A stretch of DNA of 64,000 nucleotides from Bacillaceae bacterium IKA-2 (lineage in GTDB: Bacteria; Bacillota; Bacilli; Bacillales; Anaerobacillaceae), in the NCBI GenBank assembly GCA_031761875.1, contig CP134492.1, positions 1,302,001 through 1,366,000 of the forward strand. Direction: 5' to 3'. Shown here one piece after another: positions 1 to 64,000 of the stretch. The translations under genes and the position numbers were made by a program. The notes below the pieces were generated by a model. It worked only from the letters and a program-made list of their open reading frames with translations. It searched no databases and had not been told where the DNA came from. Position 1 is the first letter of the stretch. Each line of letters begins with the position of its first letter.

Positions 1-231
1 ATAGATACCCACGTTGAAAGAGTGAGTAAAAGGTTAGGGATATGTAAGTGGAAAGATTCTGTATTAGAAGTTGAAAAAGCCTTAATGAAAAAAATTCCTG
101 AACAGTTATGGTCAGAGACACATCACCGTTTTATTTTTTTTGGTAGGTATCATTGCAAAGCCCAATCACCGAAGTGTGAAATATGCCCGTTGCTTTACTT
201 ATGTCGAGAAGGAAAAAAGCGTCTAAAGTAG
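1..231 (+). CDS. nth: Endonuclease III, C-terminal part (cut by window edge)
   Basis: This is the C-terminal third of a HhH-GPD base-excision DNA glycosylase/AP lyase that removes oxidised pyrimidines. The reading frame is open from base 1. The first visible residues, IDTHVERVSKRLG, match the conserved segment carrying the catalytic aspartate. The C-terminus has the [4Fe-4S] ligand pattern C-x6-C-x2-C-x5-C, typical of the family. The helix-hairpin-helix and catalytic lysine lie upstream of the window. The GTG at base 22 is internal and not a start. The gene is followed by a ypoC relative, the same order as in B. subtilis (nth-ypoC), which supports the call. Confidence 0.93.
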   Translation: MDTHVERVSKRLGICKWKDSVLEVEKALMKKIPEQLWSETHHRFIFFGRYHCKAQSPKCEICPLLYLCREGKKRLK

Positions 232-293
232 GATCATCAAAAGGTCAGGTAGAATAGCTTGAAATTCATATTATAAAATAAATGAGGTTGAAA

Positions 294-812
294 ATGACAA
301 ATGTAACTGTACCAGAATCGTTTTTATTGGCACCTTATTTTCAAAAAGATGAAATAATTACAACATTAACTGATGATACCTTTAAACTGACACTTAAAAA
401 GCAACCGCTACTTTTTGATATTTATGATCAATTGCAAGTTGATTCTCAAGTGAAACCTTGGGAAAAAAAATATTTTTATATCCCGATATTAATTGAAAAT
501 TGGCAAGAAACTGAGCCGGGTATAATTGAATTATTTAAAGTTCGTGATCGAAAGCAAGTCTTATTTCCAATGAAAATAATGATTTTAACGTTTATTGCGA
601 TGCTATTTTGGACGAATGGCAAAGCAGTTCCGGGTTTAATAAAGATAACAGACCAGGTAAAAAAATTAAGCGTTAAGCCAGTAAATGTCGAAGAGCGACT
701 TGAATTTATTCTTTCAATTCCAAATCAATATCATGCCTTTACGCAACTAAAAACTCTTTTTAGTGAACTAGAAAAAAAATATGCTGTTTTAAAACTAAAA
801 GAAAAAGGATGA
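294..812 (+). CDS. ypoC: YpoC-like conserved protein
   Basis: This 172-residue soluble protein has no signal peptide or clear membrane segment. It is called YpoC mainly by position, directly after nth and convergent with ponA, and by its size. Function is unknown. I chose the ATG at 294 because a GAGGT ribosome-binding site (284-288) sits 5 bases before it. The in-frame ATG at 282 overlaps that site. The protein contains a tryptophan- and lysine-rich stretch around residues 55-75 and ends in a lysine-rich helix. Family assignment comes from memory of the syntenic gene, not from a distinctive motif. Confidence 0.72.
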   Translation: MTNVTVPESFLLAPYFQKDEIITTLTDDTFKLTLKKQPLLFDIYDQLQVDSQVKPWEKKYFYIPILIENWQETEPGIIELFKVRDRKQVLFPMKIMILTFIAMLFWTNGKAVPGLIKITDQVKKLSVKPVNVEERLEFILSIPNQYHAFTQLKTLFSELEKKYAVLKLKEKG

Positions 813-816
813 CTAA

Positions 817-865
817 AAGGATGGGCAACATGTTTCGTTACCCATCCTTGAATCATCCTTTTTTT
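817..865. terminator. Bidirectional terminator between ypoC and ponA
   Basis: A 13-bp stem (817-829 with 837-849, one mismatch) is followed by a T-rich run at 857-865. It lies between the convergent ypoC and ponA genes. Confidence 0.7.
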
Positions 866-873
866 GTTCTTCG

Positions 874-3492
874 TTAATTATTTTCAGCGGGCTCAGGGTC
901 AGGTTCAGGTTCAGGTTCAAGATCTTCAAGAGGATCAGGGATTTCATTGTCATTGTCTTCTCCATCTTCTCTTTCTTTCCTAGCTTCTTCTTTTTCTCTT
1001 TCTTTTCTAGCTTTTTCTTTTTCTTTTTCTTCTCTTTCTTTCTCTTCTCTTTCTTTTTCTTCTTCTTCTTCTTCTTTCTCTTTTTCTATTCTAGCTTCTT
1101 CTTTTTCTCTTTCTTTTTCTTCTTCATCTTCCGGTACTTTTATAGAAAGCTCTCTAACATCACTTCGTAATTGGTTATTTTTGGTTGATACAGCCTGAAG
1201 TTTAAAGCGATACGTTGCATCTTTTTCAGGGTTAAAGATAATATGCTGCATTTCTTCTTGAGATGAAATAACTTCGAACTTTGAGTCATTAACAGAAAAC
1301 TGTAGTTCGAAAGCATAGTTTTGTCTTTCCTCATCTGGATAAGACCATGATAAGAGGATTTGATCACCATCTTCATCGTACGCCCCCATAAATCCAGTTG
1401 GAGTGGGTGGCTTTATGTGAAGCACAGAAGTTTCAGTAGGCTCAGTTCCTTTCACAAAATATTCGTAAATGATTTCAGATTGTGGGGTATACTGACTTGG
1501 TAAAAGCCCAGATGCTTTTTCAATCCCAACTTTGACAACAGAACTCGGCTGTATAAAATCATCCGTAGTTTTACCTTTTGAGATTTCTGTCATCACATGT
1601 TTGAAAATGTCTTTGGCAATATGTTCGCTGCCATCATATTTAATATAGCCATCATTTGGTGTGTCATATCCGGTCCAAACAGCAATTGTGTAATTTGAAG
1701 TGTACCCTGCAAACCAAATGTCTTTGGCGCCATTGTCAATGTTAAAACGTTCTTTGTCCTCGGGACTAAAGTTTGACGTTCCTGTTTTCCCCGCCATTGG
1801 CAGCCCCTCAACTCGGGCCCGGTTACCGGTACCGTTGGAAGAGACAGCTGATTTAAGCATATCAGAAACCATAAAAGCGGTATAATCACTCATTGCTTGA
1901 TGCGGTTCTGGAGCTAAATCAATTGTCCTCCCATCCGGAAAAACTATTTTTCGAATAGCGTAAGGTTTATGGTAAGTACCTTCATTTCCAAAGGCTGCAT
2001 AAGCACCTGCAAGCTCTAATGTTGAGAAACCAGTTTCAAAACCTCCAAGTGAGTACGATTCTTGAATTGATTCAAGAGGAATTCCTAAACCTTCTCCAAA
2101 TTGTGTGGCATTTTTAATGCCAACTGCTTGAAATGCCTTTACAGCAGGGATGTTTATTGATTTTTGCAATGCGTAACGCATCGAAACATTACCAGCGTGC
2201 TCATTATTGAAATTGCTAATCTTGGTATTTTCGGTATCGTTGTATTGATGAGGTTCATCAGTTATTTGCTGGTATGTCGACCATTTCAAGTGCTCAATAG
2301 CAGGGCCATAATCTAAAATTGGTTTAATTGTTGATCCCGGTTGACGCTTAGGATCAGTCGCCCAACTATACCCACGTTGGATATCCTCATTTTGACGGCC
2401 GCCTCCAATGGCTCTAATCTCACCTGTTTTAGTATCAATAACAGTAAATCCAGCTTGGAATAATTCATCTGGATAATTGATTAGCTCTTCTGAGTGTAAA
2501 ATATTTTCTGCAATGCTTTGTGCTTCTAGATCTAAAGTTGTATAAATTTTTAAACCACCTGCATAAATATCGGCAGCAGAAATGCCTTCAATCTCTATGG
2601 CTTCATTAACAATATAATCTAAAAAAGCTCGGTGTGGATAGTCTTCTTTGTCAGAGCGTTTTAATTGATCCACAACGGCAACAGCTTTCGCATCGCTCGC
2701 TTCTGTTGCCGTAATTTTTCCATGACGTTCCATCAAGCTAATCACGATATTACGTCTTTTTTCAGCCTCTTCAGGATTTTTAAATGGGTTAAAAAAGTTC
2801 GGACGTTGTGGGATCCCAGCTAATAGGGCAGCGTCTTCAATATTTAATTCATCTAACGTCTTACTGAAGTAACGGTCACTTGCCACGACAGCTCCCCAAG
2901 CTCCTTCTGAAAAATAAATAGCGTTCAAATACATTTCTAAAATTTCATCCTTTGTATACATTTGTTCTAATTTTATCGCTAAATATTGCTCTTGAATTTT
3001 TCTTGTTAATTTTTTATCAGAACTTAAAAATAAATTTTTGACAACTTGCTGTGTAATAGTACTAGCTCCCTCAGCACCGAAACCACCGCTGACATTTGCT
3101 AGAATTGCTCCGCCAATTCGTCTTATATCTAGGCCAAAGTGATCGCGAAACCGAACGTCCTCAACTGAGATAAAAGCATCTTCCAAAAGTTGAGGTACAT
3201 CTTGTATTGCTACTAGAGTCCGACTTTCTGAAGCGCTTAACGTCGTCCAAAATTCATCATTTTGTTCGTATATTTCAACATTTGAATTGAGCAATAATTT
3301 TTCAGGGTCAAGTGGAGGAGCACTTTTAATCATCGAAAATACTGTAATCGCACCTGCAATCATGACTATTATAAAGAAAACTGAAAAGGCAATTAGGAGC
3401 TTTTTAATAATTGCTTTTTGTGATGTTTTCCCTTTTTGATTAGTTTCTTTCGTTTTACGACGACCTTCTCTTGTGTGATTGTCTTCTGACAT
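874..3492 (-). CDS. ponA: Class A penicillin-binding protein 1A/1B
   Basis: This bifunctional peptidoglycan glycosyltransferase/transpeptidase acts at the outer face of the membrane. Counting from the ATG at 3495, residues 30-54 are a transmembrane anchor. The GT51 domain shows the catalytic motif EDVRFRDHFG near residue 112. The transpeptidase shows STIK near 388, SIN near 446 and KTGTS at 570. A fibronectin type III-like domain follows at about 660-760. The last ~110 residues are a highly charged Glu/Lys/Arg tail ending in an acidic proline-rich stretch. Two adjacent ATGs (3495, 3492) are possible starts; the AAAGGAAG site is better spaced for 3492. It sits 36 bases downstream of recU, as in B. 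subtilis. Confidence 0.96.
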   Translation of the reverse strand: MSEDNHTREGRRKTKETNQKGKTSQKAIIKKLLIAFSVFFIIVMIAGAITVFSMIKSAPPLDPEKLLLNSNVEIYEQNDEFWTTLSASESRTLVAIQDVPQLLEDAFISVEDVRFRDHFGLDIRRIGGAILANVSGGFGAEGASTITQQVVKNLFLSSDKKLTRKIQEQYLAIKLEQMYTKDEILEMYLNAIYFSEGAWGAVVASDRYFSKTLDELNIEDAALLAGIPQRPNFFNPFKNPEEAEKRRNIVISLMERHGKITATEASDAKAVAVVDQLKRSDKEDYPHRAFLDYIVNEAIEIEGISAADIYAGGLKIYTTLDLEAQSIAENILHSEELINYPDELFQAGFTVIDTKTGEIRAIGGGRQNEDIQRGYSWATDPKRQPGSTIKPILDYGPAIEHLKWSTYQQITDEPHQYNDTENTKISNFNNEHAGNVSMRYALQKSINIPAVKAFQAVGIKNATQFGEGLGIPLESIQESYSLGGFETGFSTLELAGAYAAFGNEGTYHKPYAIRKIVFPDGRTIDLAPEPHQAMSDYTAFMVSDMLKSAVSSNGTGNRARVEGLPMAGKTGTSNFSPEDKERFNIDNGAKDIWFAGYTSNYTIAVWTGYDTPNDGYIKYDGSEHIAKDIFKHVMTEISKGKTTDDFIQPSSVVKVGIEKASGLLPSQYTPQSEIIYEYFVKGTEPTETSVLHIKPPTPTGFMGAYDEDGDQILLSWSYPDEERQNYAFELQFSVNDSKFEVISSQEEMQHIIFNPEKDATYRFKLQAVSTKNNQLRSDVRELSIKVPEDEEEKEREKEEARIEKEKEEEEEEKEREEKEREEKEKEKARKEREKEEARKEREDGEDNDNEIPDPLEDLEPEPEPDPEPAENN

Positions 3493-3528
3493 CATTCATC
3501 TTCCTTTCATTCAAAACAAAAATTGCCA

Positions 3529-4140
3529 TTAAGCAAAATATATCCTTTTTATAACTGTCAAATAATCAATTCTGGGATAAAGTTCTAAAGGGATACTGTG
3601 TCCCAAAGTTTCAACTTCTTGCTTAGGAATAGATTTGCGACCTTCTTTTTGATCATTCCAAAAAGCAATTAAATACTTAGCATCTAATAGATAAATTTCA
3701 TCATTTGTTGAAAATCGTAACAACGAAAAACAAATTCCATTTTGTTCTAAAACTTGTCTCATGTGCTCTATTTGATGTATATGAAAATTTTTCAGTGGAA
3801 ATGACGTTTTATTTTTCGTTTCCTTTGCTTCAAAGTCAATATATTTACCTTGAAATACGCCATTGTAATCGGTCGTAGAAGCTTGTTGGAAATACGCTTC
3901 TTTGATGACGGCAGCACTCCGTTTTGGATAGTCTACTTTGACAATTTGCAATGGTGTCGGTTTTTTATGAATAACTGCAATTCCTTTTGCTAAATAATAA
4001 TCGTTGGAAATATTAATATCCGCTTCTAAACTCATACCTCGTTTCCCATAGGATATTGCGTTATTATTTGTTTGACTTTTCTTCTTGCCAGCTAGGGGAT
4101 TTGGCGAGAAGATTTTTCCATTTGGATACCGAATTGACAT
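3529..4140 (-). CDS. recU: Holliday junction resolvase RecU
   Basis: RecU cleaves Holliday junctions during recombination and repair and assists chromosome segregation in Gram-positive bacteria. The sequence shows the family hallmarks: an N-terminal RYPNGK segment, [12 protein letters not shown], a nuclease core with TDYNGV...[18 protein letters not shown], and the following helix with HQIEHM. Length (203 residues) is usual. I chose the ATG at 4140 because AAAGGG (4149-4154) precedes it by 8 bases; the longer frame would start at a GTG overlapping that site. It is the first gene of the recU-ponA operon, a conserved arrangement. Confidence 0.96.
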
Positions 4141-4164
4141 TTCATGCACCCTTTACCTAAAAAT

Positions 4165-4200
4165 AGTGATGAAACAAAGAATTGCTATTGTTTCATCACT
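4165..4200. promoter_or_regulatory. 13-bp inverted repeat in the recU leader
   Basis: Perfect arms AGTGATGAAACAA (4165-4177) and TTGTTTCATCACT (4188-4200) lie about 10 bases upstream of the recU ribosome-binding site. Read on the minus strand it is followed by a short T-rich stretch. It could be an operator or an attenuator; the sequence alone does not decide. Confidence 0.45.
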
Positions 4201-4451
4201 AAATCATAACATAAATAAAAATTATTGAATAGATAAGGGTTTTATGGAAAAGTGCGACGACTAATGTACAAACGTGAAAGAGTAATTTCAAAATATTTTA
4301 AATGAATTTAAAGCAGGAAAGTTCTAGTATCGTTTAACTAAGAAGTAATTAGATAATATTCGCTTCCTTGTTAGGGTAAAATAAATATTGGTTCTTCTTT
4401 AAAAGTGCACCGAAAAATTTTTATTAATAATCCAAGCAGGTGAGTTCAAAG

Positions 4452-5441
4452 ATGATTAATACAATTCCAAACAATGAAAAAGACCTTGTTGAACTAGTTG
4501 ATAGAATTACTAAAAAAGGAAATATTGATAATATTTCACGTGCCGTATTTTATGACCAGTTTTATCTTAGACATAAAGAAATTATTTGGGGATATTTAGC
4601 AAGTTTTGTATCTAGAAACGCGGGCTGGAATATGACTGATTTAGAAGGAGAATTATTTACTAACTTAATTCCAAAAGGTTATCGAGAAATATTATTTCTT
4701 ACATATGAAAGAGCTAATTGGTTGATTTTTTCAGATGCCTATCCCCAGTTACTTTTATATGAAGCGTCTAAACAAAGAAGAGAGCCCTTATTTCACTTAC
4801 TAAAGTTTTTTCATGTCTCTAAATTTATGGAAAAAGAGTGGGGAAGATTTTGGGTTGAAAGAGATATTGAACGTTTATGTACAGCACTTATTATTAATGA
4901 GCAACATGTTATTCAAAAACCGGTGATCGAAGATCCTTTTTACGATGATACCGTTTTTGGAAGCATTCCTTTTTTTGCTAGCGACCTTCTCCATTTCAGT
5001 ACAGTTATTTTTCCGACATTAGGTGGAGAACTTTATGGGTATTCTGTACATGGCTTTACGAAAGAAAAAAATCGGATTGAATTAGGCAAACGATTGGTAT
5101 GGCTTTTATTTGCTGCAAAGGAAAAAAAGAAAATCCGGAATTTTGTTTCAAACGTTGAACATACAGGTTCGCGTTACGACTACGAACAATTCATTGCCAA
5201 AATTAGTCGTAGGCGACCACCGATATTACAATCAACCTTTCCGGTTATTCATCATCACCGTGCAGATTTTACTGATTGGTATAACGACAAAACAGCAAGA
5301 AAAGTTACTTGTTACTTTCAAAAAACGAAGTTAATAAAAAACTATCAGATAACTAATTGGTATTATCAAAAACAGCAGCAGCTTTATGTTGCGGCAAAAC
5401 TAGAGCAAAAGCTGATGGCGCTCATAAACGTTAAAAAGTAA
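4452..5441 (+). CDS. yppC: YppC-like protein (DUF2515)
   Basis: This 329-residue protein of unknown function is probably cytoplasmic. It corresponds to YppC (DUF2515), which follows recU in B. subtilis. Visible features are several aromatic-rich helices and a basic C-terminal half; no catalytic motif is recognised. I chose the ATG at 4452 because AGGTGAG (4438-4444) lies 7 bases upstream. The GTG at 4440 overlaps that site. Assignment rests on synteny and size more than on motifs. Confidence 0.75.
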   Translation: MINTIPNNEKDLVELVDRITKKGNIDNISRAVFYDQFYLRHKEIIWGYLASFVSRNAGWNMTDLEGELFTNLIPKGYREILFLTYERANWLIFSDAYPQLLLYEASKQRREPLFHLLKFFHVSKFMEKEWGRFWVERDIERLCTALIINEQHVIQKPVIEDPFYDDTVFGSIPFFASDLLHFSTVIFPTLGGELYGYSVHGFTKEKNRIELGKRLVWLLFAAKEKKKIRNFVSNVEHTGSRYDYEQFIAKISRRRPPILQSTFPVIHHHRADFTDWYNDKTARKVTCYFQKTKLIKNYQITNWYYQKQQQLYVAAKLEQKLMALINVKK

Positions 5442-5473
5442 AGGGTAAGGCCTCAATTAATATACCCTTTACT
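5438..5473. terminator. Hairpin after yppC
   Basis: GTAAAGGGTA at the yppC stop pairs with TACCCTTTAC downstream (5463-5472). There is no clear T-run on the plus strand, so termination is only probable. Confidence 0.4.
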
Positions 5474-5519
5474 AATGAAGTAAGTGTTTTAAAAAAGCTA
5501 CAAAGGTGCTTGTGCTCTC

Positions 5520-5642
5520 TTAAGTCGAAGGTAGATCAGGACCTTCTAGTTTTTTATTACCATAGCCTGGTTTATTTTCGATTTCGCGCTGTCTCTCAGC
5601 CTTATTAGCTTTTTTCAATTGTTCTTTACTACGTTTTGCCAT
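5520..5642 (-). CDS. sspM: Small acid-soluble spore protein SspM-like
   Basis: This 40-residue, lysine/arginine-rich peptide begins MAKRSKEQ and ends KKLEGPDLPST. The C-terminus closely resembles the end of B. subtilis SspM (…KLGGPNRPST as I recall it). SspM is a minor small acid-soluble protein made in the forespore. The gene also occupies the SspM position next to yppC. A strong AGGAGGTGA site precedes the ATG at 5642. It is too short for most gene callers. Function is inferred from family and location. Confidence 0.75.
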   Translation of the reverse strand: MAKRSKEQLKKANKAERQREIENKPGYGNKKLEGPDLPST

Positions 5643-5769
5643 TGTAGTCACCTCCTTTGAGGATTATCTTGATGATGAAAAAGTACGACTAGGCTACTTT
5701 TTTTTATTTTGCACATGTTGTAGAAATCTCATGTAAATTTCTTTTTCTTTTGCCATAATGACACTTTCT

Positions 5770-5796
5770 TTGACGAACAAAAACTAGTTTTGTCAA
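5770..5796. promoter_or_regulatory. Palindrome upstream of racA
   Basis: TTGAC (5770-5774) and GTCAA (5792-5796) flank the perfect 12-bp palindrome AAAACTAGTTTT. It lies about 65 bases before the racA-like start. It may be an operator; no regulator is identified. Confidence 0.3.
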
Positions 5797-5861
5797 GATG
5801 GAAGGAAAAGAAAGATAAATCTAGAAATCGTAGGTAAAATCAGTTTGAAAGGGGTAGTAAA

Positions 5862-6419
5862 ATGGGACATATTTTAAAAACAGGAATAGTTTCAGAACAG
5901 TTAAGTGTTAATCCAACAACTGTGCAAAGGTGGATTAAATACTTTAATATTCAGTGTGATACAAATGATCATGGACATTATTTAATAGCACCAAAGCAAC
6001 TCGAACTTCTTCAGAAAATTAAAAAACAACTTAACCAAGGTTTGACGATGAAGGAAATTCGTGAACTTGATGAAACTGTGCAAAGTAATCGAAGTATAAG
6101 CAACAATAAAAAAGAAAAGATGTTACCGGTTCATGTATTTGAAGAAAAGTTAGAACAATTAATGTTTCATATTGAACAGCTAGAAAGAAAATTAGCTGTT
6201 AAAGCAGATGAAGTCGTAGGGTATCAAGTTTTACAGCAGCGTGCGGATATCGATCATATGTGTTCAACACTCAGTAGTATCGAAGAAAGAATGAGCTTAT
6301 TGGAACAGCAACAGCAATCATCGCGACCAGAAGAGCAAGCGGTGGGTGACTTAGAAATTGTTTCAGAGCAATTTAAAAAGCGACGCCGAAAGAAGTTAAA
6401 GAACATTTTTTCATTTTAA
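5862..6419 (+). CDS. racA: RacA-like chromosome anchoring protein
   Basis: RacA binds centromere-like sites near the origin and tethers chromosomes to the cell pole during sporulation. The N-terminal ~65 residues form a MerR-type helix-turn-helix (TGIVSEQLSVNPTTVQRWIK, then GHYLIAPKQLELL). Residues ~85-160 are a predicted coiled coil rich in Glu, Gln and Leu. The C-terminus is very basic (KKRRRKKLK). Length (185) and this domain order fit RacA better than a classical MerR regulator, which would have an effector domain. GAAAGGGG precedes the ATG. A paralogous MerR-like coiled-coil protein is the main alternative. Confidence 0.75.
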   Translation: MGHILKTGIVSEQLSVNPTTVQRWIKYFNIQCDTNDHGHYLIAPKQLELLQKIKKQLNQGLTMKEIRELDETVQSNRSISNNKKEKMLPVHVFEEKLEQLMFHIEQLERKLAVKADEVVGYQVLQQRADIDHMCSTLSSIEERMSLLEQQQQSSRPEEQAVGDLEIVSEQFKKRRRKKLKNIFSF

Positions 6420-6507
6420 TTATTTGTGTATTCACTTTTCTTCCTCATTTACAAAACTTAGTGTCATTAAGTACAATGTAATATAGATGGAAGATAGGGG
6501 TGGTTTG

Positions 6508-7338
6508 ATGTTGAAGTACTTGGTTTCTTTTGAGTGGCTAAACAAACACATGAATGATAAAAATGTAAGAGTTATTGATTGTAGGTTCGAATTAGGAAGC
6601 CCTATGGCAGGGTTTGAAGATTATTTAAAAGATCATCTTCCAAATGCGATTTATGTTGATTTAGAAAAGGATCTGTCAAGTTGTGGACAAGCACATGGTG
6701 GCAGACATCCACTTCCAAATAGTAACGAATTAATTTCTAAGCTAGAGGGAGTTGGAATTGACGAAACAATGAAAGTTGTTGTTTACGATGATCAAGGGGG
6801 AGCAATGGCATCAAGACTGTGGTGGCTGCTTAAATATCTTGGTCATAATGAAGTTTATGTATTGAATAGTAGTTATTCTAATTGGAAAAAACTGAATTTT
6901 GAAACGACAGTTGAAATTCCGACATTTGCTGCTACAAAATTTCACGCTTCCATCAATGAACAGATGTTAAGTTCAATGGATGAAGTGAAACAGGCACTTA
7001 AAGATGAAAGTACAATTCTCATTGATAGTAGAGAGTGGGTGAGGTTTTTTGGGATCGAGGAGCCTATTGATAAAGTCGCGGGTCACATTCCGACAGCGAA
7101 ACATTATTTTTGGAAAGAATTGATGGATAGTAATGGAAAGTGGAGAACTGTTGATTTTCTGAAAGAAAGATTTCAGACACTCCAAGTTGAACAAGAGATC
7201 ATTGTTTATTGTGGATCTGGAGTAACAGCTTGTCCCAACGTACTCGCGTTAAACTCCTTAGGTTATCAGAATGTAAAGCTTTATGCAGGAAGTTGGAGTG
7301 ATTGGATTTCTTATCCTGATAATACAATTGGAAAATAA
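6508..7338 (+). CDS. Rhodanese-type sulfurtransferase (thiosulfate/3-mercaptopyruvate)
   Basis: This cytoplasmic enzyme of two tandem rhodanese domains transfers sulfane sulfur to cyanide or thiols. The N-terminal inactive domain contains VIDCRFELG and GHRHP-like GGRHPLP segments. The C-terminal domain contains LIDSREWVRF and the active loop CGSGVTA, with catalytic cysteine 235. CGSGVT-type loops are usual for 3-mercaptopyruvate sulfurtransferases, so mercaptopyruvate is a plausible donor, but thiosulfate cannot be excluded. I chose the ATG at 6508 because AGGGGTGG (6496-6503) precedes it closely. It is a single gene with its own terminator. Confidence 0.9.
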   Translation: MLKYLVSFEWLNKHMNDKNVRVIDCRFELGSPMAGFEDYLKDHLPNAIYVDLEKDLSSCGQAHGGRHPLPNSNELISKLEGVGIDETMKVVVYDDQGGAMASRLWWLLKYLGHNEVYVLNSSYSNWKKLNFETTVEIPTFAATKFHASINEQMLSSMDEVKQALKDESTILIDSREWVRFFGIEEPIDKVAGHIPTAKHYFWKELMDSNGKWRTVDFLKERFQTLQVEQEIIVYCGSGVTACPNVLALNSLGYQNVKLYAGSWSDWISYPDNTIGK

Positions 7339-7346
7339 GCGTTCTA

Positions 7347-7374
7347 AAAAGGTGCCATTGGTTGGGCGCCTTTT
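7347..7374 (+). terminator. Terminator of the sulfurtransferase gene
   Basis: A 10-bp stem (AAAAGGTGCC at 7347-7356 with GGCGCCTTTT at 7365-7374) ends in Ts just after the stop codon. Confidence 0.75.
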
Positions 7375-7455
7375 CTCATTAATACAAATTACAGGTATGC
7401 TCAGGGCTTTTAATACCAATAATGACTGGTACTAACTGCTTGAGGTGGTGATCTG

Positions 7456-7746
7456 ATGAACTATAAATTGTTTTTCTTAGTTGTGCTATTACATATTATT
7501 TTTATTGTTAGTGGTTATTTTGTTTTAAAATATTCAGTATTTTTACTTTTTTCTCAAACGATTTCTGTTACTATTTTGGGCTATATATTTTTGCTTTTCT
7601 TTTTTGGTATTTGCGTATTAATTCATTATTTGGTAGTGGATATTTACGATATGAAAACCAGTCAAAAGAAAAAGTGGGTTTTTAGTGTAAGTGGGATGTT
7701 TTTTTCGACTCTTGTTTCATTTCTATTTTTAGTTTTTTTAATCTAA
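7456..7746 (+). CDS. Small integral membrane protein, unknown
   Basis: This 96-residue, very hydrophobic protein has three probable membrane spans at about residues 5-27, 33-57 and 72-95. They are separated by a short charged loop (DIYDMKTSQKKKW). I do not recognise a family. AGGTGGTG precedes the ATG with normal spacing, which supports translation. It is a monocistronic gene between two hairpins, convergent with ferritin. Confidence 0.65.
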   Translation: MNYKLFFLVVLLHIIFIVSGYFVLKYSVFLLFSQTISVTILGYIFLLFFFGICVLIHYLVVDIYDMKTSQKKKWVFSVSGMFFSTLVSFLFLVFLI

Positions 7747-7756
7747 GAAACAGCAG

Positions 7757-7791
7757 TGGCTCAGCTAGTCCTTAAAGGACTAGCTGAGCCA
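7757..7791. terminator. 17-bp perfect hairpin between convergent genes
   Basis: TGGCTCAGCTAGTCCTT (7757-7773) pairs exactly with 7775-7791, with a single central base. It lies between the membrane protein gene and ferritin and probably serves both. There is no long T-run. Confidence 0.6.
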
Positions 7792-7828
7792 TAGTCATAC
7801 TATTTGTCTGTCTTCAGCGTTTATTGTG

Positions 7829-8338
7829 TTATTGGTCGGAAGGAGGTGAAAATGTGCGACTTGCAAATTCAGTATCTAACATAAAGAATGCATTACTATC
7901 ATTTTCAATGCGCTTTAATTTTTGAATGATTGTATCAAAATTTGCTTCTTCTTCTACTTGCTCTTCAATGAACCATTTAAGAAAAGCCATCGTTGCATGT
8001 TCGCGTTCATTTAAGGCAATATCCGCTAAGTCATAAATACGTTTTGTTACTTCTTTTTCGTGTCCTAATCCTTTTTCAAATGAATCAAGAACTGAACTAT
8101 ACTCATTAATTGGATTCGGCATCCCCGTAATAACCGCGCGGTGACCAACATCATTAATAAAGTCAAAGAATTTCATCGCATGAAATCGCTCTTCTTCTGC
8201 TTGCACTAAAAAAAAGTTAGCAAAACCATCGAGACTTTCTGAAGCACAATATGCTGCCATTGCCATATAGACATTTGCAGATTCAAATTCAAAATTCATT
8301 TGTTCATTTAATGTTTTAACTAATTTATCACTTACCAT
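7829..8338 (-). CDS. ftnA: Bacterial ferritin (non-heme)
   Basis: This iron-storage protein oxidises Fe(II) and stores it as ferric mineral in a 24-subunit cytoplasmic shell. The ferroxidase ligands are visible: E in FEFESANVYM (residues 17-26), EEERFH near 48-53, and E in NEREHATM near residue 110. Length (169) is normal. GAGGTG precedes the ATG at 8338. The upstream region lacks an obvious Fur or PerR box. The C-terminal SPPSD tail is nonconserved. It is a single-gene unit. Confidence 0.95.
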   Translation of the reverse strand: MVSDKLVKTLNEQMNFEFESANVYMAMAAYCASESLDGFANFFLVQAEEERFHAMKFFDFINDVGHRAVITGMPNPINEYSSVLDSFEKGLGHEKEVTKRIYDLADIALNEREHATMAFLKWFIEEQVEEEANFDTIIQKLKRIENDSNAFFMLDTEFASRTFSPPSDQ

Positions 8339-8451
8339 TATTTACACCTCTTTTAAAGTTTATTAATCTAAAGTATAACATATAAACTGGAAATGAGTTT
8401 AAATATGTTCATATGAATTCATACAAGCTATCTTTGTAATTTCTAAAAAAT

Positions 8452-9633
8452 TTATTTGTATTGTTGAATACTGAACATTTCTGAAAGTAATGCCCAATTT
8501 CCTGGGAAATCACGACCTAAAATAAAATAACTGGCACCTCTTAGTCCGTATTCATTAATTAGCTCTAACTTAGCCTTCATACTTCGCGCATCTTCAAACC
8601 AAACAATATGCTCATTTCCATCTTGATCATAATAGTTGAAAAAAGGGGCTTGGGAAGGGTAATCATACTGGATAATTGCTCCTTGTTCTCTAGCTAGAGT
8701 AACGGCTTTCTGTGGACCGATTGTTTCAGCAATGTCAACATCAGAATCAAAAGGCAGCTTCCAGTCATATCCGTACAAGGGAAGACCAAGTAAGATTTTA
8801 TCATTTGGTACCACTGAAGTTGCATAATTTATTACTTCTCTAACTGTTGGTAGTGGAGAGACTGCTTGAGGTGAACCACCAAACCAACCGCCAATATCAT
8901 AAGTCATTAAAATCACAAAATCAACAATTTCACCATGGGCAGCATAGTCATGATCCAGTCCACCAAACCAAGCTACCGGTTGAGATGGACTTATTTTAGG
9001 GGCTAATGTTGTTGATACTTGAAACCCTTGTTCTCTTATTCTCGGTGTAATTATGCGAAGAAATTCATTGTAGAGTTCCCGGTCTTCTGGATAATTTTCC
9101 TCAAAATCGATATTTACAGCAAAGTAATTTTTTTCTGACAAAAGTATTATTAAATTTGTGATAAAACGGTCTCTGGCTTGGGCATTAGTAAATAGTTGCC
9201 TGGTGATTTCAGGAGAAAACTCTTCACCGGTAAAATTTGTAACAACTAAAATTGGTACAGCAGGACTTTTTTCAATTGCATCTAAAACTTCACTGTCATT
9301 AACTGTGGTTATGTCGCCGCTTGCTGTTACCCGGTAGCTAGAAACGCTAAAATAGGTTAGGTACGGGGCGTACTTATTGACAAGGTTAACGGCATTTGGA
9401 GTTGAAGGGCGAATATAGGCATTCACCTCAATTGATTTGCGAAAGTTTTTTAGTCTTGGAGTATACTCATAAAAAAATCGGCTACTGGATGGAATAACAA
9501 TCGCTTGACCTAACACTAGCTCTGTTTCTTGATCTAACTTGTTAAGGGTTATTAGCTGATTTACAGAAACTCCATATTGATTTGCAATTGACCAAAGGGA
9601 ATCACCTTGATTCACAACAGCAATTTGTACCAT
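8452..9633 (-). CDS. LysM / GH18 peptidoglycan hydrolase (SleL/YaaH-like)
   Basis: Residues ~3-48 form one LysM domain (VVNQGDSLWSIANQYGVS...NKL). Residues ~75-390 form a GH18 catalytic domain with the core NIDFE, whose glutamate is the general acid. This combination is that of spore cortex-lytic N-acetylglucosaminidases such as SleL/YaaH, which cut cortex fragments during germination. SleL proteins usually carry two LysM domains, so one is missing here. There is no signal peptide, as expected for a protein made in the mother cell. I chose the ATG at 9633 because AAAGGAG lies just upstream, inside the longer frame that starts at 9651. Confidence 0.88.
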   Translation of the reverse strand: MVQIAVVNQGDSLWSIANQYGVSVNQLITLNKLDQETELVLGQAIVIPSSSRFFYEYTPRLKNFRKSIEVNAYIRPSTPNAVNLVNKYAPYLTYFSVSSYRVTASGDITTVNDSEVLDAIEKSPAVPILVVTNFTGEEFSPEITRQLFTNAQARDRFITNLIILLSEKNYFAVNIDFEENYPEDRELYNEFLRIITPRIREQGFQVSTTLAPKISPSQPVAWFGGLDHDYAAHGEIVDFVILMTYDIGGWFGGSPQAVSPLPTVREVINYATSVVPNDKILLGLPLYGYDWKLPFDSDVDIAETIGPQKAVTLAREQGAIIQYDYPSQAPFFNYYDQDGNEHIVWFEDARSMKAKLELINEYGLRGASYFILGRDFPGNWALLSEMFSIQQYK

Positions 9634-9765
9634 TTTACCGACTCCTTTCATTTATCAAGTCAATATATTCATGATTGTGCCTATTTATGCTTGTAAACAA
9701 GTGTTTGCGATTATTTAAAAACATTTGTAAGATAGAGTTAGGACTTCTTTAGGAGTGGTAGATGA

Positions 9766-10707
9766 ATGATCAAATTACAATTTTTAGGAACTGGTGCAGG
9801 TGTTCCGTCAAAAGCAAGAAATGGCAGTTCCTTTGTAATCCAATGGCTTCAATATCAAAATGAAACTTGGATGTTTGATTGTGGAGAAGCAACACAGCAT
9901 CAGCTTTTAGATTCATCCTTTACGTTAAGCAAAATTAACAAAATTTTTATTACACATCTACATGGTGATCATATTTATGGTCTACCTGGAGTGCTTGGAA
10001 CTCGGTCGTTTCAAGGGGCAACGGAAAAGTTGCAAGTTTTTGGTCCGAAGGGCATTAAGGAATTTATCGAGACAGCTTTAAAGATTTCAAACACGTATAT
10101 TCGTTTTCCACTAGAAATTAAAGAAATTGAAGAAGGCGAAATATCTGTAAGTGAAAATTTTTCGTTTCTGGCAATTAAGCTTGAGCATGGAGTGCAATCA
10201 TTTGGGTTTCGAATTATTGAGCGTGATGCCCAAGGACCATTAAATGTCGAGAAACTTCTAAGCATAGGAATTAAGCCGGGACCCGTTTTAAAGGATTTAA
10301 AAGCTGGAAAAATGATTGTCTTAGAAAGTGGGCAGATAATTGATGGAAAGGATTTTGTTGGTCCAAAGAAAAAAGGAATAATTATTGCTGTTGGGGGAGA
10401 TACTCGGCAATGTGAAAGCTTAAAAAGGTTGGCAAATCAAGCAAATATTCTTGTTCATGAAGCAACATACCTTCATGAACATAAAGATTTGGCTTATGAA
10501 CACTTTCATTCAACTGCTTTTCAAGCAGCTAAATTAGCAGAAGAATCTCAAGTGAGTAATTTATTTTTAAATCATATTAGCTCTAGATATTGCCAATCGA
10601 CAGATCTATTATTACAGGAAGCACAAGCTATTTTTCCAAATACCTACATCCCAGAAGATTTGCAATCATTTGTAATGAAACAAAATGGTGAAATTACAGT
10701 TGTATGA
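9766..10707 (+). CDS. rnz: Ribonuclease Z
   Basis: This zinc-dependent endonuclease trims the 3' trailer of CCA-less tRNA precursors. The metallo-beta-lactamase signature HLHGDH is at residues 64-69, followed by YGLPG. Further metal ligands occur in GGDTR, HEATY and FLNHIS. The flexible exosite arm segment (PGPVLKDLKAGK) is present. Length (313) is normal. The start at 9766 lies 10 bases after AGGAG; the overlapping ATG at 9762 is out of frame. It is a single gene, as in other Bacillaceae. Confidence 0.96.
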   Translation: MIKLQFLGTGAGVPSKARNGSSFVIQWLQYQNETWMFDCGEATQHQLLDSSFTLSKINKIFITHLHGDHIYGLPGVLGTRSFQGATEKLQVFGPKGIKEFIETALKISNTYIRFPLEIKEIEEGEISVSENFSFLAIKLEHGVQSFGFRIIERDAQGPLNVEKLLSIGIKPGPVLKDLKAGKMIVLESGQIIDGKDFVGPKKKGIIIAVGGDTRQCESLKRLANQANILVHEATYLHEHKDLAYEHFHSTAFQAAKLAEESQVSNLFLNHISSRYCQSTDLLLQEAQAIFPNTYIPEDLQSFVMKQNGEITVV

Positions 10708-10812
10708 AAAAATAGAGGCAGATAAGCATTTTTATATCTTCAAATAGAATAATATTTCTTCCTAAATGACAAATTAACTAAAGTAAGACATGATAATTTA
10801 GGAGGAAAACAA

Positions 10813-11073
10813 ATGGGAACTCATGAAAAAATAAAAATGATGTTGGAAAAGATTGATGAAATTCTACAATTAGCTGAAGGGGAATTAACTTCCTACAAAC
10901 AAGTTCAAGGAGGGGATGAGCTTAAGTTCGACGAAGCTCAACAACAGTTAGAGCAAGTAAATATGCAAATTGAACGCTTGCTATCAAGCGCTACCCCCGA
11001 GCAAAGAGATCAATTATTACGAGGTCAGCAACAGATAAATCAAATGCAAAATAAAATGATTTTAGGAATTTAA
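10813..11073 (+). CDS. ytzC: YtzC-like small protein (DUF2524)
   Basis: This 86-residue, Gln/Glu-rich helical protein has no membrane segment and probably forms a helical hairpin or coiled coil. Its C-terminal PEQRDQLLRGQQQINQMQNKMIL closely resembles that of B. subtilis YtzC (DUF2524) as I recall it. Function is unknown. TAGGAGGAAAAC gives a strong ribosome-binding site, and a terminator follows the stop directly, so it is probably transcribed alone. Confidence 0.75.
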   Translation: MGTHEKIKMMLEKIDEILQLAEGELTSYKQVQGGDELKFDEAQQQLEQVNMQIERLLSSATPEQRDQLLRGQQQINQMQNKMILGI

Positions 11074-11074
11074 C

Positions 11075-11098
11075 AAGACACCAGGCGTGTCTTTTTTT
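11075..11098 (+). terminator. Terminator of the ytzC-like gene
   Basis: AAGACAC (11075-11081) pairs with GTGTCTT (11087-11093), followed by a run of seven Ts. Confidence 0.8.
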
Positions 11099-11100
11099 AA

Positions 11101-11217
11101 TCTAGCTTCAAGCGCCATCGGCTCGACCGCTTCAGTCCTTTTCGGAAGTCAAAAAGTGACTTCTGTCAAAGGCCTTCCATCGGTTTTCGCCGATAGGCGG
11201 GCGCCTTACGCTTTTTT
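11101..11217. repeat. Dispersed ~117-bp intergenic repeat, copy A
   Basis: It begins TCTAGCTTCAAGCGCC and ends GGGCGCCTTACGC with Ts. Its reverse complement matches 58123-58240 over the full length with few differences. The interior contains an inverted segment around GGAAGTCAAAAAGTGACTTC. Confidence 0.85.
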
Positions 11218-11301
11218 TTATTAGGAGTATTGAAACTTTAGCAGGAGTATATATTCTTTTATCGAACATATATAGTATTACGTACAAGGAGTGAATTACA
11301 T

Positions 11302-12486
11302 ATGACAGCAGAATTAAATCCGCCAAAACGATTGTTAATGGGGCCAGGACCCAGCGACGTACATCCTCGAGTTTTACGAGCGATGGGAACTCCGTTATTA
11401 GGTCACTTAGATCCTGAATTTTTAAAATTAATGAATGAAACAAAAGAGTTACTAAAGGTCGTCTATCAAACTGAAAACAGACTGACGATTCCGATGTCTG
11501 GTACTGGAAGTGCAGGGATGGAAACTGTCTTTGTGAACTTAGTTGAATCAGGCGACACAGTGATTGTTGGTGTTAATGGGGTTTTTGGGCAAAGAATGGT
11601 TGATGTGGCAGAACGTTGTGGGGCAACAGTTATTCAAGTGACAGCTCCATGGGGAGAAATTATTGAGCCTGCTAACGTTGAGCAGGCATTAAAGGCTAAT
11701 CCCGAAACTAAATTAGTAGCTGTTGTTCATGCTGAAACTTCAACAGGTGTGATGCAACCATTAAAAGAGTTGAGTGATATCGTTCACGAACATAATGCTT
11801 TATTTGTTTGCGATATGGTAACATCTATCGGTGGTATCCCAACTGAAATTGATAAACTAAATATTGATGCTGCATATAGTGGCACACAAAAATGCTTAAG
11901 TGCTCCCCCAGGGCTTGCACCAGTGACATTTAATGAGCGAGCCCTTGCAGTAATGGCAGAGCGAAAAACAAAAGTACAAAGCTGGTATTTAGATTTATCA
12001 ATGATCCAAAATTATTGGAATGATGAAAGATTTTACCATCATACAGCACCAATCACTATGATCTATTCATTAAGAGAAGCTTTGAGAGTAATTGTTGAGG
12101 AAGGATTAGAACATGTCTATGCTCGCCATAAAAAATATGGTTTAGCTCTACATGCTGGTCTTGAGGCAATGGGACTTCAGTTACTTGTTAAAAAGGAGCA
12201 CCGTCTTTATCAGTTAACTTCTGTTTATATTCCTGAAGGAGTAAACGATATGGAAGTACGAAAACAATTTCTGGAAAAGTATGGAATAGAAATTGGAGGT
12301 GGCTTAGGGGCATTAAAAGGAAAAGTTTGGAGAATTGGCTTAATGGGCTATAATGCAACTCAAACGAATGTAACTCAATTTTTAGCAGCGCTAGAGGATA
12401 TACTAACTGAGCAAGGTTATCAGTGTCCTCCTGGAGCTGGTTTAAAAGCAGCAAATGTAATGATTAGAGACGAAGTAAAAGTTTAA
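11302..12486 (+). CDS. Class V aminotransferase (alanine/serine-glyoxylate type)
   Basis: This PLP-dependent enzyme of the SPT/AGT family transfers an amino group to glyoxylate. The N-terminal MGPGPSDVHPRVL and GHLDPEF motifs are typical. The PLP lysine is K197 in SGTQKCLSAPPG, preceded by the D171 cofactor-nitrogen aspartate in VCDMVTSIGG. Length (394) is usual. B. subtilis PucG, a ureidoglycine-glyoxylate aminotransferase, belongs to the same family, but no purine catabolism genes lie here, so the donor is undecided between alanine, serine and ureidoglycine. AAGGAGTG precedes the ATG. Only 41 bases separate it from the permease downstream, which suggests cotranscription. Confidence 0.9.
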   Translation: MTAELNPPKRLLMGPGPSDVHPRVLRAMGTPLLGHLDPEFLKLMNETKELLKVVYQTENRLTIPMSGTGSAGMETVFVNLVESGDTVIVGVNGVFGQRMVDVAERCGATVIQVTAPWGEIIEPANVEQALKANPETKLVAVVHAETSTGVMQPLKELSDIVHEHNALFVCDMVTSIGGIPTEIDKLNIDAAYSGTQKCLSAPPGLAPVTFNERALAVMAERKTKVQSWYLDLSMIQNYWNDERFYHHTAPITMIYSLREALRVIVEEGLEHVYARHKKYGLALHAGLEAMGLQLLVKKEHRLYQLTSVYIPEGVNDMEVRKQFLEKYGIEIGGGLGALKGKVWRIGLMGYNATQTNVTQFLAALEDILTEQGYQCPPGAGLKAANVMIRDEVKV

Positions 12487-12527
12487 GGGTTATTTAAATC
12501 ACAGTGGTTAACGAAGGCGGTTTAGGA

Positions 12528-14378
12528 ATGGAAACAGAACTTATTCTCACATTTGTGATTTTACTAGCAACAACAATATTTTTTATGATTGGAAAAATAA
12601 GGTCCGACCTGATTGCAATGTGCTCATTATTAGCATTAGTTCTAACGGGAATTATTTCGACAGGTGAAGCGTTAGCGGGGTTTTCAAACTCTATTGTAAT
12701 CATGATTGCTGGGCTTTTTGTTGTTGGTGGTGGTATTTTTCGAACTGGTTTAGCAAGTTCAGCCGGAAAATTGCTTTTGAAATATGCAGGCAATAGTGAG
12801 AAAAAGCTATTACTTATTTTAATGTTGTTAGTGGCAGTTTTAAGTGCATTTATGAGTAACACAGGTACTGTTGCAGTTTTAATGCCTGTTGTAATAAGTC
12901 TAGCACTTGGGATGAAAAAAAGTCCTGCTTTATTTCTTATTCCGCTTGCTTTTGCCAGTAGTTTAGGAGGGGTACTAACATTAATTGGTACTCCACCTAA
13001 TTTAATTGTTAGTCAAACATTAGCTGATAATGGATATGAGCGGTTGTCATTTTTTGATTTTACTCCTGTCGGGATCGTTGCTTTAGCGACGGGAATTATA
13101 TTTTTAATGACTTTCGGAAAGAAACTTCTACCACAAGTTGATTCAAAAGAAAAGTTCCGAACAGAACATAAAGCATCTCCGTCTGAATTAGCAGATTTTT
13201 TTCATATTTCAGATCAATTGTATACAGTGAAAGTTCAACCGCTATCACGAATTATTAACAAACAACTTTTTGAGTTGCACTTACCTAAAAATTATCAAAT
13301 AGGAATAATAAAAATTGAGCGCCGTACGAGAGATAAGGGAGTATTATATGGGGTACAGCATATTCCTGCTACAAGTGATACGGTAATCAAAGAAAATGAT
13401 TTATTATTTCTGCAGGGAAGTATCGAAAATATTGAAGAATTTAGAAAAGATTACCGACTGTTATTTACGAAAGAAGATCATGCCAACCCAGATGATCTCG
13501 TTTCAAGAGATTTTGGCGTAGCAGAAATCTTGTTAACGCCAAACTCTAGTTTTATTAATGCAACGATTGCCGAATTAAATTTTCGAGAAAAATACAACCT
13601 AAATATTTTGGGGATAAATCGGCGTGGGATAGATCAGTTAAAAAATTTGGCGGAACAAAAATTAAAGTTTGGAGATGCACTGCTCGTTCGAGGGAAATGG
13701 ACAGATTTAGAAATGTTAGCAAAGGAAACTCAGGATGTGGTAGTTCTTGGCCAAACGAAGGAACAGGCGAGCATGGCAGCGGCGAGTGGAAAAGCTCCAA
13801 TTGCTGGGGCAATTATGCTTGGAATGCTTGTGATGATGGCACTTGAAATTGTTCCCGCGGTGACAGCAGTGTTAATTGCGGCAGTGTTGATGGTTATTAC
13901 TGGCTGTTTAAGAAATAGTGATGATGCATACAGTCGAATTAACTGGGAAAGCATTGTATTAATAGCAGCGATGTTACCAATGGCAACAGCCCTTGAAAAT
14001 ACGGGAGGCGTTCTGTATTTATCGGAATTAATTATCGGTCTCCTAGGTTTATATGGTCCGCTTGCATTAATGGGAGGTTTTTATTTTACAACGATGTTAT
14101 TTAGCCAATTCATTAGTAACACAGCTACAGCGGTATTGTTTGCACCGATTGCGATCACAACAGCTATAAATATCGGAAGTAGTCCATATCCATTTTTGAT
14201 TGCCGTATCTGTGTCTGCCAGTATGGCTTTTGCGACACCTGTTGCATCTCCCACAAATGCATTAGTGATGACAGCTGGAGGATATAAATTCAGTGACTTT
14301 GTAAAAATTGGTGTTCCCTTGCAGCTCGTTATTTGGGCTGTGATGATGCTAACAATTCCGTATTTTTTCCCATTTTAA
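12528..14378 (+). CDS. SLC13/DASS-family permease with two TrkA-C domains
   Basis: This multi-pass membrane transporter is of the type that imports dicarboxylates, sulfate or other anions with sodium. Hydrophobic helices fill residues ~1-195 and ~420-616. Between them lie two cytoplasmic RCK_C (TrkA-C) domains, starting near LYTVKVQPL and FGVAEILLTPNS. The paired SNTG/SNTA motifs (residues ~112 and ~535) with following TPPN and SPTN segments are the family's substrate/sodium sites. I chose the ATG at 12528, 7 bases after AGGCGG; the GTG at 12504 has no site. It follows the glyoxylate aminotransferase, so an organic acid is a possible substrate. Confidence 0.88.
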   Translation: METELILTFVILLATTIFFMIGKIRSDLIAMCSLLALVLTGIISTGEALAGFSNSIVIMIAGLFVVGGGIFRTGLASSAGKLLLKYAGNSEKKLLLILMLLVAVLSAFMSNTGTVAVLMPVVISLALGMKKSPALFLIPLAFASSLGGVLTLIGTPPNLIVSQTLADNGYERLSFFDFTPVGIVALATGIIFLMTFGKKLLPQVDSKEKFRTEHKASPSELADFFHISDQLYTVKVQPLSRIINKQLFELHLPKNYQIGIIKIERRTRDKGVLYGVQHIPATSDTVIKENDLLFLQGSIENIEEFRKDYRLLFTKEDHANPDDLVSRDFGVAEILLTPNSSFINATIAELNFREKYNLNILGINRRGIDQLKNLAEQKLKFGDALLVRGKWTDLEMLAKETQDVVVLGQTKEQASMAAASGKAPIAGAIMLGMLVMMALEIVPAVTAVLIAAVLMVITGCLRNSDDAYSRINWESIVLIAAMLPMATALENTGGVLYLSELIIGLLGLYGPLALMGGFYFTTMLFSQFISNTATAVLFAPIAITTAINIGSSPYPFLIAVSVSASMAFATPVASPTNALVMTAGGYKFSDFVKIGVPLQLVIWAVMMLTIPYFFPF

Positions 14379-14420
14379 AGAATTTCATAAAGCGGATTCT
14401 ACGCCACCAAGAGGCTTGAT

Positions 14421-14453
14421 GTGGCTAATATAATGGTATTATGAAATTCATTC
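14421..14453 (+). repeat. 33-bp direct repeat, left copy
   Basis: It matches 15698-15730 at 30 of 33 positions (both begin GTGGCTAAT and contain TATTATGAAATTCA). The left copy contains TATAAT, and its 3' end pairs with GAATTTCATAA at 14382-14392. It may serve as promoter DNA for the thioredoxin-like gene. Confidence 0.7.
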
Positions 14454-14506
14454 GTTTTAAAGAGTTTAGCAAAAAAAATAAATTGAAGATGGAAAGGTGA
14501 CTAACT

Positions 14507-14923
14507 ATGAAAGCACCCAATTTTACATTAGAGCAAATGAAAAAGGATCAACAAGTTTCATTAAATTCTTTTTCAGGAAAGCCAATTATGCTGACGTTCT
14601 GGGCATCGTGGTGTCCAAATTCACAAAAAGATTTACTTGTAAAAGAGCAGTTTTATCGCTCTTTACCAAATGATAATCTTATTTTTTTAACGATTAATGT
14701 AACCGGTCGAGAAGAAGATGCTAATGACGGAATTAAATGGATGGAGGACCAGGGATATACATTTCCGGTACTCTTAGATAAAGGGACGAAAACTTATGAT
14801 ACCTATCAGTGTATGAGTGTCCCAACAACCGTGTTAATTAATAAAGATCATGAAATTGCAGCGAAATTTACTGAAAAAGCTAAATTACCAGAGATATTGA
14901 AGCATCTTGGCGAAATTTTATAA
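14507..14923 (+). CDS. Thioredoxin-fold protein with single active-site cysteine
   Basis: This 138-residue redoxin of the TlpA/ResA/AhpC-TSA superfamily has no signal peptide, so it is probably cytoplasmic. The active-site segment is FWASWCPNSQ: C36 is present, but the second cysteine of CxxC is serine 39. The cis-proline loop VPTTVLINKD is conserved. A classical dithiol-disulfide exchange is therefore impossible without an outside thiol; a monothiol or peroxiredoxin-like role is possible. A good AAAGGTGA site precedes the ATG. It stands between two copies of a 33-bp repeat. Confidence 0.85.
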   Translation: MKAPNFTLEQMKKDQQVSLNSFSGKPIMLTFWASWCPNSQKDLLVKEQFYRSLPNDNLIFLTINVTGREEDANDGIKWMEDQGYTFPVLLDKGTKTYDTYQCMSVPTTVLINKDHEIAAKFTEKAKLPEILKHLGEIL

Positions 14924-15034
14924 GATAATTCTTGATTTAGTTTTCTAATAACCTATTAGCATTTTCATATGCTATGGGTTATTTTTTTACTTATAGTAAT
15001 TGTTGAATATCACACAGTAAAAGTTAAAAAATTA

Positions 15035-15083
15035 ATTAACGTTAGCCTCTTGACATTAACGTTAATGTTATTATGTTACTAAC
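15035..15083 (+). promoter_or_regulatory. Promoter with MerR-type palindromes ahead of the decayed operon
   Basis: TTGACA (15050-15055) overlaps the perfect palindrome ATTAACGTTAAT (15055-15066). A second partial copy ATTAACGTTA lies at 15035-15044. A palindrome placed in a long spacer is typical of MerR-family autoregulated promoters, such as those controlling acyl-CoA degradation genes (LiuR type). This suits the MerR fragment that follows. Confidence 0.6.
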
Positions 15084-15110
15084 AACAGCTTTTTTATTGG
15101 AGTAGTGATA

Positions 15111-15628
15111 ATGAAAAATTTTACAATTTCACAACTAGCCACGAAGTTTAAAGTAAGTAATGGTTATATTGAAGATTTTGTTACACCGCGCTTATTGAGA
15201 GATGCTCAAGTATTAACAGTCTGGGAAGGAACAGCGAATATACTCGGTTTAGAAGTATTACGCTTGGTCAGTAAATTTGATATTGAAAAAATATTTTTAC
15301 GGCACATTGAAGAAGAGATTACGGTGCTCCCAGAACAGTTACAAAAACTAGCTGAATCGACGAAATTAGCTTGTGAAAACTTAGATACATTAGTTACTCA
15401 AATAAAGAGTGCCTCATATCAGGTACAAACCTTTCATTGCAAAAAGTTGCTAAGCTGATGACAAATATATATCTTAGTTTGATAGCTTTGAAGGATGCTA
15501 ATCAAGGTGGACAGAGAACAGAAAAAATTGCTGAGCAGTTTATTAAACTAACTTGGGGAGATCCTCATACATTTGATCAAGAAATGCTAGCAGTCAACTA
15601 TTTTAGGATGATTGTCGAGGGAGAATAA
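15111..15628 (+). pseudogene. Chimeric remnant: MerR N-terminus joined to acyl-CoA dehydrogenase C-terminus
   Basis: The first ~14 residues, [16 protein letters not shown], look like the start of a MerR helix-turn-helix. Without a break, [17 protein letters not shown] and [18 protein letters not shown] follow, which is the C-terminal third of an AidB/isovaleryl-type acyl-CoA dehydrogenase. A frameshift near 15435-15445 moves the remaining frame to one ending at 15628. A ribosome-binding site (GGAG, 15099-15102) and a MerR-like promoter survive upstream. The simplest reading is an internal deletion that removed most of the regulator and the front of the dehydrogenase, followed by decay. The product cannot be a functional enzyme. 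Confidence 0.82.
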
Positions 15629-15629
15629 A

Positions 15630-15697
15630 ATATACGATCATTTGCTAACTAGCGAACAACGGAAATTAAAAGATGGAAGATTACTTTATCATATTTA
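15630..15697 (+). pseudogene. Possible N-terminal remnant of a second acyl-CoA dehydrogenase
   Basis: Directly after the previous remnant, a frame beginning ATA TAC reads IYDHLLTSEQRKLKDG and then meets a stop at 15695. This resembles the N-terminus of acyl-CoA dehydrogenases (HLLTEEQ…LRDE type). There is no start codon or enzyme body. It supports the view that an acyl-CoA degradation operon once stood here. The match is short. Confidence 0.45.
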
Positions 15698-15730
15698 GTG
15701 GCTAATTTAATGATATTATGAAATTCACTC
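15698..15730 (+). repeat. 33-bp direct repeat, right copy
   Basis: It matches 14421-14453 at 30 of 33 positions, in the same orientation. The two copies bracket about 1.25 kb containing the thioredoxin-like gene and the acyl-CoA dehydrogenase remnants. Confidence 0.7.
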
Positions 15731-15741
15731 AAGATGGAATT

Positions 15742-15774
15742 AGGTGAACATCAATAGTTCACCTTTTATTTTTT
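15742..15774. terminator. Hairpin at the end of ydbT
   Basis: AGGTGAAC (15742-15749) pairs with GTTCACCT (15758-15765). T-rich DNA follows on the plus strand. It lies immediately after the ydbT stop codon. Confidence 0.55.
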
Positions 15775-17223
15775 ATACGAGTACCATGCTAAAACTGCGT
15801 CTTTTTGTTCTTCTCCAACATCAACGGAGCTAAATGATTTCCCTGAAATACTCGTTAATATCGAAGCTTGAACTGTAAACAATGAGCGGAACCGTTGGAT
15901 AAATGATTGTCTAGCTTCTATAGCTTGAATCCGACGTTTCGGGATGATGACTAATGTTTTAGAAATAGTTCTAAATGAGATCCATAAAAAACGACTGTTT
16001 ATGCCTATGCCAGCATTTTTATATTGCAAGCTACCTAAGAGAAGCGCTAGACCGAGAAGAATAGTTGCCCCAACACTACCGTAAGGAATAAAATAAATCA
16101 AAGGAACGGCAATCAGTGCAGCAGGAATTAGCTTCCGAATAATATATCTTTTCCGAGCTCGTTTAGGCAAAGGTTCAAGCGGCTGTTCAAAGGCGTATTC
16201 GGGTACAATTTCTGCTAACTGCTCTAACAATTGTTTTTTTCTGACAATTGGAAAAAGGACGGTTGACAATTGCTCATCTTTTGAGCCTCCACCTGCACTT
16301 TCCACGTAAACAGTCGCTAACCCGAACGGCTGTCGTAAAATACTTTCAACCACCCTGATTGCGGTAATTCTGGTAAGAGACAACGTTAACTGTCTTTTTT
16401 CGAGGATGCCCCTCGTAATTTCAATCTCATCACCCTTTTTATTAATCGTAAATTTACCATACTTTATTACAGTACCAATAATTGAAACAAACCAAGCTAA
16501 AATAATAATGATCATAACAGGGATGATAAGAAAAATAATACTTGATTGAAATAAGTAACCAAACGTATCAATTAGGAACTCATCGGGAATCCAACCCTCA
16601 AGTTGGGACAGTAAGGCTATCAAAGCCATTAATACGATACCAACACCACTAGATGTTAAAGCTGTTAATAATAGATTCTGGTTAGAAAGTTTCCAGACAG
16701 TATCGTTTTTAAATTCGGTCTCAGGTGATAGTGGTATTTGAATTGCTTCATTGTCTACTTCGCTAACTTCTTCTTGGGAATGACTAATTAAAAGTTGGTT
16801 TTTTAGAAAATCAGCATCTTGTTCTGTCACAGCTGTTAAACTAACTTCAGGTTCATTTCCCCCACCGGCGGTTTCTACTTTAACAGCAACTAGATGAAAC
16901 AGACGTTGCAGGACCCCAGCAGTAATATCAATGCTATATATTCGTTCTTTACGAATGTAACGTTGCTTTTTTATGAAGATACCTTGCCTAATTTTTAATT
17001 GTTGATCATCAATTTCGTACGTAAATGTAAGCCATTTAAGATAGCCGTATAATCCGAGCACTAAAAAGCCTCCGCTAATAAAATAGGCAGTAAATGAGCT
17101 ATCGAGGGGAGTAGCTCCTCTACCAAATATAAAAGCTGCAACCATTGGAATAATAAGCTCTTTTAAGGCCGAAAAGGATAGCAAAAAGATGGCTACTGGA
17201 TGGAGCCTTTTTCTTTTAGACAT
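15766..17223 (-). CDS. ydbT: YdbT-like membrane protein with bacterial PH (bPH2) domains
   Basis: This ~485-residue membrane protein has bPH2 domains after hydrophobic segments. Paired transmembrane helices occur near residues 12-60, 190-250 and 365-400. Repeated motifs YSIDITAGVLQR, RITAIRVVESILRQPFG and RIQAIEARQSFIQRF mark the PH-like units. In B. subtilis the ydbST pair contributes to resistance against membrane-active antimicrobials. The start ATG at 17223 lies 9 bases after GGAGG and overlaps the ydbS stop by 8 bases (ATGTCTAA), so the two are translationally coupled. An ATG at 17229 is an alternative. Molecular mechanism is unknown. Confidence 0.88.
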   Translation of the reverse strand: MSKRKRLHPVAIFLLSFSALKELIIPMVAAFIFGRGATPLDSSFTAYFISGGFLVLGLYGYLKWLTFTYEIDDQQLKIRQGIFIKKQRYIRKERIYSIDITAGVLQRLFHLVAVKVETAGGGNEPEVSLTAVTEQDADFLKNQLLISHSQEEVSEVDNEAIQIPLSPETEFKNDTVWKLSNQNLLLTALTSSGVGIVLMALIALLSQLEGWIPDEFLIDTFGYLFQSSIIFLIIPVMIIIILAWFVSIIGTVIKYGKFTINKKGDEIEITRGILEKRQLTLSLTRITAIRVVESILRQPFGLATVYVESAGGGSKDEQLSTVLFPIVRKKQLLEQLAEIVPEYAFEQPLEPLPKRARKRYIIRKLIPAALIAVPLIYFIPYGSVGATILLGLALLLGSLQYKNAGIGINSRFLWISFRTISKTLVIIPKRRIQAIEARQSFIQRFRSLFTVQASILTSISGKSFSSVDVGEEQKDAVLAWYSYKK

Positions 17224-17695
17224 CACCATCTGCCTCCGTCGCTAGTTTTGAAATGTGATCTCTTAACATTGCTGCCTTTTCCTCTGATAGTGCAGGTATT
17301 TGGTGAACGGTTGCTGCTGTTGTAATCGTCACTGTTGCAAGCTTGTATTTTCTAAGTAATGGACCTTGTCTCGTATCAACATGCTGGACTCGAACCATCG
17401 GGATCAGAACTCTTCTAACAATAAAAATCCCGAATTGAAGATCAACTTCACTTTCATATACTTCGTAGCGCCAGCGGTTCCAACGAATGGTCGGAATGAC
17501 TATAATCTTAATCACGCCAATAATAATGGCGAAGGCTAACAATAACCAAGTTACCCAGGTTGGAGCCTCAAAGAAATCTTTCATAAAGTAATACGCAATT
17601 GGGATAGCTAGATAAAATAAAGTTTCTATTCCACCAATAATTCTCCATACTTTTAATGCACTTTTCGAAATTGTTTGACTAGGGTTTGGTCGCAA
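17216..17695 (-). CDS. ydbS: YdbS-like membrane protein with one bPH2 domain
   Basis: This 159-residue protein has two membrane helices (about residues 18-37 and 43-65) followed by one bPH2 domain with the motif VRVQHVDTRQGPLLRKY. It is the partner of YdbT and has the same length as B. subtilis YdbS. The start is a TTG at 17695 preceded by AGGGGCG at 8 bases. It follows the small 69-residue protein after 12 bases, so a three-gene operon is likely. Confidence 0.88.
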   Translation of the reverse strand: MRPNPSQTISKSALKVWRIIGGIETLFYLAIPIAYYFMKDFFEAPTWVTWLLLAFAIIIGVIKIIVIPTIRWNRWRYEVYESEVDLQFGIFIVRRVLIPMVRVQHVDTRQGPLLRKYKLATVTITTAATVHQIPALSEEKAAMLRDHISKLATEADGDV

Positions 17696-17707
17696 AAGTT
17701 ATCGCCC

Positions 17708-17917
17708 CTATTCTTCTTCTGTTACGTAAATAATTTTAACGCCTAGCTCTTGTAAAAGTTGAATGACTTCTTTGTTTAAGCTATCGTCAAAAATAAGTCC
17801 GACACTTTCAACTAATTCAAGCTCCTCTAAATGGCCAGTTTCCGCGTCTTCAATTAACTCAATAATATCAGTGAGTTTCTTTTCTGCTAAAGTATTGATA
17901 ATCTCTGTTTTACTCAT
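17708..17917 (-). CDS. Small acidic protein resembling sigma-70 region 1.1
   Basis: This 69-residue, strongly acidic protein starts MSKTEIINTLAEKKLTDI and ends GVKIIYVTEEE. The pattern of an N-terminal helix, a Glu/Leu-rich middle and a final 'LLQELGVKI' before an acidic end resembles region 1.1 of RpoD, which blocks DNA binding in free sigma. No other sigma region is present. AGGAGG precedes the ATG. It is first in a likely operon with ydbS and ydbT. The resemblance is judged by eye and could be superficial. Confidence 0.5.
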   Translation of the reverse strand: MSKTEIINTLAEKKLTDIIELIEDAETGHLEELELVESVGLIFDDSLNKEVIQLLQELGVKIIYVTEEE

Positions 17918-18001
17918 ATAAAATCCTCCTCATGAAATCTAACGATATTTAGATTTTACCATGTTATCTTCTTTTTCAAAAATTTTATCCTGACTCGAAC
18001 G

Positions 18002-18044
18002 AAAAAAGACGTCATGTTCTGTTAGGAAACATGACGTCTTTTTT
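18002..18044. terminator. Strong bidirectional terminator
   Basis: A 17-bp perfect stem (18002-18018 with 18028-18044) has six As before and six Ts after it. It lies between the DUF2777-like gene (whose 3' end faces it) and the 5' region of the ydbST operon. Confidence 0.8.
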
Positions 18045-18102
18045 CACAGCAACCAAGGTGCTTCGCTTTTCTTCGCCTAGCTCTAGCACCTAGCTTTTCT
18101 AC

Positions 18103-19083
18103 CTACTTGGTTGTTTCTGTTGTGTATGTCATTAAAAGGCGTTTACCTTTATTGCTTGTGTATTCGAAGCGATCATATGTTACATCTTCGCCATTGTCGG
18201 AGATATCCCGCTCATAATGATGTTGTATCAGTAATGTAACACCTGCTTTTTGGTAAGAAATGAAATTCACACCTTTAAAGTGTTTAGCTTCCTCAGAATC
18301 TAAATATTGGTTTAGCAAGGCGTTGTGACAATTGACATAGTTATTATGACTCATCTGATACTTTTTCAGTCCACTATTTAAGGAATCTAATGCTGGCTTC
18401 TCTAGTTCGTTTATAAATAACTGGTAAGGGTCAAACTGGTCTTTATTTAGTCTGATTTTTGTTTGTTTTTTAACTTGATAGCGCTGTTGATGTTTATCTA
18501 TAAAATTCAATTCGGCGTCATACTGAACAATAATCCATTGGCCTTTAATATTAATTTGAAAGTCAAAAGGACAGTCCCGAAGTGGTATTTGATTATTGTA
18601 TCCATCTATTAAATAATAGAAATCCTTTTCATTTGAAACGGTATAGTATTGAAAATCTGAATCTATTGTATCGTCAAATTGATAAGTTGGATCAATCTTT
18701 TTTAGTTCAGCTTTAAGTTTAGTAAGCTCATGGGACGTTTTCTCATTTTCTGTCTGAAAATGATCGATTTTCTTTAATAAAGCGGCAATCACTGGTTCTT
18801 CAAAATCTGATCGCAATTCCTTTTCAGCCGTTACAGGCTCAATTTTTGATCCTGCAATCTCGTATGTTTTGCCTTTTACAAAAGAGGGAGGTGTGAAATT
18901 TTGCTTTTGATTTAATTTCTTTTGTGCTAGATCTAGTTCAATTTCTTTGATTTTCACATTTCCACGCCAAGGTTTCCGTGGCTCTGCAATGATATCTACA
19001 AGTTCCCCGAGGTAATTACCTAGCAGCGGATCAACCACACGAATTTGTTTTCCTATAAAGTTATTGGCTTCTTTTCTATTCAT
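18103..19083 (-). CDS. Conserved hypothetical protein, possibly DUF2777
   Basis: This 326-residue soluble protein begins MNRKEANNFIGKQIRVVD with a small beta-barrel-like start (LGELVDIIAEPRKPWRG). It has a coiled-coil stretch around residues 100-130 (HFQTENEKTSHELTKLKAEL) and a C-terminal mixed alpha/beta region rich in Tyr and Asn. No enzyme motif is visible. The opening resembles the Bacillus DUF2777 family as I remember it, but this is not certain. It is divergent from the guanylate-kinase-like gene and is transcribed alone. Confidence 0.7.
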   Translation of the reverse strand: MNRKEANNFIGKQIRVVDPLLGNYLGELVDIIAEPRKPWRGNVKIKEIELDLAQKKLNQKQNFTPPSFVKGKTYEIAGSKIEPVTAEKELRSDFEEPVIAALLKKIDHFQTENEKTSHELTKLKAELKKIDPTYQFDDTIDSDFQYYTVSNEKDFYYLIDGYNNQIPLRDCPFDFQINIKGQWIIVQYDAELNFIDKHQQRYQVKKQTKIRLNKDQFDPYQLFINELEKPALDSLNSGLKKYQMSHNNYVNCHNALLNQYLDSEEAKHFKGVNFISYQKAGVTLLIQHHYERDISDNGEDVTYDRFEYTSNKGKRLLMTYTTETTK

Positions 19084-19259
19084 GAGTACCCCACTTTTTA
19101 AAAATTATTTATTATTTATATTATAGTACATTTTATGCATCTTGAGAAATGATACGAAAAAAAATATTGTTAATTTAGCTCAAATTCTAATTCATGGTAT
19201 AATATAGAGGATAGATTACTATAGCTGTACATAAATTAGTTGGTGAAAGGGGATATATC

Positions 19260-19838
19260 ATGTATAAATTAAAAGAAAAAGAAATGATTTTTGTTTTTAC
19301 AGGACCAGATGGTTCAGGAAGAAAAACAGTCTCAAAATTGGTTGGGGATACGATCGGTATGAAAACAGTTATTTCATATACAACTCGTAAAAAAAGACAT
19401 TATGAGGTAGATGGGACGGACTATCACTTTATTAGTAAAGAAGAGTTTTTGGCTGCTGAAAAAAATGAAGAGTTTTTTGAAAGTGTAGAAATCGAAGGTA
19501 AGTCATATGGTATAAAAGAACAAGACATTGTCGATCGTATGAATCAAAAGGGCTGTATTTACCTTGTTTTTAATATTGAAGGAACTGAACAGTTAAAAAA
19601 GAAGTTTGGTGATAAAGTAGTAAGATTATTTGTACACGCTGATCGTGATACTGTAATTGAACGTCAGAGAGCGCGTGGTGACTCTGATGAAGAAATCGAG
19701 TTACATCTCAAGCATTTTGATAAAGATCTAGAGTATAAAGAGCAAAGTGAGTATTCGATTCAAAATTATGAGCAAGCAAATACTGCATTTGAAGTAACCC
19801 AAATAGTTGAAAAATATTTACTTAAAGGATCTGCATAA
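19260..19838 (+). CDS. Guanylate-kinase-like protein with altered P-loop
   Basis: The fold is that of guanylate kinase: P-loop region at residues 15-23, SYTTRKKRHYEVDGTDYHFI (GMP-binding SxTTR, then the G-x-DYxF motif) and FESVEIEGKSYG. The P-loop reads GPDGSGRKT: the lysine expected after the second G is arginine, followed by lysine. This variant occurs in a Bacillus paralogue distinct from the essential Gmk, as far as I recall. It may be a GTP/GMP-binding regulator or a weaker kinase. GAAAGGGG precedes the ATG at 19260. It is a single gene with its own strong terminator. Confidence 0.82.
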   Translation: MYKLKEKEMIFVFTGPDGSGRKTVSKLVGDTIGMKTVISYTTRKKRHYEVDGTDYHFISKEEFLAAEKNEEFFESVEIEGKSYGIKEQDIVDRMNQKGCIYLVFNIEGTEQLKKKFGDKVVRLFVHADRDTVIERQRARGDSDEEIELHLKHFDKDLEYKEQSEYSIQNYEQANTAFEVTQIVEKYLLKGSA

Positions 19839-19845
19839 AAAATAA

Positions 19846-19877
19846 AGGTAAGGTGCATGATGCACCTTACCTCTATT
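19846..19877. terminator. Bidirectional terminator
   Basis: AGGTAAGGTGCAT (19846-19858) pairs with 19860-19872 exactly, followed by CTATTTTT. It separates the convergent guanylate-kinase-like and MBL-fold genes. Confidence 0.8.
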
Positions 19878-20817
19878 TTTGCGCTTTTTTCTGTAGATAA
19901 TCTAAAATCCCCATTGAACAGACGTTAAGATCAATATTAAGTAGTTCATAGACATGATGATGATTGTCAACATTTTTTTGCTGTAAGTGTGCCTGAATAA
20001 CAGCTAATAAATTATTACTAAGTTCTTGATAATCTTCTCCTCTTTTATAAACTTCCTCACCAAGACTAAGAAATTTGGGTAACCAATAAGTAATTTGATT
20101 ATAAACTTCTTGCGGATTGTTAGAAACGCTAAAATGACCGAAATAAATTCGCTCAACGCTAAGTTCATGAACAATTTTATTTAGTGACGCTAGCATTTCT
20201 TCTGGATGAAACTGATTAGGAGAAGTTGAAGGTAAATAAAATTCAAATTCTTTAATTTGATCATAACGAACTCCAATTGTATCACCTGTAAAAATACCGT
20301 TACTAACAGGGTCATAAATGCTGAAATGGTGATCAGCGTGTCCCCGTGTATGGTAAAATGTTAATTGGCAATCATCACTAAGTTTTAATGTGTCGCCGTC
20401 TTCTTTTGTGATTAGTTTATATTCAGGGATTGGTAAAATCGGTTCAAACAAACGTTCGAACTCGTCGCCATAAACGGATTTAGCGCCAAGAATTAGTCTG
20501 GATGGATCAACTAAATGCCTAGCTCCTTTCGGATGAACGATCACTTTTGCATTAGGACATTCTTCAAGTAAGAGTCCGGCCCCACCGGCATGATCTAAAT
20601 GAATATGAGTAACTATAATATATTGAATATCTGTTGGGTCTAGATTAAGTTCTTTTAATCCAGTAAGGATATGGGGAACACTCATGCTTGGTCCTGTTTC
20701 AACTAAAGTCAATGCCGCTTCTTTAATTACGTATGTCCCAGTTCGGCTAGCGATCCCAAGGTCAAAACCGTCAATTAAATGGATACGATGGTCTAAAGCT
20801 ATTGTTTTTTTCTTCAT
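19873..20817 (-). CDS. MBL-fold metallo-hydrolase
   Basis: This 315-residue cytoplasmic hydrolase of the metallo-beta-lactamase superfamily shows the metal signature THIHLDHAGG and a third-ligand HTRGHADHH, with SNGIFTGDTIG after it. Substrate is unknown; glyoxalase II-like thioester hydrolysis is one possibility. I chose the ATG at 20817 because AAGGGGG lies 5 bases upstream. The frame stays open to 21177, but that extension would overlap the divergent mod gene and has no site. About 220 bases of shared regulatory DNA separate it from mod. Confidence 0.85.
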   Translation of the reverse strand: MKKKTIALDHRIHLIDGFDLGIASRTGTYVIKEAALTLVETGPSMSVPHILTGLKELNLDPTDIQYIIVTHIHLDHAGGAGLLLEECPNAKVIVHPKGARHLVDPSRLILGAKSVYGDEFERLFEPILPIPEYKLITKEDGDTLKLSDDCQLTFYHTRGHADHHFSIYDPVSNGIFTGDTIGVRYDQIKEFEFYLPSTSPNQFHPEEMLASLNKIVHELSVERIYFGHFSVSNNPQEVYNQITYWLPKFLSLGEEVYKRGEDYQELSNNLLAVIQAHLQQKNVDNHHHVYELLNIDLNVCSMGILDYLQKKAQK

Positions 20818-21037
20818 CATTGCCCCCTTAATTAAAATTACAAGAACATTCATATAATAATAGTAATCTACTGACAATAGTTTGTAAATAACAAACACTG
20901 ATAATAACAGTTCAAGCAAGCATTGTACAGGAAATAACTGGTCAAAGATATGGGAAACGAACAATCGTACTGAACAAATTTTCTCTGCAATGCCTAATTC
21001 ATCCATCACTAAATTGATGTGATATTGGAGGCCTAAT

Positions 21038-22996
21038 ATGGAATACCGAAAAGTGTCACACAGAATTTTTGATAAGGTAAATGAAAATCTGGAAGCGTTA
21101 CAAAAACTTTTTCCACAAGTCGTAAAAGATGGTGAATTGGATTTTGAAGCGCTATCAGAGATGCTGGGGCAAATCAAAGAAGTAGGGAAAGAAAAGTATC
21201 AGCTTACATGGGCTGGAAAACAAAATGCAAAACAGATAGCTAATGAAGATATTTTAGGAAAGACGTTAAATTTTAAAGCAGTTGAAAGTAAAGACAGTGA
21301 AAAAACTGGGAACCTATATATTGAAGGTGATAATTTAGAAGTACTAAAGTTAATACGCCGAAATTATAATCAGTCTGTGAAAATGATTTATATTGATCCA
21401 CCTTATAACACAGGTAAAGATTTTATTTATAAAGATAATTTTGCAATGGATAAGTCAGATAGTGATAAAGCAGAAGGGATCAGATCAGAATTAGGTGAAC
21501 GTTACCAAATTAATCAAAAAACAGGTAATCGTTATCACGCTAATTGGCTAAATATGATGTACCCTAGGTTAATATTTGCTAAAGACCTTTTAAGCATTGA
21601 TGGAGTTATCTTCATAAGCATTGATGATAACGAACTAACGAATTTAAAAATGGTGTGTGATGAAATATTTGGAGAAAATAATTTTGTCGCGTCACTTATT
21701 TGGCAAAAGAAAACAGGTGCCTCAGACGCGTTAGGAATTGCGACTATTACCGAGAATATCTTGGTGTATAGCAAAGATATTCATTATGTGTCGACGTCGT
21801 TTACGAAAAACAAAAAATCCTATAACCTTGATCGTTATAAACATAGAGATGAATTTTGGGATGAAAGAGGTCCATATTACATAGATAATTTAGATCGAGG
21901 TGGACTTCAATATACCAAGTTGTTAAATTATCCAATTGAGTGCCCTGATGGTACGAATACGTATCCTAATGGCAGACGAGAGTTCGCTGGCGATGGTTGG
22001 ATTTGGATGTGGGGTGAAAAAAAGGTCGAATGGGCAAAACAAAATGGTTTTTTAGAGTTTAGAAAATCAGCGAACAAGAGAAGTGGTTGGTCGATATGTT
22101 ATAAGAACTACTTACATGTTGATAATGAGGGGAAAAAGGTTGAACGTGCCGCACCGCATAAAAATTTAATTACCAATATTTTAAACGCTAATGCAGCTAG
22201 TGATATAAAAAATATTTTTCAAGCAAATTCTTTCAAATATTCAAAACCTGTCGAGTTAATTGAATTGCTGCTTTCATTTGTTAATCTTCAAAAAAATGAT
22301 ATCGTATTAGATTTTTTTTCAGGTTCAGCGACAACGGCTCAATCAATGATCAAATTAAATGCTGCTGATGGTGGTCAGCGGAAATTTATTATGGTTCAGT
22401 TACCAGAAGAGTGTGATCAAGAATCAGAAGCATTTAAAGCAGGGTTTAAAAATCTTTGTGAAATTGGTAAAGAGCGTATTCGTCGAGCTGGCGAAAAAAT
22501 TAAAGAAGAGTATCAAGAAATACCTGGAATCGAAAGTTTAGATACTGGCTTTAAAGTATTTCAAGTAGCTGATACCAATATTCGATGGACACATGAAGCG
22601 TTGACAGCTGGCCAGTTGACGATTGATTTAGCAGCGATGGATGACAAAGATAAACTAGACTTTATGCCAAACGCTACAGACCTTAATGTCGTCTATGAAA
22701 TTATCCTGCGTCAACCAGACATTCTCTTATCTTGTCCGATTGAACAATTAACTGGAATGGGAAGACGTACCTATCTTTTTGCGACCCGGTATCTCGTTTG
22801 TTTAGAATCTGTTGTGACAGCAGATCTTGTTGAAAAACTAGCAGCACTTGAACCTTTGCCAATTAAATTTGTGTTTAGAGATAGTGCATTTGAAGATAAT
22901 ATTTCATTAAAAGATGAGACGTTCAGACGTTTGAAATTTTTTGTTGAGCAGAATTCAAGGGATACGAAAAAAGCATATGCTGTTGAATTTTTATAA
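21038..22996 (+). CDS. mod: Type III restriction-modification methyltransferase (Mod)
   Basis: This adenine-N6 DNA methyltransferase both recognises the target sequence and modifies it. The catalytic motif IV DPPYNTG is at residues 120-126 and precedes the AdoMet-binding motif FSGSATT near residue 430, the beta-class order used by type III Mod subunits. The central ~150 residues between them are the probable target-recognition domain. GAGGCC precedes the ATG. The gene is 11 bases from res and clearly cotranscribed with it. The frame is intact, so the system is probably active. No simple sequence repeat suggesting phase variation is seen in the frame. Confidence 0.95.
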   Translation: MEYRKVSHRIFDKVNENLEALQKLFPQVVKDGELDFEALSEMLGQIKEVGKEKYQLTWAGKQNAKQIANEDILGKTLNFKAVESKDSEKTGNLYIEGDNLEVLKLIRRNYNQSVKMIYIDPPYNTGKDFIYKDNFAMDKSDSDKAEGIRSELGERYQINQKTGNRYHANWLNMMYPRLIFAKDLLSIDGVIFISIDDNELTNLKMVCDEIFGENNFVASLIWQKKTGASDALGIATITENILVYSKDIHYVSTSFTKNKKSYNLDRYKHRDEFWDERGPYYIDNLDRGGLQYTKLLNYPIECPDGTNTYPNGRREFAGDGWIWMWGEKKVEWAKQNGFLEFRKSANKRSGWSICYKNYLHVDNEGKKVERAAPHKNLITNILNANAASDIKNIFQANSFKYSKPVELIELLLSFVNLQKNDIVLDFFSGSATTAQSMIKLNAADGGQRKFIMVQLPEECDQESEAFKAGFKNLCEIGKERIRRAGEKIKEEYQEIPGIESLDTGFKVFQVADTNIRWTHEALTAGQLTIDLAAMDDKDKLDFMPNATDLNVVYEIILRQPDILLSCPIEQLTGMGRRTYLFATRYLVCLESVVTADLVEKLAALEPLPIKFVFRDSAFEDNISLKDETFRRLKFFVEQNSRDTKKAYAVEFL

Positions 22997-23007
22997 GGAG
23001 TGTTTTT

Positions 23008-26000
23008 GTGGAAAATCGAGTCTCATTTCAGTTTGATCCTAATTTAGATTACCAAATGGACGCGGTTCGTTCAGTAGTCGATTTATTCAAAGGACTACCA
23101 AAACAGCCTTCTGGTTTGTATCAAAATACAAAAAAAATCAAAAAAATTACTGAAGGTCATCCTGTTTGTAACCCAGGGATTAACGATAGCAAACGACTAT
23201 TAGATAATTTGCGTTGGGTGCAGTTAAAAAATCATTTATTTGCAGATGATGAAATTCAAGAAAATAATTTTACAATTGAAATGGAAACAGGGACAGGGAA
23301 GACGTATGTTTATTTGAGAACGATCCTTGAGCTTCATCAAGAATACCGTTTCAGAAAGTTTATCATCGTTGTTCCTTCAATAGCGATCCGTAAAGGTATT
23401 GAAAAATCTATTGAGATGCTTACCGAGCATTTCAAAGCTCTTTATGACATTGATATCAAAAAGCATAGCTTTATTTACGATAGTAAAAATCGAGAAAATG
23501 TTAGTACAAACTTAGTTAAAACAAAAGACTTAAGTATTTGTGTGATGAACATTCAAGCTTTCAATAAAGACACGAATAAAATTAGACAAGAAGATGAATA
23601 CGGCCAAATTTTATGGGAGGATATTAAATATATTCGTCCAATTGTAATTATTGATGAACCGCAAAAGATCGAAGGAACAGTAAAGCAAAAATCAGCAGCA
23701 CTAAATGCAATCGAAGGAATCGAACCATTATTTACTTTGCGTTACTCAGCAACGCATAAGCAGCTGTACAACCAAATTTATAAGTTAGATTCTTATGCGG
23801 CTTTTAAAAAGAATTTAGTTAAGAAAATAGAAGTAAAAACAGTACATGCGCTAATACCAAAGGATACAGCATTTATACGCTATGTGCAGTTTACGAAAGA
23901 TCTAAAAGCGAGGGTTGAGATTTTTTCACAAGAACAAGGTGGCTATATTAAATTCAAAAAATTTAATGTTCGTAGTGGAGCATCGTTATATGAATTATCG
24001 GGTCAGTTGCCACAATATCGAAATATGCGAATTCACGAGGATCCACATAAATTAAAATCGCTAAAAATAGCAACGGGTACTGAAATTATCGAACTTTTAT
24101 TAGAGAGAAGTACAAATGAATTTACTCCAAATGAAGTGATACGAATTCAAATTCGACTTGCGATAAAAAGCCACCTAGACAAACAATTTCAAATGCTCGA
24201 TCGAGGTGAGAAAATAAAAGTATTATCACTGTTTTTTATTGACTCAGTTGTCAAAGTAAGAGATCCACAGCAAAGAGACGGACGTGGTGAGTATCTTCGT
24301 ATTTTTGATGATGAATACACAAAAATCATTACTGAAGAAGCGTACATTATCCAGTTTGAAAAACATAAAGAGTTGTTTCCCGAATATAAAAATATTCATA
24401 AAGTTCGAGAAGGTTATTTTGCGAGAGATAAAAACAACAAGTCTGTCGATATAGAAGATTGGGACGCAGCCCTCAGCGCCAATGAAATAAAAGTTAAAGC
24501 GAAGTCACAAGAAGACATTGACCGAGGTATTGAGCTAATTTTAGAAAAAAAAGATGAACTAATTTCTTTTCAAGAACCTTTAGCATTTATTATTTCGCAT
24601 TCAGCGTTGCGTGAGGGCTGGGATAATCCAAATGTGTTTACACTTTGCACATTAAAAAGTGGTGGATCAGACATAGCTAAGAAACAAGAAATTGGACGAG
24701 GTTTACGATTGCCGGTTGATAGTAATGGGAATCAACGGAAAGAAGCAGGTATTAATGAGTTAACGATTATTACTAATGATACGTATGATCATTTTGCAGA
24801 GGTGCTACAAAAAGATTTTAATGAAAGTATTTCATACAAAAAAAATGAAGTAACAGCGGAAGTATTATTTGAAACATTGAGATCAGCGGAAGTACCAGCT
24901 GCAAAAGTCACGTCTGAACTAGTTAATATTTTTAAAGAAGAGCTAAAAGAAGCTGGGATTACGACAGTTAATAATATTTTAACTGCAAACGCAGACCAGA
25001 TTGAACTTCTTGAATTTATGAATGAAACGTTACATGAACATTGTCAAAAAATCCGTGGGAATTTTGTTAAGTTTATGATCAAAAGGGGAACAAATAAAAT
25101 TCCAATTAGAAATGGTAACAATGAAGTTCCGATAAATGAAGAGCACCACTTTGTATCAGAAGAAGATTTTCTGAAATTGTTTCAAAGCTTAGCAAATAAA
25201 ACTGAAAAACACTCTCTTTACAAAGTGAATATTAATAAAGACCTCTTTATTCAAGAATGCACCACGGAGATAAATGATTATCTACAACATATGAAAATTT
25301 CTAGTGAATACATAGTTACAGAAGCAAAAAATAGTTATTCAGATCTGAAACAGTTGGAACTAATAAAAAGCAAAGAGGGCACTTTAGAAACTGGGATAGT
25401 AAAAGTGATTGAGGAAAAAAGTGAGTTTGAAAAGATCAACTACATTATGTACCACACGATGCTACCTCGATTAGCGATTTTGAAAATTATTAGAGGGCTA
25501 AACAAACAAGTTCTTCTTAACAATCAGGATATTTTAGATCAAGTAACGAGAAAAATTGAGGACAAGTTCAAAAAAGCTAAGGCAGCAAGTCTTTACGCAT
25601 ACGAGAAGATTGCTGGCTATGACATAGAGCATGGGAAAATCTTTGAGCTAGATGATATGGACGAAGAAGTTTTTAACCGTGAGACATCATCTATTTTCGT
25701 TTCAGCTGGGAGAAAGGCTTTAAGCAAACATTTTTGGATGGATAGTTCTAATGAATTTGAATTTGTGCAAAGCTTAGAAAATAATCCTAATGTTCTACTG
25801 TTTACGAAGTTGAGCAAAGCTGGGTTTGTCATTGACACACCTGATAGAAATTATTCTCCTGACTGGGCACTAGTTTGTAGAGTGGCAGAAAATAAAGCGC
25901 GTCTGTTTTTTATTGTCGAAATAAAAAAATCTAAAAAAGAACAGAACCTATCGGAAATCGGGAAATTGAAAATCAAATGCGAAATACAACATTTTGAAGC

Positions 26001-26082
26001 CGTTTCAAATATGGTTACGCTTGACTGGGTGAAAGATTATCAGAACTTTAAAAATAAGTTTGCCGTTAAAGATACAATTTAA
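23008..26082 (+). CDS. res: Type III restriction endonuclease subunit (Res)
   Basis: This ATP-dependent restriction subunit needs Mod for target recognition. The helicase core shows Walker A TGTGKT at residues 94-99, a DEAD-box-like IIDEPQ near 215, LRYSATH near 246, and motif VI QEIGRGLRLPV near 567. The C-terminal nuclease shows the PD…EIK pattern with P951, D952, E971 and K973 in SPDW and IVEIKKSKK. Length (1024) is typical. The start is a GTG at 23008, 7 bases after AAGGAG. All key motifs are intact. Confidence 0.95.
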   Translation: MENRVSFQFDPNLDYQMDAVRSVVDLFKGLPKQPSGLYQNTKKIKKITEGHPVCNPGINDSKRLLDNLRWVQLKNHLFADDEIQENNFTIEMETGTGKTYVYLRTILELHQEYRFRKFIIVVPSIAIRKGIEKSIEMLTEHFKALYDIDIKKHSFIYDSKNRENVSTNLVKTKDLSICVMNIQAFNKDTNKIRQEDEYGQILWEDIKYIRPIVIIDEPQKIEGTVKQKSAALNAIEGIEPLFTLRYSATHKQLYNQIYKLDSYAAFKKNLVKKIEVKTVHALIPKDTAFIRYVQFTKDLKARVEIFSQEQGGYIKFKKFNVRSGASLYELSGQLPQYRNMRIHEDPHKLKSLKIATGTEIIELLLERSTNEFTPNEVIRIQIRLAIKSHLDKQFQMLDRGEKIKVLSLFFIDSVVKVRDPQQRDGRGEYLRIFDDEYTKIITEEAYIIQFEKHKELFPEYKNIHKVREGYFARDKNNKSVDIEDWDAALSANEIKVKAKSQEDIDRGIELILEKKDELISFQEPLAFIISHSALREGWDNPNVFTLCTLKSGGSDIAKKQEIGRGLRLPVDSNGNQRKEAGINELTIITNDTYDHFAEVLQKDFNESISYKKNEVTAEVLFETLRSAEVPAAKVTSELVNIFKEELKEAGITTVNNILTANADQIELLEFMNETLHEHCQKIRGNFVKFMIKRGTNKIPIRNGNNEVPINEEHHFVSEEDFLKLFQSLANKTEKHSLYKVNINKDLFIQECTTEINDYLQHMKISSEYIVTEAKNSYSDLKQLELIKSKEGTLETGIVKVIEEKSEFEKINYIMYHTMLPRLAILKIIRGLNKQVLLNNQDILDQVTRKIEDKFKKAKAASLYAYEKIAGYDIEHGKIFELDDMDEEVFNRETSSIFVSAGRKALSKHFWMDSSNEFEFVQSLENNPNVLLFTKLSKAGFVIDTPDRNYSPDWALVCRVAENKARLFFIVEIKKSKKEQNLSEIGKLKIKCEIQHFEAVSNMVTLDWVKDYQNFKNKFAVKDTI

Positions 26083-26138
26083 GACAGAAAAAAAGCAGCC
26101 TTTTCCTTTAACAGGAAAAGGCTGCTTTTTTTCTGTCT
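26082..26138. terminator. Very strong terminator after res
   Basis: A 26-bp perfect stem (26082-26107 with 26113-26138) has a 5-base loop and internal T-run. It overlaps the stop codon of res and the first bases of the following repeat. Confidence 0.85.
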
Positions 26139-26369
26139 AGCTTCAGCGCCTAGATTCTCGAATGTTTCAACTTACCATGCAGAGGCAAAAAGCGCCTCTT
26201 TATGGTAAGTCTCCAACATACTCGAATCTATCAAGGCGCTTGCGCTTTTCTCTGTCTAGCTTCAGCGCCTAGATTCTCGAATGTTTCAACTTGCCATGCA
26301 GAGGCAAAAAGCGCCTCTTTATGGTAAGTCTCCAACATACTCGAATCTATCAAGGCACTTGCGCTTTTC
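26132..26369. repeat. Two tandem copies of a 119-bp intergenic repeat
   Basis: Copies at 26132-26250 and 26251-26369 differ at only two positions. Both start TCTGTCTAGCTTCAGCGCC and end GCTTGCGCTTTTC, the same termini as the repeats at 11101 and 58092, but the interior is different. The interior contains a strong hairpin (ACTTACCAT … ATGGTAAGT enclosing AGAGGC … GCCTCT) and an outer dyad around CTCGAAT. The right copy ends exactly at the stop codon of the next gene. Confidence 0.92.
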
Positions 26370-27274
26370 TAGTCATAGCGGACTTTGTTTAATCTCAATA
26401 GATGTTCCATGCGCTCTAATTTCATTTTTTCCATTTGATCTATGCTACTGATAATTTTTAACTCAATTCTAGACAAGGCAATAAAAACATTTTCTTTTTG
26501 CTCTAGTTGTTGCAAAGTTGTTAAAGCAGTATAAGAGTGAAGAAGGTTCGGCAAATCTTCCCTAAGTATTCGTTTTAGGATGTGCCGTTCTTCAATTTCG
26601 AAAAGCTGAAAATCTGGAACGACTTTTTCAAACTGTCGGACTATACGACTTAACCTACTCGCGATTAGAGGATCAACAGTGAGCTTTTGATGATGATTAG
26701 TAAGTCGTTTCATTTCAATAAGTAAATTTCTAATTTCCTCATTCTTTTCTGCAAGATCCTTATTTTGTGAATATGGAATTATTTCCTGTTCACTATGTTT
26801 TACTAATCGGCCTAAAAGAGCATCATCTAACATATCTAATTTATAAAAAAGTCCCTGTAAATAGGCGGAACGTCTTATCGAGCGAACGTAAGACTGACCT
26901 TGGTATGTATAATAAATAGTCGCTTCGACAACTTTACCAACACCATTTTTGGCTTTGTATATTTTTCGATAAACATCAATTATTATTCGTTTTTTGATTG
27001 GAGCATCAGAAAATTTTTGATCACTAATGTCTATCCGAATTCGCTTTTTTCTAACTTTCAAAGTGATCTTTACTTGATTTGTTTTCTTTTTAAAAGTCCG
27101 GTTGATTCGTTCTATTTCAGTAAGTTGAATAACTCCTTCAAGAAAGCTTTCTGTTTCGAGGAAGAGCGCTTGACTGTATTGGTCAGAAATATAGTCATCT
27201 TTTACAGGTTTCAGTCTATCCGGGAGCCAACTTTCAAAAAAAGGCATTTCAAATAAACGTGTAAATATGGGCAT
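26369..27274 (-). CDS. Uncharacterised partner of TelA-like protein
   Basis: This 301-residue soluble protein has no recognised family. The N-terminal half is beta-rich and basic (ITLKVRKKRIRIDIS, IIDVYRKIYKAKNG, ATIYYTYQGQSYVRSIRR). The C-terminal half is helical (NLLIEMKRLTNHHQ, RLSRIVRQFEKVV, TTLQQLEQKENVF). GAGGAGCG precedes the ATG at 27274. It lies 19 bases downstream of the telA-like gene and is cotranscribed with it. In B. subtilis the TelA homologue YaaN pairs with XpaC instead; I see no convincing XpaC similarity here. Its stop codon sits at the boundary of the tandem repeat. Confidence 0.8.
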   Translation of the reverse strand: MPIFTRLFEMPFFESWLPDRLKPVKDDYISDQYSQALFLETESFLEGVIQLTEIERINRTFKKKTNQVKITLKVRKKRIRIDISDQKFSDAPIKKRIIIDVYRKIYKAKNGVGKVVEATIYYTYQGQSYVRSIRRSAYLQGLFYKLDMLDDALLGRLVKHSEQEIIPYSQNKDLAEKNEEIRNLLIEMKRLTNHHQKLTVDPLIASRLSRIVRQFEKVVPDFQLFEIEERHILKRILREDLPNLLHSYTALTTLQQLEQKENVFIALSRIELKIISSIDQMEKMKLERMEHLLRLNKVRYD

Positions 27275-27293
27275 CTGAAACGCTCCTCACTAG

Positions 27294-28319
27294 TTAATCT
27301 AGTAGCTTTTGTTTCATTTTTGTGTTTAGCTCATCCAATTCAAGAATAAATTTCTTGCCGCTTTCAATGATTCGCTCGTTTGAACTTTCGGTAATCTGGA
27401 TTGCAGAATATACGTCCTCATATGCTTTGCGAAATGTTTCAAGGGCAATAGCGGGCTCTTCTAACATCTTTAATGTTTCTTCTGTATTTGATTTCAAAGC
27501 TTGAGCGTTGGATAGAAGCATGGCTTCCGTTGCAGCATTAACATTTTTTACAGCATCAATAACTGTTTTTTGATTCCCTAAAGCTAGTTGAATCGAAGCA
27601 GTTACCGTAATGATGTTTTTGGTCATTGTTATCGCATTGAAAATTGCTTCTTCCAGCTTTTCGTTATTTTCAACAATTAAATCTACACTTGCCAATGATT
27701 GTTGCAGTACAAGAACAGCCTGGGACATATTTTTTACTCGCGAAATTACTTTTTGCTGACCTTTTTGGAGTGCGGTTTTACTGTCTTGCCACTCTTCCTC
27801 TAACATTTTTTCTTCTAAGAGATTACTTAATTTTTTACCGATTTCAATCTGTTCAGTTAAACTGTTTATTCTTGAAATGGCAACTTCTTTTAATTGATAA
27901 AGCATGACTGTGTCTTCTTGTAATTTATCCTTGCCAACAAGAAGTGCTTCGATAATGTTATCTACTTGAGCCTCAACGGTTTTATATTTCTTGGCATATT
28001 GGTCCATCGGATTTCTTCCTAAAATACGATTTAAAAAACCTTGTAGTTGACCCTTTTTTAAATGGCTAGGTTCAAGCTCACCAACAATGTCTCGAAGTCG
28101 TAGCAAGTTCTTTGGAAGATCGTTATTTGGTTGCTTCATCATATCGGTTACTGGTCGTTTTAAAGCTTCCAGTGATTCGCCAGCATCTTTTTGGGCTTCA
28201 ATACCGAGGCCGTTAAGTTTCTCCAATAATTGATTGATATCGGCTTCGTTTTTTAACGGTTTAAAATAGTCTTTAACTTTATCATCTATATCTAATTTAA
28301 AAGTACCTTTTTCTTCCAT
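27294..28319 (-). CDS. TelA-like toxic anion resistance protein (YaaN family)
   Basis: This 341-residue, almost fully helical protein of the TelA family is linked to resistance to tellurite, antimicrobial peptides and cell-wall stress, by an unknown mechanism. Family features are visible: ILGRNPMDQYAKKYKTVEAQVDNII, LLVGKDKLQEDTVMLYQL near residues 110-145, and TMTKNIITVTASIQLALGNQKTVI near 230-255. Long coiled coils are likely. AGGGATC with GGAGG upstream marks the start at 28319. It heads a two-gene operon with the uncharacterised 301-residue protein. Confidence 0.85.
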   Translation of the reverse strand: MEEKGTFKLDIDDKVKDYFKPLKNEADINQLLEKLNGLGIEAQKDAGESLEALKRPVTDMMKQPNNDLPKNLLRLRDIVGELEPSHLKKGQLQGFLNRILGRNPMDQYAKKYKTVEAQVDNIIEALLVGKDKLQEDTVMLYQLKEVAISRINSLTEQIEIGKKLSNLLEEKMLEEEWQDSKTALQKGQQKVISRVKNMSQAVLVLQQSLASVDLIVENNEKLEEAIFNAITMTKNIITVTASIQLALGNQKTVIDAVKNVNAATEAMLLSNAQALKSNTEETLKMLEEPAIALETFRKAYEDVYSAIQITESSNERIIESGKKFILELDELNTKMKQKLLD

Positions 28320-28622
28320 CTAGATCCCTCCATACTCATTTATTCGTCGTTTTCTGGGCGTTGTCCGGATAAATCAGATAATTGCTCCGCCAAGCCTAAA
28401 ATTCGCCTCTATTTCAACCGCTCTATCTAATAGTTACGAGTAACTTATCTGAAATGTTTCAAAAGTTGCTTATTTCAGCTGAATTATATAACGAATGAGT
28501 AGTGTATACAAGGGATTACTTGTAAATTATAATATAAAAGAGAGCCGCAACAAGTTTTTATTTGTAAAAGTAAAATTTGAATCGCTACTTTCATATAGGC
28601 GTGTGAGCATTAATTTTTTTTG
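28320..28622. other. Intergenic region upstream of the telA-like operon
   Basis: These 303 bases are the 5' region of telA and the 3' flank of the exchanger gene. I see AT-rich promoter-like DNA and the repeated phrase CTTATCTGAAA / CTTATTTCAG, but no gene, RNA or clear terminator. Confidence 0.4.
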
Positions 28623-29606
28623 TTATGAAAAAAAGATATAATAACTCGTGATCAGATAAGAAAAAATAGTAATTAGTGAAGGGACGGCATAATGATATTT
28701 TGTTTTTACTTTAGATCGAATTAGTGAATAAAACGTCACGACATAAAGCGCAATCACTAAAGAAGCTGTTAGCTCATGAACAGGATCAACATGGACAAGG
28801 AGCGGACCCGTTCGATAAAAAACATCAGTTCCACAAAGGATAAGAATGTTAAATAAATTACTGCCAAAGATTGAAGCGATCGCCAAATTAAAATTCCGTA
28901 ATTTACAGGCGACAAAACAAGCAACAGCTTCAGGTAAAGATGTTGATGCAGCAAGTAGAAAGCTCCCGATAAAACTTGAACCTAGTCCAGTTACAATGGC
29001 AATTCGATCTGCTGTAATCGTTAAAAGGGTTCCACTAATTAAAATAATTAGCGCTGCAACAATAAAGCGTTTCATTGCTTGCTTTGCCGTCAAAGACGGC
29101 AGAGGAACTTTTAAATCTTTCTCAACTTGAGTGTTTTTTGGAGTTTGTTTTAACCTTGAGACGATAGTCATACCAATAATGTAGGTTGCTAAAATGATAA
29201 ATGTATCAATTCCCACCCCCAAAATAATAAACATAAAATTTGACTGAAGGGAAAATAAAATTATAAACATTAGACCAAAGCCGATTCCAGCAGTGTAACG
29301 ATGCTGATTCCAAATTTGTTCAAAAAATTGATCTTTTCTAAAGTATAGATCTAAAGAAGCAAGAATAACTAAGTTAAACATATTACTACCTAAGATGTTC
29401 CCGACTGCTAAATCAGGATTATCTAAGATGATAGAAGTATAGCTCGTTGTAATTTCCGGTAAGGACGTTGCTCCTGCTAACAACATCGATCCAATTAGCA
29501 TTCCTCCAACTGTTGTTTTTTTGCTGATGACATCAGCATATCTTGAAAGCCTTGTTGCAGTTACAATAGTGATCACTGCAATAATCAAAAAAATTAAAAA
29601 TAACAT
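28623..29606 (-). CDS. Sodium/calcium exchanger family protein (CaCA, YrbG-like)
   Basis: This ~327-residue integral membrane antiporter probably exports Ca2+ against Na+ or H+. Two homologous halves each carry the alpha-repeat ion-binding motif: GATSLPEITTSYTSI with GNILGSNMFNLVI in the first half, and ASTSLPEAVACFVA with ASIFGSNLFNILI in the second. About ten membrane helices are evident. GAGGTG precedes the ATG at 29606. It is monocistronic. Confidence 0.92.
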   Translation of the reverse strand: MLFLIFLIIAVITIVTATRLSRYADVISKKTTVGGMLIGSMLLAGATSLPEITTSYTSIILDNPDLAVGNILGSNMFNLVILASLDLYFRKDQFFEQIWNQHRYTAGIGFGLMFIILFSLQSNFMFIILGVGIDTFIILATYIIGMTIVSRLKQTPKNTQVEKDLKVPLPSLTAKQAMKRFIVAALIILISGTLLTITADRIAIVTGLGSSFIGSFLLAASTSLPEAVACFVACKLRNFNLAIASIFGSNLFNILILCGTDVFYRTGPLLVHVDPVHELTASLVIALYVVTFYSLIRSKVKTKYHYAVPSLITIFSYLITSYYIFFS

Positions 29607-29727
29607 ACTTTCACCTCATAAGGAGGAATTTTTCTTTTCTATGTATTGATTATCATGCACTTATTGTTAAAATAAAATAATAGTAAAGCTGTGGTAATAT
29701 TTGATTTGAGGGTAGGTGTATGTATCG

Positions 29728-29976
29728 ATGAGGAATCAGCGTAATAACAAAAATCAAAATCAAAAAGATGATCGTTCAATTAAAATAAACGAACGCATAG
29801 GTTCGGATTGTTTAGAAAAATTAAAGTTAGCTAGTAAACAGCTTAAAGATGCCGAAATCCTTGAGAAATCTAAAGCGCGAGAAAAGGCTGTTCAGGAAAA
29901 AATTAACAAAGAAAAAAATAAATCATTTGAAGAACTACTTGACGAAAGTAGTTTAGATTGGAAATCATTTAAATAA
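29728..29976 (+). CDS. yqkE: YqkE-like small protein (DUF3886)
   Basis: This 82-residue, highly charged protein is rich in Lys, Asn, Gln and Glu. It ends KNKSFEELLDESSLDWKSFK, closely resembling the C-terminus of B. subtilis YqkE (DUF3886) as I recall it. Function is unknown. I chose the ATG at 29728, preceded by TAGGTG; the in-frame GTG at 29716 overlaps that site. Confidence 0.75.
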   Translation: MRNQRNNKNQNQKDDRSIKINERIGSDCLEKLKLASKQLKDAEILEKSKAREKAVQEKINKEKNKSFEELLDESSLDWKSFK

Positions 29977-30059
29977 GGCATATCCAAAATAAAATTTATC
30001 ATACTGATCTATTTTTTTTGAAATGCCTAAAATTCAAAATAGAGAAATGAGGTAGTCGC

Positions 30060-30152
30060 TTGAATAAAAAAATTCTTTCAATTGGTGCTTTCATCGTGTT
30101 GCTTATTATTTATTTTATATTTTTAAGACCAATGCTACTTCAATTTGGATAA
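30060..30152 (+). CDS. Putative 30-residue single-span membrane peptide
   Basis: A TTG start at 30060 is preceded by GAGGT (30049-30053) with a 6-base spacer. It opens a frame MNKKILSIGAFIV, followed by a hydrophobic helix ending IFLRPMLLQFG and a stop at 30150. The composition (basic N-terminus, one membrane span) fits a small membrane peptide. I recognise no family. Confidence 0.5.
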   Translation: MNKKILSIGAFIVLLIIYFIFLRPMLLQFG

Positions 30153-30219
30153 ATAGGTTTAGAGAGTTTTAGTATGATATAATGGCAGAAAGAGAATGCA
30201 ATAAGGGGAGCGTATATAT

Positions 30220-30831
30220 ATGAGACTGTGGTTAACAAAACTGTCAGTAGTCTTAATTACCTTTATGACTTTTGGGATGTTTATCCCACCAACTTATTTA
30301 GATGCTGAGGCAAATGACCAGGAATTAGTAAGTGAAGATAAATTAAGCTCTACGACCATTATAAATCCAGAATCAGCGAACGAATCTTTAGCTAACTTGG
30401 CGGAATCAAAGAGACCAATAGACCCATACGAGCAATTCGTTGCTTATGCCGCCGAGCAAGCAAAATACCAATCTTTTCAAAAATTTGGTCCGAAAATAGT
30501 TGCTCATGTTCAAGATGAATTTATCGATGCAATTTTACCGAAAGTTGAAGAAGTTATTCGTGAACTAGCTCAAAATGCAAACGAAGCAGATCTTGTAAGA
30601 TTTGAAGTGTCTGAAAAACCAGCTAGTGGATATGGGGAGAGAATTTTTCATATCTTTGATCAACAGACAAAGGAAGATGTAGCTCGTTTTCATGTTAAAA
30701 GAGTCAATCATCCAAAAAAAGGGTTCTCTTTTAATTTTCATTACCACTTACAGAAAGATAAATTTGAACATCATTACCATTTAGGAAATATCGACTGGAA
30801 TAAAAATACTCCACCCAAGTGGATGTCGTAA
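30220..30831 (+). CDS. ypjP: YpjP-like secreted or anchored protein
   Basis: This 203-residue protein has an N-terminal hydrophobic segment (residues 5-30) like a signal peptide or anchor. The rest is hydrophilic with a His/Tyr/Lys-rich end (FNFHYHLQKDKFEHHYHLGNIDWNKNTPPKWMS). Both length and this C-terminus match the B. subtilis YpjP family. Function is unknown. The histidine cluster could bind metal, which is only inference. AAGGGGAG precedes the ATG. Confidence 0.8.
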   Translation: MRLWLTKLSVVLITFMTFGMFIPPTYLDAEANDQELVSEDKLSSTTIINPESANESLANLAESKRPIDPYEQFVAYAAEQAKYQSFQKFGPKIVAHVQDEFIDAILPKVEEVIRELAQNANEADLVRFEVSEKPASGYGERIFHIFDQQTKEDVARFHVKRVNHPKKGFSFNFHYHLQKDKFEHHYHLGNIDWNKNTPPKWMS

Positions 30832-30940
30832 TAAAAAAATGGAATCTATTATTAAGTAGATCAGATAACTTGGAGACAACCTAAAAATACGTAAACAGCA
30901 ATATTATTCACAACGAATATCACATAGTAATTAGCAATAG

Positions 30941-30980
30941 TAAAGGCTTGAGGATAGAAGAATCCTCAAGCCTTTATTAT
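30941..30980. terminator. Bidirectional terminator between ypjP and the lipid kinase
   Basis: TAAAGGCTTGAGGAT (30941-30955) pairs with 30962-30976 exactly, flanked by A/T-rich runs. Confidence 0.8.
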
Positions 30981-31005
30981 GTGTCTTCATAGAGCGTTTA
31001 TGACT

Positions 31006-31887
31006 TTAGAGAATAATATTCAGTTTTTGTTTCGAAACGGTTATTGAAACCGGTGTCGTTCCTAAAACTTCACCGTCAGCTTGTACAAGAAGCGGAAGAT
31101 CTGTTGAAATTTCGATTGTTTTCCCTTTGACAAATGTGACACCTTGATGAACGGTATGCTTTCCAAGGAAAATTAACGGAAAGAGCAATAATACTTCCCA
31201 TTTTGATAGGGAGTCAGCAATACAAATATTCAATATTCCATCTGTCTCATTAGCAGTGGGGCAAATTTTAAGACCACCACCGTAAAAAGGCGTATTGGCG
31301 ATAGCGATCAACCACACATGGGGATAAGTTCTTTTCTTGCCGTCGACAGTAATAACTACTTCTTTTGGCTTAAATAAAAAAAGGGTACGTAAGACTCCGA
31401 CAACATAAGAAAACTTTCCAATCTTAAGATAGTTTAACCATTGTTTAATATTTGAGCGATTTGTTATATCCGTAACCTTTGCATCGAATCCGACACCAAC
31501 AACTGATGTGCATGGCTCACCATTGACATAGATGATATCAACTTGCTTTACAGTTCCTTGAAGGAGCTTTTTTAAAGCAAGACTGCTTTTTTTAGGGATT
31601 TTTAATGCTCGAGCAAAATCATTTCCGGATCCAGCCGGAATAATTCCGATTGGTATTGAAGCCTCTTCAATGAATGGTAGGATATGATGAACAGTTCCAT
31701 CACCGCCAACAATAACGATTGCTTTTATATGTAAAGAATTAATTTCAGCTTTTAGATTTAGTAACTGTTCATTTTTTGTAATAAAACTTGTTTTATATTC
31801 TATATTCAGTTTAGCTAGTAGCGGAAGCAGTTTTTTCCAAACTTTAAACCCGTTTCCTGATTGCTTATTTATGATAAAGAAATACAA
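31006..31887 (-). CDS. Diacylglycerol kinase family lipid kinase (YegS/BmrU-like)
   Basis: This 293-residue ATP-dependent lipid kinase is of the DAGK catalytic family. The nucleotide-binding motif GGDGTVHHIL is near residue 60, followed by GIIPAGSGNDFARAL near 80-95, both hallmarks. PFYGGGLKICP near 200 and the C-terminal beta-sandwich QADGEVLG complete the fold. The real substrate (diacylglycerol, sphingoid base or other) cannot be told. The start is a TTG at 31887 with AGGTGAT upstream. It is monocistronic. Confidence 0.92.
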   Translation of the reverse strand: MYFFIINKQSGNGFKVWKKLLPLLAKLNIEYKTSFITKNEQLLNLKAEINSLHIKAIVIVGGDGTVHHILPFIEEASIPIGIIPAGSGNDFARALKIPKKSSLALKKLLQGTVKQVDIIYVNGEPCTSVVGVGFDAKVTDITNRSNIKQWLNYLKIGKFSYVVGVLRTLFLFKPKEVVITVDGKKRTYPHVWLIAIANTPFYGGGLKICPTANETDGILNICIADSLSKWEVLLLFPLIFLGKHTVHQGVTFVKGKTIEISTDLPLLVQADGEVLGTTPVSITVSKQKLNIIL

Positions 31888-31984
31888 TCGATCACCTATT
31901 TTCTTTGCTAGTATTGTATAATAATTATTTAATTATAGTATAGTATTAGTTTAAAGGGTAAATATATTGAAAGGGACTAAAAAA

Positions 31985-32332
31985 ATGAAGCAACGACTTT
32001 TACTTGTTTTTGTGTTCTGTTTATTTTTACTTACTTGGAGCTCGGTAACTTATCAAATCTTCTTTAACCAACAACCTTCAATTATCTACGCTACTGATGC
32101 AGCTAAAGTGCTTGTTAATGAAGACTTAAAAAAAGAACTGGTCATAGAACTAGCCTCAGAACATATTGTACTCGGAGAACGGTACGGAGAGGATCTAAAT
32201 GAAAAAGTCTCAAAAATACAAACAGAAAAAAATAAAAACTCTAAACCATCGTTAGATCAAGGGATGGATTTTGGTGAAGGTATATCTATTGATGATTTAT
32301 TAAAGAACTTAGGAATAGCTATGAATGATTAA
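31985..32332 (+). CDS. Hypothetical exported or membrane-anchored protein
   Basis: This 115-residue protein starts MKQRLLLVFVFCLFLLTW, a signal or anchor helix. A hydrophilic, charged domain follows and ends DFGEGISIDDLLKNLGIAMND. There is no lipobox cysteine. I recognise no family. I chose the ATG at 31985, 8 bases after AAAGGGA; the frame begins upstream at a TTG without a site. Confidence 0.65.
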   Translation: MKQRLLLVFVFCLFLLTWSSVTYQIFFNQQPSIIYATDAAKVLVNEDLKKELVIELASEHIVLGERYGEDLNEKVSKIQTEKNKNSKPSLDQGMDFGEGISIDDLLKNLGIAMND

Positions 32333-32363
32333 GATGAAAATACAATAGAGACTATAACAGGAT

Positions 32364-32460
32364 GTTCAAAAAAACCTGTATCATAGGATTCGAATCTCTT
32401 CGTTGGTTTGCTTCTGTGCCACCTAGGGTGTCTCGACTCTGATTTCCCTCCTTTTTGAAC
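32364..32460. repeat. GTTCAAAA-bordered inverted repeat element, upstream of tatA
   Basis: GTTCAAAAA (32364-32372) and TTTTTGAAC (32452-32460) form the ends of a ~97-bp element. Related borders occur at 59193, 61774 and 62720. Confidence 0.55.
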
Positions 32461-32565
32461 AATTACTATAAACCTAGTCTAGAATTTTTGAAGAAATTCA
32501 TATATACTAAAATCGTAAGTAGGTAAGTAAACATCATTCAATATATACCATGGGAGGCACAACAT

Positions 32566-32778
32566 ATGTTAACAAACATCGGGATACCAGGATTGGTTCT
32601 CATTCTTGTTATTGCATTAATTATCTTCGGTCCAAAAAAATTACCTGAATTAGGAAAAGCAGTAGGGCAAACATTGAGGGAATTTAAAACATCAACACGA
32701 GAGTTAACAAAGGATGTTACTGAAGAATTTGAAGATGAGAAACCAAAACCGAAATCAAAAGAAAAAGAAAAAGAATAA
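32566..32778 (+). CDS. tatA: Sec-independent translocase TatA
   Basis: This small subunit forms the pore of the twin-arginine translocase. It has an N-terminal transmembrane helix ([18 protein letters not shown]), the hinge [14 protein letters not shown], an amphipathic helix and a charged Lys/Glu tail, all typical of TatA. Length is 70. GGGAGG precedes the ATG. It is 235 bases before tatC, with a structured region between. Next to the nap operon it probably serves export of NapA. Confidence 0.95.
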
Positions 32779-33013
32779 AATGGAGACTATAAAATGGTTA
32801 TCAGCCACCGCGCGAGGCGGAAACCATGTCTAAAGTCTTAGTTGCTCTAAAAAAAAGAGGATAATCAGAGCCAGAAATCCAGTCAAAGTCTAGAATCATC
32901 GCTATGATTACCTGGTTTTTTGAATATCCTCTAATAAAAAATAATCTTGTGGAAGTGTGAGATGGTAATCATCCGTCTTACATCTTTTTACTGTTTAAGG
33001 AGATGGGTGTGGT
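32779..33013 (+). other. Structured intergenic region between tatA and tatC
   Basis: Nested stems are visible: AGACT/AGTCT (32784-32788, 32834-32838), ATGGTT/AACCAT (32794-32799, 32822-32827) and CCGC/GCGG around GCGAG (32808-32820). A second hairpin, with AATCAT/ATGATT inside CCAG/CTGG (32879-32915), ends in TTTTTT and looks like a terminator. AGAGGATA and TATCCTCT border the second half. tatC may therefore have its own promoter or conditional readthrough. Confidence 0.5.
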
Positions 33014-33745
33014 ATGAGCGATCAAAGTATGAACCTCCTTGATCACTTAGATGAATTTAGAAAACGAATCATGATTATTTTAGCGGCATTTATCGTATTT
33101 TTTATTGCTAGCTTTATTTTCGTAAGAGATATTTATGATTGGTTAGTAAAGGACTTGGAGATGCAACTAACTGTCCTTGGGCCAATGGAAATTATTTATG
33201 TTTATTTAATGTTAGCCGGAGTCGTTGCGATTGGCTTAACAATACCAATTATTATTTTCCAAATTTGGTTATTTGTGAAACCAGCATTGACGAAGCGTGA
33301 ACAAGCGTTATCACTAGCTTATATCCCTGCTTCATTGCTGTTATTTATTACTGGATTGTCATTTGGCTATTTTATCGTCTTACCCCTAGTCTTAAACTTT
33401 TTATTTGGTTTAGGTATAGACATGTTCACAATAATGTTCACAACAGAGAAATATTTTAGCTTTGTACTTCGGATGACGATTCCATTTAGTATCCTATTTG
33501 AAATGCCTTTAGTTGTTATGTTTTTAACAAGTCTAGGAATAGTAACACCTATAGGAATGCGTAAAAATCGCAAGTATGCATTTTTTACAATTGTAGTTAT
33601 ATCTGTCTTGATTTCACCACCTGATTTTATTTCTGATGTATTAGTAATTATTCCTTTACTTTTCTTATATGAAGTGAGCATTATTTTATCGGGATTTGTT
33701 TATCGGAAAAAAATAAAGCGCGAGCGCGAGCAAGAAAAAGAATAG
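33014..33745 (+). CDS. tatC: Sec-independent translocase TatC
   Basis: This integral membrane subunit recognises twin-arginine signal peptides. Six membrane spans are evident. The N-terminal LLDHLDEFRKRI motif and the periplasmic-loop FGYFIVLPLVLNFLF segment with its conserved proline are typical. Length (243) is usual. GGAGATGGGTGTGG precedes the ATG. It forms with TatA a minimal TatAC system and is followed by a terminator and then the nap operon. The basic tail KKIKREREQEKE is cytoplasmic. Confidence 0.95.
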   Translation: MSDQSMNLLDHLDEFRKRIMIILAAFIVFFIASFIFVRDIYDWLVKDLEMQLTVLGPMEIIYVYLMLAGVVAIGLTIPIIIFQIWLFVKPALTKREQALSLAYIPASLLLFITGLSFGYFIVLPLVLNFLFGLGIDMFTIMFTTEKYFSFVLRMTIPFSILFEMPLVVMFLTSLGIVTPIGMRKNRKYAFFTIVVISVLISPPDFISDVLVIIPLLFLYEVSIILSGFVYRKKIKREREQEKE

Positions 33746-33751
33746 TGAGAT

Positions 33752-33786
33752 AACAGCTTAACAGTTAGTGTTAAGCTGTTTTTTTT
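33752..33786 (+). terminator. Terminator of tatC
   Basis: AACAGCTTAACA (33752-33763) pairs exactly with TGTTAAGCTGTT (33769-33780), followed by a T-run. Confidence 0.85.
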
Positions 33787-33884
33787 GCATTTAAGCACAA
33801 GTAATTTTAATAATTTATGTAGCATTTAATTTTTTAACTACTAGCATTTGTTAAAAAAAAGTGCTATTCATTTTTCTGTCATCA

Positions 33885-33938
33885 GAAATGTGATTATCAT
33901 CACATTTCTAAATTGTAACAAAGGTTACAATAAGGTTA
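33885..33938 (+). promoter_or_regulatory. Fnr-activated promoter of the nap operon
   Basis: TGTGATTATCATCACA (33889-33904) is a perfect Bacillus Fnr/CRP-type box (TGTGA-N6-TCACA). It sits in a longer dyad AGAAATG…CATTTCT. A -10 hexamer TACAAT lies at 33926-33931. A start seven bases later, at 33938, puts the Fnr box centre at -41.5, the class II activator position. A second palindrome, ATTGTAAC…GTTACAAT (33912-33931), overlaps the -10 region and could bind another regulator. Confidence 0.8.
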
Positions 33939-33994
33939 ATAAAGTTATATGTTTAGTGTTTTTAAAGTGAATTCAGTAGGAGTGGGGTTTTAAT

Positions 33995-34591
33995 ATGAAG
34001 GGTCTCGGTTTTCTCCGAACAGTGATCGGCGGAATAGCAGCATATGAATTACTCAAAATAATGAAAGCTGGAAGCAAGGAAGTATTAAGGCCACCTGGAG
34101 CTTGTGATGAAGATGAATTCCTCGCATTATGTATACGGTGTGGAAAATGTAATCAAGCATGTCCCTATGAAGCTATTAATATGGGAACAAGCAGCCTAGG
34201 CTTAGGGCTTGGAACACCGTATTTAGATGCCAGAGATAATCCATGCTGGCTGTGTGAAGATTTCCCATGTGTAGAAGCGTGTCCTACGACGGCACTAAGT
34301 GGTATTGAAAAACGCACTGATGTAGATATGGGTGTTGCTATCATTAATAAAGACGCTTGTATCGCCTATCAAGGAATCCGTTGTGAGGTTTGCTACCGAG
34401 AGTGTCCACTTATGGATGAGGCAATTAAACTAGATATTTACTTAAAACCTGGCGATGAAATTCATGCTATTTTTGGACCAGTTATTGATCCCGAAAAATG
34501 TGTAGGTTGTGGAATTTGTGAACATAAGTGTGTTGTCGATAATCCTGTTGCTATCAAAGTCGAGCCTCGTAAAGAAGTTGGTCTACTATGA
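33995..34591 (+). CDS. napG: NapG-like four-cluster ferredoxin
   Basis: This iron-sulfur protein carries electrons from the membrane quinol oxidase NapH towards nitrate reductase. Four [4Fe-4S] clusters are indicated by CIRCGKCNQACP, CWLCEDFPCVEACP, CIAYQGIRCEVCYRECP and CVGCGICEHKCV. The N-terminus has a hydrophobic stretch but no twin-arginine motif, unlike proteobacterial NapG, so its location is uncertain. The start at 33995 is preceded by AGGAGTGGGG. It overlaps napH by 4 bases (ATGA), showing translational coupling. Confidence 0.9.
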   Translation: MKGLGFLRTVIGGIAAYELLKIMKAGSKEVLRPPGACDEDEFLALCIRCGKCNQACPYEAINMGTSSLGLGLGTPYLDARDNPCWLCEDFPCVEACPTTALSGIEKRTDVDMGVAIINKDACIAYQGIRCEVCYRECPLMDEAIKLDIYLKPGDEIHAIFGPVIDPEKCVGCGICEHKCVVDNPVAIKVEPRKEVGLL

Positions 34592-35427
34592 AAAAATGGA
34601 TGATTGCTAGAAAGTCTGTTCAATTTTTGATTATTCTACTATTTTTGTCCCCACTATTTTTAGTCGATGTTGCTGGAACTAACTTTTTTTATGGCTCACT
34701 ATCATCTTCAGAATTTTTTGGAATTCAACTTTCAGACCCATTGGGAGCACTAGGCGTAACAATAGCTTCAAAGCAATTTGTTTGGGGATATATTGGTTCT
34801 GCATCAATTGTTTTCTTTATTTATTTGCTAATCAGCGGGAGAGTATTTTGTAGTTGGGTTTGTCCAGTGAACACTCTTTTGGAACTGACCGATTCCGTAA
34901 GAAAGCGCTTTAAAAATCTGCCTGATATCCAGTTTAAGTTAAATACAAAGATCCATTTAGCAGTTTTAGTTCTAGTACTCTCGTTTTTTATTGGCGTACC
35001 TATCTTTGAAATTATTTCTCCGATTGGTAATACGATAAGAAATTTATTATTTGTCTGGGGGATTGGGGCTTTTATCATATTAGCAATTGTTTTATTTGAT
35101 TTTTTTGTTTCGAAAAGAGGCTGGTGCAGATACTTTTGTCCAGTTGGAGGTTTTTATTCAAGCATTGGTAAAGCAGGACAATTAAGAGTCAAGATTGATG
35201 ATGAAAAATGCGTCAGCTGTATGCAGTGTAAAAAAGTCTGCTTTTCGCATCCATCTATTTTAGATCCTGCAATTAATGGAGAGAAATCCTTTGTAGCATC
35301 AGGTGATTGTAGCTTATGTGGCGCTTGCATTGATGCATGTAGTCACGAAGCTTTATCAATAGGTCTTAGGCCGTATATTCAACGAGATAAACACATTCAA
35401 ATTCCGAATGAGGGGGAAAATATGTAA
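34588..35427 (+). CDS. napH: NapH-like membrane quinol oxidase / polyferredoxin
   Basis: This 279-residue integral membrane protein probably oxidises menaquinol and passes electrons to NapG. Four membrane helices are visible (about residues 10-28, 72-88, 113-132 and 145-165). The cytoplasmic [15 protein letters not shown] and [12 protein letters not shown] motifs are family signatures, and two [4Fe-4S] clusters follow ([23 protein letters not shown]). With no napC in the operon, NapGH is the likely sole quinol route, as in Wolinella-type systems. Its stop overlaps the napA start (TAATG). Confidence 0.92.
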
Positions 35428-37991
35428 TGGAATTAACACGAAGAAGCTTACTTAAGGCTGCAGCAATTTCATCAGCAATGATCGCAGCGGGGTGTACCAA
35501 AAAAGCGTCACCAGAACCAATAGAACCTGAACAAGATCCTGTTGAAGTAGAGGCTTTATCAATTGAACCGGATGCTTGGAAAACAACTGTTTGTCGCTAT
35601 TGTGGAACAGGTTGTGGAGTTTTAGTCGGAGTTAAGGATCAAAAAGTAATTGCTGTAAAAGGAGATCCAGATAATCGTTCCAGCAGAGGTCTAAACTGCA
35701 TTAAAGGTTATTATTTAGGAAAAGTTTTATTCGGTGAAGACCGCCTAACTAAGCCGTTAATTCGTGAAGATAACTCGAAAAAAGGAACAATGGACGGCTT
35801 CCGTGAAGCGTCATGGGATGAAGCCCTTGACTTAGTTGCAAATAAAATTAGAGAAAACCATGATAAAGATCCGAATTCAGTAGCATTTTGGGGTTCAGGT
35901 CAACAAACGATCCATGAAGGCTACGCTTCAGTAAAACTTTGGAAAGTTGGCTTACAAAGCAATAATATAGATCCCAATGCAAGACTTTGTATGGCGAGTG
36001 CAGTAGCCGGGTTCATGACAACGTTTCAGTCAGACGAACCAATGGGTTGTTATGATGATTTAGATGAGGCAGATGTGTTCGTTACTTGGGGAGCAAACAT
36101 GGCAGAAATGCACCCAGTATTATATTCACGCTTAACGGCAAGAAAGCTTTCTGATCCTAATGTAAAACATTATGATTTAACAACGTATCATACACGTACT
36201 TCAGAAACTGCAGATAGCGTTATGGTATTTAGACCACAAACAGATTTAGCGATTGCTAACTGTATTGTTAACTATTTACTAGAAACAGACTCATATGATC
36301 AGCAGTTTGTTGATGAGCATTGTCAATTTAAGGCTGGAGAAGAGGACTTAGGTCATTCAATAAACGATGATTATGATCAGACTGAAAAGGGTCAAAAGTC
36401 CGGTGATGCTTGGTCAATCACGTTTGACGAGTTTAAAGAAATGGTTTCAAAATACACATTTGAATATGTTTCTGAATTATCAGGTGTCCCAGCCGCCGAT
36501 CTTGAAACTTTAGCAAAGGAGTTTGCTGATCCTAATAAGAGAATTATGTCAACATGGACAATGGGGGTCAATCAACATACTCGTGGGACATGGATGAACA
36601 ATTTAATTTATGATATTCATTTACTTTCAGGGAAAATTAGTCAGCCGGGAAGCGGACCATTTTCATTAACAGGTCAGCCTAGTGCTTGTGGAACTGCTCG
36701 TGAAGTTGGCGTATTTTCACACCGATTACCTGCAGACTTAGTAGTAACTAATCCAGAGCACCGTCGCTTTAGTGAGATGATTTGGAACTTACCCGAAGGT
36801 TATTTAGATGCGATTGAAAAACCTGGTCTTCATACTATGGCGATGTTCAGACAGCTTGGAAATGGAAATGTAAAATTCCTTTGGAGTATGTCTAACAACT
36901 GGGCCCAAACGTTACCAAAAACAAATCGCTTTCGTGGAATTGATACTGATGGTAAAGGTGTGATTGACGGATTTATCGTTGTTTCTGAAGTTTACCCAAC
37001 ACGTTCAACAGAAATGGCAAATGTTGTCTTTCCAGCAGCAATGTGGGTAGAGCGTGAAGGCATGTTTGGTAATGCTGAACGTCGTAACGCCATTTTTGAA
37101 AAGTGTCAAGAACCGCCCGGAGAAGCTAAATGGGATATTTGGGCAATGGTTCAAGTAGCAAAGCGTGTCCTTGATGGCAAAAAAATTGGCGACAAAGATT
37201 CTTTTGATGTTGTCTTCGGTAAATACGGCCCTGATATTTGGGATTATGAGAAAAATGATCTTATTGATGACCATGAAGTATGTGTAAGGCTATGGGAAGA
37301 ATATCGCGAGTTTAGTACACCACACTTAAATGAAAATCCAGCTATTCGTGAGCTCGGTCATAAATTAAAGACAAGTGCGAAAGAATTAGCGCCTTACGAT
37401 GAGTATTTAAAGCAACATGGTATGCGTTGGCCAGTTCGTGAAGTAAATGGTGAATGGATGGAAACCAAATGGCGTTATGCCCATGGTAAGCAAGAAGACG
37501 GCTATGATCAAATCGGTGTTGAAACGTTTGGTGAAGTAGGTCGATATAAAAATCTTGATTTTTATAAATCAAATGATCATAAACCAACAGTTTTCTTTAG
37601 ACCATTTGAAGATGCTCCTGAAATACCAGATGAAGAGTATCCGATCTGGTTATGCACAGGACGTGTTCTCGAACACTGGCACAGTGGCTCAATGACGCGA
37701 CGTGTTCCTGAGTTACATCGCGCTGTACCAGAAGCGTTATGTGAAATCCACCCGGATGATGCTGCTGCGATTGGAATTCAAGATAAAGATTGGGTATACG
37801 TTGAGTCTCGTCGCGGAAAAACAAAAGTAAAAGCAACTACAACTGGCCGCGGCAAGCCACCAAAAGGGTTAGTATTTGTTCCGTTCTTTGCTGAAGAGGT
37901 AATGATTAACGATACGACGTTGGACGCATATTGTCCAATTTCAAAACAACCGGACTATAAAAAATGTGCTGTCAAAGTATATAAGGCATAG
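35427..37991 (+). CDS. napA: Periplasmic-type nitrate reductase catalytic subunit NapA
   Basis: This bis-MGD molybdoenzyme reduces nitrate to nitrite outside the membrane. The N-terminal TRRSLLK is a twin-arginine signal, followed by a hydrophobic stretch and AAGC (C23), a lipobox-like end, so the enzyme may be a lipoprotein. The [4Fe-4S] ligands are C56, C59, C63 and C91. The molybdenum ligand is probably C189 in [12 protein letters not shown]. The MGD-binding C-terminal domain ([53 protein letters not shown]) is complete. Length (854) fits NapA. Formate dehydrogenase or another DMSO-reductase member is excluded mainly by the nap neighbours and the RVLEHWH motif. Confidence 0.92.
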
Positions 37992-38003
37992 GGAGGAATG
38001 AAG

Positions 38004-38456
38004 ATGAAAAAATCAAATTATTTTTTATTTGCAGCTGCTATAGCGATATTAATCTTTGCCTCTGTCATTGGTGTATCTTTGATTAGCGACTCATCAAAGG
38101 AAACAGCGCAACCAAAACAAGAGAAAGAACAAGAACCAAAGCAGGAACAACCAGCAACAGCAATAAACTTGCCACAGTTAACTGAAGAGCGTGCAGATGC
38201 AGCAACGATGGGTTTAATCTCGGCACCTACATTACAACCAGTTGACCATCTCGGCAGATGGAACCCACAACTTGGTAAAGATAGTTGTTTAATGTGTCAT
38301 CAAGATTCAGCAGCAACTGGAGCAAGAGAAATACCAATAGATCATTTCGTAGATGAAGATCGAAGCGAAGGAATTTTCGGACCAAGAAATCAGTGTATAA
38401 CGTGTCATGGTCTTGATTCAGGCGATACCAAGCCAGCATTTAATAGAGAAAACTAA
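38004..38456 (+). CDS. napB: NapB-like diheme cytochrome c subunit
   Basis: This is the electron-transfer partner of NapA. An N-terminal hydrophobic helix (residues ~5-30) without a clear cleavage site probably anchors it to the membrane. A charged Gln/Glu/Lys linker follows, then a small domain with two heme motifs, CLMCH and CITCH, as in NapB. The distal histidine ligand regions (VDHLG, IDHF) are present. I chose the ATG at 38004, 6 bases after GGAGGA. Cytochrome c maturation genes must lie elsewhere. Confidence 0.9.
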   Translation: MKKSNYFLFAAAIAILIFASVIGVSLISDSSKETAQPKQEKEQEPKQEQPATAINLPQLTEERADAATMGLISAPTLQPVDHLGRWNPQLGKDSCLMCHQDSAATGAREIPIDHFVDEDRSEGIFGPRNQCITCHGLDSGDTKPAFNREN

Positions 38457-38479
38457 ATTTTCAACAATGGAGGTGTATG

Positions 38480-38749
38480 ATGGTTATTTCAGGATTTATG
38501 CTAATTACAGTAAAAGGCAAAACGGATTTAGCAATTGAACAACTACAGAAACTTCCAGGTGTCGAAGTTCATCTTGTTGAGCAAGGCGTTAAAGTGGTCT
38601 TAACTCTAGAGGCTCCTTCTGTTGATGAAAGTTATCGTATTGGTGAGGCGTTCAAAGAGATTGATGGAATTGTTTCGATCTGTCTTGCTTACACTCACTT
38701 TGAAGATGATCCAGCAATGGAACATAAAAGAGTTGTGATTAAGCAATGA
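38480..38749 (+). CDS. napD: NapD-like nitrate reductase maturation chaperone
   Basis: This 89-residue ferredoxin-fold chaperone binds the twin-arginine signal of NapA in the cytoplasm and delays export until the cofactor is loaded. The pattern ISGFMLITVKGKTDLAIEQL, LPGVEVH and GVKVVLTLEA is typical of NapD. I chose the second of two adjacent ATGs (38480), 5 bases from GGAGGT. Its stop overlaps the start of the next gene by ATGA. Confidence 0.88.
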   Translation: MVISGFMLITVKGKTDLAIEQLQKLPGVEVHLVEQGVKVVLTLEAPSVDESYRIGEAFKEIDGIVSICLAYTHFEDDPAMEHKRVVIKQ

Positions 38750-39303
38750 TAGAAAAATTGAACCGTAGAGAATATCTTAAGGAGAATTTCCGTTCTTCCT
38801 TTCAGTTTCTAGGGTCAATCATTGGAGCTTCCCTTGAGCAAGAACGAAATTTTATCCGTCCACCAGGTGCAGGAGATGAACTAGGATTTCTTACCTCATG
38901 TACTCGCTGTGGAGTTTGTGCAGAAGTATGTCCTCACGATACAATAAGTCTTTTTTCAGCGGATTATGGAGCAAAGTTAGCTGGGACACCTTTTATCAAC
39001 CCAAATGAAGTTCCTTGTACATTTTGTAATAAGTGTATTACTCATTGCCCTACAGGAGCTTTAGAGGAAATTGGTCCAAACGAGAAACTAGGGATGGCTG
39101 AAGTTGTTGAATTTAACTGTTTAGCTTTTAAGGGGACAATGTGTGACTATTGTGTTAGAGCTTGTCCTTTAGGAACTGACGCATTAACGCTTGAAGATGG
39201 AAAACCAAAAGTAATTGAAGCAAATTGCAACGGTTGTGGTCTCTGCGTTAGTGCTTGTATTCAAACATTTAAAGGCATTTACGTAAAAATTATAGAAGCA
39301 TAA
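38746..39303 (+). CDS. napF: NapF-like ferredoxin protein
   Basis: This 185-residue protein has [4Fe-4S] motifs CTRCGVCAEVCP, CTFCNKCITHCP, CDYCVRACP and CNGCGLCVSACI. It lacks a signal peptide and membrane helix, so it is cytoplasmic. NapF proteins help assemble iron-sulfur clusters into NapA before export. It resembles the NapG encoded at the front of the operon (both have RPPGA…DE followed by the first cluster), suggesting duplication, so a NapG-like redox role is the alternative. It is the last gene of the operon; a terminator follows. Confidence 0.82.
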   Translation: MIEKLNRREYLKENFRSSFQFLGSIIGASLEQERNFIRPPGAGDELGFLTSCTRCGVCAEVCPHDTISLFSADYGAKLAGTPFINPNEVPCTFCNKCITHCPTGALEEIGPNEKLGMAEVVEFNCLAFKGTMCDYCVRACPLGTDALTLEDGKPKVIEANCNGCGLCVSACIQTFKGIYVKIIEA

Positions 39304-39310
39304 AATGAGT

Positions 39311-39343
39311 AGGGAATGACCATAAAAAAGTCATTCCTTTTTC
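39311..39343 (+). terminator. Terminator of the nap operon
   Basis: AGGGAATGAC (39311-39320) pairs with GTCATTCCT (39330-39338), followed by TTTTTC. Confidence 0.75.
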
Positions 39344-39550
39344 TTACTATTATTTTCCGGCATGAAGAAACGGGAAAACTGTTATTATTTTCTTTTAAAA
39401 CTGTGCTAAAGATGTCACAAAAAATCATTGAAAGATAATGTATAGTTGTAGAGAATCGATATTTAAAGTAATTAGTGAAAAAAATCAATTTTCTGCGAGC
39501 AGTTACTTTTTATTAAAACTATATTCCTCCTATGGAAAGAGGGGTTATCA

Positions 39551-40459
39551 ATGGATATAAGATCTTTCACTAAGTATTGTTCTCGTTCGCTAATCAAAGG
39601 AATAATAGTTGGCTTAGTTACTTTAGTTGGGGCTTCATTTGGGCATTCGTTAGCTTTAATGATTGGCATTAACATGTCCAATCCCATTATTTTTTTAGAC
39701 GAATTATCTAGTACACTTTTATTTTTGAGCATGATTACTGTGACAGCTATTTTAATAGGTGAATTATTTAAACAATTAAATCAGCCGTTTACAGAACGAG
39801 TAATTTCAATATTTATGTATCATTTTTTCTTTTTTTACTTCCTGCGAATGTTCGATGGCTTTTTATCCAGTACAAAGTCGTTTAGTTTCTATGAAATTCT
39901 TGGACATATTTTGGCTGCTATATTTTTTTCCATCGCTGTAGCACTACTATGGAAACCGATGAACGAGCAAAGTAGTTTAGTTGAAAAATCAACAAATTAT
40001 TTTAAATTCAAGAATTTGAAAAAATGGTTGATCGGTTATGTTGTTGCATCGATAAGCTTTGCGTTAATATATTATTTAACCAATTGGCTTATTTTACCTT
40101 TTATTGAACCTTTTTATAGTGATTTAGGGAATAATTATGGAAGAGATATTTATAATTTTTATCACTTGCTTTTCGCTAAGCTAATCGTTGGTGGTTTGTT
40201 TGTGCTAGTGTTAATGCCCATTTTTGTTTTATCGACGATGTCAAAAACTTCGCTTCTTTTCTGGATTGGATTCCCGATTTTCGTGCAAGCTGCAGTCTAT
40301 CCTACTAGTGTTGAGGTTTGGTTACCTTTAGGTATTAGGTTTCCGTTTTTAATTCAACAAATGGTAATTACTTACTTTATGGCAATTATGTTAGTGCAAT
40401 TATTTTACTTGCCTAGCGAAAGTGATGTTATTGACGATCAGTTTAAATGGATGTATTAA
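39551..40459 (+). CDS. Uncharacterised multi-pass membrane protein
   Basis: This 302-residue protein has about seven or eight predicted membrane helices, rich in Phe, Ile and Leu. A hydrophilic loop after residue ~140 contains ERKSTNYFKF-like charged residues, and the tail DVIDDQFKWMY is acidic. I recognise no transporter motif. It has a faint resemblance in style to KbaA-type sporulation membrane proteins but is longer, and I do not claim that identity. The AAAGAGGGG site upstream supports the start. It is flanked by terminators, so it is monocistronic. Confidence 0.7.
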   Translation: MDIRSFTKYCSRSLIKGIIVGLVTLVGASFGHSLALMIGINMSNPIIFLDELSSTLLFLSMITVTAILIGELFKQLNQPFTERVISIFMYHFFFFYFLRMFDGFLSSTKSFSFYEILGHILAAIFFSIAVALLWKPMNEQSSLVEKSTNYFKFKNLKKWLIGYVVASISFALIYYLTNWLILPFIEPFYSDLGNNYGRDIYNFYHLLFAKLIVGGLFVLVLMPIFVLSTMSKTSLLFWIGFPIFVQAAVYPTSVEVWLPLGIRFPFLIQQMVITYFMAIMLVQLFYLPSESDVIDDQFKWMY

Positions 40460-40494
40460 AACTACCTAAACTTTCACAGTTGGGTAGTTTTTCA
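40458..40494 (+). terminator. Terminator before recQ
   Basis: AAAACTACCTA (40458-40468) pairs with TGGGTAGTTTT (40481-40491), ending in Ts. Confidence 0.75.
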
Positions 40495-40557
40495 TTTCCT
40501 CTCAAAAAACAACTATGGTATTGTTAGAGTGATACTTTAGTAACGGAGTTGGAAAAT

Positions 40558-42342
40558 ATGTTTGAAAAAAAATTACATTCGCTTTCACCAATCGATGTCT
40601 TAAAAAAATATTATGGTTACGACAGATTTAGACGAAATCAAGAAGAAATTATTACATCTATATTTGAAAGAAAAGACACTTTTTGCATTATGCCCACAGG
40701 CGGCGGGAAATCGGTCTGCTATCAAGTGCCGGCAATTCTTTTGAAAGGACTAACGATTGTTATTAGTCCATTAATCTCTTTAATGAAAGATCAAGTTGAT
40801 ACTTTGACTAGTAATGGAATACCAGCAGTTTATTTAAATAGTACAGTGACTTATTCAAATCAAGAACTTATTATGAAGGATATTAGACAAGGAAAATATA
40901 AACTTGTTTATGTCGCACCAGAGCGGCTCGATTCTAATCAGTTTTTACATTTTTTGAAACAGTTACCAATCGAGTTTATTGCCATAGATGAAGCCCACTG
41001 CATTTCCCAATGGGGACATGATTTTCGTCCAAGTTACAGAAAAATAGGGGCTTTAATTGAACAGCTATCACCTCGTCCGGTAATTGCGGCTTTTACTGCG
41101 ACGGCGACAAAAGAGGTTGCTGAGGATATTAAAAGAGGACTAGCACTTCAATCTCCTTTATCGTTTGTTTCTGGTTATGAAAGGGAAAACCTAGCTTTTT
41201 CTGTCGTGAAAACAGGTAACAAGAGGAAGTATTTACTAGATTTTTTAAAGCGTTACAAAGGCGAAAGCGGAATAATTTATACTGCCACTAGAAAAGATGT
41301 CGAAAGCTTACAGCTCTTTTTAGCTAAAAATGGGATTCAGGCAGTTACCTATCACGCGGGCATGGCTGAGCGTGTCCGTAATGACCATCAAGAAAAATTT
41401 ATTTATGATGATGAAAAAATAATTATTGCCACAAACGCATTTGGAATGGGTATTGATAAATCAAATGTTCGGTTCGTGATCCATTATCAACTACCTAAGA
41501 GCATGGAGGCTTACTATCAAGAAGCCGGCAGGGCTGGGCGAGACGGAGAAAATAGTGAATGCATCGTATTCTATACTAGTAAAGATGTCCAAACACAAAA
41601 GTTTTTAATTGAACAGTCACAATCAGACGAAGAGCGGAAATCACGTGAATATCGAAAACTGCAAATGATGGTAGATTTTTGTCATACGACAAAATGTTTA
41701 CAAAGCTTCATTGTTGCTTATTTTGGGGACATCCTAGAGCGAGAGTGTAGTAAATGTTCAAATTGTTTATCGGATTTCGAGGAAATTGATGTCACGATTG
41801 AAGCACAGAAAATTTTTTCTTGTGTTGTTCGAATGAAGGAAAGATTTGGTGTTACCCTAATTGCTCAAGTTCTTAAAGGATCTCAAAATAAACGAATTAA
41901 ACAATTGAGCTTAACGGAATTAAGTACATATGGAATTATGAACAAAAAAACGGAAAAAGGAATTAGTGAACTGATTCAACTTTTGATCGCTGAAGGCTAC
42001 TTAGGATTAAAAAACGGTCAATATCCTACTGTAAGAATGACTGAAAAAGCTGCTGATGTCCTAAAGAATGGTTCAAAGGTTTTACAGAAATTAAAACCGG
42101 TTAAAAAAGAAGCGGTTGTTCACAGTGAACTTTTTGAACTGCTTCGCCAGATCCGAAGAGATATAGCTGAAAAGGAAAAGCTACCACCGTATATTATCTT
42201 TTCTGACGCAACATTAAGAGAAATGTGTCAGTATTACCCTAAAACGAAACTAGAAATGCTCCAAATCAAAGGAGTAGGGGAAGTAAAGTATGAGAAGTAT
42301 GGGCAAGTATTTTTAAATGAAATAAGTCAGTTTTCAGAATGA
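40558..42342 (+). CDS. recQ: ATP-dependent DNA helicase RecQ
   Basis: This 3'-5' DNA helicase acts in recombination and fork repair. Visible motifs are the RecQ N-terminal FRRNQEEII, Walker A TGGGKS at residues 47-52, IDEAHCISQWGHDFRPSY, TATATKEV, ATNAFGMGIDKSNVRFVIHY and QEAGRAGRDG. The zinc-binding cysteines CxxxxCSKCSNC and a C-terminal HRDC domain (ELFELLRQIRRDIAEKEKLPPYIIFSD, split) are present. Length (594) suits full RecQ. I chose the ATG at 40558, 9 bases after GGAG; the frame opens at a TTG (40549) overlapping it. Confidence 0.95.
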   Translation: MFEKKLHSLSPIDVLKKYYGYDRFRRNQEEIITSIFERKDTFCIMPTGGGKSVCYQVPAILLKGLTIVISPLISLMKDQVDTLTSNGIPAVYLNSTVTYSNQELIMKDIRQGKYKLVYVAPERLDSNQFLHFLKQLPIEFIAIDEAHCISQWGHDFRPSYRKIGALIEQLSPRPVIAAFTATATKEVAEDIKRGLALQSPLSFVSGYERENLAFSVVKTGNKRKYLLDFLKRYKGESGIIYTATRKDVESLQLFLAKNGIQAVTYHAGMAERVRNDHQEKFIYDDEKIIIATNAFGMGIDKSNVRFVIHYQLPKSMEAYYQEAGRAGRDGENSECIVFYTSKDVQTQKFLIEQSQSDEERKSREYRKLQMMVDFCHTTKCLQSFIVAYFGDILERECSKCSNCLSDFEEIDVTIEAQKIFSCVVRMKERFGVTLIAQVLKGSQNKRIKQLSLTELSTYGIMNKKTEKGISELIQLLIAEGYLGLKNGQYPTVRMTEKAADVLKNGSKVLQKLKPVKKEAVVHSELFELLRQIRRDIAEKEKLPPYIIFSDATLREMCQYYPKTKLEMLQIKGVGEVKYEKYGQVFLNEISQFSE

Positions 42343-42406
42343 TTTATAGTATATTAGCCAAATTTTAGGTAAAAATATAACTAGCTTCTAAAAGGAGGGC
42401 TGGTTA

Positions 42407-42580
42407 ATGGAAATGGATATGAGTGTCAACGAGGTTATTACTTCAATTAATCAATTACGTTCAGACGGTCAAGTTCTCGCCAAGAAAAAAGTTAAGAAGT
42501 CTCATCCTGAGTTAATGAGAAGTGCACTTCATTACTTCCCGAGCTGGGAGCATGCGATTAAAGAAAGTGGTATAGAGTAA
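42407..42580 (+). CDS. 57-residue conserved protein downstream of recQ
   Basis: A strong AAAGGAGGG site precedes the ATG. The peptide starts MEMDMSVNEVITSINQLR and ends LHYFPSWEHAIKESGIE. The phrase 'YFPSWEHAIKESGI' resembles repeats associated with homing endonucleases (HNH_repeat type: …SWeeAleaAGi), here as a single free unit. Function is unknown; DNA binding is a guess from that resemblance. It lies 64 bases after recQ and may be cotranscribed. Confidence 0.7.
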   Translation: MEMDMSVNEVITSINQLRSDGQVLAKKKVKKSHPELMRSALHYFPSWEHAIKESGIE

Positions 42581-42586
42581 AAAAAG

Positions 42587-42631
42587 ATAAGAGCAAAGAA
42601 ACTCTCTCGTTTTATGCTCTTATTTTTTTTT
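42587..42631 (+). terminator. Terminator after the 57-residue protein
   Basis: ATAAGAGCA (42587-42595) pairs with TGCTCTTAT (42615-42623), then a long T-run. Confidence 0.8.
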
Positions 42632-42802
42632 GATTCCGGGTATTTAAAAGCTCTAAATGGTATTCAAGTTTAAATTACTATTTTAGGAATAATTATCTTA
42701 ACTTCCAAATTTAGAGATGGTAGAATAGAAGTTAATCTAAATAAATGAATTTCATTCAAATAGATTTTAATGAGCATAAAATTTTATAAATGGGGTGCTT
42801 AT

Positions 42803-43645
42803 ATGGGGAAAGTAAAAATAGTTACAGATTCGACACCAGATGTTCCAAAAGAAGATTTAGTAGCATTAGGGGTTGAAATTGTCCCGTTAACAATAACAGT
42901 TGATGGAAAGTCGTATATTGATGGTGTTGATGTTTCGGCAAAAGATTATATTCCGTTGTTGAAATTAGCGAAGGAAATTCCGAAGACGTCGCAACCTGCA
43001 GCAGGAGTTTTTACAGAAGTTTATGATCGCCTTGGTGCTGACGGAAGTGAGATTATCTCAATACATATTACTAGTGGTATGAGCGGGACAGTTAATTCAG
43101 CTCAAACTGGTGCTGAATTAAGTAAGGCGAAAGTTACAGTAATTGATTCTAAATTTATTTCTTTTGCGTTAGGATTTCAAGTTATTGAAGCAGCTAAACT
43201 AGCCAAAGCGGGTAAGTCGGTGGCTGAGATAATTAGCAGAATAAATGAAGTGAAAGAAAATTCAGCCTTATATCTGATGGTCGATACATTGGATTATTTG
43301 TTAAAAGGTGGCAGGATTGGCAGAGGTAGAGCATTGCTAGGTTCTATACTAAAAATAAAGCCAATTGCTTCGTTAGCAGATGGGGTGTATACACCGGTAT
43401 CAAAAGTGAGAACCTATCCGCAATTAATTAAATATTTAACAAAACAACTAGAAACAGAAACAACTAATAAAACGATAAAAGCGGTTGGAATCGCGCATGC
43501 AGACAATTTTCAATTAGCAACTCAGTTAAAAGAAGCAATAACAAAGGTTTCTGGATTTTCAGATATAAAAATTGTTGATACAACGCCAATTATCAGTACA
43601 CACACAGGTCCAGGTGCAATAGCTTTAATGTATTTTGCAGAGTAG
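42803..43645 (+). CDS. DegV-family fatty acid-binding protein
   Basis: This 280-residue cytoplasmic protein of the DegV/FakB family binds a fatty acid and presents it to the FakA kinase. Family signatures are VKIVTDSTPDVP at the start, FKTSQPAAGVF-like PKTSQPAAGVF, SIHITSGMSGTVNSAQ and LDYLLKGGRIGR. I chose the ATG at 42803 because GGGGTG lies 5 bases upstream. The frame extends to an ATG at 42770, but this adds residues (MSIKFYKWGAY) absent from the family. fakA is not in the window. Confidence 0.92.
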   Translation: MGKVKIVTDSTPDVPKEDLVALGVEIVPLTITVDGKSYIDGVDVSAKDYIPLLKLAKEIPKTSQPAAGVFTEVYDRLGADGSEIISIHITSGMSGTVNSAQTGAELSKAKVTVIDSKFISFALGFQVIEAAKLAKAGKSVAEIISRINEVKENSALYLMVDTLDYLLKGGRIGRGRALLGSILKIKPIASLADGVYTPVSKVRTYPQLIKYLTKQLETETTNKTIKAVGIAHADNFQLATQLKEAITKVSGFSDIKIVDTTPIISTHTGPGAIALMYFAE

Positions 43646-43729
43646 GGAATGAGACGATGCAGCTAAATTAGTAAAAGTAAAATGCATTGATAGTTATGAA
43701 AATGTTTTTTCTATAAAAAAATATATAAC

Positions 43730-43776
43730 AAAAACAGGAGCTACTACGCACTTAGAGTAAGCTCCTGTTTTTTTGC
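43730..43776 (+). terminator. Terminator of the degV gene
   Basis: AAAAACAGGAGC (43730-43741) pairs exactly with GCTCCTGTTTTT (43761-43772), followed by more Ts. Confidence 0.85.
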
Positions 43777-43829
43777 GGAGAACATCAAATTTTTGTGTCT
43801 GTCTAGCTCAAGCACCTTGCTTACAAGCC

Positions 43830-43973
43830 TTAACCTGTTGGCACCCGTTTTTTTGGCTTCTTTGATTTGGCTATATCGACTTCTTCATCTGCTATTTCTT
43901 GATTATAAACACTTTCAGTTGGAGTGCTATTGTTTTTGGAAGCAGCGTTACGAAAATGTTTTCGTTTAGTCAT
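43830..43973 (-). CDS. 47-residue basic small protein, unknown
   Basis: The frame MTKRKHFRNAASKN… ends KSKKPKKRVPTG and is preceded by GGGGGTA. It has no membrane span. It lies 12 bases downstream of the SASP gene, so it may be cotranscribed with it and be a spore-associated protein, which is inference. It is too short for the usual gene cut-off. Confidence 0.55.
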   Translation of the reverse strand: MTKRKHFRNAASKNNSTPTESVYNQEIADEEVDIAKSKKPKKRVPTG

Positions 43974-43985
43974 CGAAGATACCCC

Positions 43986-44174
43986 CTATTTACCATAAAG
44001 CTCTTGTTCAGCCATTTGAACAAGTCGCTTCGTGATTTCTCCACCAACTGAACCATTTGAGCGAGAAGTATCGTCTGCATTTAATTTTACACCAAATTCT
44101 TGGGCAATTTCATATTTCATTTGATCTAGTGCTTGTTCTACACCAGGAACAAGCAATTTATTTGTATTTGACAT
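43986..44174 (-). CDS. Alpha/beta-type small acid-soluble spore protein
   Basis: This 62-residue SASP coats DNA in the forespore and protects it from UV and heat. The two family signatures are visible: [12 protein letters not shown] with the GPR-protease site near the E-F/G-V junction, and [21 protein letters not shown]. The start ATG at 44174 is preceded by AAGGAGGG; the longer frame to 44240 is not part of the protein. It proves the host is a spore former. Confidence 0.95.
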
Positions 44175-44260
44175 TTTAAATCCCTCCTTAGTCAATATCT
44201 TAACCAGTAGGAAGGATAATATAATAGAAAACTTAACCAAACGAGCTACTTAGAAGATAA

Positions 44261-44740
44261 TTAAGACCCCTCAGTTATAAAAAAGATAGAGATGATGAAA
44301 ACTAGGCCTACTTTTAGATAAGGAGCACTTATCTTGAAAGTATTGTTAATTATTTGAAAAAAAGAGGGAATAATTACTGACCATGGTTTAAAAAAAGACG
44401 TAATTGAGAAACTAACTATTAAAGAACATAAAAAGATGAGATATAGTTTGCCATATAGTGATGAAGAAACGACGACTTCGTAATTCAAATGGAAGGTGGC
44501 GACTCCAGTTAATAAATTTACTAGCTCAATCGGATTTCCATTTTTTGTAAATAGAAGATAAATAATTGGTGCAGCAAAAATAAATAAAATGAATAAAGGA
44601 GCGCTTAAATAAATTAATTTGTTTAAACGTTTTTTTGTTTCGTTCTCATAATGGTGATCGTATTTCCAAACAACACTCATTATGAAAATGCTAATGCTAA
44701 TATAAGGTAAGACAGAAAGCAGTAATATCCAAGTATTCAT
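44261..44740 (-). CDS. Small Fnr-controlled membrane protein, weakly NarI-like
   Basis: This 159-residue protein has about four or five membrane helices. The N-terminal LLLSVLPYISISIFIMSVVWKYDHH resembles the first helix of nitrate reductase gamma subunit NarI (…FPYIALxVFxxGHxWRY). The heme-ligand histidine of that helix is missing, and the protein is shorter than NarI (~225), so heme binding is doubtful. AAGGAGGT precedes the ATG. A perfect Fnr box at -41.5 controls it. It could be a degenerate NarI relative or a new family of anaerobic membrane proteins. Confidence 0.6.
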   Translation of the reverse strand: MNTWILLLSVLPYISISIFIMSVVWKYDHHYENETKKRLNKLIYLSAPLFILFIFAAPIIYLLFTKNGNPIELVNLLTGVATFHLNYEVVVSSSLYGKLYLIFLCSLIVSFSITSFFKPWSVIIPSFFQIINNTFKISAPYLKVGLVFIISIFFITEGS

Positions 44741-44768
44741 TTTTTTACCTCCTTACTAAGTTTATAAC

Positions 44769-44812
44769 ATTATAAACTTAATAATAGGTAGAACGTTGTG
44801 AGAATAATCACA
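44769..44812 (-). promoter_or_regulatory. Fnr-dependent promoter of the small membrane protein
   Basis: TGTGAGAATAATCACA (44797-44812) is a perfect Fnr-type box. On the minus strand TATAAT lies at 44774-44769. A start about seven bases later puts the box centre at about -42, the class II position. The box is also about 180 bases upstream of the divergent OFA transporter. Confidence 0.8.
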
Positions 44813-44991
44813 CCTTGGAAGTAAAAGTCATGAGACTGACATAAAATAAATAAGTTTTCGTGAAATTTTCAAAAAGTTATTTTCAAAACAAAATAAAATC
44901 GTTAGAGTAGACATTATAATCGTTTTAATCATCAGATGACCTTATGAGCTGATGAATTAATAATATTTTAAATAAAGAGGAGAATTGATGT

Positions 44992-46248
44992 ATGAAACAA
45001 AAAAATCGATGGCTAATCGCATTATCAGCAGTAGCAATCCATTTATCTATTGGTTCAGCTTATGCATATAGTGTATTCGTTAATCCATTAACTGAAAAAC
45101 TAGGTTGGGAAAGAGCAGAGGTTTCTTTTGCTTTTACGATCGCAATTTTTTGCTTAGGAATGTCAGCAGCTTTTTTCGGACCATTTGTTGAAAAATATGG
45201 TCCTAGGAAGTCCGCGTTTTTAGCAGCTAGCTTTTTTGCTACTGGAATTATCGGAGCTGGTTTTGCTGTATCTTTGGAATCATTGCCGCTGTTTTATTTA
45301 ACATATGGGTTATTAAGCGGTATGGGTCTTGGTTTAGGATATATTTCTCCAGTATCTACATTAGTAAAATGGTTTCCAGACCGTCGGGGTCTAGCAACAG
45401 GTATGGCCGTATTTGGCTTTGGTGCTGGTGCTTTAATTGCCAGTCCAATTGCGGCAAGACTTATTACTGAGATAGGAATTCCTAGTACTTTCTTTACTTT
45501 AGGAGTTACGTACTTGGTGTTAATGTCGTTGGGTGCTTCTTATATTGCCAAACCACCTCAAGGCTGGTTACCAAAAGGAATGACTGAGGCATCAGGAGCA
45601 AAAAAGAAAATAACAGAAGATTTAGCTCAATTAACAGGTAAAGAAGCAATCAAAACAAAACGTTTCTGGTTACTATGGGTAATGATGTTCATTAATATCT
45701 CTACAGGGTTAATGATCATTTCTGTTGCATCTCCAATGGCCCAAGAAAAAGTTGGACTGACAGCCATCGCAGCAGCAAGTATGGTAGGAATTATGGGTCT
45801 ATTTAATGGTGCAGGTCGAATTGGTTGGGCGACACTCTCTGACGTCATAGGAAGAACGAGAATTTATATGATCTTTTTCTCGATTCAATTAGTTGCATTT
45901 TTAATATTACCAAATGTTACAAACGTACTTTTATTTCAAATATTAATATTCATCGTGTTAACGATATATGGTGGAGCATTCGCCGTACTTCCTGCTTTTA
46001 TTGGTGATATATTTGGAACAAAGCAACTTGGAGCGATTCATGGTTTATTATTAACATCATGGTCAATGGCGGGAGTTGTAGGACCCCTCTTAGTTGCGTA
46101 TATTCGCGAAACTACAAATAGCTATGATGCAACGTTTTACGTTTTTGCGGTATTTTTAATTGTTGCCCTCTTTACTTCAATTTTAATTGCACGTGATATA
46201 AAAATGATAAGAGTTGGTCAAAAAGAAGCATTTAAAAAAGTAAGCTAA
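44992..46248 (+). CDS. OFA-family MFS transporter (oxalate/formate antiporter type)
   Basis: This 418-residue, 12-helix major facilitator is of the oxalate:formate antiporter family. It opens with RWLIALSAVAIHLSIGSAYAYSVF, the family's typical first helix, and contains GPFVEKYGPRKS and GLGLGYISPVSTLVKWFPDRRGLATGMAV. GAGGAG precedes the ATG at 44992. It is convergent with formate dehydrogenase, and the two are separated by a shared terminator. Formate or a related monocarboxylate is the likely substrate by context; homologues with other substrates exist. Confidence 0.88.
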   Translation: MKQKNRWLIALSAVAIHLSIGSAYAYSVFVNPLTEKLGWERAEVSFAFTIAIFCLGMSAAFFGPFVEKYGPRKSAFLAASFFATGIIGAGFAVSLESLPLFYLTYGLLSGMGLGLGYISPVSTLVKWFPDRRGLATGMAVFGFGAGALIASPIAARLITEIGIPSTFFTLGVTYLVLMSLGASYIAKPPQGWLPKGMTEASGAKKKITEDLAQLTGKEAIKTKRFWLLWVMMFINISTGLMIISVASPMAQEKVGLTAIAAASMVGIMGLFNGAGRIGWATLSDVIGRTRIYMIFFSIQLVAFLILPNVTNVLLFQILIFIVLTIYGGAFAVLPAFIGDIFGTKQLGAIHGLLLTSWSMAGVVGPLLVAYIRETTNSYDATFYVFAVFLIVALFTSILIARDIKMIRVGQKEAFKKVS

Positions 46249-46252
46249 GAAT

Positions 46253-46287
46253 AAGCGCCAGGTATCCGAAGTGGAAACCTGGCGCTT
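46253..46287. terminator. Bidirectional terminator between the OFA transporter and fdhA
   Basis: AAGCGCCAGGT (46253-46263) pairs exactly with ACCTGGCGCTT (46277-46287). Confidence 0.8.
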
Positions 46288-46292
46288 TAAAT

Positions 46293-48356
46293 TTATGAGA
46301 GTTTTGATATTTTTACAGCACAAGCTTTATATTCAGCTGTTCCTGAAATAGGATCAAATTCATCAATCGTTAATGCATTCGTTGGCACGTCAGCCCAGTG
46401 AAAACTCATAAAAACATCACCTTTTTGCATTTTGTTGCAAATCTTAGCTTTAACTTTAACTTTTCCACGTCTAGAGGCAACCTCTACATATTCACCATCT
46501 TCAATATTAAGATTTGCGGCGTCATCTGCGTGCATATCTGCTGTTTCCTCTGTTTGTTTAAGCTTAATATTAGGAGGATAATAAACGGTTTGTGAATTAG
46601 TATTGTATTGTTCATAACGTCTACCTGTCGTTAATGTGAGCGGATATTCCTCGTCAGTTGGCTCAGCCGGAAGAGAGAAATCAACAGGAACGAATTTCGA
46701 CTTTGCGGTTAACTCTCGGCCTTCGTGGAATCTTTCGTGTAACAAGAAAGTCCCTGGGTGATCGACAGTTGGGCAAGGATAATGTATTGCACCTTCGTTG
46801 TCAAATCGCTGATACGTCATGCCGCCAAACAGATTTGGGACTAAAGTTCGTACTTCATTCCAAATCTCTTCACTTGAGTTGTAATTCATTTGATAACCCA
46901 TTAATGTTGCTAACTCAGAAAGGATTTGCCAATCATCCTTTGTATTAGGATGAGCTTTTACGCCTTGTCTAGTTCTTTGAACGCGACGGTCAGCATTCGT
47001 GTAAGTTCCGTCAACTTCCGCCCAAGACCTAGCCGGTAAAACCACATCAGCAATTTCGGCTGTTTCATGTAAAAATAAATCTTGAACAATTAATAAGTCA
47101 ACATTTTCTATAGCAGACTTTGTGTGATGCATGTTTACGTCAGCAAGAACTGGATTCTCACCGATAATATAGAGGGCTTTCATTTTTCCTTCTGACATTT
47201 TTTCGATCATTCTAGTTTGGGTATGGCCAATTTCAGCTGGGATTTTCACTCCCCAAGCATCTTCAAAAATCTTCCTATCAGCTTCATTAATAACTTTTAA
47301 GGCACCTGCTAATTGGTTAGGTAAGCAGCCCATGTCGCCAGCACCTTGAACGTTATTTTGACCGCGAAGTGGCATAATGCCTGTTCCTTCTTTACCAATA
47401 TTACCAGTTAGCAAGGCAATGTTGGCAATGTCAAAAACATTATTGACACCGAAATGGTGTTCGGTAATCCCTAATGTATAAGCGATCATACCACGATCGG
47501 CACTACCATAGGCTCTAGCTACTTCGCGAATGTCATCAGCAGAAACGCCAGTAATAGTAGCTGCATATTCAGGAGTATAAGTTCGAACCTTTTCTTTTAA
47601 CTCTTCAATTCCTTCCGTAACATTCTCAATATATTGTTTATCATAAAGTTCTTCATTAATAATGACGTGGATCATGGAGTTGAGGAGGGCGATATCACTA
47701 CCAATTTTGAGTTGTAAGTGTTTTTCTGCAGATTTTGTCATATCAATTTTTCTTGGGTCAATGACAAAAAGGCGAACGCCATTTTTAACTGCTTTTTTAA
47801 TACGATTAGCAATAATTGGGTGAGCAACTGACGTATTGGAGCCAATTAATAGCAATACCTCAGCTTTGTCAAAATCTTCGTAACGGTTTGTAGGTGCACC
47901 ACTTCCACCAAATATAGTTGCCAGACCGGCAACGCTAGGAGCGTGTCAAGTTCGGTTACAACCGTCGATGTTATTCGTTCCTAATACTGCCCGAGCGAAC
48001 TTTTGTGTAACATAGTTTGTTTCATTTGTTGCCCTTGCACAAGCGAAGATTGACATACTTTCTGGACCAAATTCTTGTTTTATTTTTGTGAGTTTCTCAG
48101 CAATGAAAGTAAATGCTTCTTTCCATGATACGGGCTCGAGCTTACCATGCTTTCTTAACAACGGAGAAGATAATCTTTCTTGGGCATGAACATAATTATA
48201 AGCGAAAGATCCTTTTATACAGGTTTGACCCATATTTACAGAAGATTCTTTGTCTCCTCTGACTTTGACAATTTTATTATCTGTTACTTCGACAATTAAG
48301 CCACAACCAACGCCACAGAAACTACAGATCATTTTTACTTCTTGAGTATTTTCCAT
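46293..48356 (-). CDS. fdhA: Selenocysteine-containing formate dehydrogenase catalytic subunit
   Basis: This Mo/W-bis-MGD enzyme oxidises formate to CO2. The frame is interrupted by one in-frame TGA at 47946-47948, which reads as selenocysteine 137. Around it the protein continues as NIDGCNRT-U-HAPSVAGLATIFGGSG, matching the active-site sequence of selenoprotein FdhF enzymes (…U-HGPSVAGL…). C11, C14, C18 and C46 bind a [4Fe-4S] cluster. Total length is 687 with Sec, close to FdhF, and no twin-arginine signal is present, so it is cytoplasmic. I chose the ATG at 48356, 8 bases after GAGGAG. Full C-terminal MGD domain (LTTGRRYEQYNTNSQT) follows. The two visible frames are one gene. Confidence 0.93.
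47908..47948 (-). promoter_or_regulatory. SECIS element of fdhA (selenocysteine insertion)
   Basis: Twelve bases after the TGA, the coding strand forms GUUGCC-GGUCU-GGCAAC, a 6-bp perfect stem (47928-47933 with 47917-47922) with loop GGUCU. The E. coli fdhF SECIS, as I recall it, has the same apical GGUCU. Position and loop are what SelB needs to insert selenocysteine. Confidence 0.88.
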
Positions 48357-48533
48357 CTTTAAAACTCCTCTCAAGCTGGTATTAGATTATAAAAAACTGC
48401 GTAAATAATTGATTACCATAAATTGTATAGTTTTAATGGAAAGATAGCTTGATATAGTATAAGATTATTGTATCAGAATTTAAAGAAAAATACAGATAAA
48501 ATCATAGTAGATTGGCTGGAATGGGGTTTTTTG

Positions 48534-49388
48534 GTGGTAAATATCGGTTTAGTTTTAGAAGGCGGAGGAATGCGCGGAGTATATACTGGGGGGGTTCTAG
48601 AGTATTTTTCTGAACAAGAACTTATTTTCCCTTATATAATTGGTGTTTCAGCGGGAGCTTGTAATGGAGCATCATACATTTCAAAGCAAAGAGGCAGAAA
48701 TAAACAGGTTACCATTGACCTTATTGATCATCCAAAGTATCTTTCATATAGAAATTTCCTACGTCATAAACAGCTTTTGGGAATGGATTTTATTTTTGAT
48801 GAAATCCCAAATCAGATTGTACCGTTTGATTATCAAACCTTTGCCGAAGCAAAGCAGAAATTTTTTATAGGAACGACGGATTGTCATACTGGAAAGCCAC
48901 ATTATTTCGAAAAAAATAATCTTCCGAGTAGCGATTTTGCTACTGTATTAAAAGCTTCAAGTTCCTTACCTTTGATCGCACCAATTGTAAAATATAATGG
49001 TATGGAATTGTTGGATGGCGGAATTAGTGATCCTGTGCCAATAAAAAAATCTGTCCAAGATGGAAACACCAAAAATGTTGTTATTTTAACTAGAAATTCA
49101 GGTTATCAGAAAAAGAAACAAGCATTTCCTTGGTTAGTAAACAGACCATATAAAAACTATCCAGAGCTTGTTGAAAAAATGAAGGAAAGACATAATCACT
49201 ATAATTCTGCACTTAACTATATAGAGGAACAAGAAACGAGCGGTAATGCTTTTGTTTTTAGACCGTCAAAAACAGTAAAAGTTAGCAGACTTGAGCGAGA
49301 TAAATCGAAATTAACTGAGTTATATAACCTAGGGTTTAATGATGCAAAAGAACTTCATGAAAAGTTGGTGTCGTGGTTACAGCGATAA
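48534..49388 (+). CDS. Patatin-like phospholipase
   Basis: This 285-residue cytoplasmic acyl hydrolase of the patatin/RssA family has an oxyanion-hole motif LEGGGMRGVYTGGVL, the serine nucleophile in GVSAG, and the aspartate in LLDGGISDPVP, forming a Ser-Asp dyad. No signal peptide is seen. The GTG at 48534 is the best start, 7 bases after TGGGG; the frame extends upstream to a TTG at 48468 with no site. It is divergent from fdhA, but nothing links the two functionally. Confidence 0.9.
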   Translation: MVNIGLVLEGGGMRGVYTGGVLEYFSEQELIFPYIIGVSAGACNGASYISKQRGRNKQVTIDLIDHPKYLSYRNFLRHKQLLGMDFIFDEIPNQIVPFDYQTFAEAKQKFFIGTTDCHTGKPHYFEKNNLPSSDFATVLKASSSLPLIAPIVKYNGMELLDGGISDPVPIKKSVQDGNTKNVVILTRNSGYQKKKQAFPWLVNRPYKNYPELVEKMKERHNHYNSALNYIEEQETSGNAFVFRPSKTVKVSRLERDKSKLTELYNLGFNDAKELHEKLVSWLQR

Positions 49389-49528
49389 CAGTATGATAGA
49401 ATTAGTGTAATTATAAAGAGGATAATCAGAATCCACAAAAAAGTTGAGACAGTTATGAATTACTGCTTTTTTGAAGTGCCTCAGACCAGTATAGTTATTT
49501 ACGGAGGAAGTTATGTGGGGTGTTGTCG

Positions 49529-50044
49529 ATGAATACACGTAAAGGTTATAAAATGCTAATAATGGCACTTTTTGTTGCTTTTATTAGTTTGATTTCAAGG
49601 TCAATTATTTATTTAATTCTATCTGTGGCAATTGCGGCCATCATCATCTTTCTATTAAGTAGTGATAAAAAAGCTAGAAAAGCGCAACCTGGAAAACAAA
49701 CAGCGGTTATGGCTAAGGAAGCAAATAAAAAATTAATCACTTTGCTATGGGTTACAACGATATTCGGTGGTCTCAGTTTAGGCTATGGTGCACTTTTTTT
49801 TACAAGCGAGACAGTATTCCATCAAATAATTCCGCTACCAGACCAACACTATAGTGCGATGATTTTCATCAGTGTTGGTTTTAGTGGAGTATTAGCTAGC
49901 ATATATTTTCTGCTCAGGGAAGGTTTGACAGTTACGAAAAAAGCAAAACAAGTGAGCGCTACTTCACCTGTTTTCTGTGGTCATTGTGGTCAACAAAACA
50001 ACGGCAGCCATGCTTTTTGTTCTAGTTGTGGGCAAAAATTATAA
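49529..50044 (+). CDS. Membrane protein with C-terminal zinc ribbon
   Basis: This ~171-residue protein has four membrane helices in two pairs (about residues 8-22 and 28-42, then 70-92 and 103-122). It ends in a cytoplasmic zinc ribbon CGHCGQQNNGSHAFCSSCGQ. Zinc ribbon plus membrane domain is common among uncharacterised Firmicute proteins. GTGGGGTG precedes the ATG at 49529. Function is unknown. Confidence 0.75.
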   Translation: MNTRKGYKMLIMALFVAFISLISRSIIYLILSVAIAAIIIFLLSSDKKARKAQPGKQTAVMAKEANKKLITLLWVTTIFGGLSLGYGALFFTSETVFHQIIPLPDQHYSAMIFISVGFSGVLASIYFLLREGLTVTKKAKQVSATSPVFCGHCGQQNNGSHAFCSSCGQKL

Positions 50045-50087
50045 ATTTATTAACTGAGTGAATTTTCAAATGAAAGGAAGATTTTTA

Positions 50088-50258
50088 ATGCTCCTGACGG
50101 TATCAGAAAAAAAGTTCATAATAAAATTACTTGCTAAGAAAAAAATAAGTTTTTTTAGCTCGAGAATGGAAAAGGAAACTGCAGCAGAATTACTAGAAAA
50201 ATTCGAACAGAATATTCGTAATGGAAAAGTAAATGATATGAAACAGTCGAGGTTATAG
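50088..50258 (+). CDS. 56-residue hypothetical protein
   Basis: It starts MLLTVSEKKFIIKLLAKKK and ends VNDMKQSRL, and is basic and helical. AAAGGAAG at 50073-50080 gives a good site 7 bases before the ATG at 50088. It lies 43 bases after the zinc-ribbon gene and is followed by a terminator, so it ends that operon. I recognise no family. Confidence 0.6.
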   Translation: MLLTVSEKKFIIKLLAKKKISFFSSRMEKETAAELLEKFEQNIRNGKVNDMKQSRL

Positions 50259-50304
50259 GAACCAAGACTCAATGAGGATGTCAACTCTTTTGTCATTAAT
50301 ACTG

Positions 50305-50333
50305 AAGCTTCATCTTGATGAAGCTTTTTTTTG
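50305..50333 (+). terminator. Terminator
   Basis: AAGCTTCATC (50305-50314) pairs exactly with GATGAAGCTT (50317-50326), followed by a T-run. Confidence 0.85.
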
Positions 50334-50527
50334 TGTTTTTTTTTAAGGTTAATGAATCATAATGCTGGTTCAACACCACATCGAGCTAGTTGGTATTATG
50401 AACTGCGCACTCGTATCTAAAAAACTGTATAAAAGTCCGAAATATCAGATCATAGGATGAGAGTTTTTAGATGTAATAACATAATTATTGATTTTCAGTA
50501 AAATAGTATAACGTATTTAGATCATTG

Positions 50528-50536
50528 TGCTATACT
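50528..50536 (+). promoter_or_regulatory. Extended -10 of the ppsA promoter
   Basis: TGCTATACT is an extended -10 element 36 bases before the start codon. No good -35 is seen at the usual distance. Confidence 0.5.
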
Positions 50537-50571
50537 ACTGAAGAATAGCTAACGAAAAGGGGAGAATTAAT

Positions 50572-52923
50572 TTGTCAAGATTTAAATATATTCGCTCGTT
50601 CGATGAAATAGGTAAAAATGATATTCCTTTAGTAGGTGGAAAAGGCGCGAACTTAGGAGAATTAACTCAAAATGGTGTTCAAGTACCACCGGGTTTTTGT
50701 GTGACGGCGTCTGCATATAGTTATTTTATTCAAGTACGAGATTTAGATAAAAAAATAAGTAGTATTATCGATAATATTGATTATGAAAATACTGCCGAGT
50801 TACAAATTAGAGCACAGCAAATTCGTAGTTTAATCGAGAGAACAGACATGGTTGAGCTTGTTGAAAAGGAAATTAGGGAAGCGTATGCCGAGTTTGGTAG
50901 TTTAATTAACCTTACTGATCCAAGTGTGGCGGTACGTAGCTCTGCTACAGCTGAAGATTTACCTGAGGCATCGTTTGCGGGGCAACAAGATACATATCTG
51001 GAAATTAGCGGTGTAAATGAAGTAATCAAGCATGTGAAAATGTGCTGGGCATCACTTTGGACAGCACGCGCGATTTATTACCGTGAAAATCAAGGTTTTA
51101 GTCATTTTGATGTTTCATTAAGTACAGTTATCCAAAAAATGGTTGATAGTGAAAAATCAGGAGTGTTATTTACAGTAAATCCCGTAACGAATAATCGTAA
51201 TGAGATGATGATTAATGCCTCTTGGGGATTAGGAGAAGCGGTTGTGTCTGGCTTAGTAACACCAGATGAATATTTAGTTGAGAAAAGTACATTAAAGGTC
51301 ACTCAAAAACAAATTGCCAAGAAAAATGTATTAGTAGTAAAAAATAAAGAAGCTGTTGGTACGATTGAAGTTGCCGTTAAAGATTATTTGGGTTATGAAC
51401 AAGTGAGTGCCCAATGTTTACTAGACGAAGAAATTAACTATTTATGTAAAAGTAGTTTGAAAATAGAAGAAATTTATCAAGTGCCTCAAGATATTGAGTG
51501 GGCATTAGACCGCGATACAAAAGAACTTTATATTTTACAAGCTCGTCCAGTTACAACGCTAAAGGAGGAAAATGGAGAAGTGGTAGAAGTGAAGGTAAAA
51601 CGACGTCCAATCGTTCGTGGTCTTGCGGCATCACCTGGTATGGTTAGTGGGATTGTTAAAAAAATAAAAGATATTAGTGAAATTGCCCGTGTCGAAATAG
51701 GTGATATTCTCGTCACTGAGATGACGAATCCAGATATGATTCCGGCTCTTAAAAGGGCAGCGGCGGTTGTTACTGATGAAGGCGGACGCACATGCCATGC
51801 TGCCATCGTTTCACGTGAGTTAGGGATTCCTTGTATTGTTGGCTCTGGCACGGCAACACAAGTTCTACATGACGGGATGGAAATTACGGTTGATGCAACA
51901 CGTGGTGTTGTCTATAGCGGCAATTTAATGCCTAAAGTAAAGCCTGAAGCAGTGGCTGAAACTAGCGGTCAAGCATCAATTAACGAAGCCTTACTTGCTC
52001 AACTTGCTCCGATTACAGGAACAAAAGTCTATATGAATTTAGGGGAATCGGAATTAATTCATAAGTACAAAAATCTTCCGTTTGATGGCATCGGTTTAAT
52101 GAGAACAGAGTTTATTTTTACAACGCTTGGAATTCACCCTATGTACTTATTAAAAACAGGTCAAGGTGAAAAACTAGTAGATGCAATGTCAGAATCAATT
52201 ACAACCGCTGCCGAAGTGATTTTTCCAAGACCGTTAGTAGTGAGGTTAAGTGATTTCCGTTCAAATGAATTCCGTGGTCTAGAAGGCGGCGAAGAAGTTG
52301 AGCCAGTGGAAGCGAACCCGATGATTGGTTGGCGGGGCGTTTCAAGATACATCTCTCCGGAATATGAAGCAGGCTTCCGTTTAGAATGCCAAGCGATCAA
52401 ACGAGTGAGAGAAGAGTTTGGATTAACTAATGTTTGGGTTATGTTGCCATTCGTTCGGACTCCATGGGAAGTTGTCAAAGTAAAACAAATTATGGCTGAA
52501 GAAGGCCTAGTCCAAAATAATGAATTTAAAATTTGGATTATGGCGGAGGTTCCATCGGTTATTTTTGCAGCTGAGGAATTCGCTGAGTTAGTGGATGGCT
52601 TCAGTATTGGCAGCAATGATTTAACCCAGTTAATTATGGGGGCCGATCGTGACTCTGGCATCTTAAATAGTATGGGATATTTTGATGAAAGAAGTTCCTC
52701 TGTAAAGAGTGCAATTAAAATGTTAATTGAGGCAGCTCATAAGCACGGAAAAACGGTTTCAATTTGCGGTCAAGGTCCGTCACTTTATCCTGAATTGACA
52801 GAGTTCTTAGTAAATGCAGGAATTGACAGTATTAGTGTTAATCCAGATACAGTTACTTACACTAGACGATTAATTGCCTCAGTAGAGCAAAGATTTATTT
52901 TAAATAAATTACGTAATTTATAA
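50572..52923 (+). CDS. ppsA: Phosphoenolpyruvate synthase
   Basis: This 783-residue enzyme makes PEP from pyruvate and ATP, feeding gluconeogenesis. The N-terminal ATP-grasp domain shows LVGGKGANLGELTQ and VRSSATAEDLPEASFAGQQDTYL. The phosphohistidine domain has the catalytic His409 in GGRTCHAAIVSRELGIPC. The C-terminal PEP/pyruvate domain has MRTEF, SNDLTQL and a CGQ motif (SICGQGPS) with its reactive cysteine. The start is a TTG with AAAAGGGGAG upstream. A rifampicin phosphotransferase is the main look-alike, but the C-terminal PEP domain argues for PpsA. Confidence 0.92.
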   Translation: MSRFKYIRSFDEIGKNDIPLVGGKGANLGELTQNGVQVPPGFCVTASAYSYFIQVRDLDKKISSIIDNIDYENTAELQIRAQQIRSLIERTDMVELVEKEIREAYAEFGSLINLTDPSVAVRSSATAEDLPEASFAGQQDTYLEISGVNEVIKHVKMCWASLWTARAIYYRENQGFSHFDVSLSTVIQKMVDSEKSGVLFTVNPVTNNRNEMMINASWGLGEAVVSGLVTPDEYLVEKSTLKVTQKQIAKKNVLVVKNKEAVGTIEVAVKDYLGYEQVSAQCLLDEEINYLCKSSLKIEEIYQVPQDIEWALDRDTKELYILQARPVTTLKEENGEVVEVKVKRRPIVRGLAASPGMVSGIVKKIKDISEIARVEIGDILVTEMTNPDMIPALKRAAAVVTDEGGRTCHAAIVSRELGIPCIVGSGTATQVLHDGMEITVDATRGVVYSGNLMPKVKPEAVAETSGQASINEALLAQLAPITGTKVYMNLGESELIHKYKNLPFDGIGLMRTEFIFTTLGIHPMYLLKTGQGEKLVDAMSESITTAAEVIFPRPLVVRLSDFRSNEFRGLEGGEEVEPVEANPMIGWRGVSRYISPEYEAGFRLECQAIKRVREEFGLTNVWVMLPFVRTPWEVVKVKQIMAEEGLVQNNEFKIWIMAEVPSVIFAAEEFAELVDGFSIGSNDLTQLIMGADRDSGILNSMGYFDERSSSVKSAIKMLIEAAHKHGKTVSICGQGPSLYPELTEFLVNAGIDSISVNPDTVTYTRRLIASVEQRFILNKLRNL

Positions 52924-52950
52924 GCAGATCCACTATAAGTAGAAGTGAGA

Positions 52951-52985
52951 AGAAGTAGCGCCTATATGTGCTACTTCTTTTTTTT
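52951..52985 (+). terminator. Terminator of ppsA
   Basis: AGAAGTAGCGC (52951-52961) pairs with GTGCTACTTCT (52968-52978), followed by a T-run. Confidence 0.8.
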
Positions 52986-53239
52986 GCAAGAAAAGATACT
53001 CCTATTGCGGCGTTTCCAACACCAACTAACATCAGCCAATGGTAGAGGGGAGATCGTTCCCTTTCCGCATCAGCCAAGGTAACGATAGAGGGATGATCGT
53101 GCCGTTTGTTCTATTATAGACATTCTATAGAAACTTCTTCGAGTACTACTTTCAATAATTTTACATTAGGAATGATACATCTACATTTAATTTAGAGACA
53201 TCCTAGAGATAAGTATTATTTCGTAAGGGGGTTTCTTGA
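52986..53239. other. Intergenic region before the subtilisin-like protease
   Basis: This non-coding stretch carries an imperfect 38-base direct repeat beginning CATCAGCCAA at 53030 and 53068 with related GGGA…GATCGT phrases. A ribosome-binding site AAGGGGG lies at its end. No gene or known RNA was recognised. Confidence 0.4.
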
Positions 53240-55015
53240 ATGCGCCGATTAGCAACGGTGTTTAGTATTGCGTTAATAGGAGTTATCGCAATTTGGTACG
53301 CCAATACTCATGAAAGTGAAGAATATTATGGGCAAACACAAATGTCAATCGTTAGGCAGCAAGCTCTAGACGGAGTACTAGCAGAAGATTTATCATTAAC
53401 AACATCATTGTTTATTGATCAGCTAGAAAATCAACTATTACGTTGGAGTGAACATGATTTTACTAATCAAGAACTTTATGAAAAATTTCAAGAAGAATTA
53501 ATTGATCACAATCATTTTGAGGCATTTGCTCTTGTTAACGACGGTAAAATAGAATTTAGTGCTGGAGAAATTCATCAAAAAGATTTTCAGAAGCTTGTCC
53601 ATGAGTTTAACGATATCAAAAGCTCTGACCCATATGTAAAAGAGGGAACAGAGTATATGTTAGTAAGTTGTTCAACAAACAATCAAAAAGAAGTAGTTGG
53701 GGAAGTTGATTTATCTTTTGTTAAACAGTTTGTTCGTGATTTAGGAAACGTTGTCGATGCAAATGGAAATTTATTTATTGGTGCAGATGAGGTGAAAGTA
53801 GAACTTGAAAAAGGAGAAACTCAGCGAAAAGGAGCTACAAAAGACGTCCCTGAGTTAGGGTGGAAAATTACTGTCCAATCAGATGTGAAGCAAGAACAAG
53901 ATCCTCACTACACCCCGCATGAAGTTATCATTAGCTTTGCTGAGGGAGTCAATGGAGAAGAGTGGATTAAAAATGCACCATTAACTTTAGTCAAAAATGG
54001 TGGACCTTACTTTGTTGTTCGTGATGAGACTAGGGAAACAGAGCAACTCGTCAATGAATTAAGCGAACTGGAAGAAACTGAGCTAGTTGAACCTAACTAT
54101 TTCTATACAAAACAGCGCCGCCAAGAACCATTTGTCAGACGACAAGGTGAGTTTCCCAATGATGAATTTTTTGAGCCATATCAATGGAATTTAACGCAAA
54201 TTTTTGCGGAACTTGGTTGGGATATTAGTAGCGGAACAGAAGAGGTAATAATCGCGATCTTAGATAGTGGTGTAGATCCCGAACATGAAGATTTAAAAGA
54301 AAGAATTTCGATTGGTTATAATGCGTTTGAGGATGACGACGAATTTTTTGATGAAAATGGCCACGGAACTCATGTAGCAGGAATTGCTGCTGCAACGACA
54401 AATAATGTTACAGGGATTGCTGGCGTTTCTTGGTTCAACTCTATTTTGCCTGTTAAAGTATTAAATGAAGAAGCTGAAGGAACGGCTTTTGAGGTTGCCA
54501 ATGGGATTCGCTGGGCAACTGACAATGGTGCAAAAGTCATTAATATGAGCTTAGGCGATTCGTTTAACTCAAAAATTATCCATGATGCAATCAGATATGC
54601 TTACAAAAATGACGTTACTTTAATTGCTGCAGCAGGAAATGATAATGTGGAAACGCCGATGTATCCAGCTGCATATAAAGAAGTCATCGCCGTGTCAGCA
54701 GTTGATAACCATCGTCACAAAGCGATTTTCTCAAATTATGGTGAACATATTGATGTTGCCGCTCCCGGAGAGCATATCCCTAGTACGTTTTTAGATAATT
54801 CTTATGTGATGATGTCAGGAACATCAATGGCCGCTCCACATGTCGCTGGCTTAGCAGGATTAATTAGATCAATAAAACCAGAGCTAACAAATGATGAAGT
54901 TGCAGATATCATCCGTTTATCGGCTAACGATATCGGGCCCCGAGGCTTCGATCCATTTTATGGTCACGGTGAAATAGATGTCGTAGGCGCTTTAAAAATG
55001 TTGCAAAATGATTGA
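53240..55015 (+). CDS. Subtilisin-like serine protease (S8 family)
   Basis: This 591-residue secreted or membrane-anchored protease has an N-terminal hydrophobic segment (residues 3-21) followed by a ~260-residue pro-region. The catalytic triad is D342 (AILDSGVD), H375 (NGHGTHVAGI) and S529 (SGTSMAAPHVAG). The oxyanion asparagine lies in AAAGNDN. The pro-region contains an inhibitor-like unit just before the catalytic domain (HEVIISFAEGVNGEEW … ETELVEPNYFY). AAGGGGG precedes the ATG. It is a single gene; the substrate is unknown. Confidence 0.93.
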   Translation: MRRLATVFSIALIGVIAIWYANTHESEEYYGQTQMSIVRQQALDGVLAEDLSLTTSLFIDQLENQLLRWSEHDFTNQELYEKFQEELIDHNHFEAFALVNDGKIEFSAGEIHQKDFQKLVHEFNDIKSSDPYVKEGTEYMLVSCSTNNQKEVVGEVDLSFVKQFVRDLGNVVDANGNLFIGADEVKVELEKGETQRKGATKDVPELGWKITVQSDVKQEQDPHYTPHEVIISFAEGVNGEEWIKNAPLTLVKNGGPYFVVRDETRETEQLVNELSELEETELVEPNYFYTKQRRQEPFVRRQGEFPNDEFFEPYQWNLTQIFAELGWDISSGTEEVIIAILDSGVDPEHEDLKERISIGYNAFEDDDEFFDENGHGTHVAGIAAATTNNVTGIAGVSWFNSILPVKVLNEEAEGTAFEVANGIRWATDNGAKVINMSLGDSFNSKIIHDAIRYAYKNDVTLIAAAGNDNVETPMYPAAYKEVIAVSAVDNHRHKAIFSNYGEHIDVAAPGEHIPSTFLDNSYVMMSGTSMAAPHVAGLAGLIRSIKPELTNDEVADIIRLSANDIGPRGFDPFYGHGEIDVVGALKMLQND

Positions 55016-55046
55016 GAGTGCACTATCTTTTTGGTGGAGTAATGCA

Positions 55047-55075
55047 AGAGAGGCTGATCTAAAATCAGCCTCTCT
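55047..55075. terminator. Terminator between the protease and the Spo0E-like gene
   Basis: AGAGAGGCTGAT (55047-55058) pairs exactly with ATCAGCCTCTCT (55064-55075). It serves convergent genes. Confidence 0.75.
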
Positions 55076-55094
55076 TACTGTTGTTTAATAATTT

Positions 55095-55241
55095 TTAGTA
55101 CTTAAATACGTTATTTTGTACTAAATTAAGTAGCTCGTCCAACTCCTGACTACACTTAATGGTTTTATTCGATGACATTCCCAAAATACTAGCTAAATAA
55201 ATCATGTGCAATCTCTTTTTTTCAATAACCTCGACGAGCAT
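55095..55241 (-). CDS. Spo0E-like aspartyl-phosphate phosphatase
   Basis: This 48-residue protein begins MLVEVIEKKRLHMIYLASI and has the family hallmark SQELDELLN near residues 31-39. Spo0E-type phosphatases dephosphorylate Spo0A~P and delay sporulation. The two-helix pattern, spacing from the start to SQELD, and length all fit the small members of the family (Spo0E, YisI, YnzD). Two perfect 0A boxes lie upstream at 55320-55390, suggesting feedback by Spo0A. It is too short for the usual ORF cut-off. Confidence 0.8.
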   Translation of the reverse strand: MLVEVIEKKRLHMIYLASILGMSSNKTIKCSQELDELLNLVQNNVFKY

Positions 55242-55319
55242 TGTATCCTAGTCACCCCTTAATTTCTCTCATTTATATCCTTACTCATTATTCAACAAAA
55301 TCTACTAAAATAAAACAGT

Positions 55320-55390
55320 TTCGACAAAACTAGCCAAAAGCCTTCTTAAATAGTTAGGAATCTTCAAAATGCATCTTTTCATTCGACAAA
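55320..55390 (-). promoter_or_regulatory. Two 0A boxes upstream of the Spo0E-like gene
   Basis: On the minus strand TTTGTCGAA occurs at 55320-55328 and again at 55382-55390, 62 bases apart (about six helical turns). This matches the Spo0A-binding consensus (TGNCGAA core). They lie 80-150 bases upstream of the Spo0E-like start. Confidence 0.65.
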
Positions 55391-55505
55391 GAAAAAGTAA
55401 AACAAAAACACTTAAAGATTTTGATTTCCAAACGAACTTTACTGGAAAGCCTTCGACCTAGCTTTCCACGATTCCAACATCAGTTAACTTATCTTGCTTT
55501 TCTAT

Positions 55506-55646
55506 TCAATAATCGATTTCATTGTAATCCTTTGGTTGAGGATCGCGATCTTCAGGTATACTAATAGCATACTTAATTGTTGGAACGGTCTCTTTTGCTG
55601 GTATCTGACTCTTTGGAGATTTTTCGAATTTTTTTTGTCTTTTCAT
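55506..55646 (-). CDS. 46-residue charged small protein, unknown
   Basis: The frame MKRQKKFEKSPKSQIPAK… ends PKDYNEIDY. GAGGTG with a 7-base spacer precedes the ATG at 55646. It is rich in Lys, Pro and acidic residues, without a membrane span. It has no recognised family. It resembles in style the 47-residue protein at 43830-43973 (Lys-rich start, proline-rich end), but I see no real homology. Confidence 0.5.
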   Translation of the reverse strand: MKRQKKFEKSPKSQIPAKETVPTIKYAISIPEDRDPQPKDYNEIDY

Positions 55647-55781
55647 ATTATTACACCTCATTTTTATGTTATGATATTTGATATTATTTCTTTTTTACAA
55701 ATTTTTATTACTATAAATTGTTACTGAATATTAGTAATTGATAATTAGGTTACTTTTAGATAGAAGGGGTAGGCGAGAAAA

Positions 55782-58088
55782 ATGAAACAGTATTTAAAGC
55801 TTGATGAATGGTCAATTATCGAAGAAGGTTTTGACCCAGAAAATCATGAAGTTTCTGAAAGTGTTTTTAGTATTGGTAATGGACATATGGGTCAGCGAGC
55901 AAATTTTGAAGAGGATTATTCAGGTAAATCACTTCAAGGCAGTTATCTTGCTGGTGTATATTATCCAGATAAAACGCGAGTCGGTTGGTGGAAGAATGGT
56001 TATCCTGAATATTTTGCAAAAGTATTGAACGCGACGAACTGGATTGGGTTAAGCTTGGAAATTGCGGGAGAAAATTTAGACTTACATAACCTTAAGGTAA
56101 GTAATTTTGTACGGACTTTAAATATGAAAAAAGGATTTCTAGAGCGTTCATTTGTAGTAACCTTTTCAGATGGAAAGGAAGTTAAAATTAATGTAAAACG
56201 TTTTGTCAGCCTTGTTGATAAAGAGATAGGGGCGATTCGCTACTCATTAACACCTGTAAACTTTGATGGTGAATTGAAAGTAACGTCTTACCTTGATGGT
56301 GATATCAAGAATCAAGATGCGAATTATGATGAGAAATTTTGGGGTGAGGTAGCTAAGGAAATTACAACTGACTTTGGCACTGTTACGATAAAAACGAAGA
56401 AATCTAATTATCTTCTTTGTTCTACAATGAAAACAGAACTTTTTCAAGATGGTGAAAAGCTTTCATTAACACCAGAACTTACTGAAAAAGAAAAATATCT
56501 TTCCCATACGTTTACTCACCAGCTTCAAAGTCGCCAAGAAACGGTTATTTACAAATATGTTTCTAATGTAACATCTAGGGATTATGACGGATTAGAATTA
56601 GCTTATGTTGGAAAAAAGAGGCTGCAAACAGCAATAACTAAAGGTTTTGAAAAAATGCTCACCGAACAAGCAGGAGCATGGTCTAAAAAATGGGAACAAA
56701 GTGATATTGTCATAGACGGTGATGTGAGCGCGCAACAAGGAATTCGCTTTAATATTTTTCAACTTAATCAGACTTACACTGGTGAAGATGATCGTTTAAA
56801 CATCGGCCCAAAAGGTTTTACTGGTGAAAAATATGGCGGGAGTACGTATTGGGATACAGAGGCTTACTGCTTACCATTTTATTTAAGTACAGCAGATCCA
56901 AAAATTTCAAAAAACTTACTTATCTATCGCTATAAACATTTACAAAAAGCAATTGAAAATGCCGAAAAACTAGGGTTTTCAGGTGGGGCCGCACTTTATC
57001 CAATGGTAACAATGAATGGTGAGGAATCTCATAATGAATGGGAAATTACCTTCGAAGAAATCCACCGAAACGGAGCGATTGCTTACGCGATTTACAACTA
57101 TGTTACATATACAAATGATAAATCTTATCTAGGGGAATATGGCTTAGAAGTATTAGTAGCAATATCAAGATTTTGGGCACAACGGGTAAATTATGTTAAG
57201 GCTAAAGACCAATATATGATTTTAGGCGTAACGGGACCAAATGAATATGAAAATAACGTTAATAATAATTGGTATACAAACCGGATTGCGGCTTGGACGC
57301 TTGAGTACACGCTTTCTGTAATCGATTATCTTAAAGAAACAGATGGAGCGCGTTTTAAGGAACTTCAAAATGGATTGAACATTATCGAGGGAGAAACGGA
57401 CCAATGGGTTGAAATCTCTACTAAAATGTATTTTCCGTTTGATAAGGAATCAAACGTATTTTTACAGCAAGACGGGTTTCTTGATAAAGAGTTAATCGCT
57501 GTGAAAGATTTAGATAAGAAACATTTGCCGTTAAACCAAACTTGGTCATGGGATCGAATTCTTCGTTCTTGCTTTATTAAGCAAGCAGACGTTCTTCAAG
57601 GGATTTATTTTTTAAATGATGAGTTTGACATTGAGACAAAGAAAAAGAATTTTGATTTTTATGAACCGATGACTGTTCATGAATCTTCATTATCTCCTTG
57701 TGTTCATGCGATTTTAGCTTGTGAGCTTGGTTATAAAGATAAGGCATATGAAATGTATTTACGGACCTCACGTCTTGATCTCGATAATTACAACAATGAT
57801 ACAGAGGATGGTTGTCATATAACTAGTATGGCTGGAACATGGCTAAGTGTTGTTCAAGGCTTCGGAGGCGTTAAAGTAAGTAATGACCAATTGATTTTAA
57901 ATCCATTTATTCCTACTGAGTGGAAGTCATTTGCATTTAAAATTGGTTTCAGAGGAGTACTTCTAACTATTAAAGTATCTGAAAATGAAATTACGATTAC
58001 AAATGAAACAGAAAAAGCGATGTCTGTTATTGTTCACAGTAATAAGTATATAGTGAATGGAAATGATCATCTAGCGATTGAACATTAA
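55782..58088 (+). CDS. GH65 glycoside phosphorylase, probably maltose phosphorylase
   Basis: This 768-residue intracellular phosphorylase splits maltose with phosphate to beta-glucose-1-phosphate and glucose. GH65 signatures are ESVFSIGNGHMGQRANFEED, VGWWKNGYPEYFAKVLNA, and the general acid E488 in TGPNEYENNVNNNWYT. Length and the GWWKNGYPEYFAKV stretch favour maltose phosphorylase over trehalose or kojibiose phosphorylase. No transporter or beta-phosphoglucomutase gene is next to it, which is unusual, so pathway genes must lie elsewhere. GAAGGGGTAGG precedes the ATG. A repeat follows the stop directly. Confidence 0.88.
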   Translation: MKQYLKLDEWSIIEEGFDPENHEVSESVFSIGNGHMGQRANFEEDYSGKSLQGSYLAGVYYPDKTRVGWWKNGYPEYFAKVLNATNWIGLSLEIAGENLDLHNLKVSNFVRTLNMKKGFLERSFVVTFSDGKEVKINVKRFVSLVDKEIGAIRYSLTPVNFDGELKVTSYLDGDIKNQDANYDEKFWGEVAKEITTDFGTVTIKTKKSNYLLCSTMKTELFQDGEKLSLTPELTEKEKYLSHTFTHQLQSRQETVIYKYVSNVTSRDYDGLELAYVGKKRLQTAITKGFEKMLTEQAGAWSKKWEQSDIVIDGDVSAQQGIRFNIFQLNQTYTGEDDRLNIGPKGFTGEKYGGSTYWDTEAYCLPFYLSTADPKISKNLLIYRYKHLQKAIENAEKLGFSGGAALYPMVTMNGEESHNEWEITFEEIHRNGAIAYAIYNYVTYTNDKSYLGEYGLEVLVAISRFWAQRVNYVKAKDQYMILGVTGPNEYENNVNNNWYTNRIAAWTLEYTLSVIDYLKETDGARFKELQNGLNIIEGETDQWVEISTKMYFPFDKESNVFLQQDGFLDKELIAVKDLDKKHLPLNQTWSWDRILRSCFIKQADVLQGIYFLNDEFDIETKKKNFDFYEPMTVHESSLSPCVHAILACELGYKDKAYEMYLRTSRLDLDNYNNDTEDGCHITSMAGTWLSVVQGFGGVKVSNDQLILNPFIPTEWKSFAFKIGFRGVLLTIKVSENEITITNETEKAMSVIVHSNKYIVNGNDHLAIEH

Positions 58089-58091
58089 ATA

Positions 58092-58240
58092 AAGAAAAGC
58101 GCAAGGCGCCTGGAGCTAGACAAGAAAAGCGCAAGGTGCCTGCCTATCGGAGAAAACCGGTGGAAGGCCTTTGACAGAAGTCGTTTTTTGACTTCCGAAA
58201 AGGACAGAAGCGGTGGAGCCGATGGCGCCTGGAGCTAGAC
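58092..58240 (+). repeat. Dispersed intergenic repeat: minimal copy plus full copy
   Basis: A 30-base minimal unit (about 58092-58121, AGAAAAGCGCAAGGCGCC then TGGAGCTAGACA) holds only the two termini. A full ~118-bp unit follows (58123-58240). The full unit is the reverse complement of 11101-11217. The minimal unit shows the termini joined without the interior. Confidence 0.85.
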
Positions 58241-58272
58241 AGACACAAAAATTATGCTTTCTTACCTTTCAA

Positions 58273-58314
58273 AAAAAGCGGCTGTCCATTCGAATAATGG
58301 TTCAGCCGCTTTTT
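58273..58314 (+). terminator. Terminator
   Basis: AAAAGCGGCTG pairs with CAGCCGCTTTT, enclosing CCATT/AATGG, and is followed by T-rich DNA. Confidence 0.75.
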
Positions 58315-58392
58315 ATTTAGGAATTATTTTTGTGAAGAGAGAAATTGATAAATATAATGTAGTTTAATTATTTTAATAAGGCCGGTAAAATC

Positions 58393-58605
58393 TCATACTA
58401 TAGCTTTGTGTTTTTCTTCTGCAAAGTAATAGTCTGGTTTTGTTGCTCCTCTTAGCATTAGTTCGTTTAATAAAGTACGATATTCGGAAATTGTATATTT
58501 ATTATCCAAGTAGCATAAAAAGGCAAAATCTAATAGCTGGTTTACATTTATTAGTCTATCGTCTCTTTCTGTAATAAATTTTTCAATCAGTAGTCTTAGT
58601 ACCAT
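58393..58605 (-). CDS. YppF-like small protein
   Basis: This 70-residue protein contains NVNQLLDFAFLCYLDNKYTISEYRTLLNELMLRGATKP (shown in parts), closely resembling B. subtilis YppF (…LLDFA…YL…ISI.EYR.L…L…GA..P). Function is unknown. TAGGAGCG precedes the ATG at 58605. It lies far from yppC here, unlike in B. subtilis. It is a single gene. Confidence 0.72.
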   Translation of the reverse strand: MVLRLLIEKFITERDDRLINVNQLLDFAFLCYLDNKYTISEYRTLLNELMLRGATKPDYYFAEEKHKAIV

Positions 58606-58995
58606 AAGGCACGCTCCTATCTCTCTTTTTTGTTCTTTTCTAAATAAATCATATCACGTAAATAGTGATTTACCTTATTTTGTAATTTTCAAACTTTAGA
58701 CATTTTTTTACATTTTTATTGTTGGTTTTGCAATATTTTTTGCAGATTTCCAATATTTTCTGAGAAATTTCAATAAAATATTAGAGATTTGCAGAAAAAT
58801 TAATACAAAAATGAGTGACGTTATTCCATTTTATTAAATAAAGATATAAAATATGCATCATTAATAGAAGAATTTCAAATAAAATTAATAGTTGATTTGG
58901 GCTTTTTATTAAACCCCAAAATTCAGAATAGCAATTTTTAAAATATAGTAAGAATGTAAAGGGTGTTTACGGAACAATTATTGGAGGTGATAAAT
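58606..58995. other. AT-rich intergenic region
   Basis: These 390 bases are extremely AT-rich, with repeated phrases such as GATTTGCAGA / TTGCAGATTT and CCAATATTTTC. I see no gene, RNA or defined regulatory site beyond the ribosome-binding site of the next gene at its end. Confidence 0.4.
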
Positions 58996-59151
58996 ATGGA
59001 GTGGCCAATGATAATTATTGTTATTTTAGCAATTTTATTATTCATTAAAATAATAAGTAAGCTTGTAAAAGTAGTGATTGGAGTGATTATAGTGGCTTTT
59101 ATTGCTTATTACCTGCTCGGTATCGATTTGCAATGGTTATCTTTTAACTAG
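58996..59151 (+). CDS. 51-residue membrane peptide
   Basis: It starts MEWPMIIIVILAILLFIK and has two predicted membrane spans (residues 4-18 and 25-43) with a basic hinge ISKLVKVV. A strong GGAGGTG site lies 6 bases before the ATG at 58996. The frame extends upstream to an ATG at 58963 without a site. I recognise no family. Confidence 0.65.
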   Translation: MEWPMIIIVILAILLFIKIISKLVKVVIGVIIVAFIAYYLLGIDLQWLSFN

Positions 59152-59253
59152 GGTGGGTAATTTAAGTACGATACTAAATTACATAATAGGAGTTGTTCAA
59201 AAAAACAAGTATAATCATCTTTTTTGAGCAGACTTTTAAAGGGGTGAAAGTAA

Positions 59254-60642
59254 TTGTCTTATCGAATTGAAAAAGATACTCTTGGAGAAGTACGAGTTCC
59301 TAGTAACAAATGGTGGGGAGCTCAAACAGAACGAAGTCGGCAAAATTTTAAAATAGGTACAGAAAAAATCCCTAATGAGGTTATTGATGCATTTTTGCTT
59401 TTAAAAAGAGCCGCAGCAACAACAAACCAACAGTTAGGAAAATTGGAAGATAAAAAAGCTGAAGCTATCGTCTTGGCAATCGATGAGTTAAGAACCAATT
59501 TAAGTCATGAGCATTTCCCGTTAGTTGTCTGGCAAACAGGTAGTGGCACACAATCAAATATGAATGTAAACGAAGTAGTCGCCTTTAAAGCAAACCAACT
59601 GCTTGAACTAAAAGGAGAAGCTTTTTTGGTTCACCCTAATGATGATGTAAACCGCTCACAAAGTTCAAATGATACATTTCCAACTGCCATGCATATCGCG
59701 GCGCTACTAAAAGTAGAAACAGAGTTACTGCCAAGTCTAAGGGACTTTAAAGCAACTTTAGCTGCTAAAATGAATGAATTTAACGATGTCATAAAAATTG
59801 GCCGAACACATCTACAAGATGCAACGCCGCTTACATTTGGTCAAGAAATTAGTGGTTGGTTTCGAATGATGGAAAAGTGTGAGGCAATGATCTCTGAAAG
59901 CTTGGAACATATACGTGAGCTAGCTATTGGTGGAACAGCTGTAGGAACAGGAATAAATGCTCATCCTCGCTTTGGCCAGTTAGTTGCCGAAGAAGTGAGC
60001 CAACTAACTGGAAAGTCATTTAAAACAGCTGAAAATAAGTTTCATGCCTTAACTAGTCACGATGAGCTTGTTTATTTACACGGTTCCTTAAAAGCACTAG
60101 CGGCAGATGTAATGAAAATTGCTAATGATGTTCGTTGGTTAGCAAGTGGCCCTCGTTGTGGGATTGGTGAAATTACGATTCCAGCAAATGAACCTGGAAG
60201 TTCGATCATGCCTGGTAAAATTAATCCAACTCAAAGTGAAGCGATCACAATGGTTGTAGCTCAAGTTATGGGTAATGATGCGACGATTTCATTCGCTGCG
60301 AGCCAAGGAAATTTCCAACTAAATGTCTTTAAGCCAGTTATTATTTATAATTTCATTCAGTCAGCAACACTTCTAGCTGATGCAATTCGTTCTTTTAACG
60401 ACAATTGTGCTATTGGGATTAAAGTTAATAAGGATGTAATCGAGAAATACTTAGCTAACTCCTTAATGCTAGTAACTGCTTTAAATCCTCATATTGGTTA
60501 TGAAAAAGCAGCTCAAATTGCAAAAAATGCTCATCAACAAGGATTAACATTAAAGGCGGCGACAATAGCAAGTGGCTTTTTAACAAGTGAGGAATATGAT
60601 GATATTGTTGATCCAAAAAAAATGATTACGCCAAAAGAATAG
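59254..60642 (+). CDS. fumC: Fumarate hydratase, class II
   Basis: This 462-residue iron-free TCA-cycle enzyme interconverts fumarate and malate. Signatures are [14 protein letters not shown], the [11 protein letters not shown] substrate loop, the catalytic-serine loop [15 protein letters not shown], and the [10 protein letters not shown] segment with its conserved histidine. The tetrameric-fold length is usual. The start is a TTG at 59254 with AGGGGTGAAAG upstream. It stands alone. Confidence 0.96.
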
Positions 60643-60817
60643 GAAAAGTTAAAAGGGGAAAGTGCGAAAGTTGGAAAGCAAGAAAAGACTGAATTCAAAC
60701 ACATGTTCTTAAAAACTTTAAGCTAACTAACAAATTGTCCTTCAAAATTTTTTTGAACATACCTTTCTAACATTCGCCTGAAAACATTCTAACTTTACTT
60801 ATGCGAGGAGTGATAAG

Positions 60818-61741
60818 ATGTTAGTAATAGATGCACATTGTGATGTTTTATTAAAGCTGATGGAAAAAAGGGAGCGTTCTTTTACGAATAGTCCTGAAAT
60901 AGAGACTAATTTAGAAAGAATGAAGCAAGGGGGGATAAAAGCACAGTTATTTGCTATTTTTATCGAGCCCACGCTACCTTCTGATCAGAAATATCAAGTT
61001 GCCTTGGAGCAAATTAATATTTTTCACGACGAGGTCGTTAATAAGCATCCTGAAATGAAGGAAATCAAAAAATGGTCTGATTTTAATCTTTTAAAGGATG
61101 GAGAAATTGGAGCTGTTTTGACACTAGAAGGATCAGACTCATTTGGGAATGATTTAGGAAAGTTAAAGAATTTTTATCACTTAGGAGTTAAATCTCTCGG
61201 ACTAACATGGAATAATGCAAATCTAGTTGGAGATGGCGTTGGTGAAAGTCGCGGTGCCGGGTTAACAGACTTTGGCAAACAAGTCGTTAAGCTGAATAAT
61301 GAATATGACGTCTTAACAGATGTTTCCCATTTAAGTGAAAAAGGATTTTGGGATGTGATGGATTTAGCTCAATATCCGATTGCAACTCATTCAAACTCTA
61401 AGACGGTTTGTAACCATCCTCGAAATTTGACTGATGAACAAGCAAAAGCAATGTTTTCAAGAAAAGGCTTGATTGGAATTGTCTTTAACCCACGATTTTT
61501 AAAGGAAAAGGGAACTACAACGATTACAGATGTGCTGCGACATATTGACTTTTTTTGTCAATTAGGTGGTGAAAAATACATCTGCCTTGGCTCTGATTTC
61601 GATGGTATTGACCAATTTGTCACAGGTTTAGAGGATGCCTCTAAATATCCACAGCTTATTAACGAACTTTTAAAGAGCTATACTGAGGACCAGGTAGCAG
61701 GTTTTGCTCATCAAAATTTTCTTAACTATATACCGAAGTAG
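60818..61741 (+). CDS. Membrane dipeptidase (peptidase M19)
   Basis: This 307-residue zinc dipeptidase of the renal dipeptidase family has no signal peptide, so it is cytoplasmic. Metal-ligand motifs are DAHCDVLLKL, the bridging glutamate in TLEGSDSF, ATHSNSKTV and the C-terminal LGSDFDGID. It splits dipeptides, possibly including D-amino acid or dehydro-dipeptides. GAGGAGTG precedes the ATG. It is an independent gene followed by a terminator. Confidence 0.92.
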   Translation: MLVIDAHCDVLLKLMEKRERSFTNSPEIETNLERMKQGGIKAQLFAIFIEPTLPSDQKYQVALEQINIFHDEVVNKHPEMKEIKKWSDFNLLKDGEIGAVLTLEGSDSFGNDLGKLKNFYHLGVKSLGLTWNNANLVGDGVGESRGAGLTDFGKQVVKLNNEYDVLTDVSHLSEKGFWDVMDLAQYPIATHSNSKTVCNHPRNLTDEQAKAMFSRKGLIGIVFNPRFLKEKGTTTITDVLRHIDFFCQLGGEKYICLGSDFDGIDQFVTGLEDASKYPQLINELLKSYTEDQVAGFAHQNFLNYIPK

Positions 61742-61787
61742 CTAAATACTGAGCATTTATAAAAAAAAGAGGATGTTCAAAAAGTCT

Positions 61788-61840
61788 GATAATCAAAGCA
61801 AGCTTGCCGAACTCAATGCTTGTTTTGATTATCCGCTTTT
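61788..61840 (+). terminator. Terminator of the dipeptidase gene
   Basis: A 16-bp stem (61788-61803 with 61818-61833, one G-U pair) is followed by a T-run. It is preceded by an AGGATGTTCAAAAA border of the GTTCAAAA family. Confidence 0.85.
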
Positions 61841-61870
61841 TTTAACACGCACGATAAGGGGAGCTCTTTT

Positions 61871-62674
61871 ATGGATTTAGATTTTGAGAAATGGTTTACA
61901 GCAATGCAAAACCGTCGTTCAAGAAGAACATTTATTTCAAAGCAACTAGAACCAACTACGCTTGAAATAGTAAAACAAGTAATTGAAGAATTAAACAAAT
62001 TACATAGTGAGGTAAGGTTGGTACTGGTTGAAGAAGCACCAGACGAATTATTAATTGGTACTGTTGGACCTTATGGAAGAATTACTGGAGCGCTTGCTTA
62101 TGTTGCTGTAGTTTGTGACCATAGTAGTGACTACTCTTATGAACGAGGTGGCTATATTGGTCAAGCCATTGTGCTAGAAGCAAGCAGCAATGGCCTTTCA
62201 AGTTGCTGGATTGGTGGTTACTTTAACAGTGAATTAGCAACAAAAAAATTATCAGTACAGGAAAAAGAAGCTGTTATGGCAATAATTCCAATAGGTTACG
62301 CCAGAAAAAATTACAGTCTAACAGAAAAGATGATGAATCAAGCTAGCGAATACCATAAACGTAAACCAATACGTAAAATTGTTTCCGGGTTGCCAATGGA
62401 AGAGTGGCCAAATTGGATCGAAGCTTCTATTCAAGCTGCTAGCCTTGCACCGTCAGCTTATAATCGTCAACCTTTTGAGTATATCATCGGCACAGATCAC
62501 TCAATTACAATTGTCATCGAAAAACCTGATCAAGAAACAAAGATCCGTAAAGAAATTGATTTAGGAATTGTGATGCTTCATATTGAACTGACCGCAAAAC
62601 ACTATCACATTAAGGGCGAGTGGGAATTTAAAGAAAGCGAGAAGCAGATCATTTTTAGAGAGATGACTTCTTAG
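61871..62674 (+). CDS. Nitroreductase-family protein
   Basis: This 267-residue FMN-dependent flavoprotein has the N-terminal RRSRRTFISKQLEP motif (arginine-rich FMN phosphate contact) and duplicated-type layout of the TM1586-like nitroreductases. GGYIGQAIVLEASSNGLSSCWIGGYF and SAYNRQPFEYI are further family segments. The substrate is unknown. AGGGGAGC precedes the ATG. Confidence 0.85.
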   Translation: MDLDFEKWFTAMQNRRSRRTFISKQLEPTTLEIVKQVIEELNKLHSEVRLVLVEEAPDELLIGTVGPYGRITGALAYVAVVCDHSSDYSYERGGYIGQAIVLEASSNGLSSCWIGGYFNSELATKKLSVQEKEAVMAIIPIGYARKNYSLTEKMMNQASEYHKRKPIRKIVSGLPMEEWPNWIEASIQAASLAPSAYNRQPFEYIIGTDHSITIVIEKPDQETKIRKEIDLGIVMLHIELTAKHYHIKGEWEFKESEKQIIFREMTS

Positions 62675-62717
62675 CGTTAAACGAATGGTTAGAGATTACA
62701 AGTAAAGTTTCTTTTAG

Positions 62718-62766
62718 AGGTTGTTCAAAAGGGTAGGTACTCTCCTTTTGAACAACCTTTTTTATT
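62718..62766 (+). terminator. Terminator of the nitroreductase gene
   Basis: AGGTTGTTCAAAAGG (62718-62732) pairs exactly with 62744-62758, followed by TTTTTTATTTT. Confidence 0.85.
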
Positions 62767-62774
62767 TTAAAAAA

Positions 62775-63352
62775 ATTATAAAACATTTGTTCGCTGACAG
62801 TATGTTGTCAATTTGGGATGATATGTTAAATAGTAAGTTATACGAAAGAGCAGAACGGGTTGGCTGCAAGTAACTCCTGATCGACAAAGACAATCCACTT
62901 ATTTCTTTGAACGTCACTCAGATGCTCTGGTATGGTTTGTGAAATTTCTTAATAATTACTATTGGATATTTGTCTTTTAAAAAGAGAGTTTTTACTAGGA
63001 TTTCACTAATAAGCAATCTAGAAAACTTTTAAAAGACTAAATGGTAATTATGTAAAAAAAAGAGGATTTTGTAGAAATTGGTAGAATGTAGTATAAATAA
63101 GTATACTTTTTTGGGATTAAAAGAAGATTTTAATTAAGAGAAAAGAAGAAAGAACTTCAGTATGTACTCTTTTGGTCACATCTTCATTTCATCATAGTAG
63201 ATGGATGATCTGATGTAATGAAGGTATGCAAGGTAATGGTAAAAAAAATCAGTGTTAAATAATTAAAATTATTTAAAATGCCGATTTATAAATTGAGTTT
63301 CAAAAGATGTAGCATGAAATTAATTATCGAAATTGTTAGGGGAGGTGAATAT
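62775..63352. other. Intergenic region upstream of cas6
   Basis: These ~580 bases hold no gene. TTGTAG (63069-63074) and TATAAA (63092-63097), 17 bases apart, are a possible sigma-A promoter 260 bases before cas6. I looked for CRISPR repeats and found no spaced repeat here. The segment is AT-rich, without strong hairpins. Confidence 0.4.
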
Positions 63353-64000
63353 ATGAAACTAGAAGTGATACTAGATACGAAAGAACTTCCATTACATTAC
63401 CACTTTCTGTTTGCAAGCCTAATTAAAAAAGCCGTAGGTTCTGTGTCAAATGAGAAAGTGGAGAGCCTTTATGAGTTTGAGGGGCAACACAATAAAAAGA
63501 GCAAGCCGTTCACGTTCGCTGTATATATGGAGCGATTTAGAAAGACCGGAGAGACCTTTGCGATTGATGGTCATGTAAAGTGGATATTAAGTTCTAGTGA
63601 CGATACGTTTTTACTTTATGTATACAACGGACTTTTGAATGATCGAACCTTTGTATATAAGGATTACACTGTTCACGTGCGGTCTGTTTCTGTCAAAGAG
63701 ACAAAGAAGATCCGCAGTGGAAAAGCATTATTTCAAACGCTGTCACCTATTGCGATTAAATCAAAAGAAGGAGTATTCCTATCAATTGAAGATTGGAGTT
63801 ATCCTGAGGAGTTTCAGTATATATGCAACTTAACTATTGAAAACGCCATAGGAAGATCACTTCATCAACCACTTAAATTTTCCCCTGTAAATATGAAACA
63901 GATCATGGTTCAGTTGAAACATGAGGAATTTAGACGTTTGAATGAAAAGTCAATTCTATATGTGAAAAGCTTTAAGGGATTATTTGAATTAGAGGGGCAT
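63353..64000 (+). CDS. cas6: CRISPR-associated endoribonuclease Cas6 (partial, cut by window end)
   Basis: The frame is open to the window end, giving the first 216 residues. It starts MKLEVILDTKELPLHYHFLF after GGGGAGGTGA. Features of Cas6 are visible: the early HYHF…ASLIKKA helix, SKPFTFAVYMERF, the middle SGKALFQTLSPIAIKSKEG, and FSPVNMKQIMVQLKHEEF. The C-terminal glycine-rich loop is beyond the window. Cas6 cuts pre-crRNA within the repeat and is found in type I and III systems. GC is slightly higher than in the neighbours. More cas genes and an array are expected to the right. Confidence 0.88.
   Translation, partial: MKLEVILDTKELPLHYHFLFASLIKKAVGSVSNEKVESLYEFEGQHNKKSKPFTFAVYMERFRKTGETFAIDGHVKWILSSSDDTFLLYVYNGLLNDRTFVYKDYTVHVRSVSVKETKKIRSGKALFQTLSPIAIKSKEGVFLSIEDWSYPEEFQYICNLTIENAIGRSLHQPLKFSPVNMKQIMVQLKHEEFRRLNEKSILYVKSFKGLFELEGH

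Follow-up and report, generated by a model that had tools for sequence, protein, structure and literature searches.

A selenocysteine-containing formate dehydrogenase gene predicted in Bacillaceae bacterium IKA-2, with an in-frame UGA and a conserved SECIS-type hairpin

RESULTS

Reading frame and features of the locus

The window, i.e., the whole 64,000-nucleotide stretch of DNA that was analyzed (C1:1302001-1366000), comes from the 4.42-Mb genome of Bacillaceae bacterium IKA-2, which is assembled into one contig (C1). Two frames lie end to end on its minus strand, 47946-48374 and 46293-47855 (the latter starts at a TTG, the first in a stretch that is open right up to the TGA). The first-pass annotation had joined them through one TGA, and frame reading agrees with this: they form a single frame with that TGA as its sole interruption, and translation across it reads DGCNRT-U-HAPSVAGLATIFGG. 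Counted from an ATG that is likely the start and was also chosen by a separate script, the product has 687 residues, and the TGA falls at codon 137; the candidate site listed upstream of this ATG may act as the ribosome-binding site of the gene, referred to here as fdhA (Table 1). In the one annotated Escherichia coli K-12 record examined, the homologous fdhF is given as a single CDS.

Table 1. Positions of the predicted features of fdhA in the window
Feature	Position	Strand	Basis
fdhA/fdhF, predicted selenocysteine-containing formate dehydrogenase alpha subunit, 687 aa, Sec137	46293..48356	-	TIGR01591, Pfam domains, relatives' matches
UGA codon, predicted to be read as selenocysteine	47946..47948	-	TGA in 81/81 aligned; opposite Sec140 of E. 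coli FdhF
Predicted SECIS hairpin GUUGCC-GGUCU-GGCAAC	47917..47933	-	E. coli fdhF register, synonymous-site conservation, covariation
Ribosome-binding-site-like GAGAGGAG, upstream of ATG 48356	48365..48372	-	Sequence

Identity of the encoded enzyme

The read-through product, scored on a reading slightly longer than 687 residues, matched TIGR01591 (formate dehydrogenase alpha) with 803.5 bits against a cut-off of 666.25, residues 16-689 aligning to positions 2-672 of the 672-position model, and contained the molybdopterin oxidoreductase domains Molybdop_Fe4S4, Molybdopterin, and Molydop_binding of Pfam. The closest solved chains by sequence were 7qv7 (663 bits), 9t1s (611.3 bits), an F420 formate dehydrogenase, and 1aa6 (576.6 bits). 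The top-scoring of these, 7qv7, is the FdhF of a hydrogen-dependent CO2 reductase (HDCR) and differs from the product described here in having Cys at the Sec site (RLCHAPTVAGL). The chain in 1aa6 is E. coli formate dehydrogenase H (FdhF, b4079), which, like the window gene, has its Sec codon at the aligned site, but only 281 of 678 aligned residues are identical. Alignment with FdhF, one of the checks proposed in the first-pass annotation, puts the TGA exactly at the formate dehydrogenase Sec site, with codon 137 opposite Sec140. All eight FdhF positions examined, which we take to be Fe4S4 cluster cysteines and active-site residues, pair with the same residue in FdhA: Cys8, Cys11, Cys15, Cys42, Lys44, Sec140, His141, and Arg333 of FdhF correspond to Cys11, Cys14, Cys18, Cys46, Lys48, codon 137, His138, and Arg331.

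Conservation of the in-frame TGA

From 116 relatives in a species-representative collection, the best 80 were kept and compared together with the window gene. The codon at the Sec site is TGA in all 81 of these sequences; the two peptide search patterns omitted the Sec codon, so relatives with Cys were not barred from the 80. A first motif sufficed to call the TGA in 73 of the 80 loci, and a looser motif was used for the other 7 because they read HASS instead of HAPS. The frame continues for 541-568 residues past the TGA in the loci measured, which were 73 of the 80. A frameshift at this point in close relatives, named in the first-pass annotation as one of two observations that would speak against its reading, was found in 0 of 81 sequences, all of which hold both frame and TGA. 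One relative, G002, was omitted from the alignment (A1) because its frame (locus L021) ends early, at 650 codons, near the C terminus and not at the TGA; in its TGA and hairpin it agrees with the other relatives.

The orthologues, found in Anaerobacillus, Neobacillus, Mesobacillus, Cytobacillus, and other genera, are 61-85% identical to the window FdhA, and all 80 kept loci share the TGA and the downstream hairpin with it. Among these best 80 of 116, the named sequence closest to the window gene is that of Anaerobacillus arseniciselenatis (85%), and a FastTree phylogeny places the window gene and three Anaerobacillus rows on one branch with support of 100. Bacillaceae-type fdhA genes also occur in records titled Chryseobacterium sp. 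ISL-80 (L095, 64%) and Pseudomonas sp. ISL-84 (L135, 62%); the titles of these two records are probably wrong.

We also searched a sample of 61 genomes, comprising that of IKA-2, 6 others of its genus, and 54 of its order. Some FdhA match was present in 47 of them and a match of at least 61% identity in 11 (IKA-2 included), each of the latter interrupted by a single TGA and by no further stop; the ten relatives in this set match at 61-85% identity. Among the weaker matches listed (at most 36% identity), those bearing a stop are frames of ~1000 residues with one TGA each.

The hairpin downstream of the UGA

The first-pass annotation had described a GUUGCC-GGUCU-GGCAAC hairpin 12 bases beyond the TGA, and a position check agrees: the 17-mer stands exactly 12 bases 3' of the TGA and is unique in the window with both strands counted. 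The corresponding register of E. coli fdhF reads GTTGC-A-GGTCTG, the GGUCU being common to both. The distance from a UGA to its SECIS hairpin follows a spacing rule. The hairpin found here shows the traits of such elements, lying 12 nt past the UGA, carrying a G in its apical loop GGUCU, and covarying in its stem; a legend in a 2006 survey describes a conserved G in the SECIS apical loop (PMC1794560).

Constraint on the hairpin was assessed at synonymous sites. Its codons GCC, GGT, and CTG are invariant in 81 of 81 sequences of the codon alignment and have the lowest codon entropy among the 22 Ala, 38 Gly, and 22 Leu columns compared; for comparison, 119 conserved four-fold columns have a median of 1.78 bits, and the least variable of the other Leu columns stands at 1.75. 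The synonymous third bases of a Val and an Ala codon face each other in the stem, and across the 81 sequences they form T-A in 58, C-G in 21, and the wobble pair T-G in 2, with C-A in none. One sequence has GGCAGC as its 3' arm, leaving a G-U pair. A FastTree phylogeny built with the columns of the site removed requires a minimum of 5 substitutions at the Val base and 7 at the Ala base. Covariation on well-supported branches comprised 2 independent pairs, which were concordant in almost every one of 200 random pairings, with a median p of 0.5; with so few pairs and such a p value, the independent-pairs test proves nothing alone.

Folding and Rfam searches weigh against the hairpin. A single-sequence fold of 46 nt has an energy of -11.2 kcal/mol (z -0.43), and 63 of 200 shuffles fold equally well. 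No SECIS match was obtained within the window at the Rfam gathering threshold. SECIS prediction at the TGA, proposed in the first-pass annotation, gave a sub-threshold match: in a 151-base Rfam search, the whole of the SECIS_3 model (RF01989) aligned in the register set by the TGA, but the score of 21.5 bits (E 0.0084) is far below the cut-off of 63. SECIS_3 gave two weak matches (22 and 20.9 bits) at the fdhA loci of eight relatives and none at E up to 10 at the other six; the same search scored E. coli fdhF over the SECIS_2 cut-off (87.1 versus 70 bits). According to a 2022 review, some known SECIS elements fall outside the consensus model, and the Rfam cut-off is therefore not class-defining (PMC9312934). 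That the hairpin downstream of the fdhA UGA is real is shown by the TGA in 81/81 sequences, the invariant synonymous sites, and the covariation, not by its folding energy.

Selenocysteine machinery and other selenoprotein genes

The selA, selB, selC (tRNA-Sec), and selD genes, for which the first-pass annotation had proposed a search and whose absence it had named as counting against its reading, are all present in the genome. A tRNA-Sec with anticodon TCA (ARAGORN) lies at C1:2464097-2464188 (58.7 bits, cut-off 47), and SelA (558.9 bits), SelB (337.2 bits), and SelD (401 bits) all score over their profile cut-offs. Tallies by E value were uninformative, since ordinary tRNAs and EF-Tu kin gave tRNA-Sec and SelB matches in 61/61 relatives and 14/14 control genomes, and only scores over the family cut-offs were therefore counted. 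Counted in this way, 35 of the 61 sampled genomes have SelB and 34 have tRNA-Sec, compared with 2 and 5, respectively, of the 14 controls. The claim in the first-pass annotation that selenoproteins are uncommon in Bacillaceae is thus overstated. Each of the 11 genomes bearing fdhA at 61% identity or more has SelB over cut-off, and 10 have tRNA-Sec; G037, an assembly of ~200 contigs, has SelB and gave no tRNA-Sec over cut-off, a repeat search included. As SelB occurs in 35 of the 61 genomes and FdhA (at least 61% identity) in just 11, in many genomes the Sec system must be retained for proteins other than this FdhA.

The genome is predicted to hold at least three selenoprotein genes, namely, fdhA, selD, and an FDH-N-type gene. 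The selD gene (L014:8119-9171), starting with GTG at L014:8119, has its own in-frame TGA in TGKAG-U-GCKIGPEDL. The FDH-N-type alpha subunit (~C1:3558684-3561527, L048) reads EHQARI-U-HSSTVAGLAPS across an in-frame TGA and has the hairpin core GCCGGTCTGGC 3' of it, where SECIS_3 scores 60.1 bits against the cut-off of 63; fdhD is ~0.5 kb away. This gene resembles the window fdhA in its in-frame TGA and hairpin core but has an open frame of ~1000 residues (versus 687) and belongs to a different FDH subfamily. A further paralogue, at C1:3099092-3101134, has by eye a Cys near the Sec site ("NGRFCMSSAAGG").

A phage-type integrase gene (L012:7306-8508) lies directly downstream of tRNA-Sec, and the 3' part of the tRNA gene, from anticodon loop to CCA, is repeated with two mismatches 73 kb off (C1:2464097-2464192 and C1:2537303-2537329; L158 and L159). 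It appears that an integrative element of ~73 kb uses the tRNA-Sec gene as its attachment site. Inside this stretch are three consecutive same-strand recombinase-like genes (L012:10499-13536; Pfam Phage_integrase is shown for the first only), an arrangement resembling that of Tn554-type sets. The relative G003 has two tRNA-Sec matches 137 kb apart, perhaps reflecting a similar integration habit.

Gene neighborhood and electron partner

On one side, fdhA is flanked by a convergent MFS gene (44992-46248). As a candidate formate transporter, this gene was rejected: its oxalate/formate antiporter score is below cut-off, and its best family is that of L-lactate transporters (453 bits, cut-off 320); we therefore draw no connection to formate. 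The divergent gene on the other side (48468-49388) has a weak, below-cut-off patatin-like match. Of the eight neighboring window open reading frames compared, none is present in more than 6 of the 81 loci. Orthologous loci differ from the window in that, at 58 of 81, fdhA is immediately preceded by a large gene on the same strand, which is absent here; at the one locus checked (L106:3202-5793), it encodes an MHYT-PAS histidine kinase.

No co-directional redox subunit adjoins fdhA in the window, and searches with PF00374 and PF02906 found neither a [NiFe] nor an [FeFe] hydrogenase in the genome (in the control genomes, PF00374 matched 5/14 and PF02906 1/14). E. coli FdhF partners hydrogenase 3, and HDCR contains an [FeFe] hydrogenase; the IKA-2 genome differs from both in having no match to PF00374 or PF02906, and on this basis FdhA was rejected as a candidate formate dehydrogenase of a formate hydrogenlyase or of HDCR. 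With neither a co-directional redox subunit next to the gene nor a hydrogenase matched by these two profiles, our best guess for the electron partner is a ferredoxin-like protein.

A periplasmic nitrate reductase (nap) cluster lies on the plus strand at 33014-39303 of the window, 7-15 kb from fdhA. Its napA (1002 bits, cut-off 904), tatC, and NapH/MauN-type genes score over cut-off, NapB is recognized by Pfam (28.4 over 25.1), and napG-like and napF/G-like genes fall below cut-off. Five relatives of the genus have a frame of 857-861 residues ~10-14 kb from fdhA, which is presumably napA.

DISCUSSION

Decoding of the fdhA UGA

Both the survey and the review describe how SelB binds the SECIS hairpin and brings Sec-tRNA-Sec to the UGA (PMC9312934, PMC1794560). 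Applied to fdhA, a ribosome would arrive at UGA codon 137, the hairpin 12 nt downstream would bind SelB carrying Sec-tRNA-Sec, and Sec would be inserted at the UGA, avoiding termination; SelA would convert seryl-tRNA-Sec to its Sec form and SelD would provide the selenophosphate. In formate dehydrogenases, Sec is a ligand to the molybdopterin-bound metal. By established family knowledge, SelB binding and Sec insertion would take place at fdhA, and metal ligation by Sec, with formate oxidation or CO2 reduction, would be the expected chemistry of its product. The claim of the first-pass annotation that fdhA is a selenoprotein gene decoded through its UGA and hairpin is upheld by the sel genes, the TGA in 81/81 sequences, and the conservation of the hairpin, a combination that points to Sec insertion and not to a pseudogene, a frameshift, or a sequencing error.

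Three other accounts of the TGA were weighed. An open frame is by itself silent on which residue goes in, and the UGA might be decoded as another amino acid, such as Trp or Cys, without SelB; given the full set of sel genes, the covarying SECIS hairpin, the coincidence of the site with Sec140 of FDH-H, and SelB over cut-off in 11/11 fdhA-bearing genomes (at least 61% identity; 61 sampled), we consider such readthrough highly improbable. A formate dehydrogenase gene killed by a nonsense mutation would, in a single genome, look no different, being intact apart from one in-frame stop. Here, however, the TGA sits exactly on the FDH Sec site, long open frames follow it in the loci measured (73 of the 80), and the constraint on the hairpin together with the presence of the TGA in 81/81 sequences refutes a pseudogene, which we give hardly any credence. 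An error of sequencing or assembly, with TGT or TGC (Cys) as the true codon, could be imagined from the Cys near the site in the paralogue at C1:3099092-3101134, but the same TGA in 80 loci from separate public records and the maintained hairpin refute it and leave its likelihood next to nil.

The gene almost certainly encodes a short FdhF/FdhA-type molybdopterin formate dehydrogenase with Sec137, its UGA being decoded via SelB and the SECIS hairpin, as judged from sequence comparison.

Significance

Selenocysteine-containing FdhA is one of the commonest selenoproteins of bacteria. The 2006 survey, in which no bacterial selenoprotein was more widespread than FdhA and SelD, recorded FdhA in 67 of the 75 organisms that use Sec and already listed three selenoprotein families for Firmicutes/Bacillales (PMC1794560), and the 2022 review names FdhA first of the five most widespread families (PMC9312934). 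The window fdhA is therefore an ordinary case of a well-known type, and it leaves the understanding of Sec insertion and of formate dehydrogenases unchanged. Our literature search found no paper on Anaerobacillus formate dehydrogenase or selenocysteine, which does not prove absence from print.

A tentative picture, which we regard as possible rather than probable, is that a stand-alone Sec-FdhA is kept across Bacillaceae, often beside an MHYT-PAS histidine kinase, and that, with neither a hydrogenase nor an adjacent NAD-binding subunit, electrons from formate may pass to ferredoxin or the respiratory chain. Plain reading of the sequence picked out a genuine recoded gene in fdhA, which also provides a clean Bacillaceae case of a SECIS hairpin exposed by synonymous-site covariation. 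For annotation, fdhA is to be read as one selenoprotein, and sel-bearing Bacillaceae genomes should be checked likewise.
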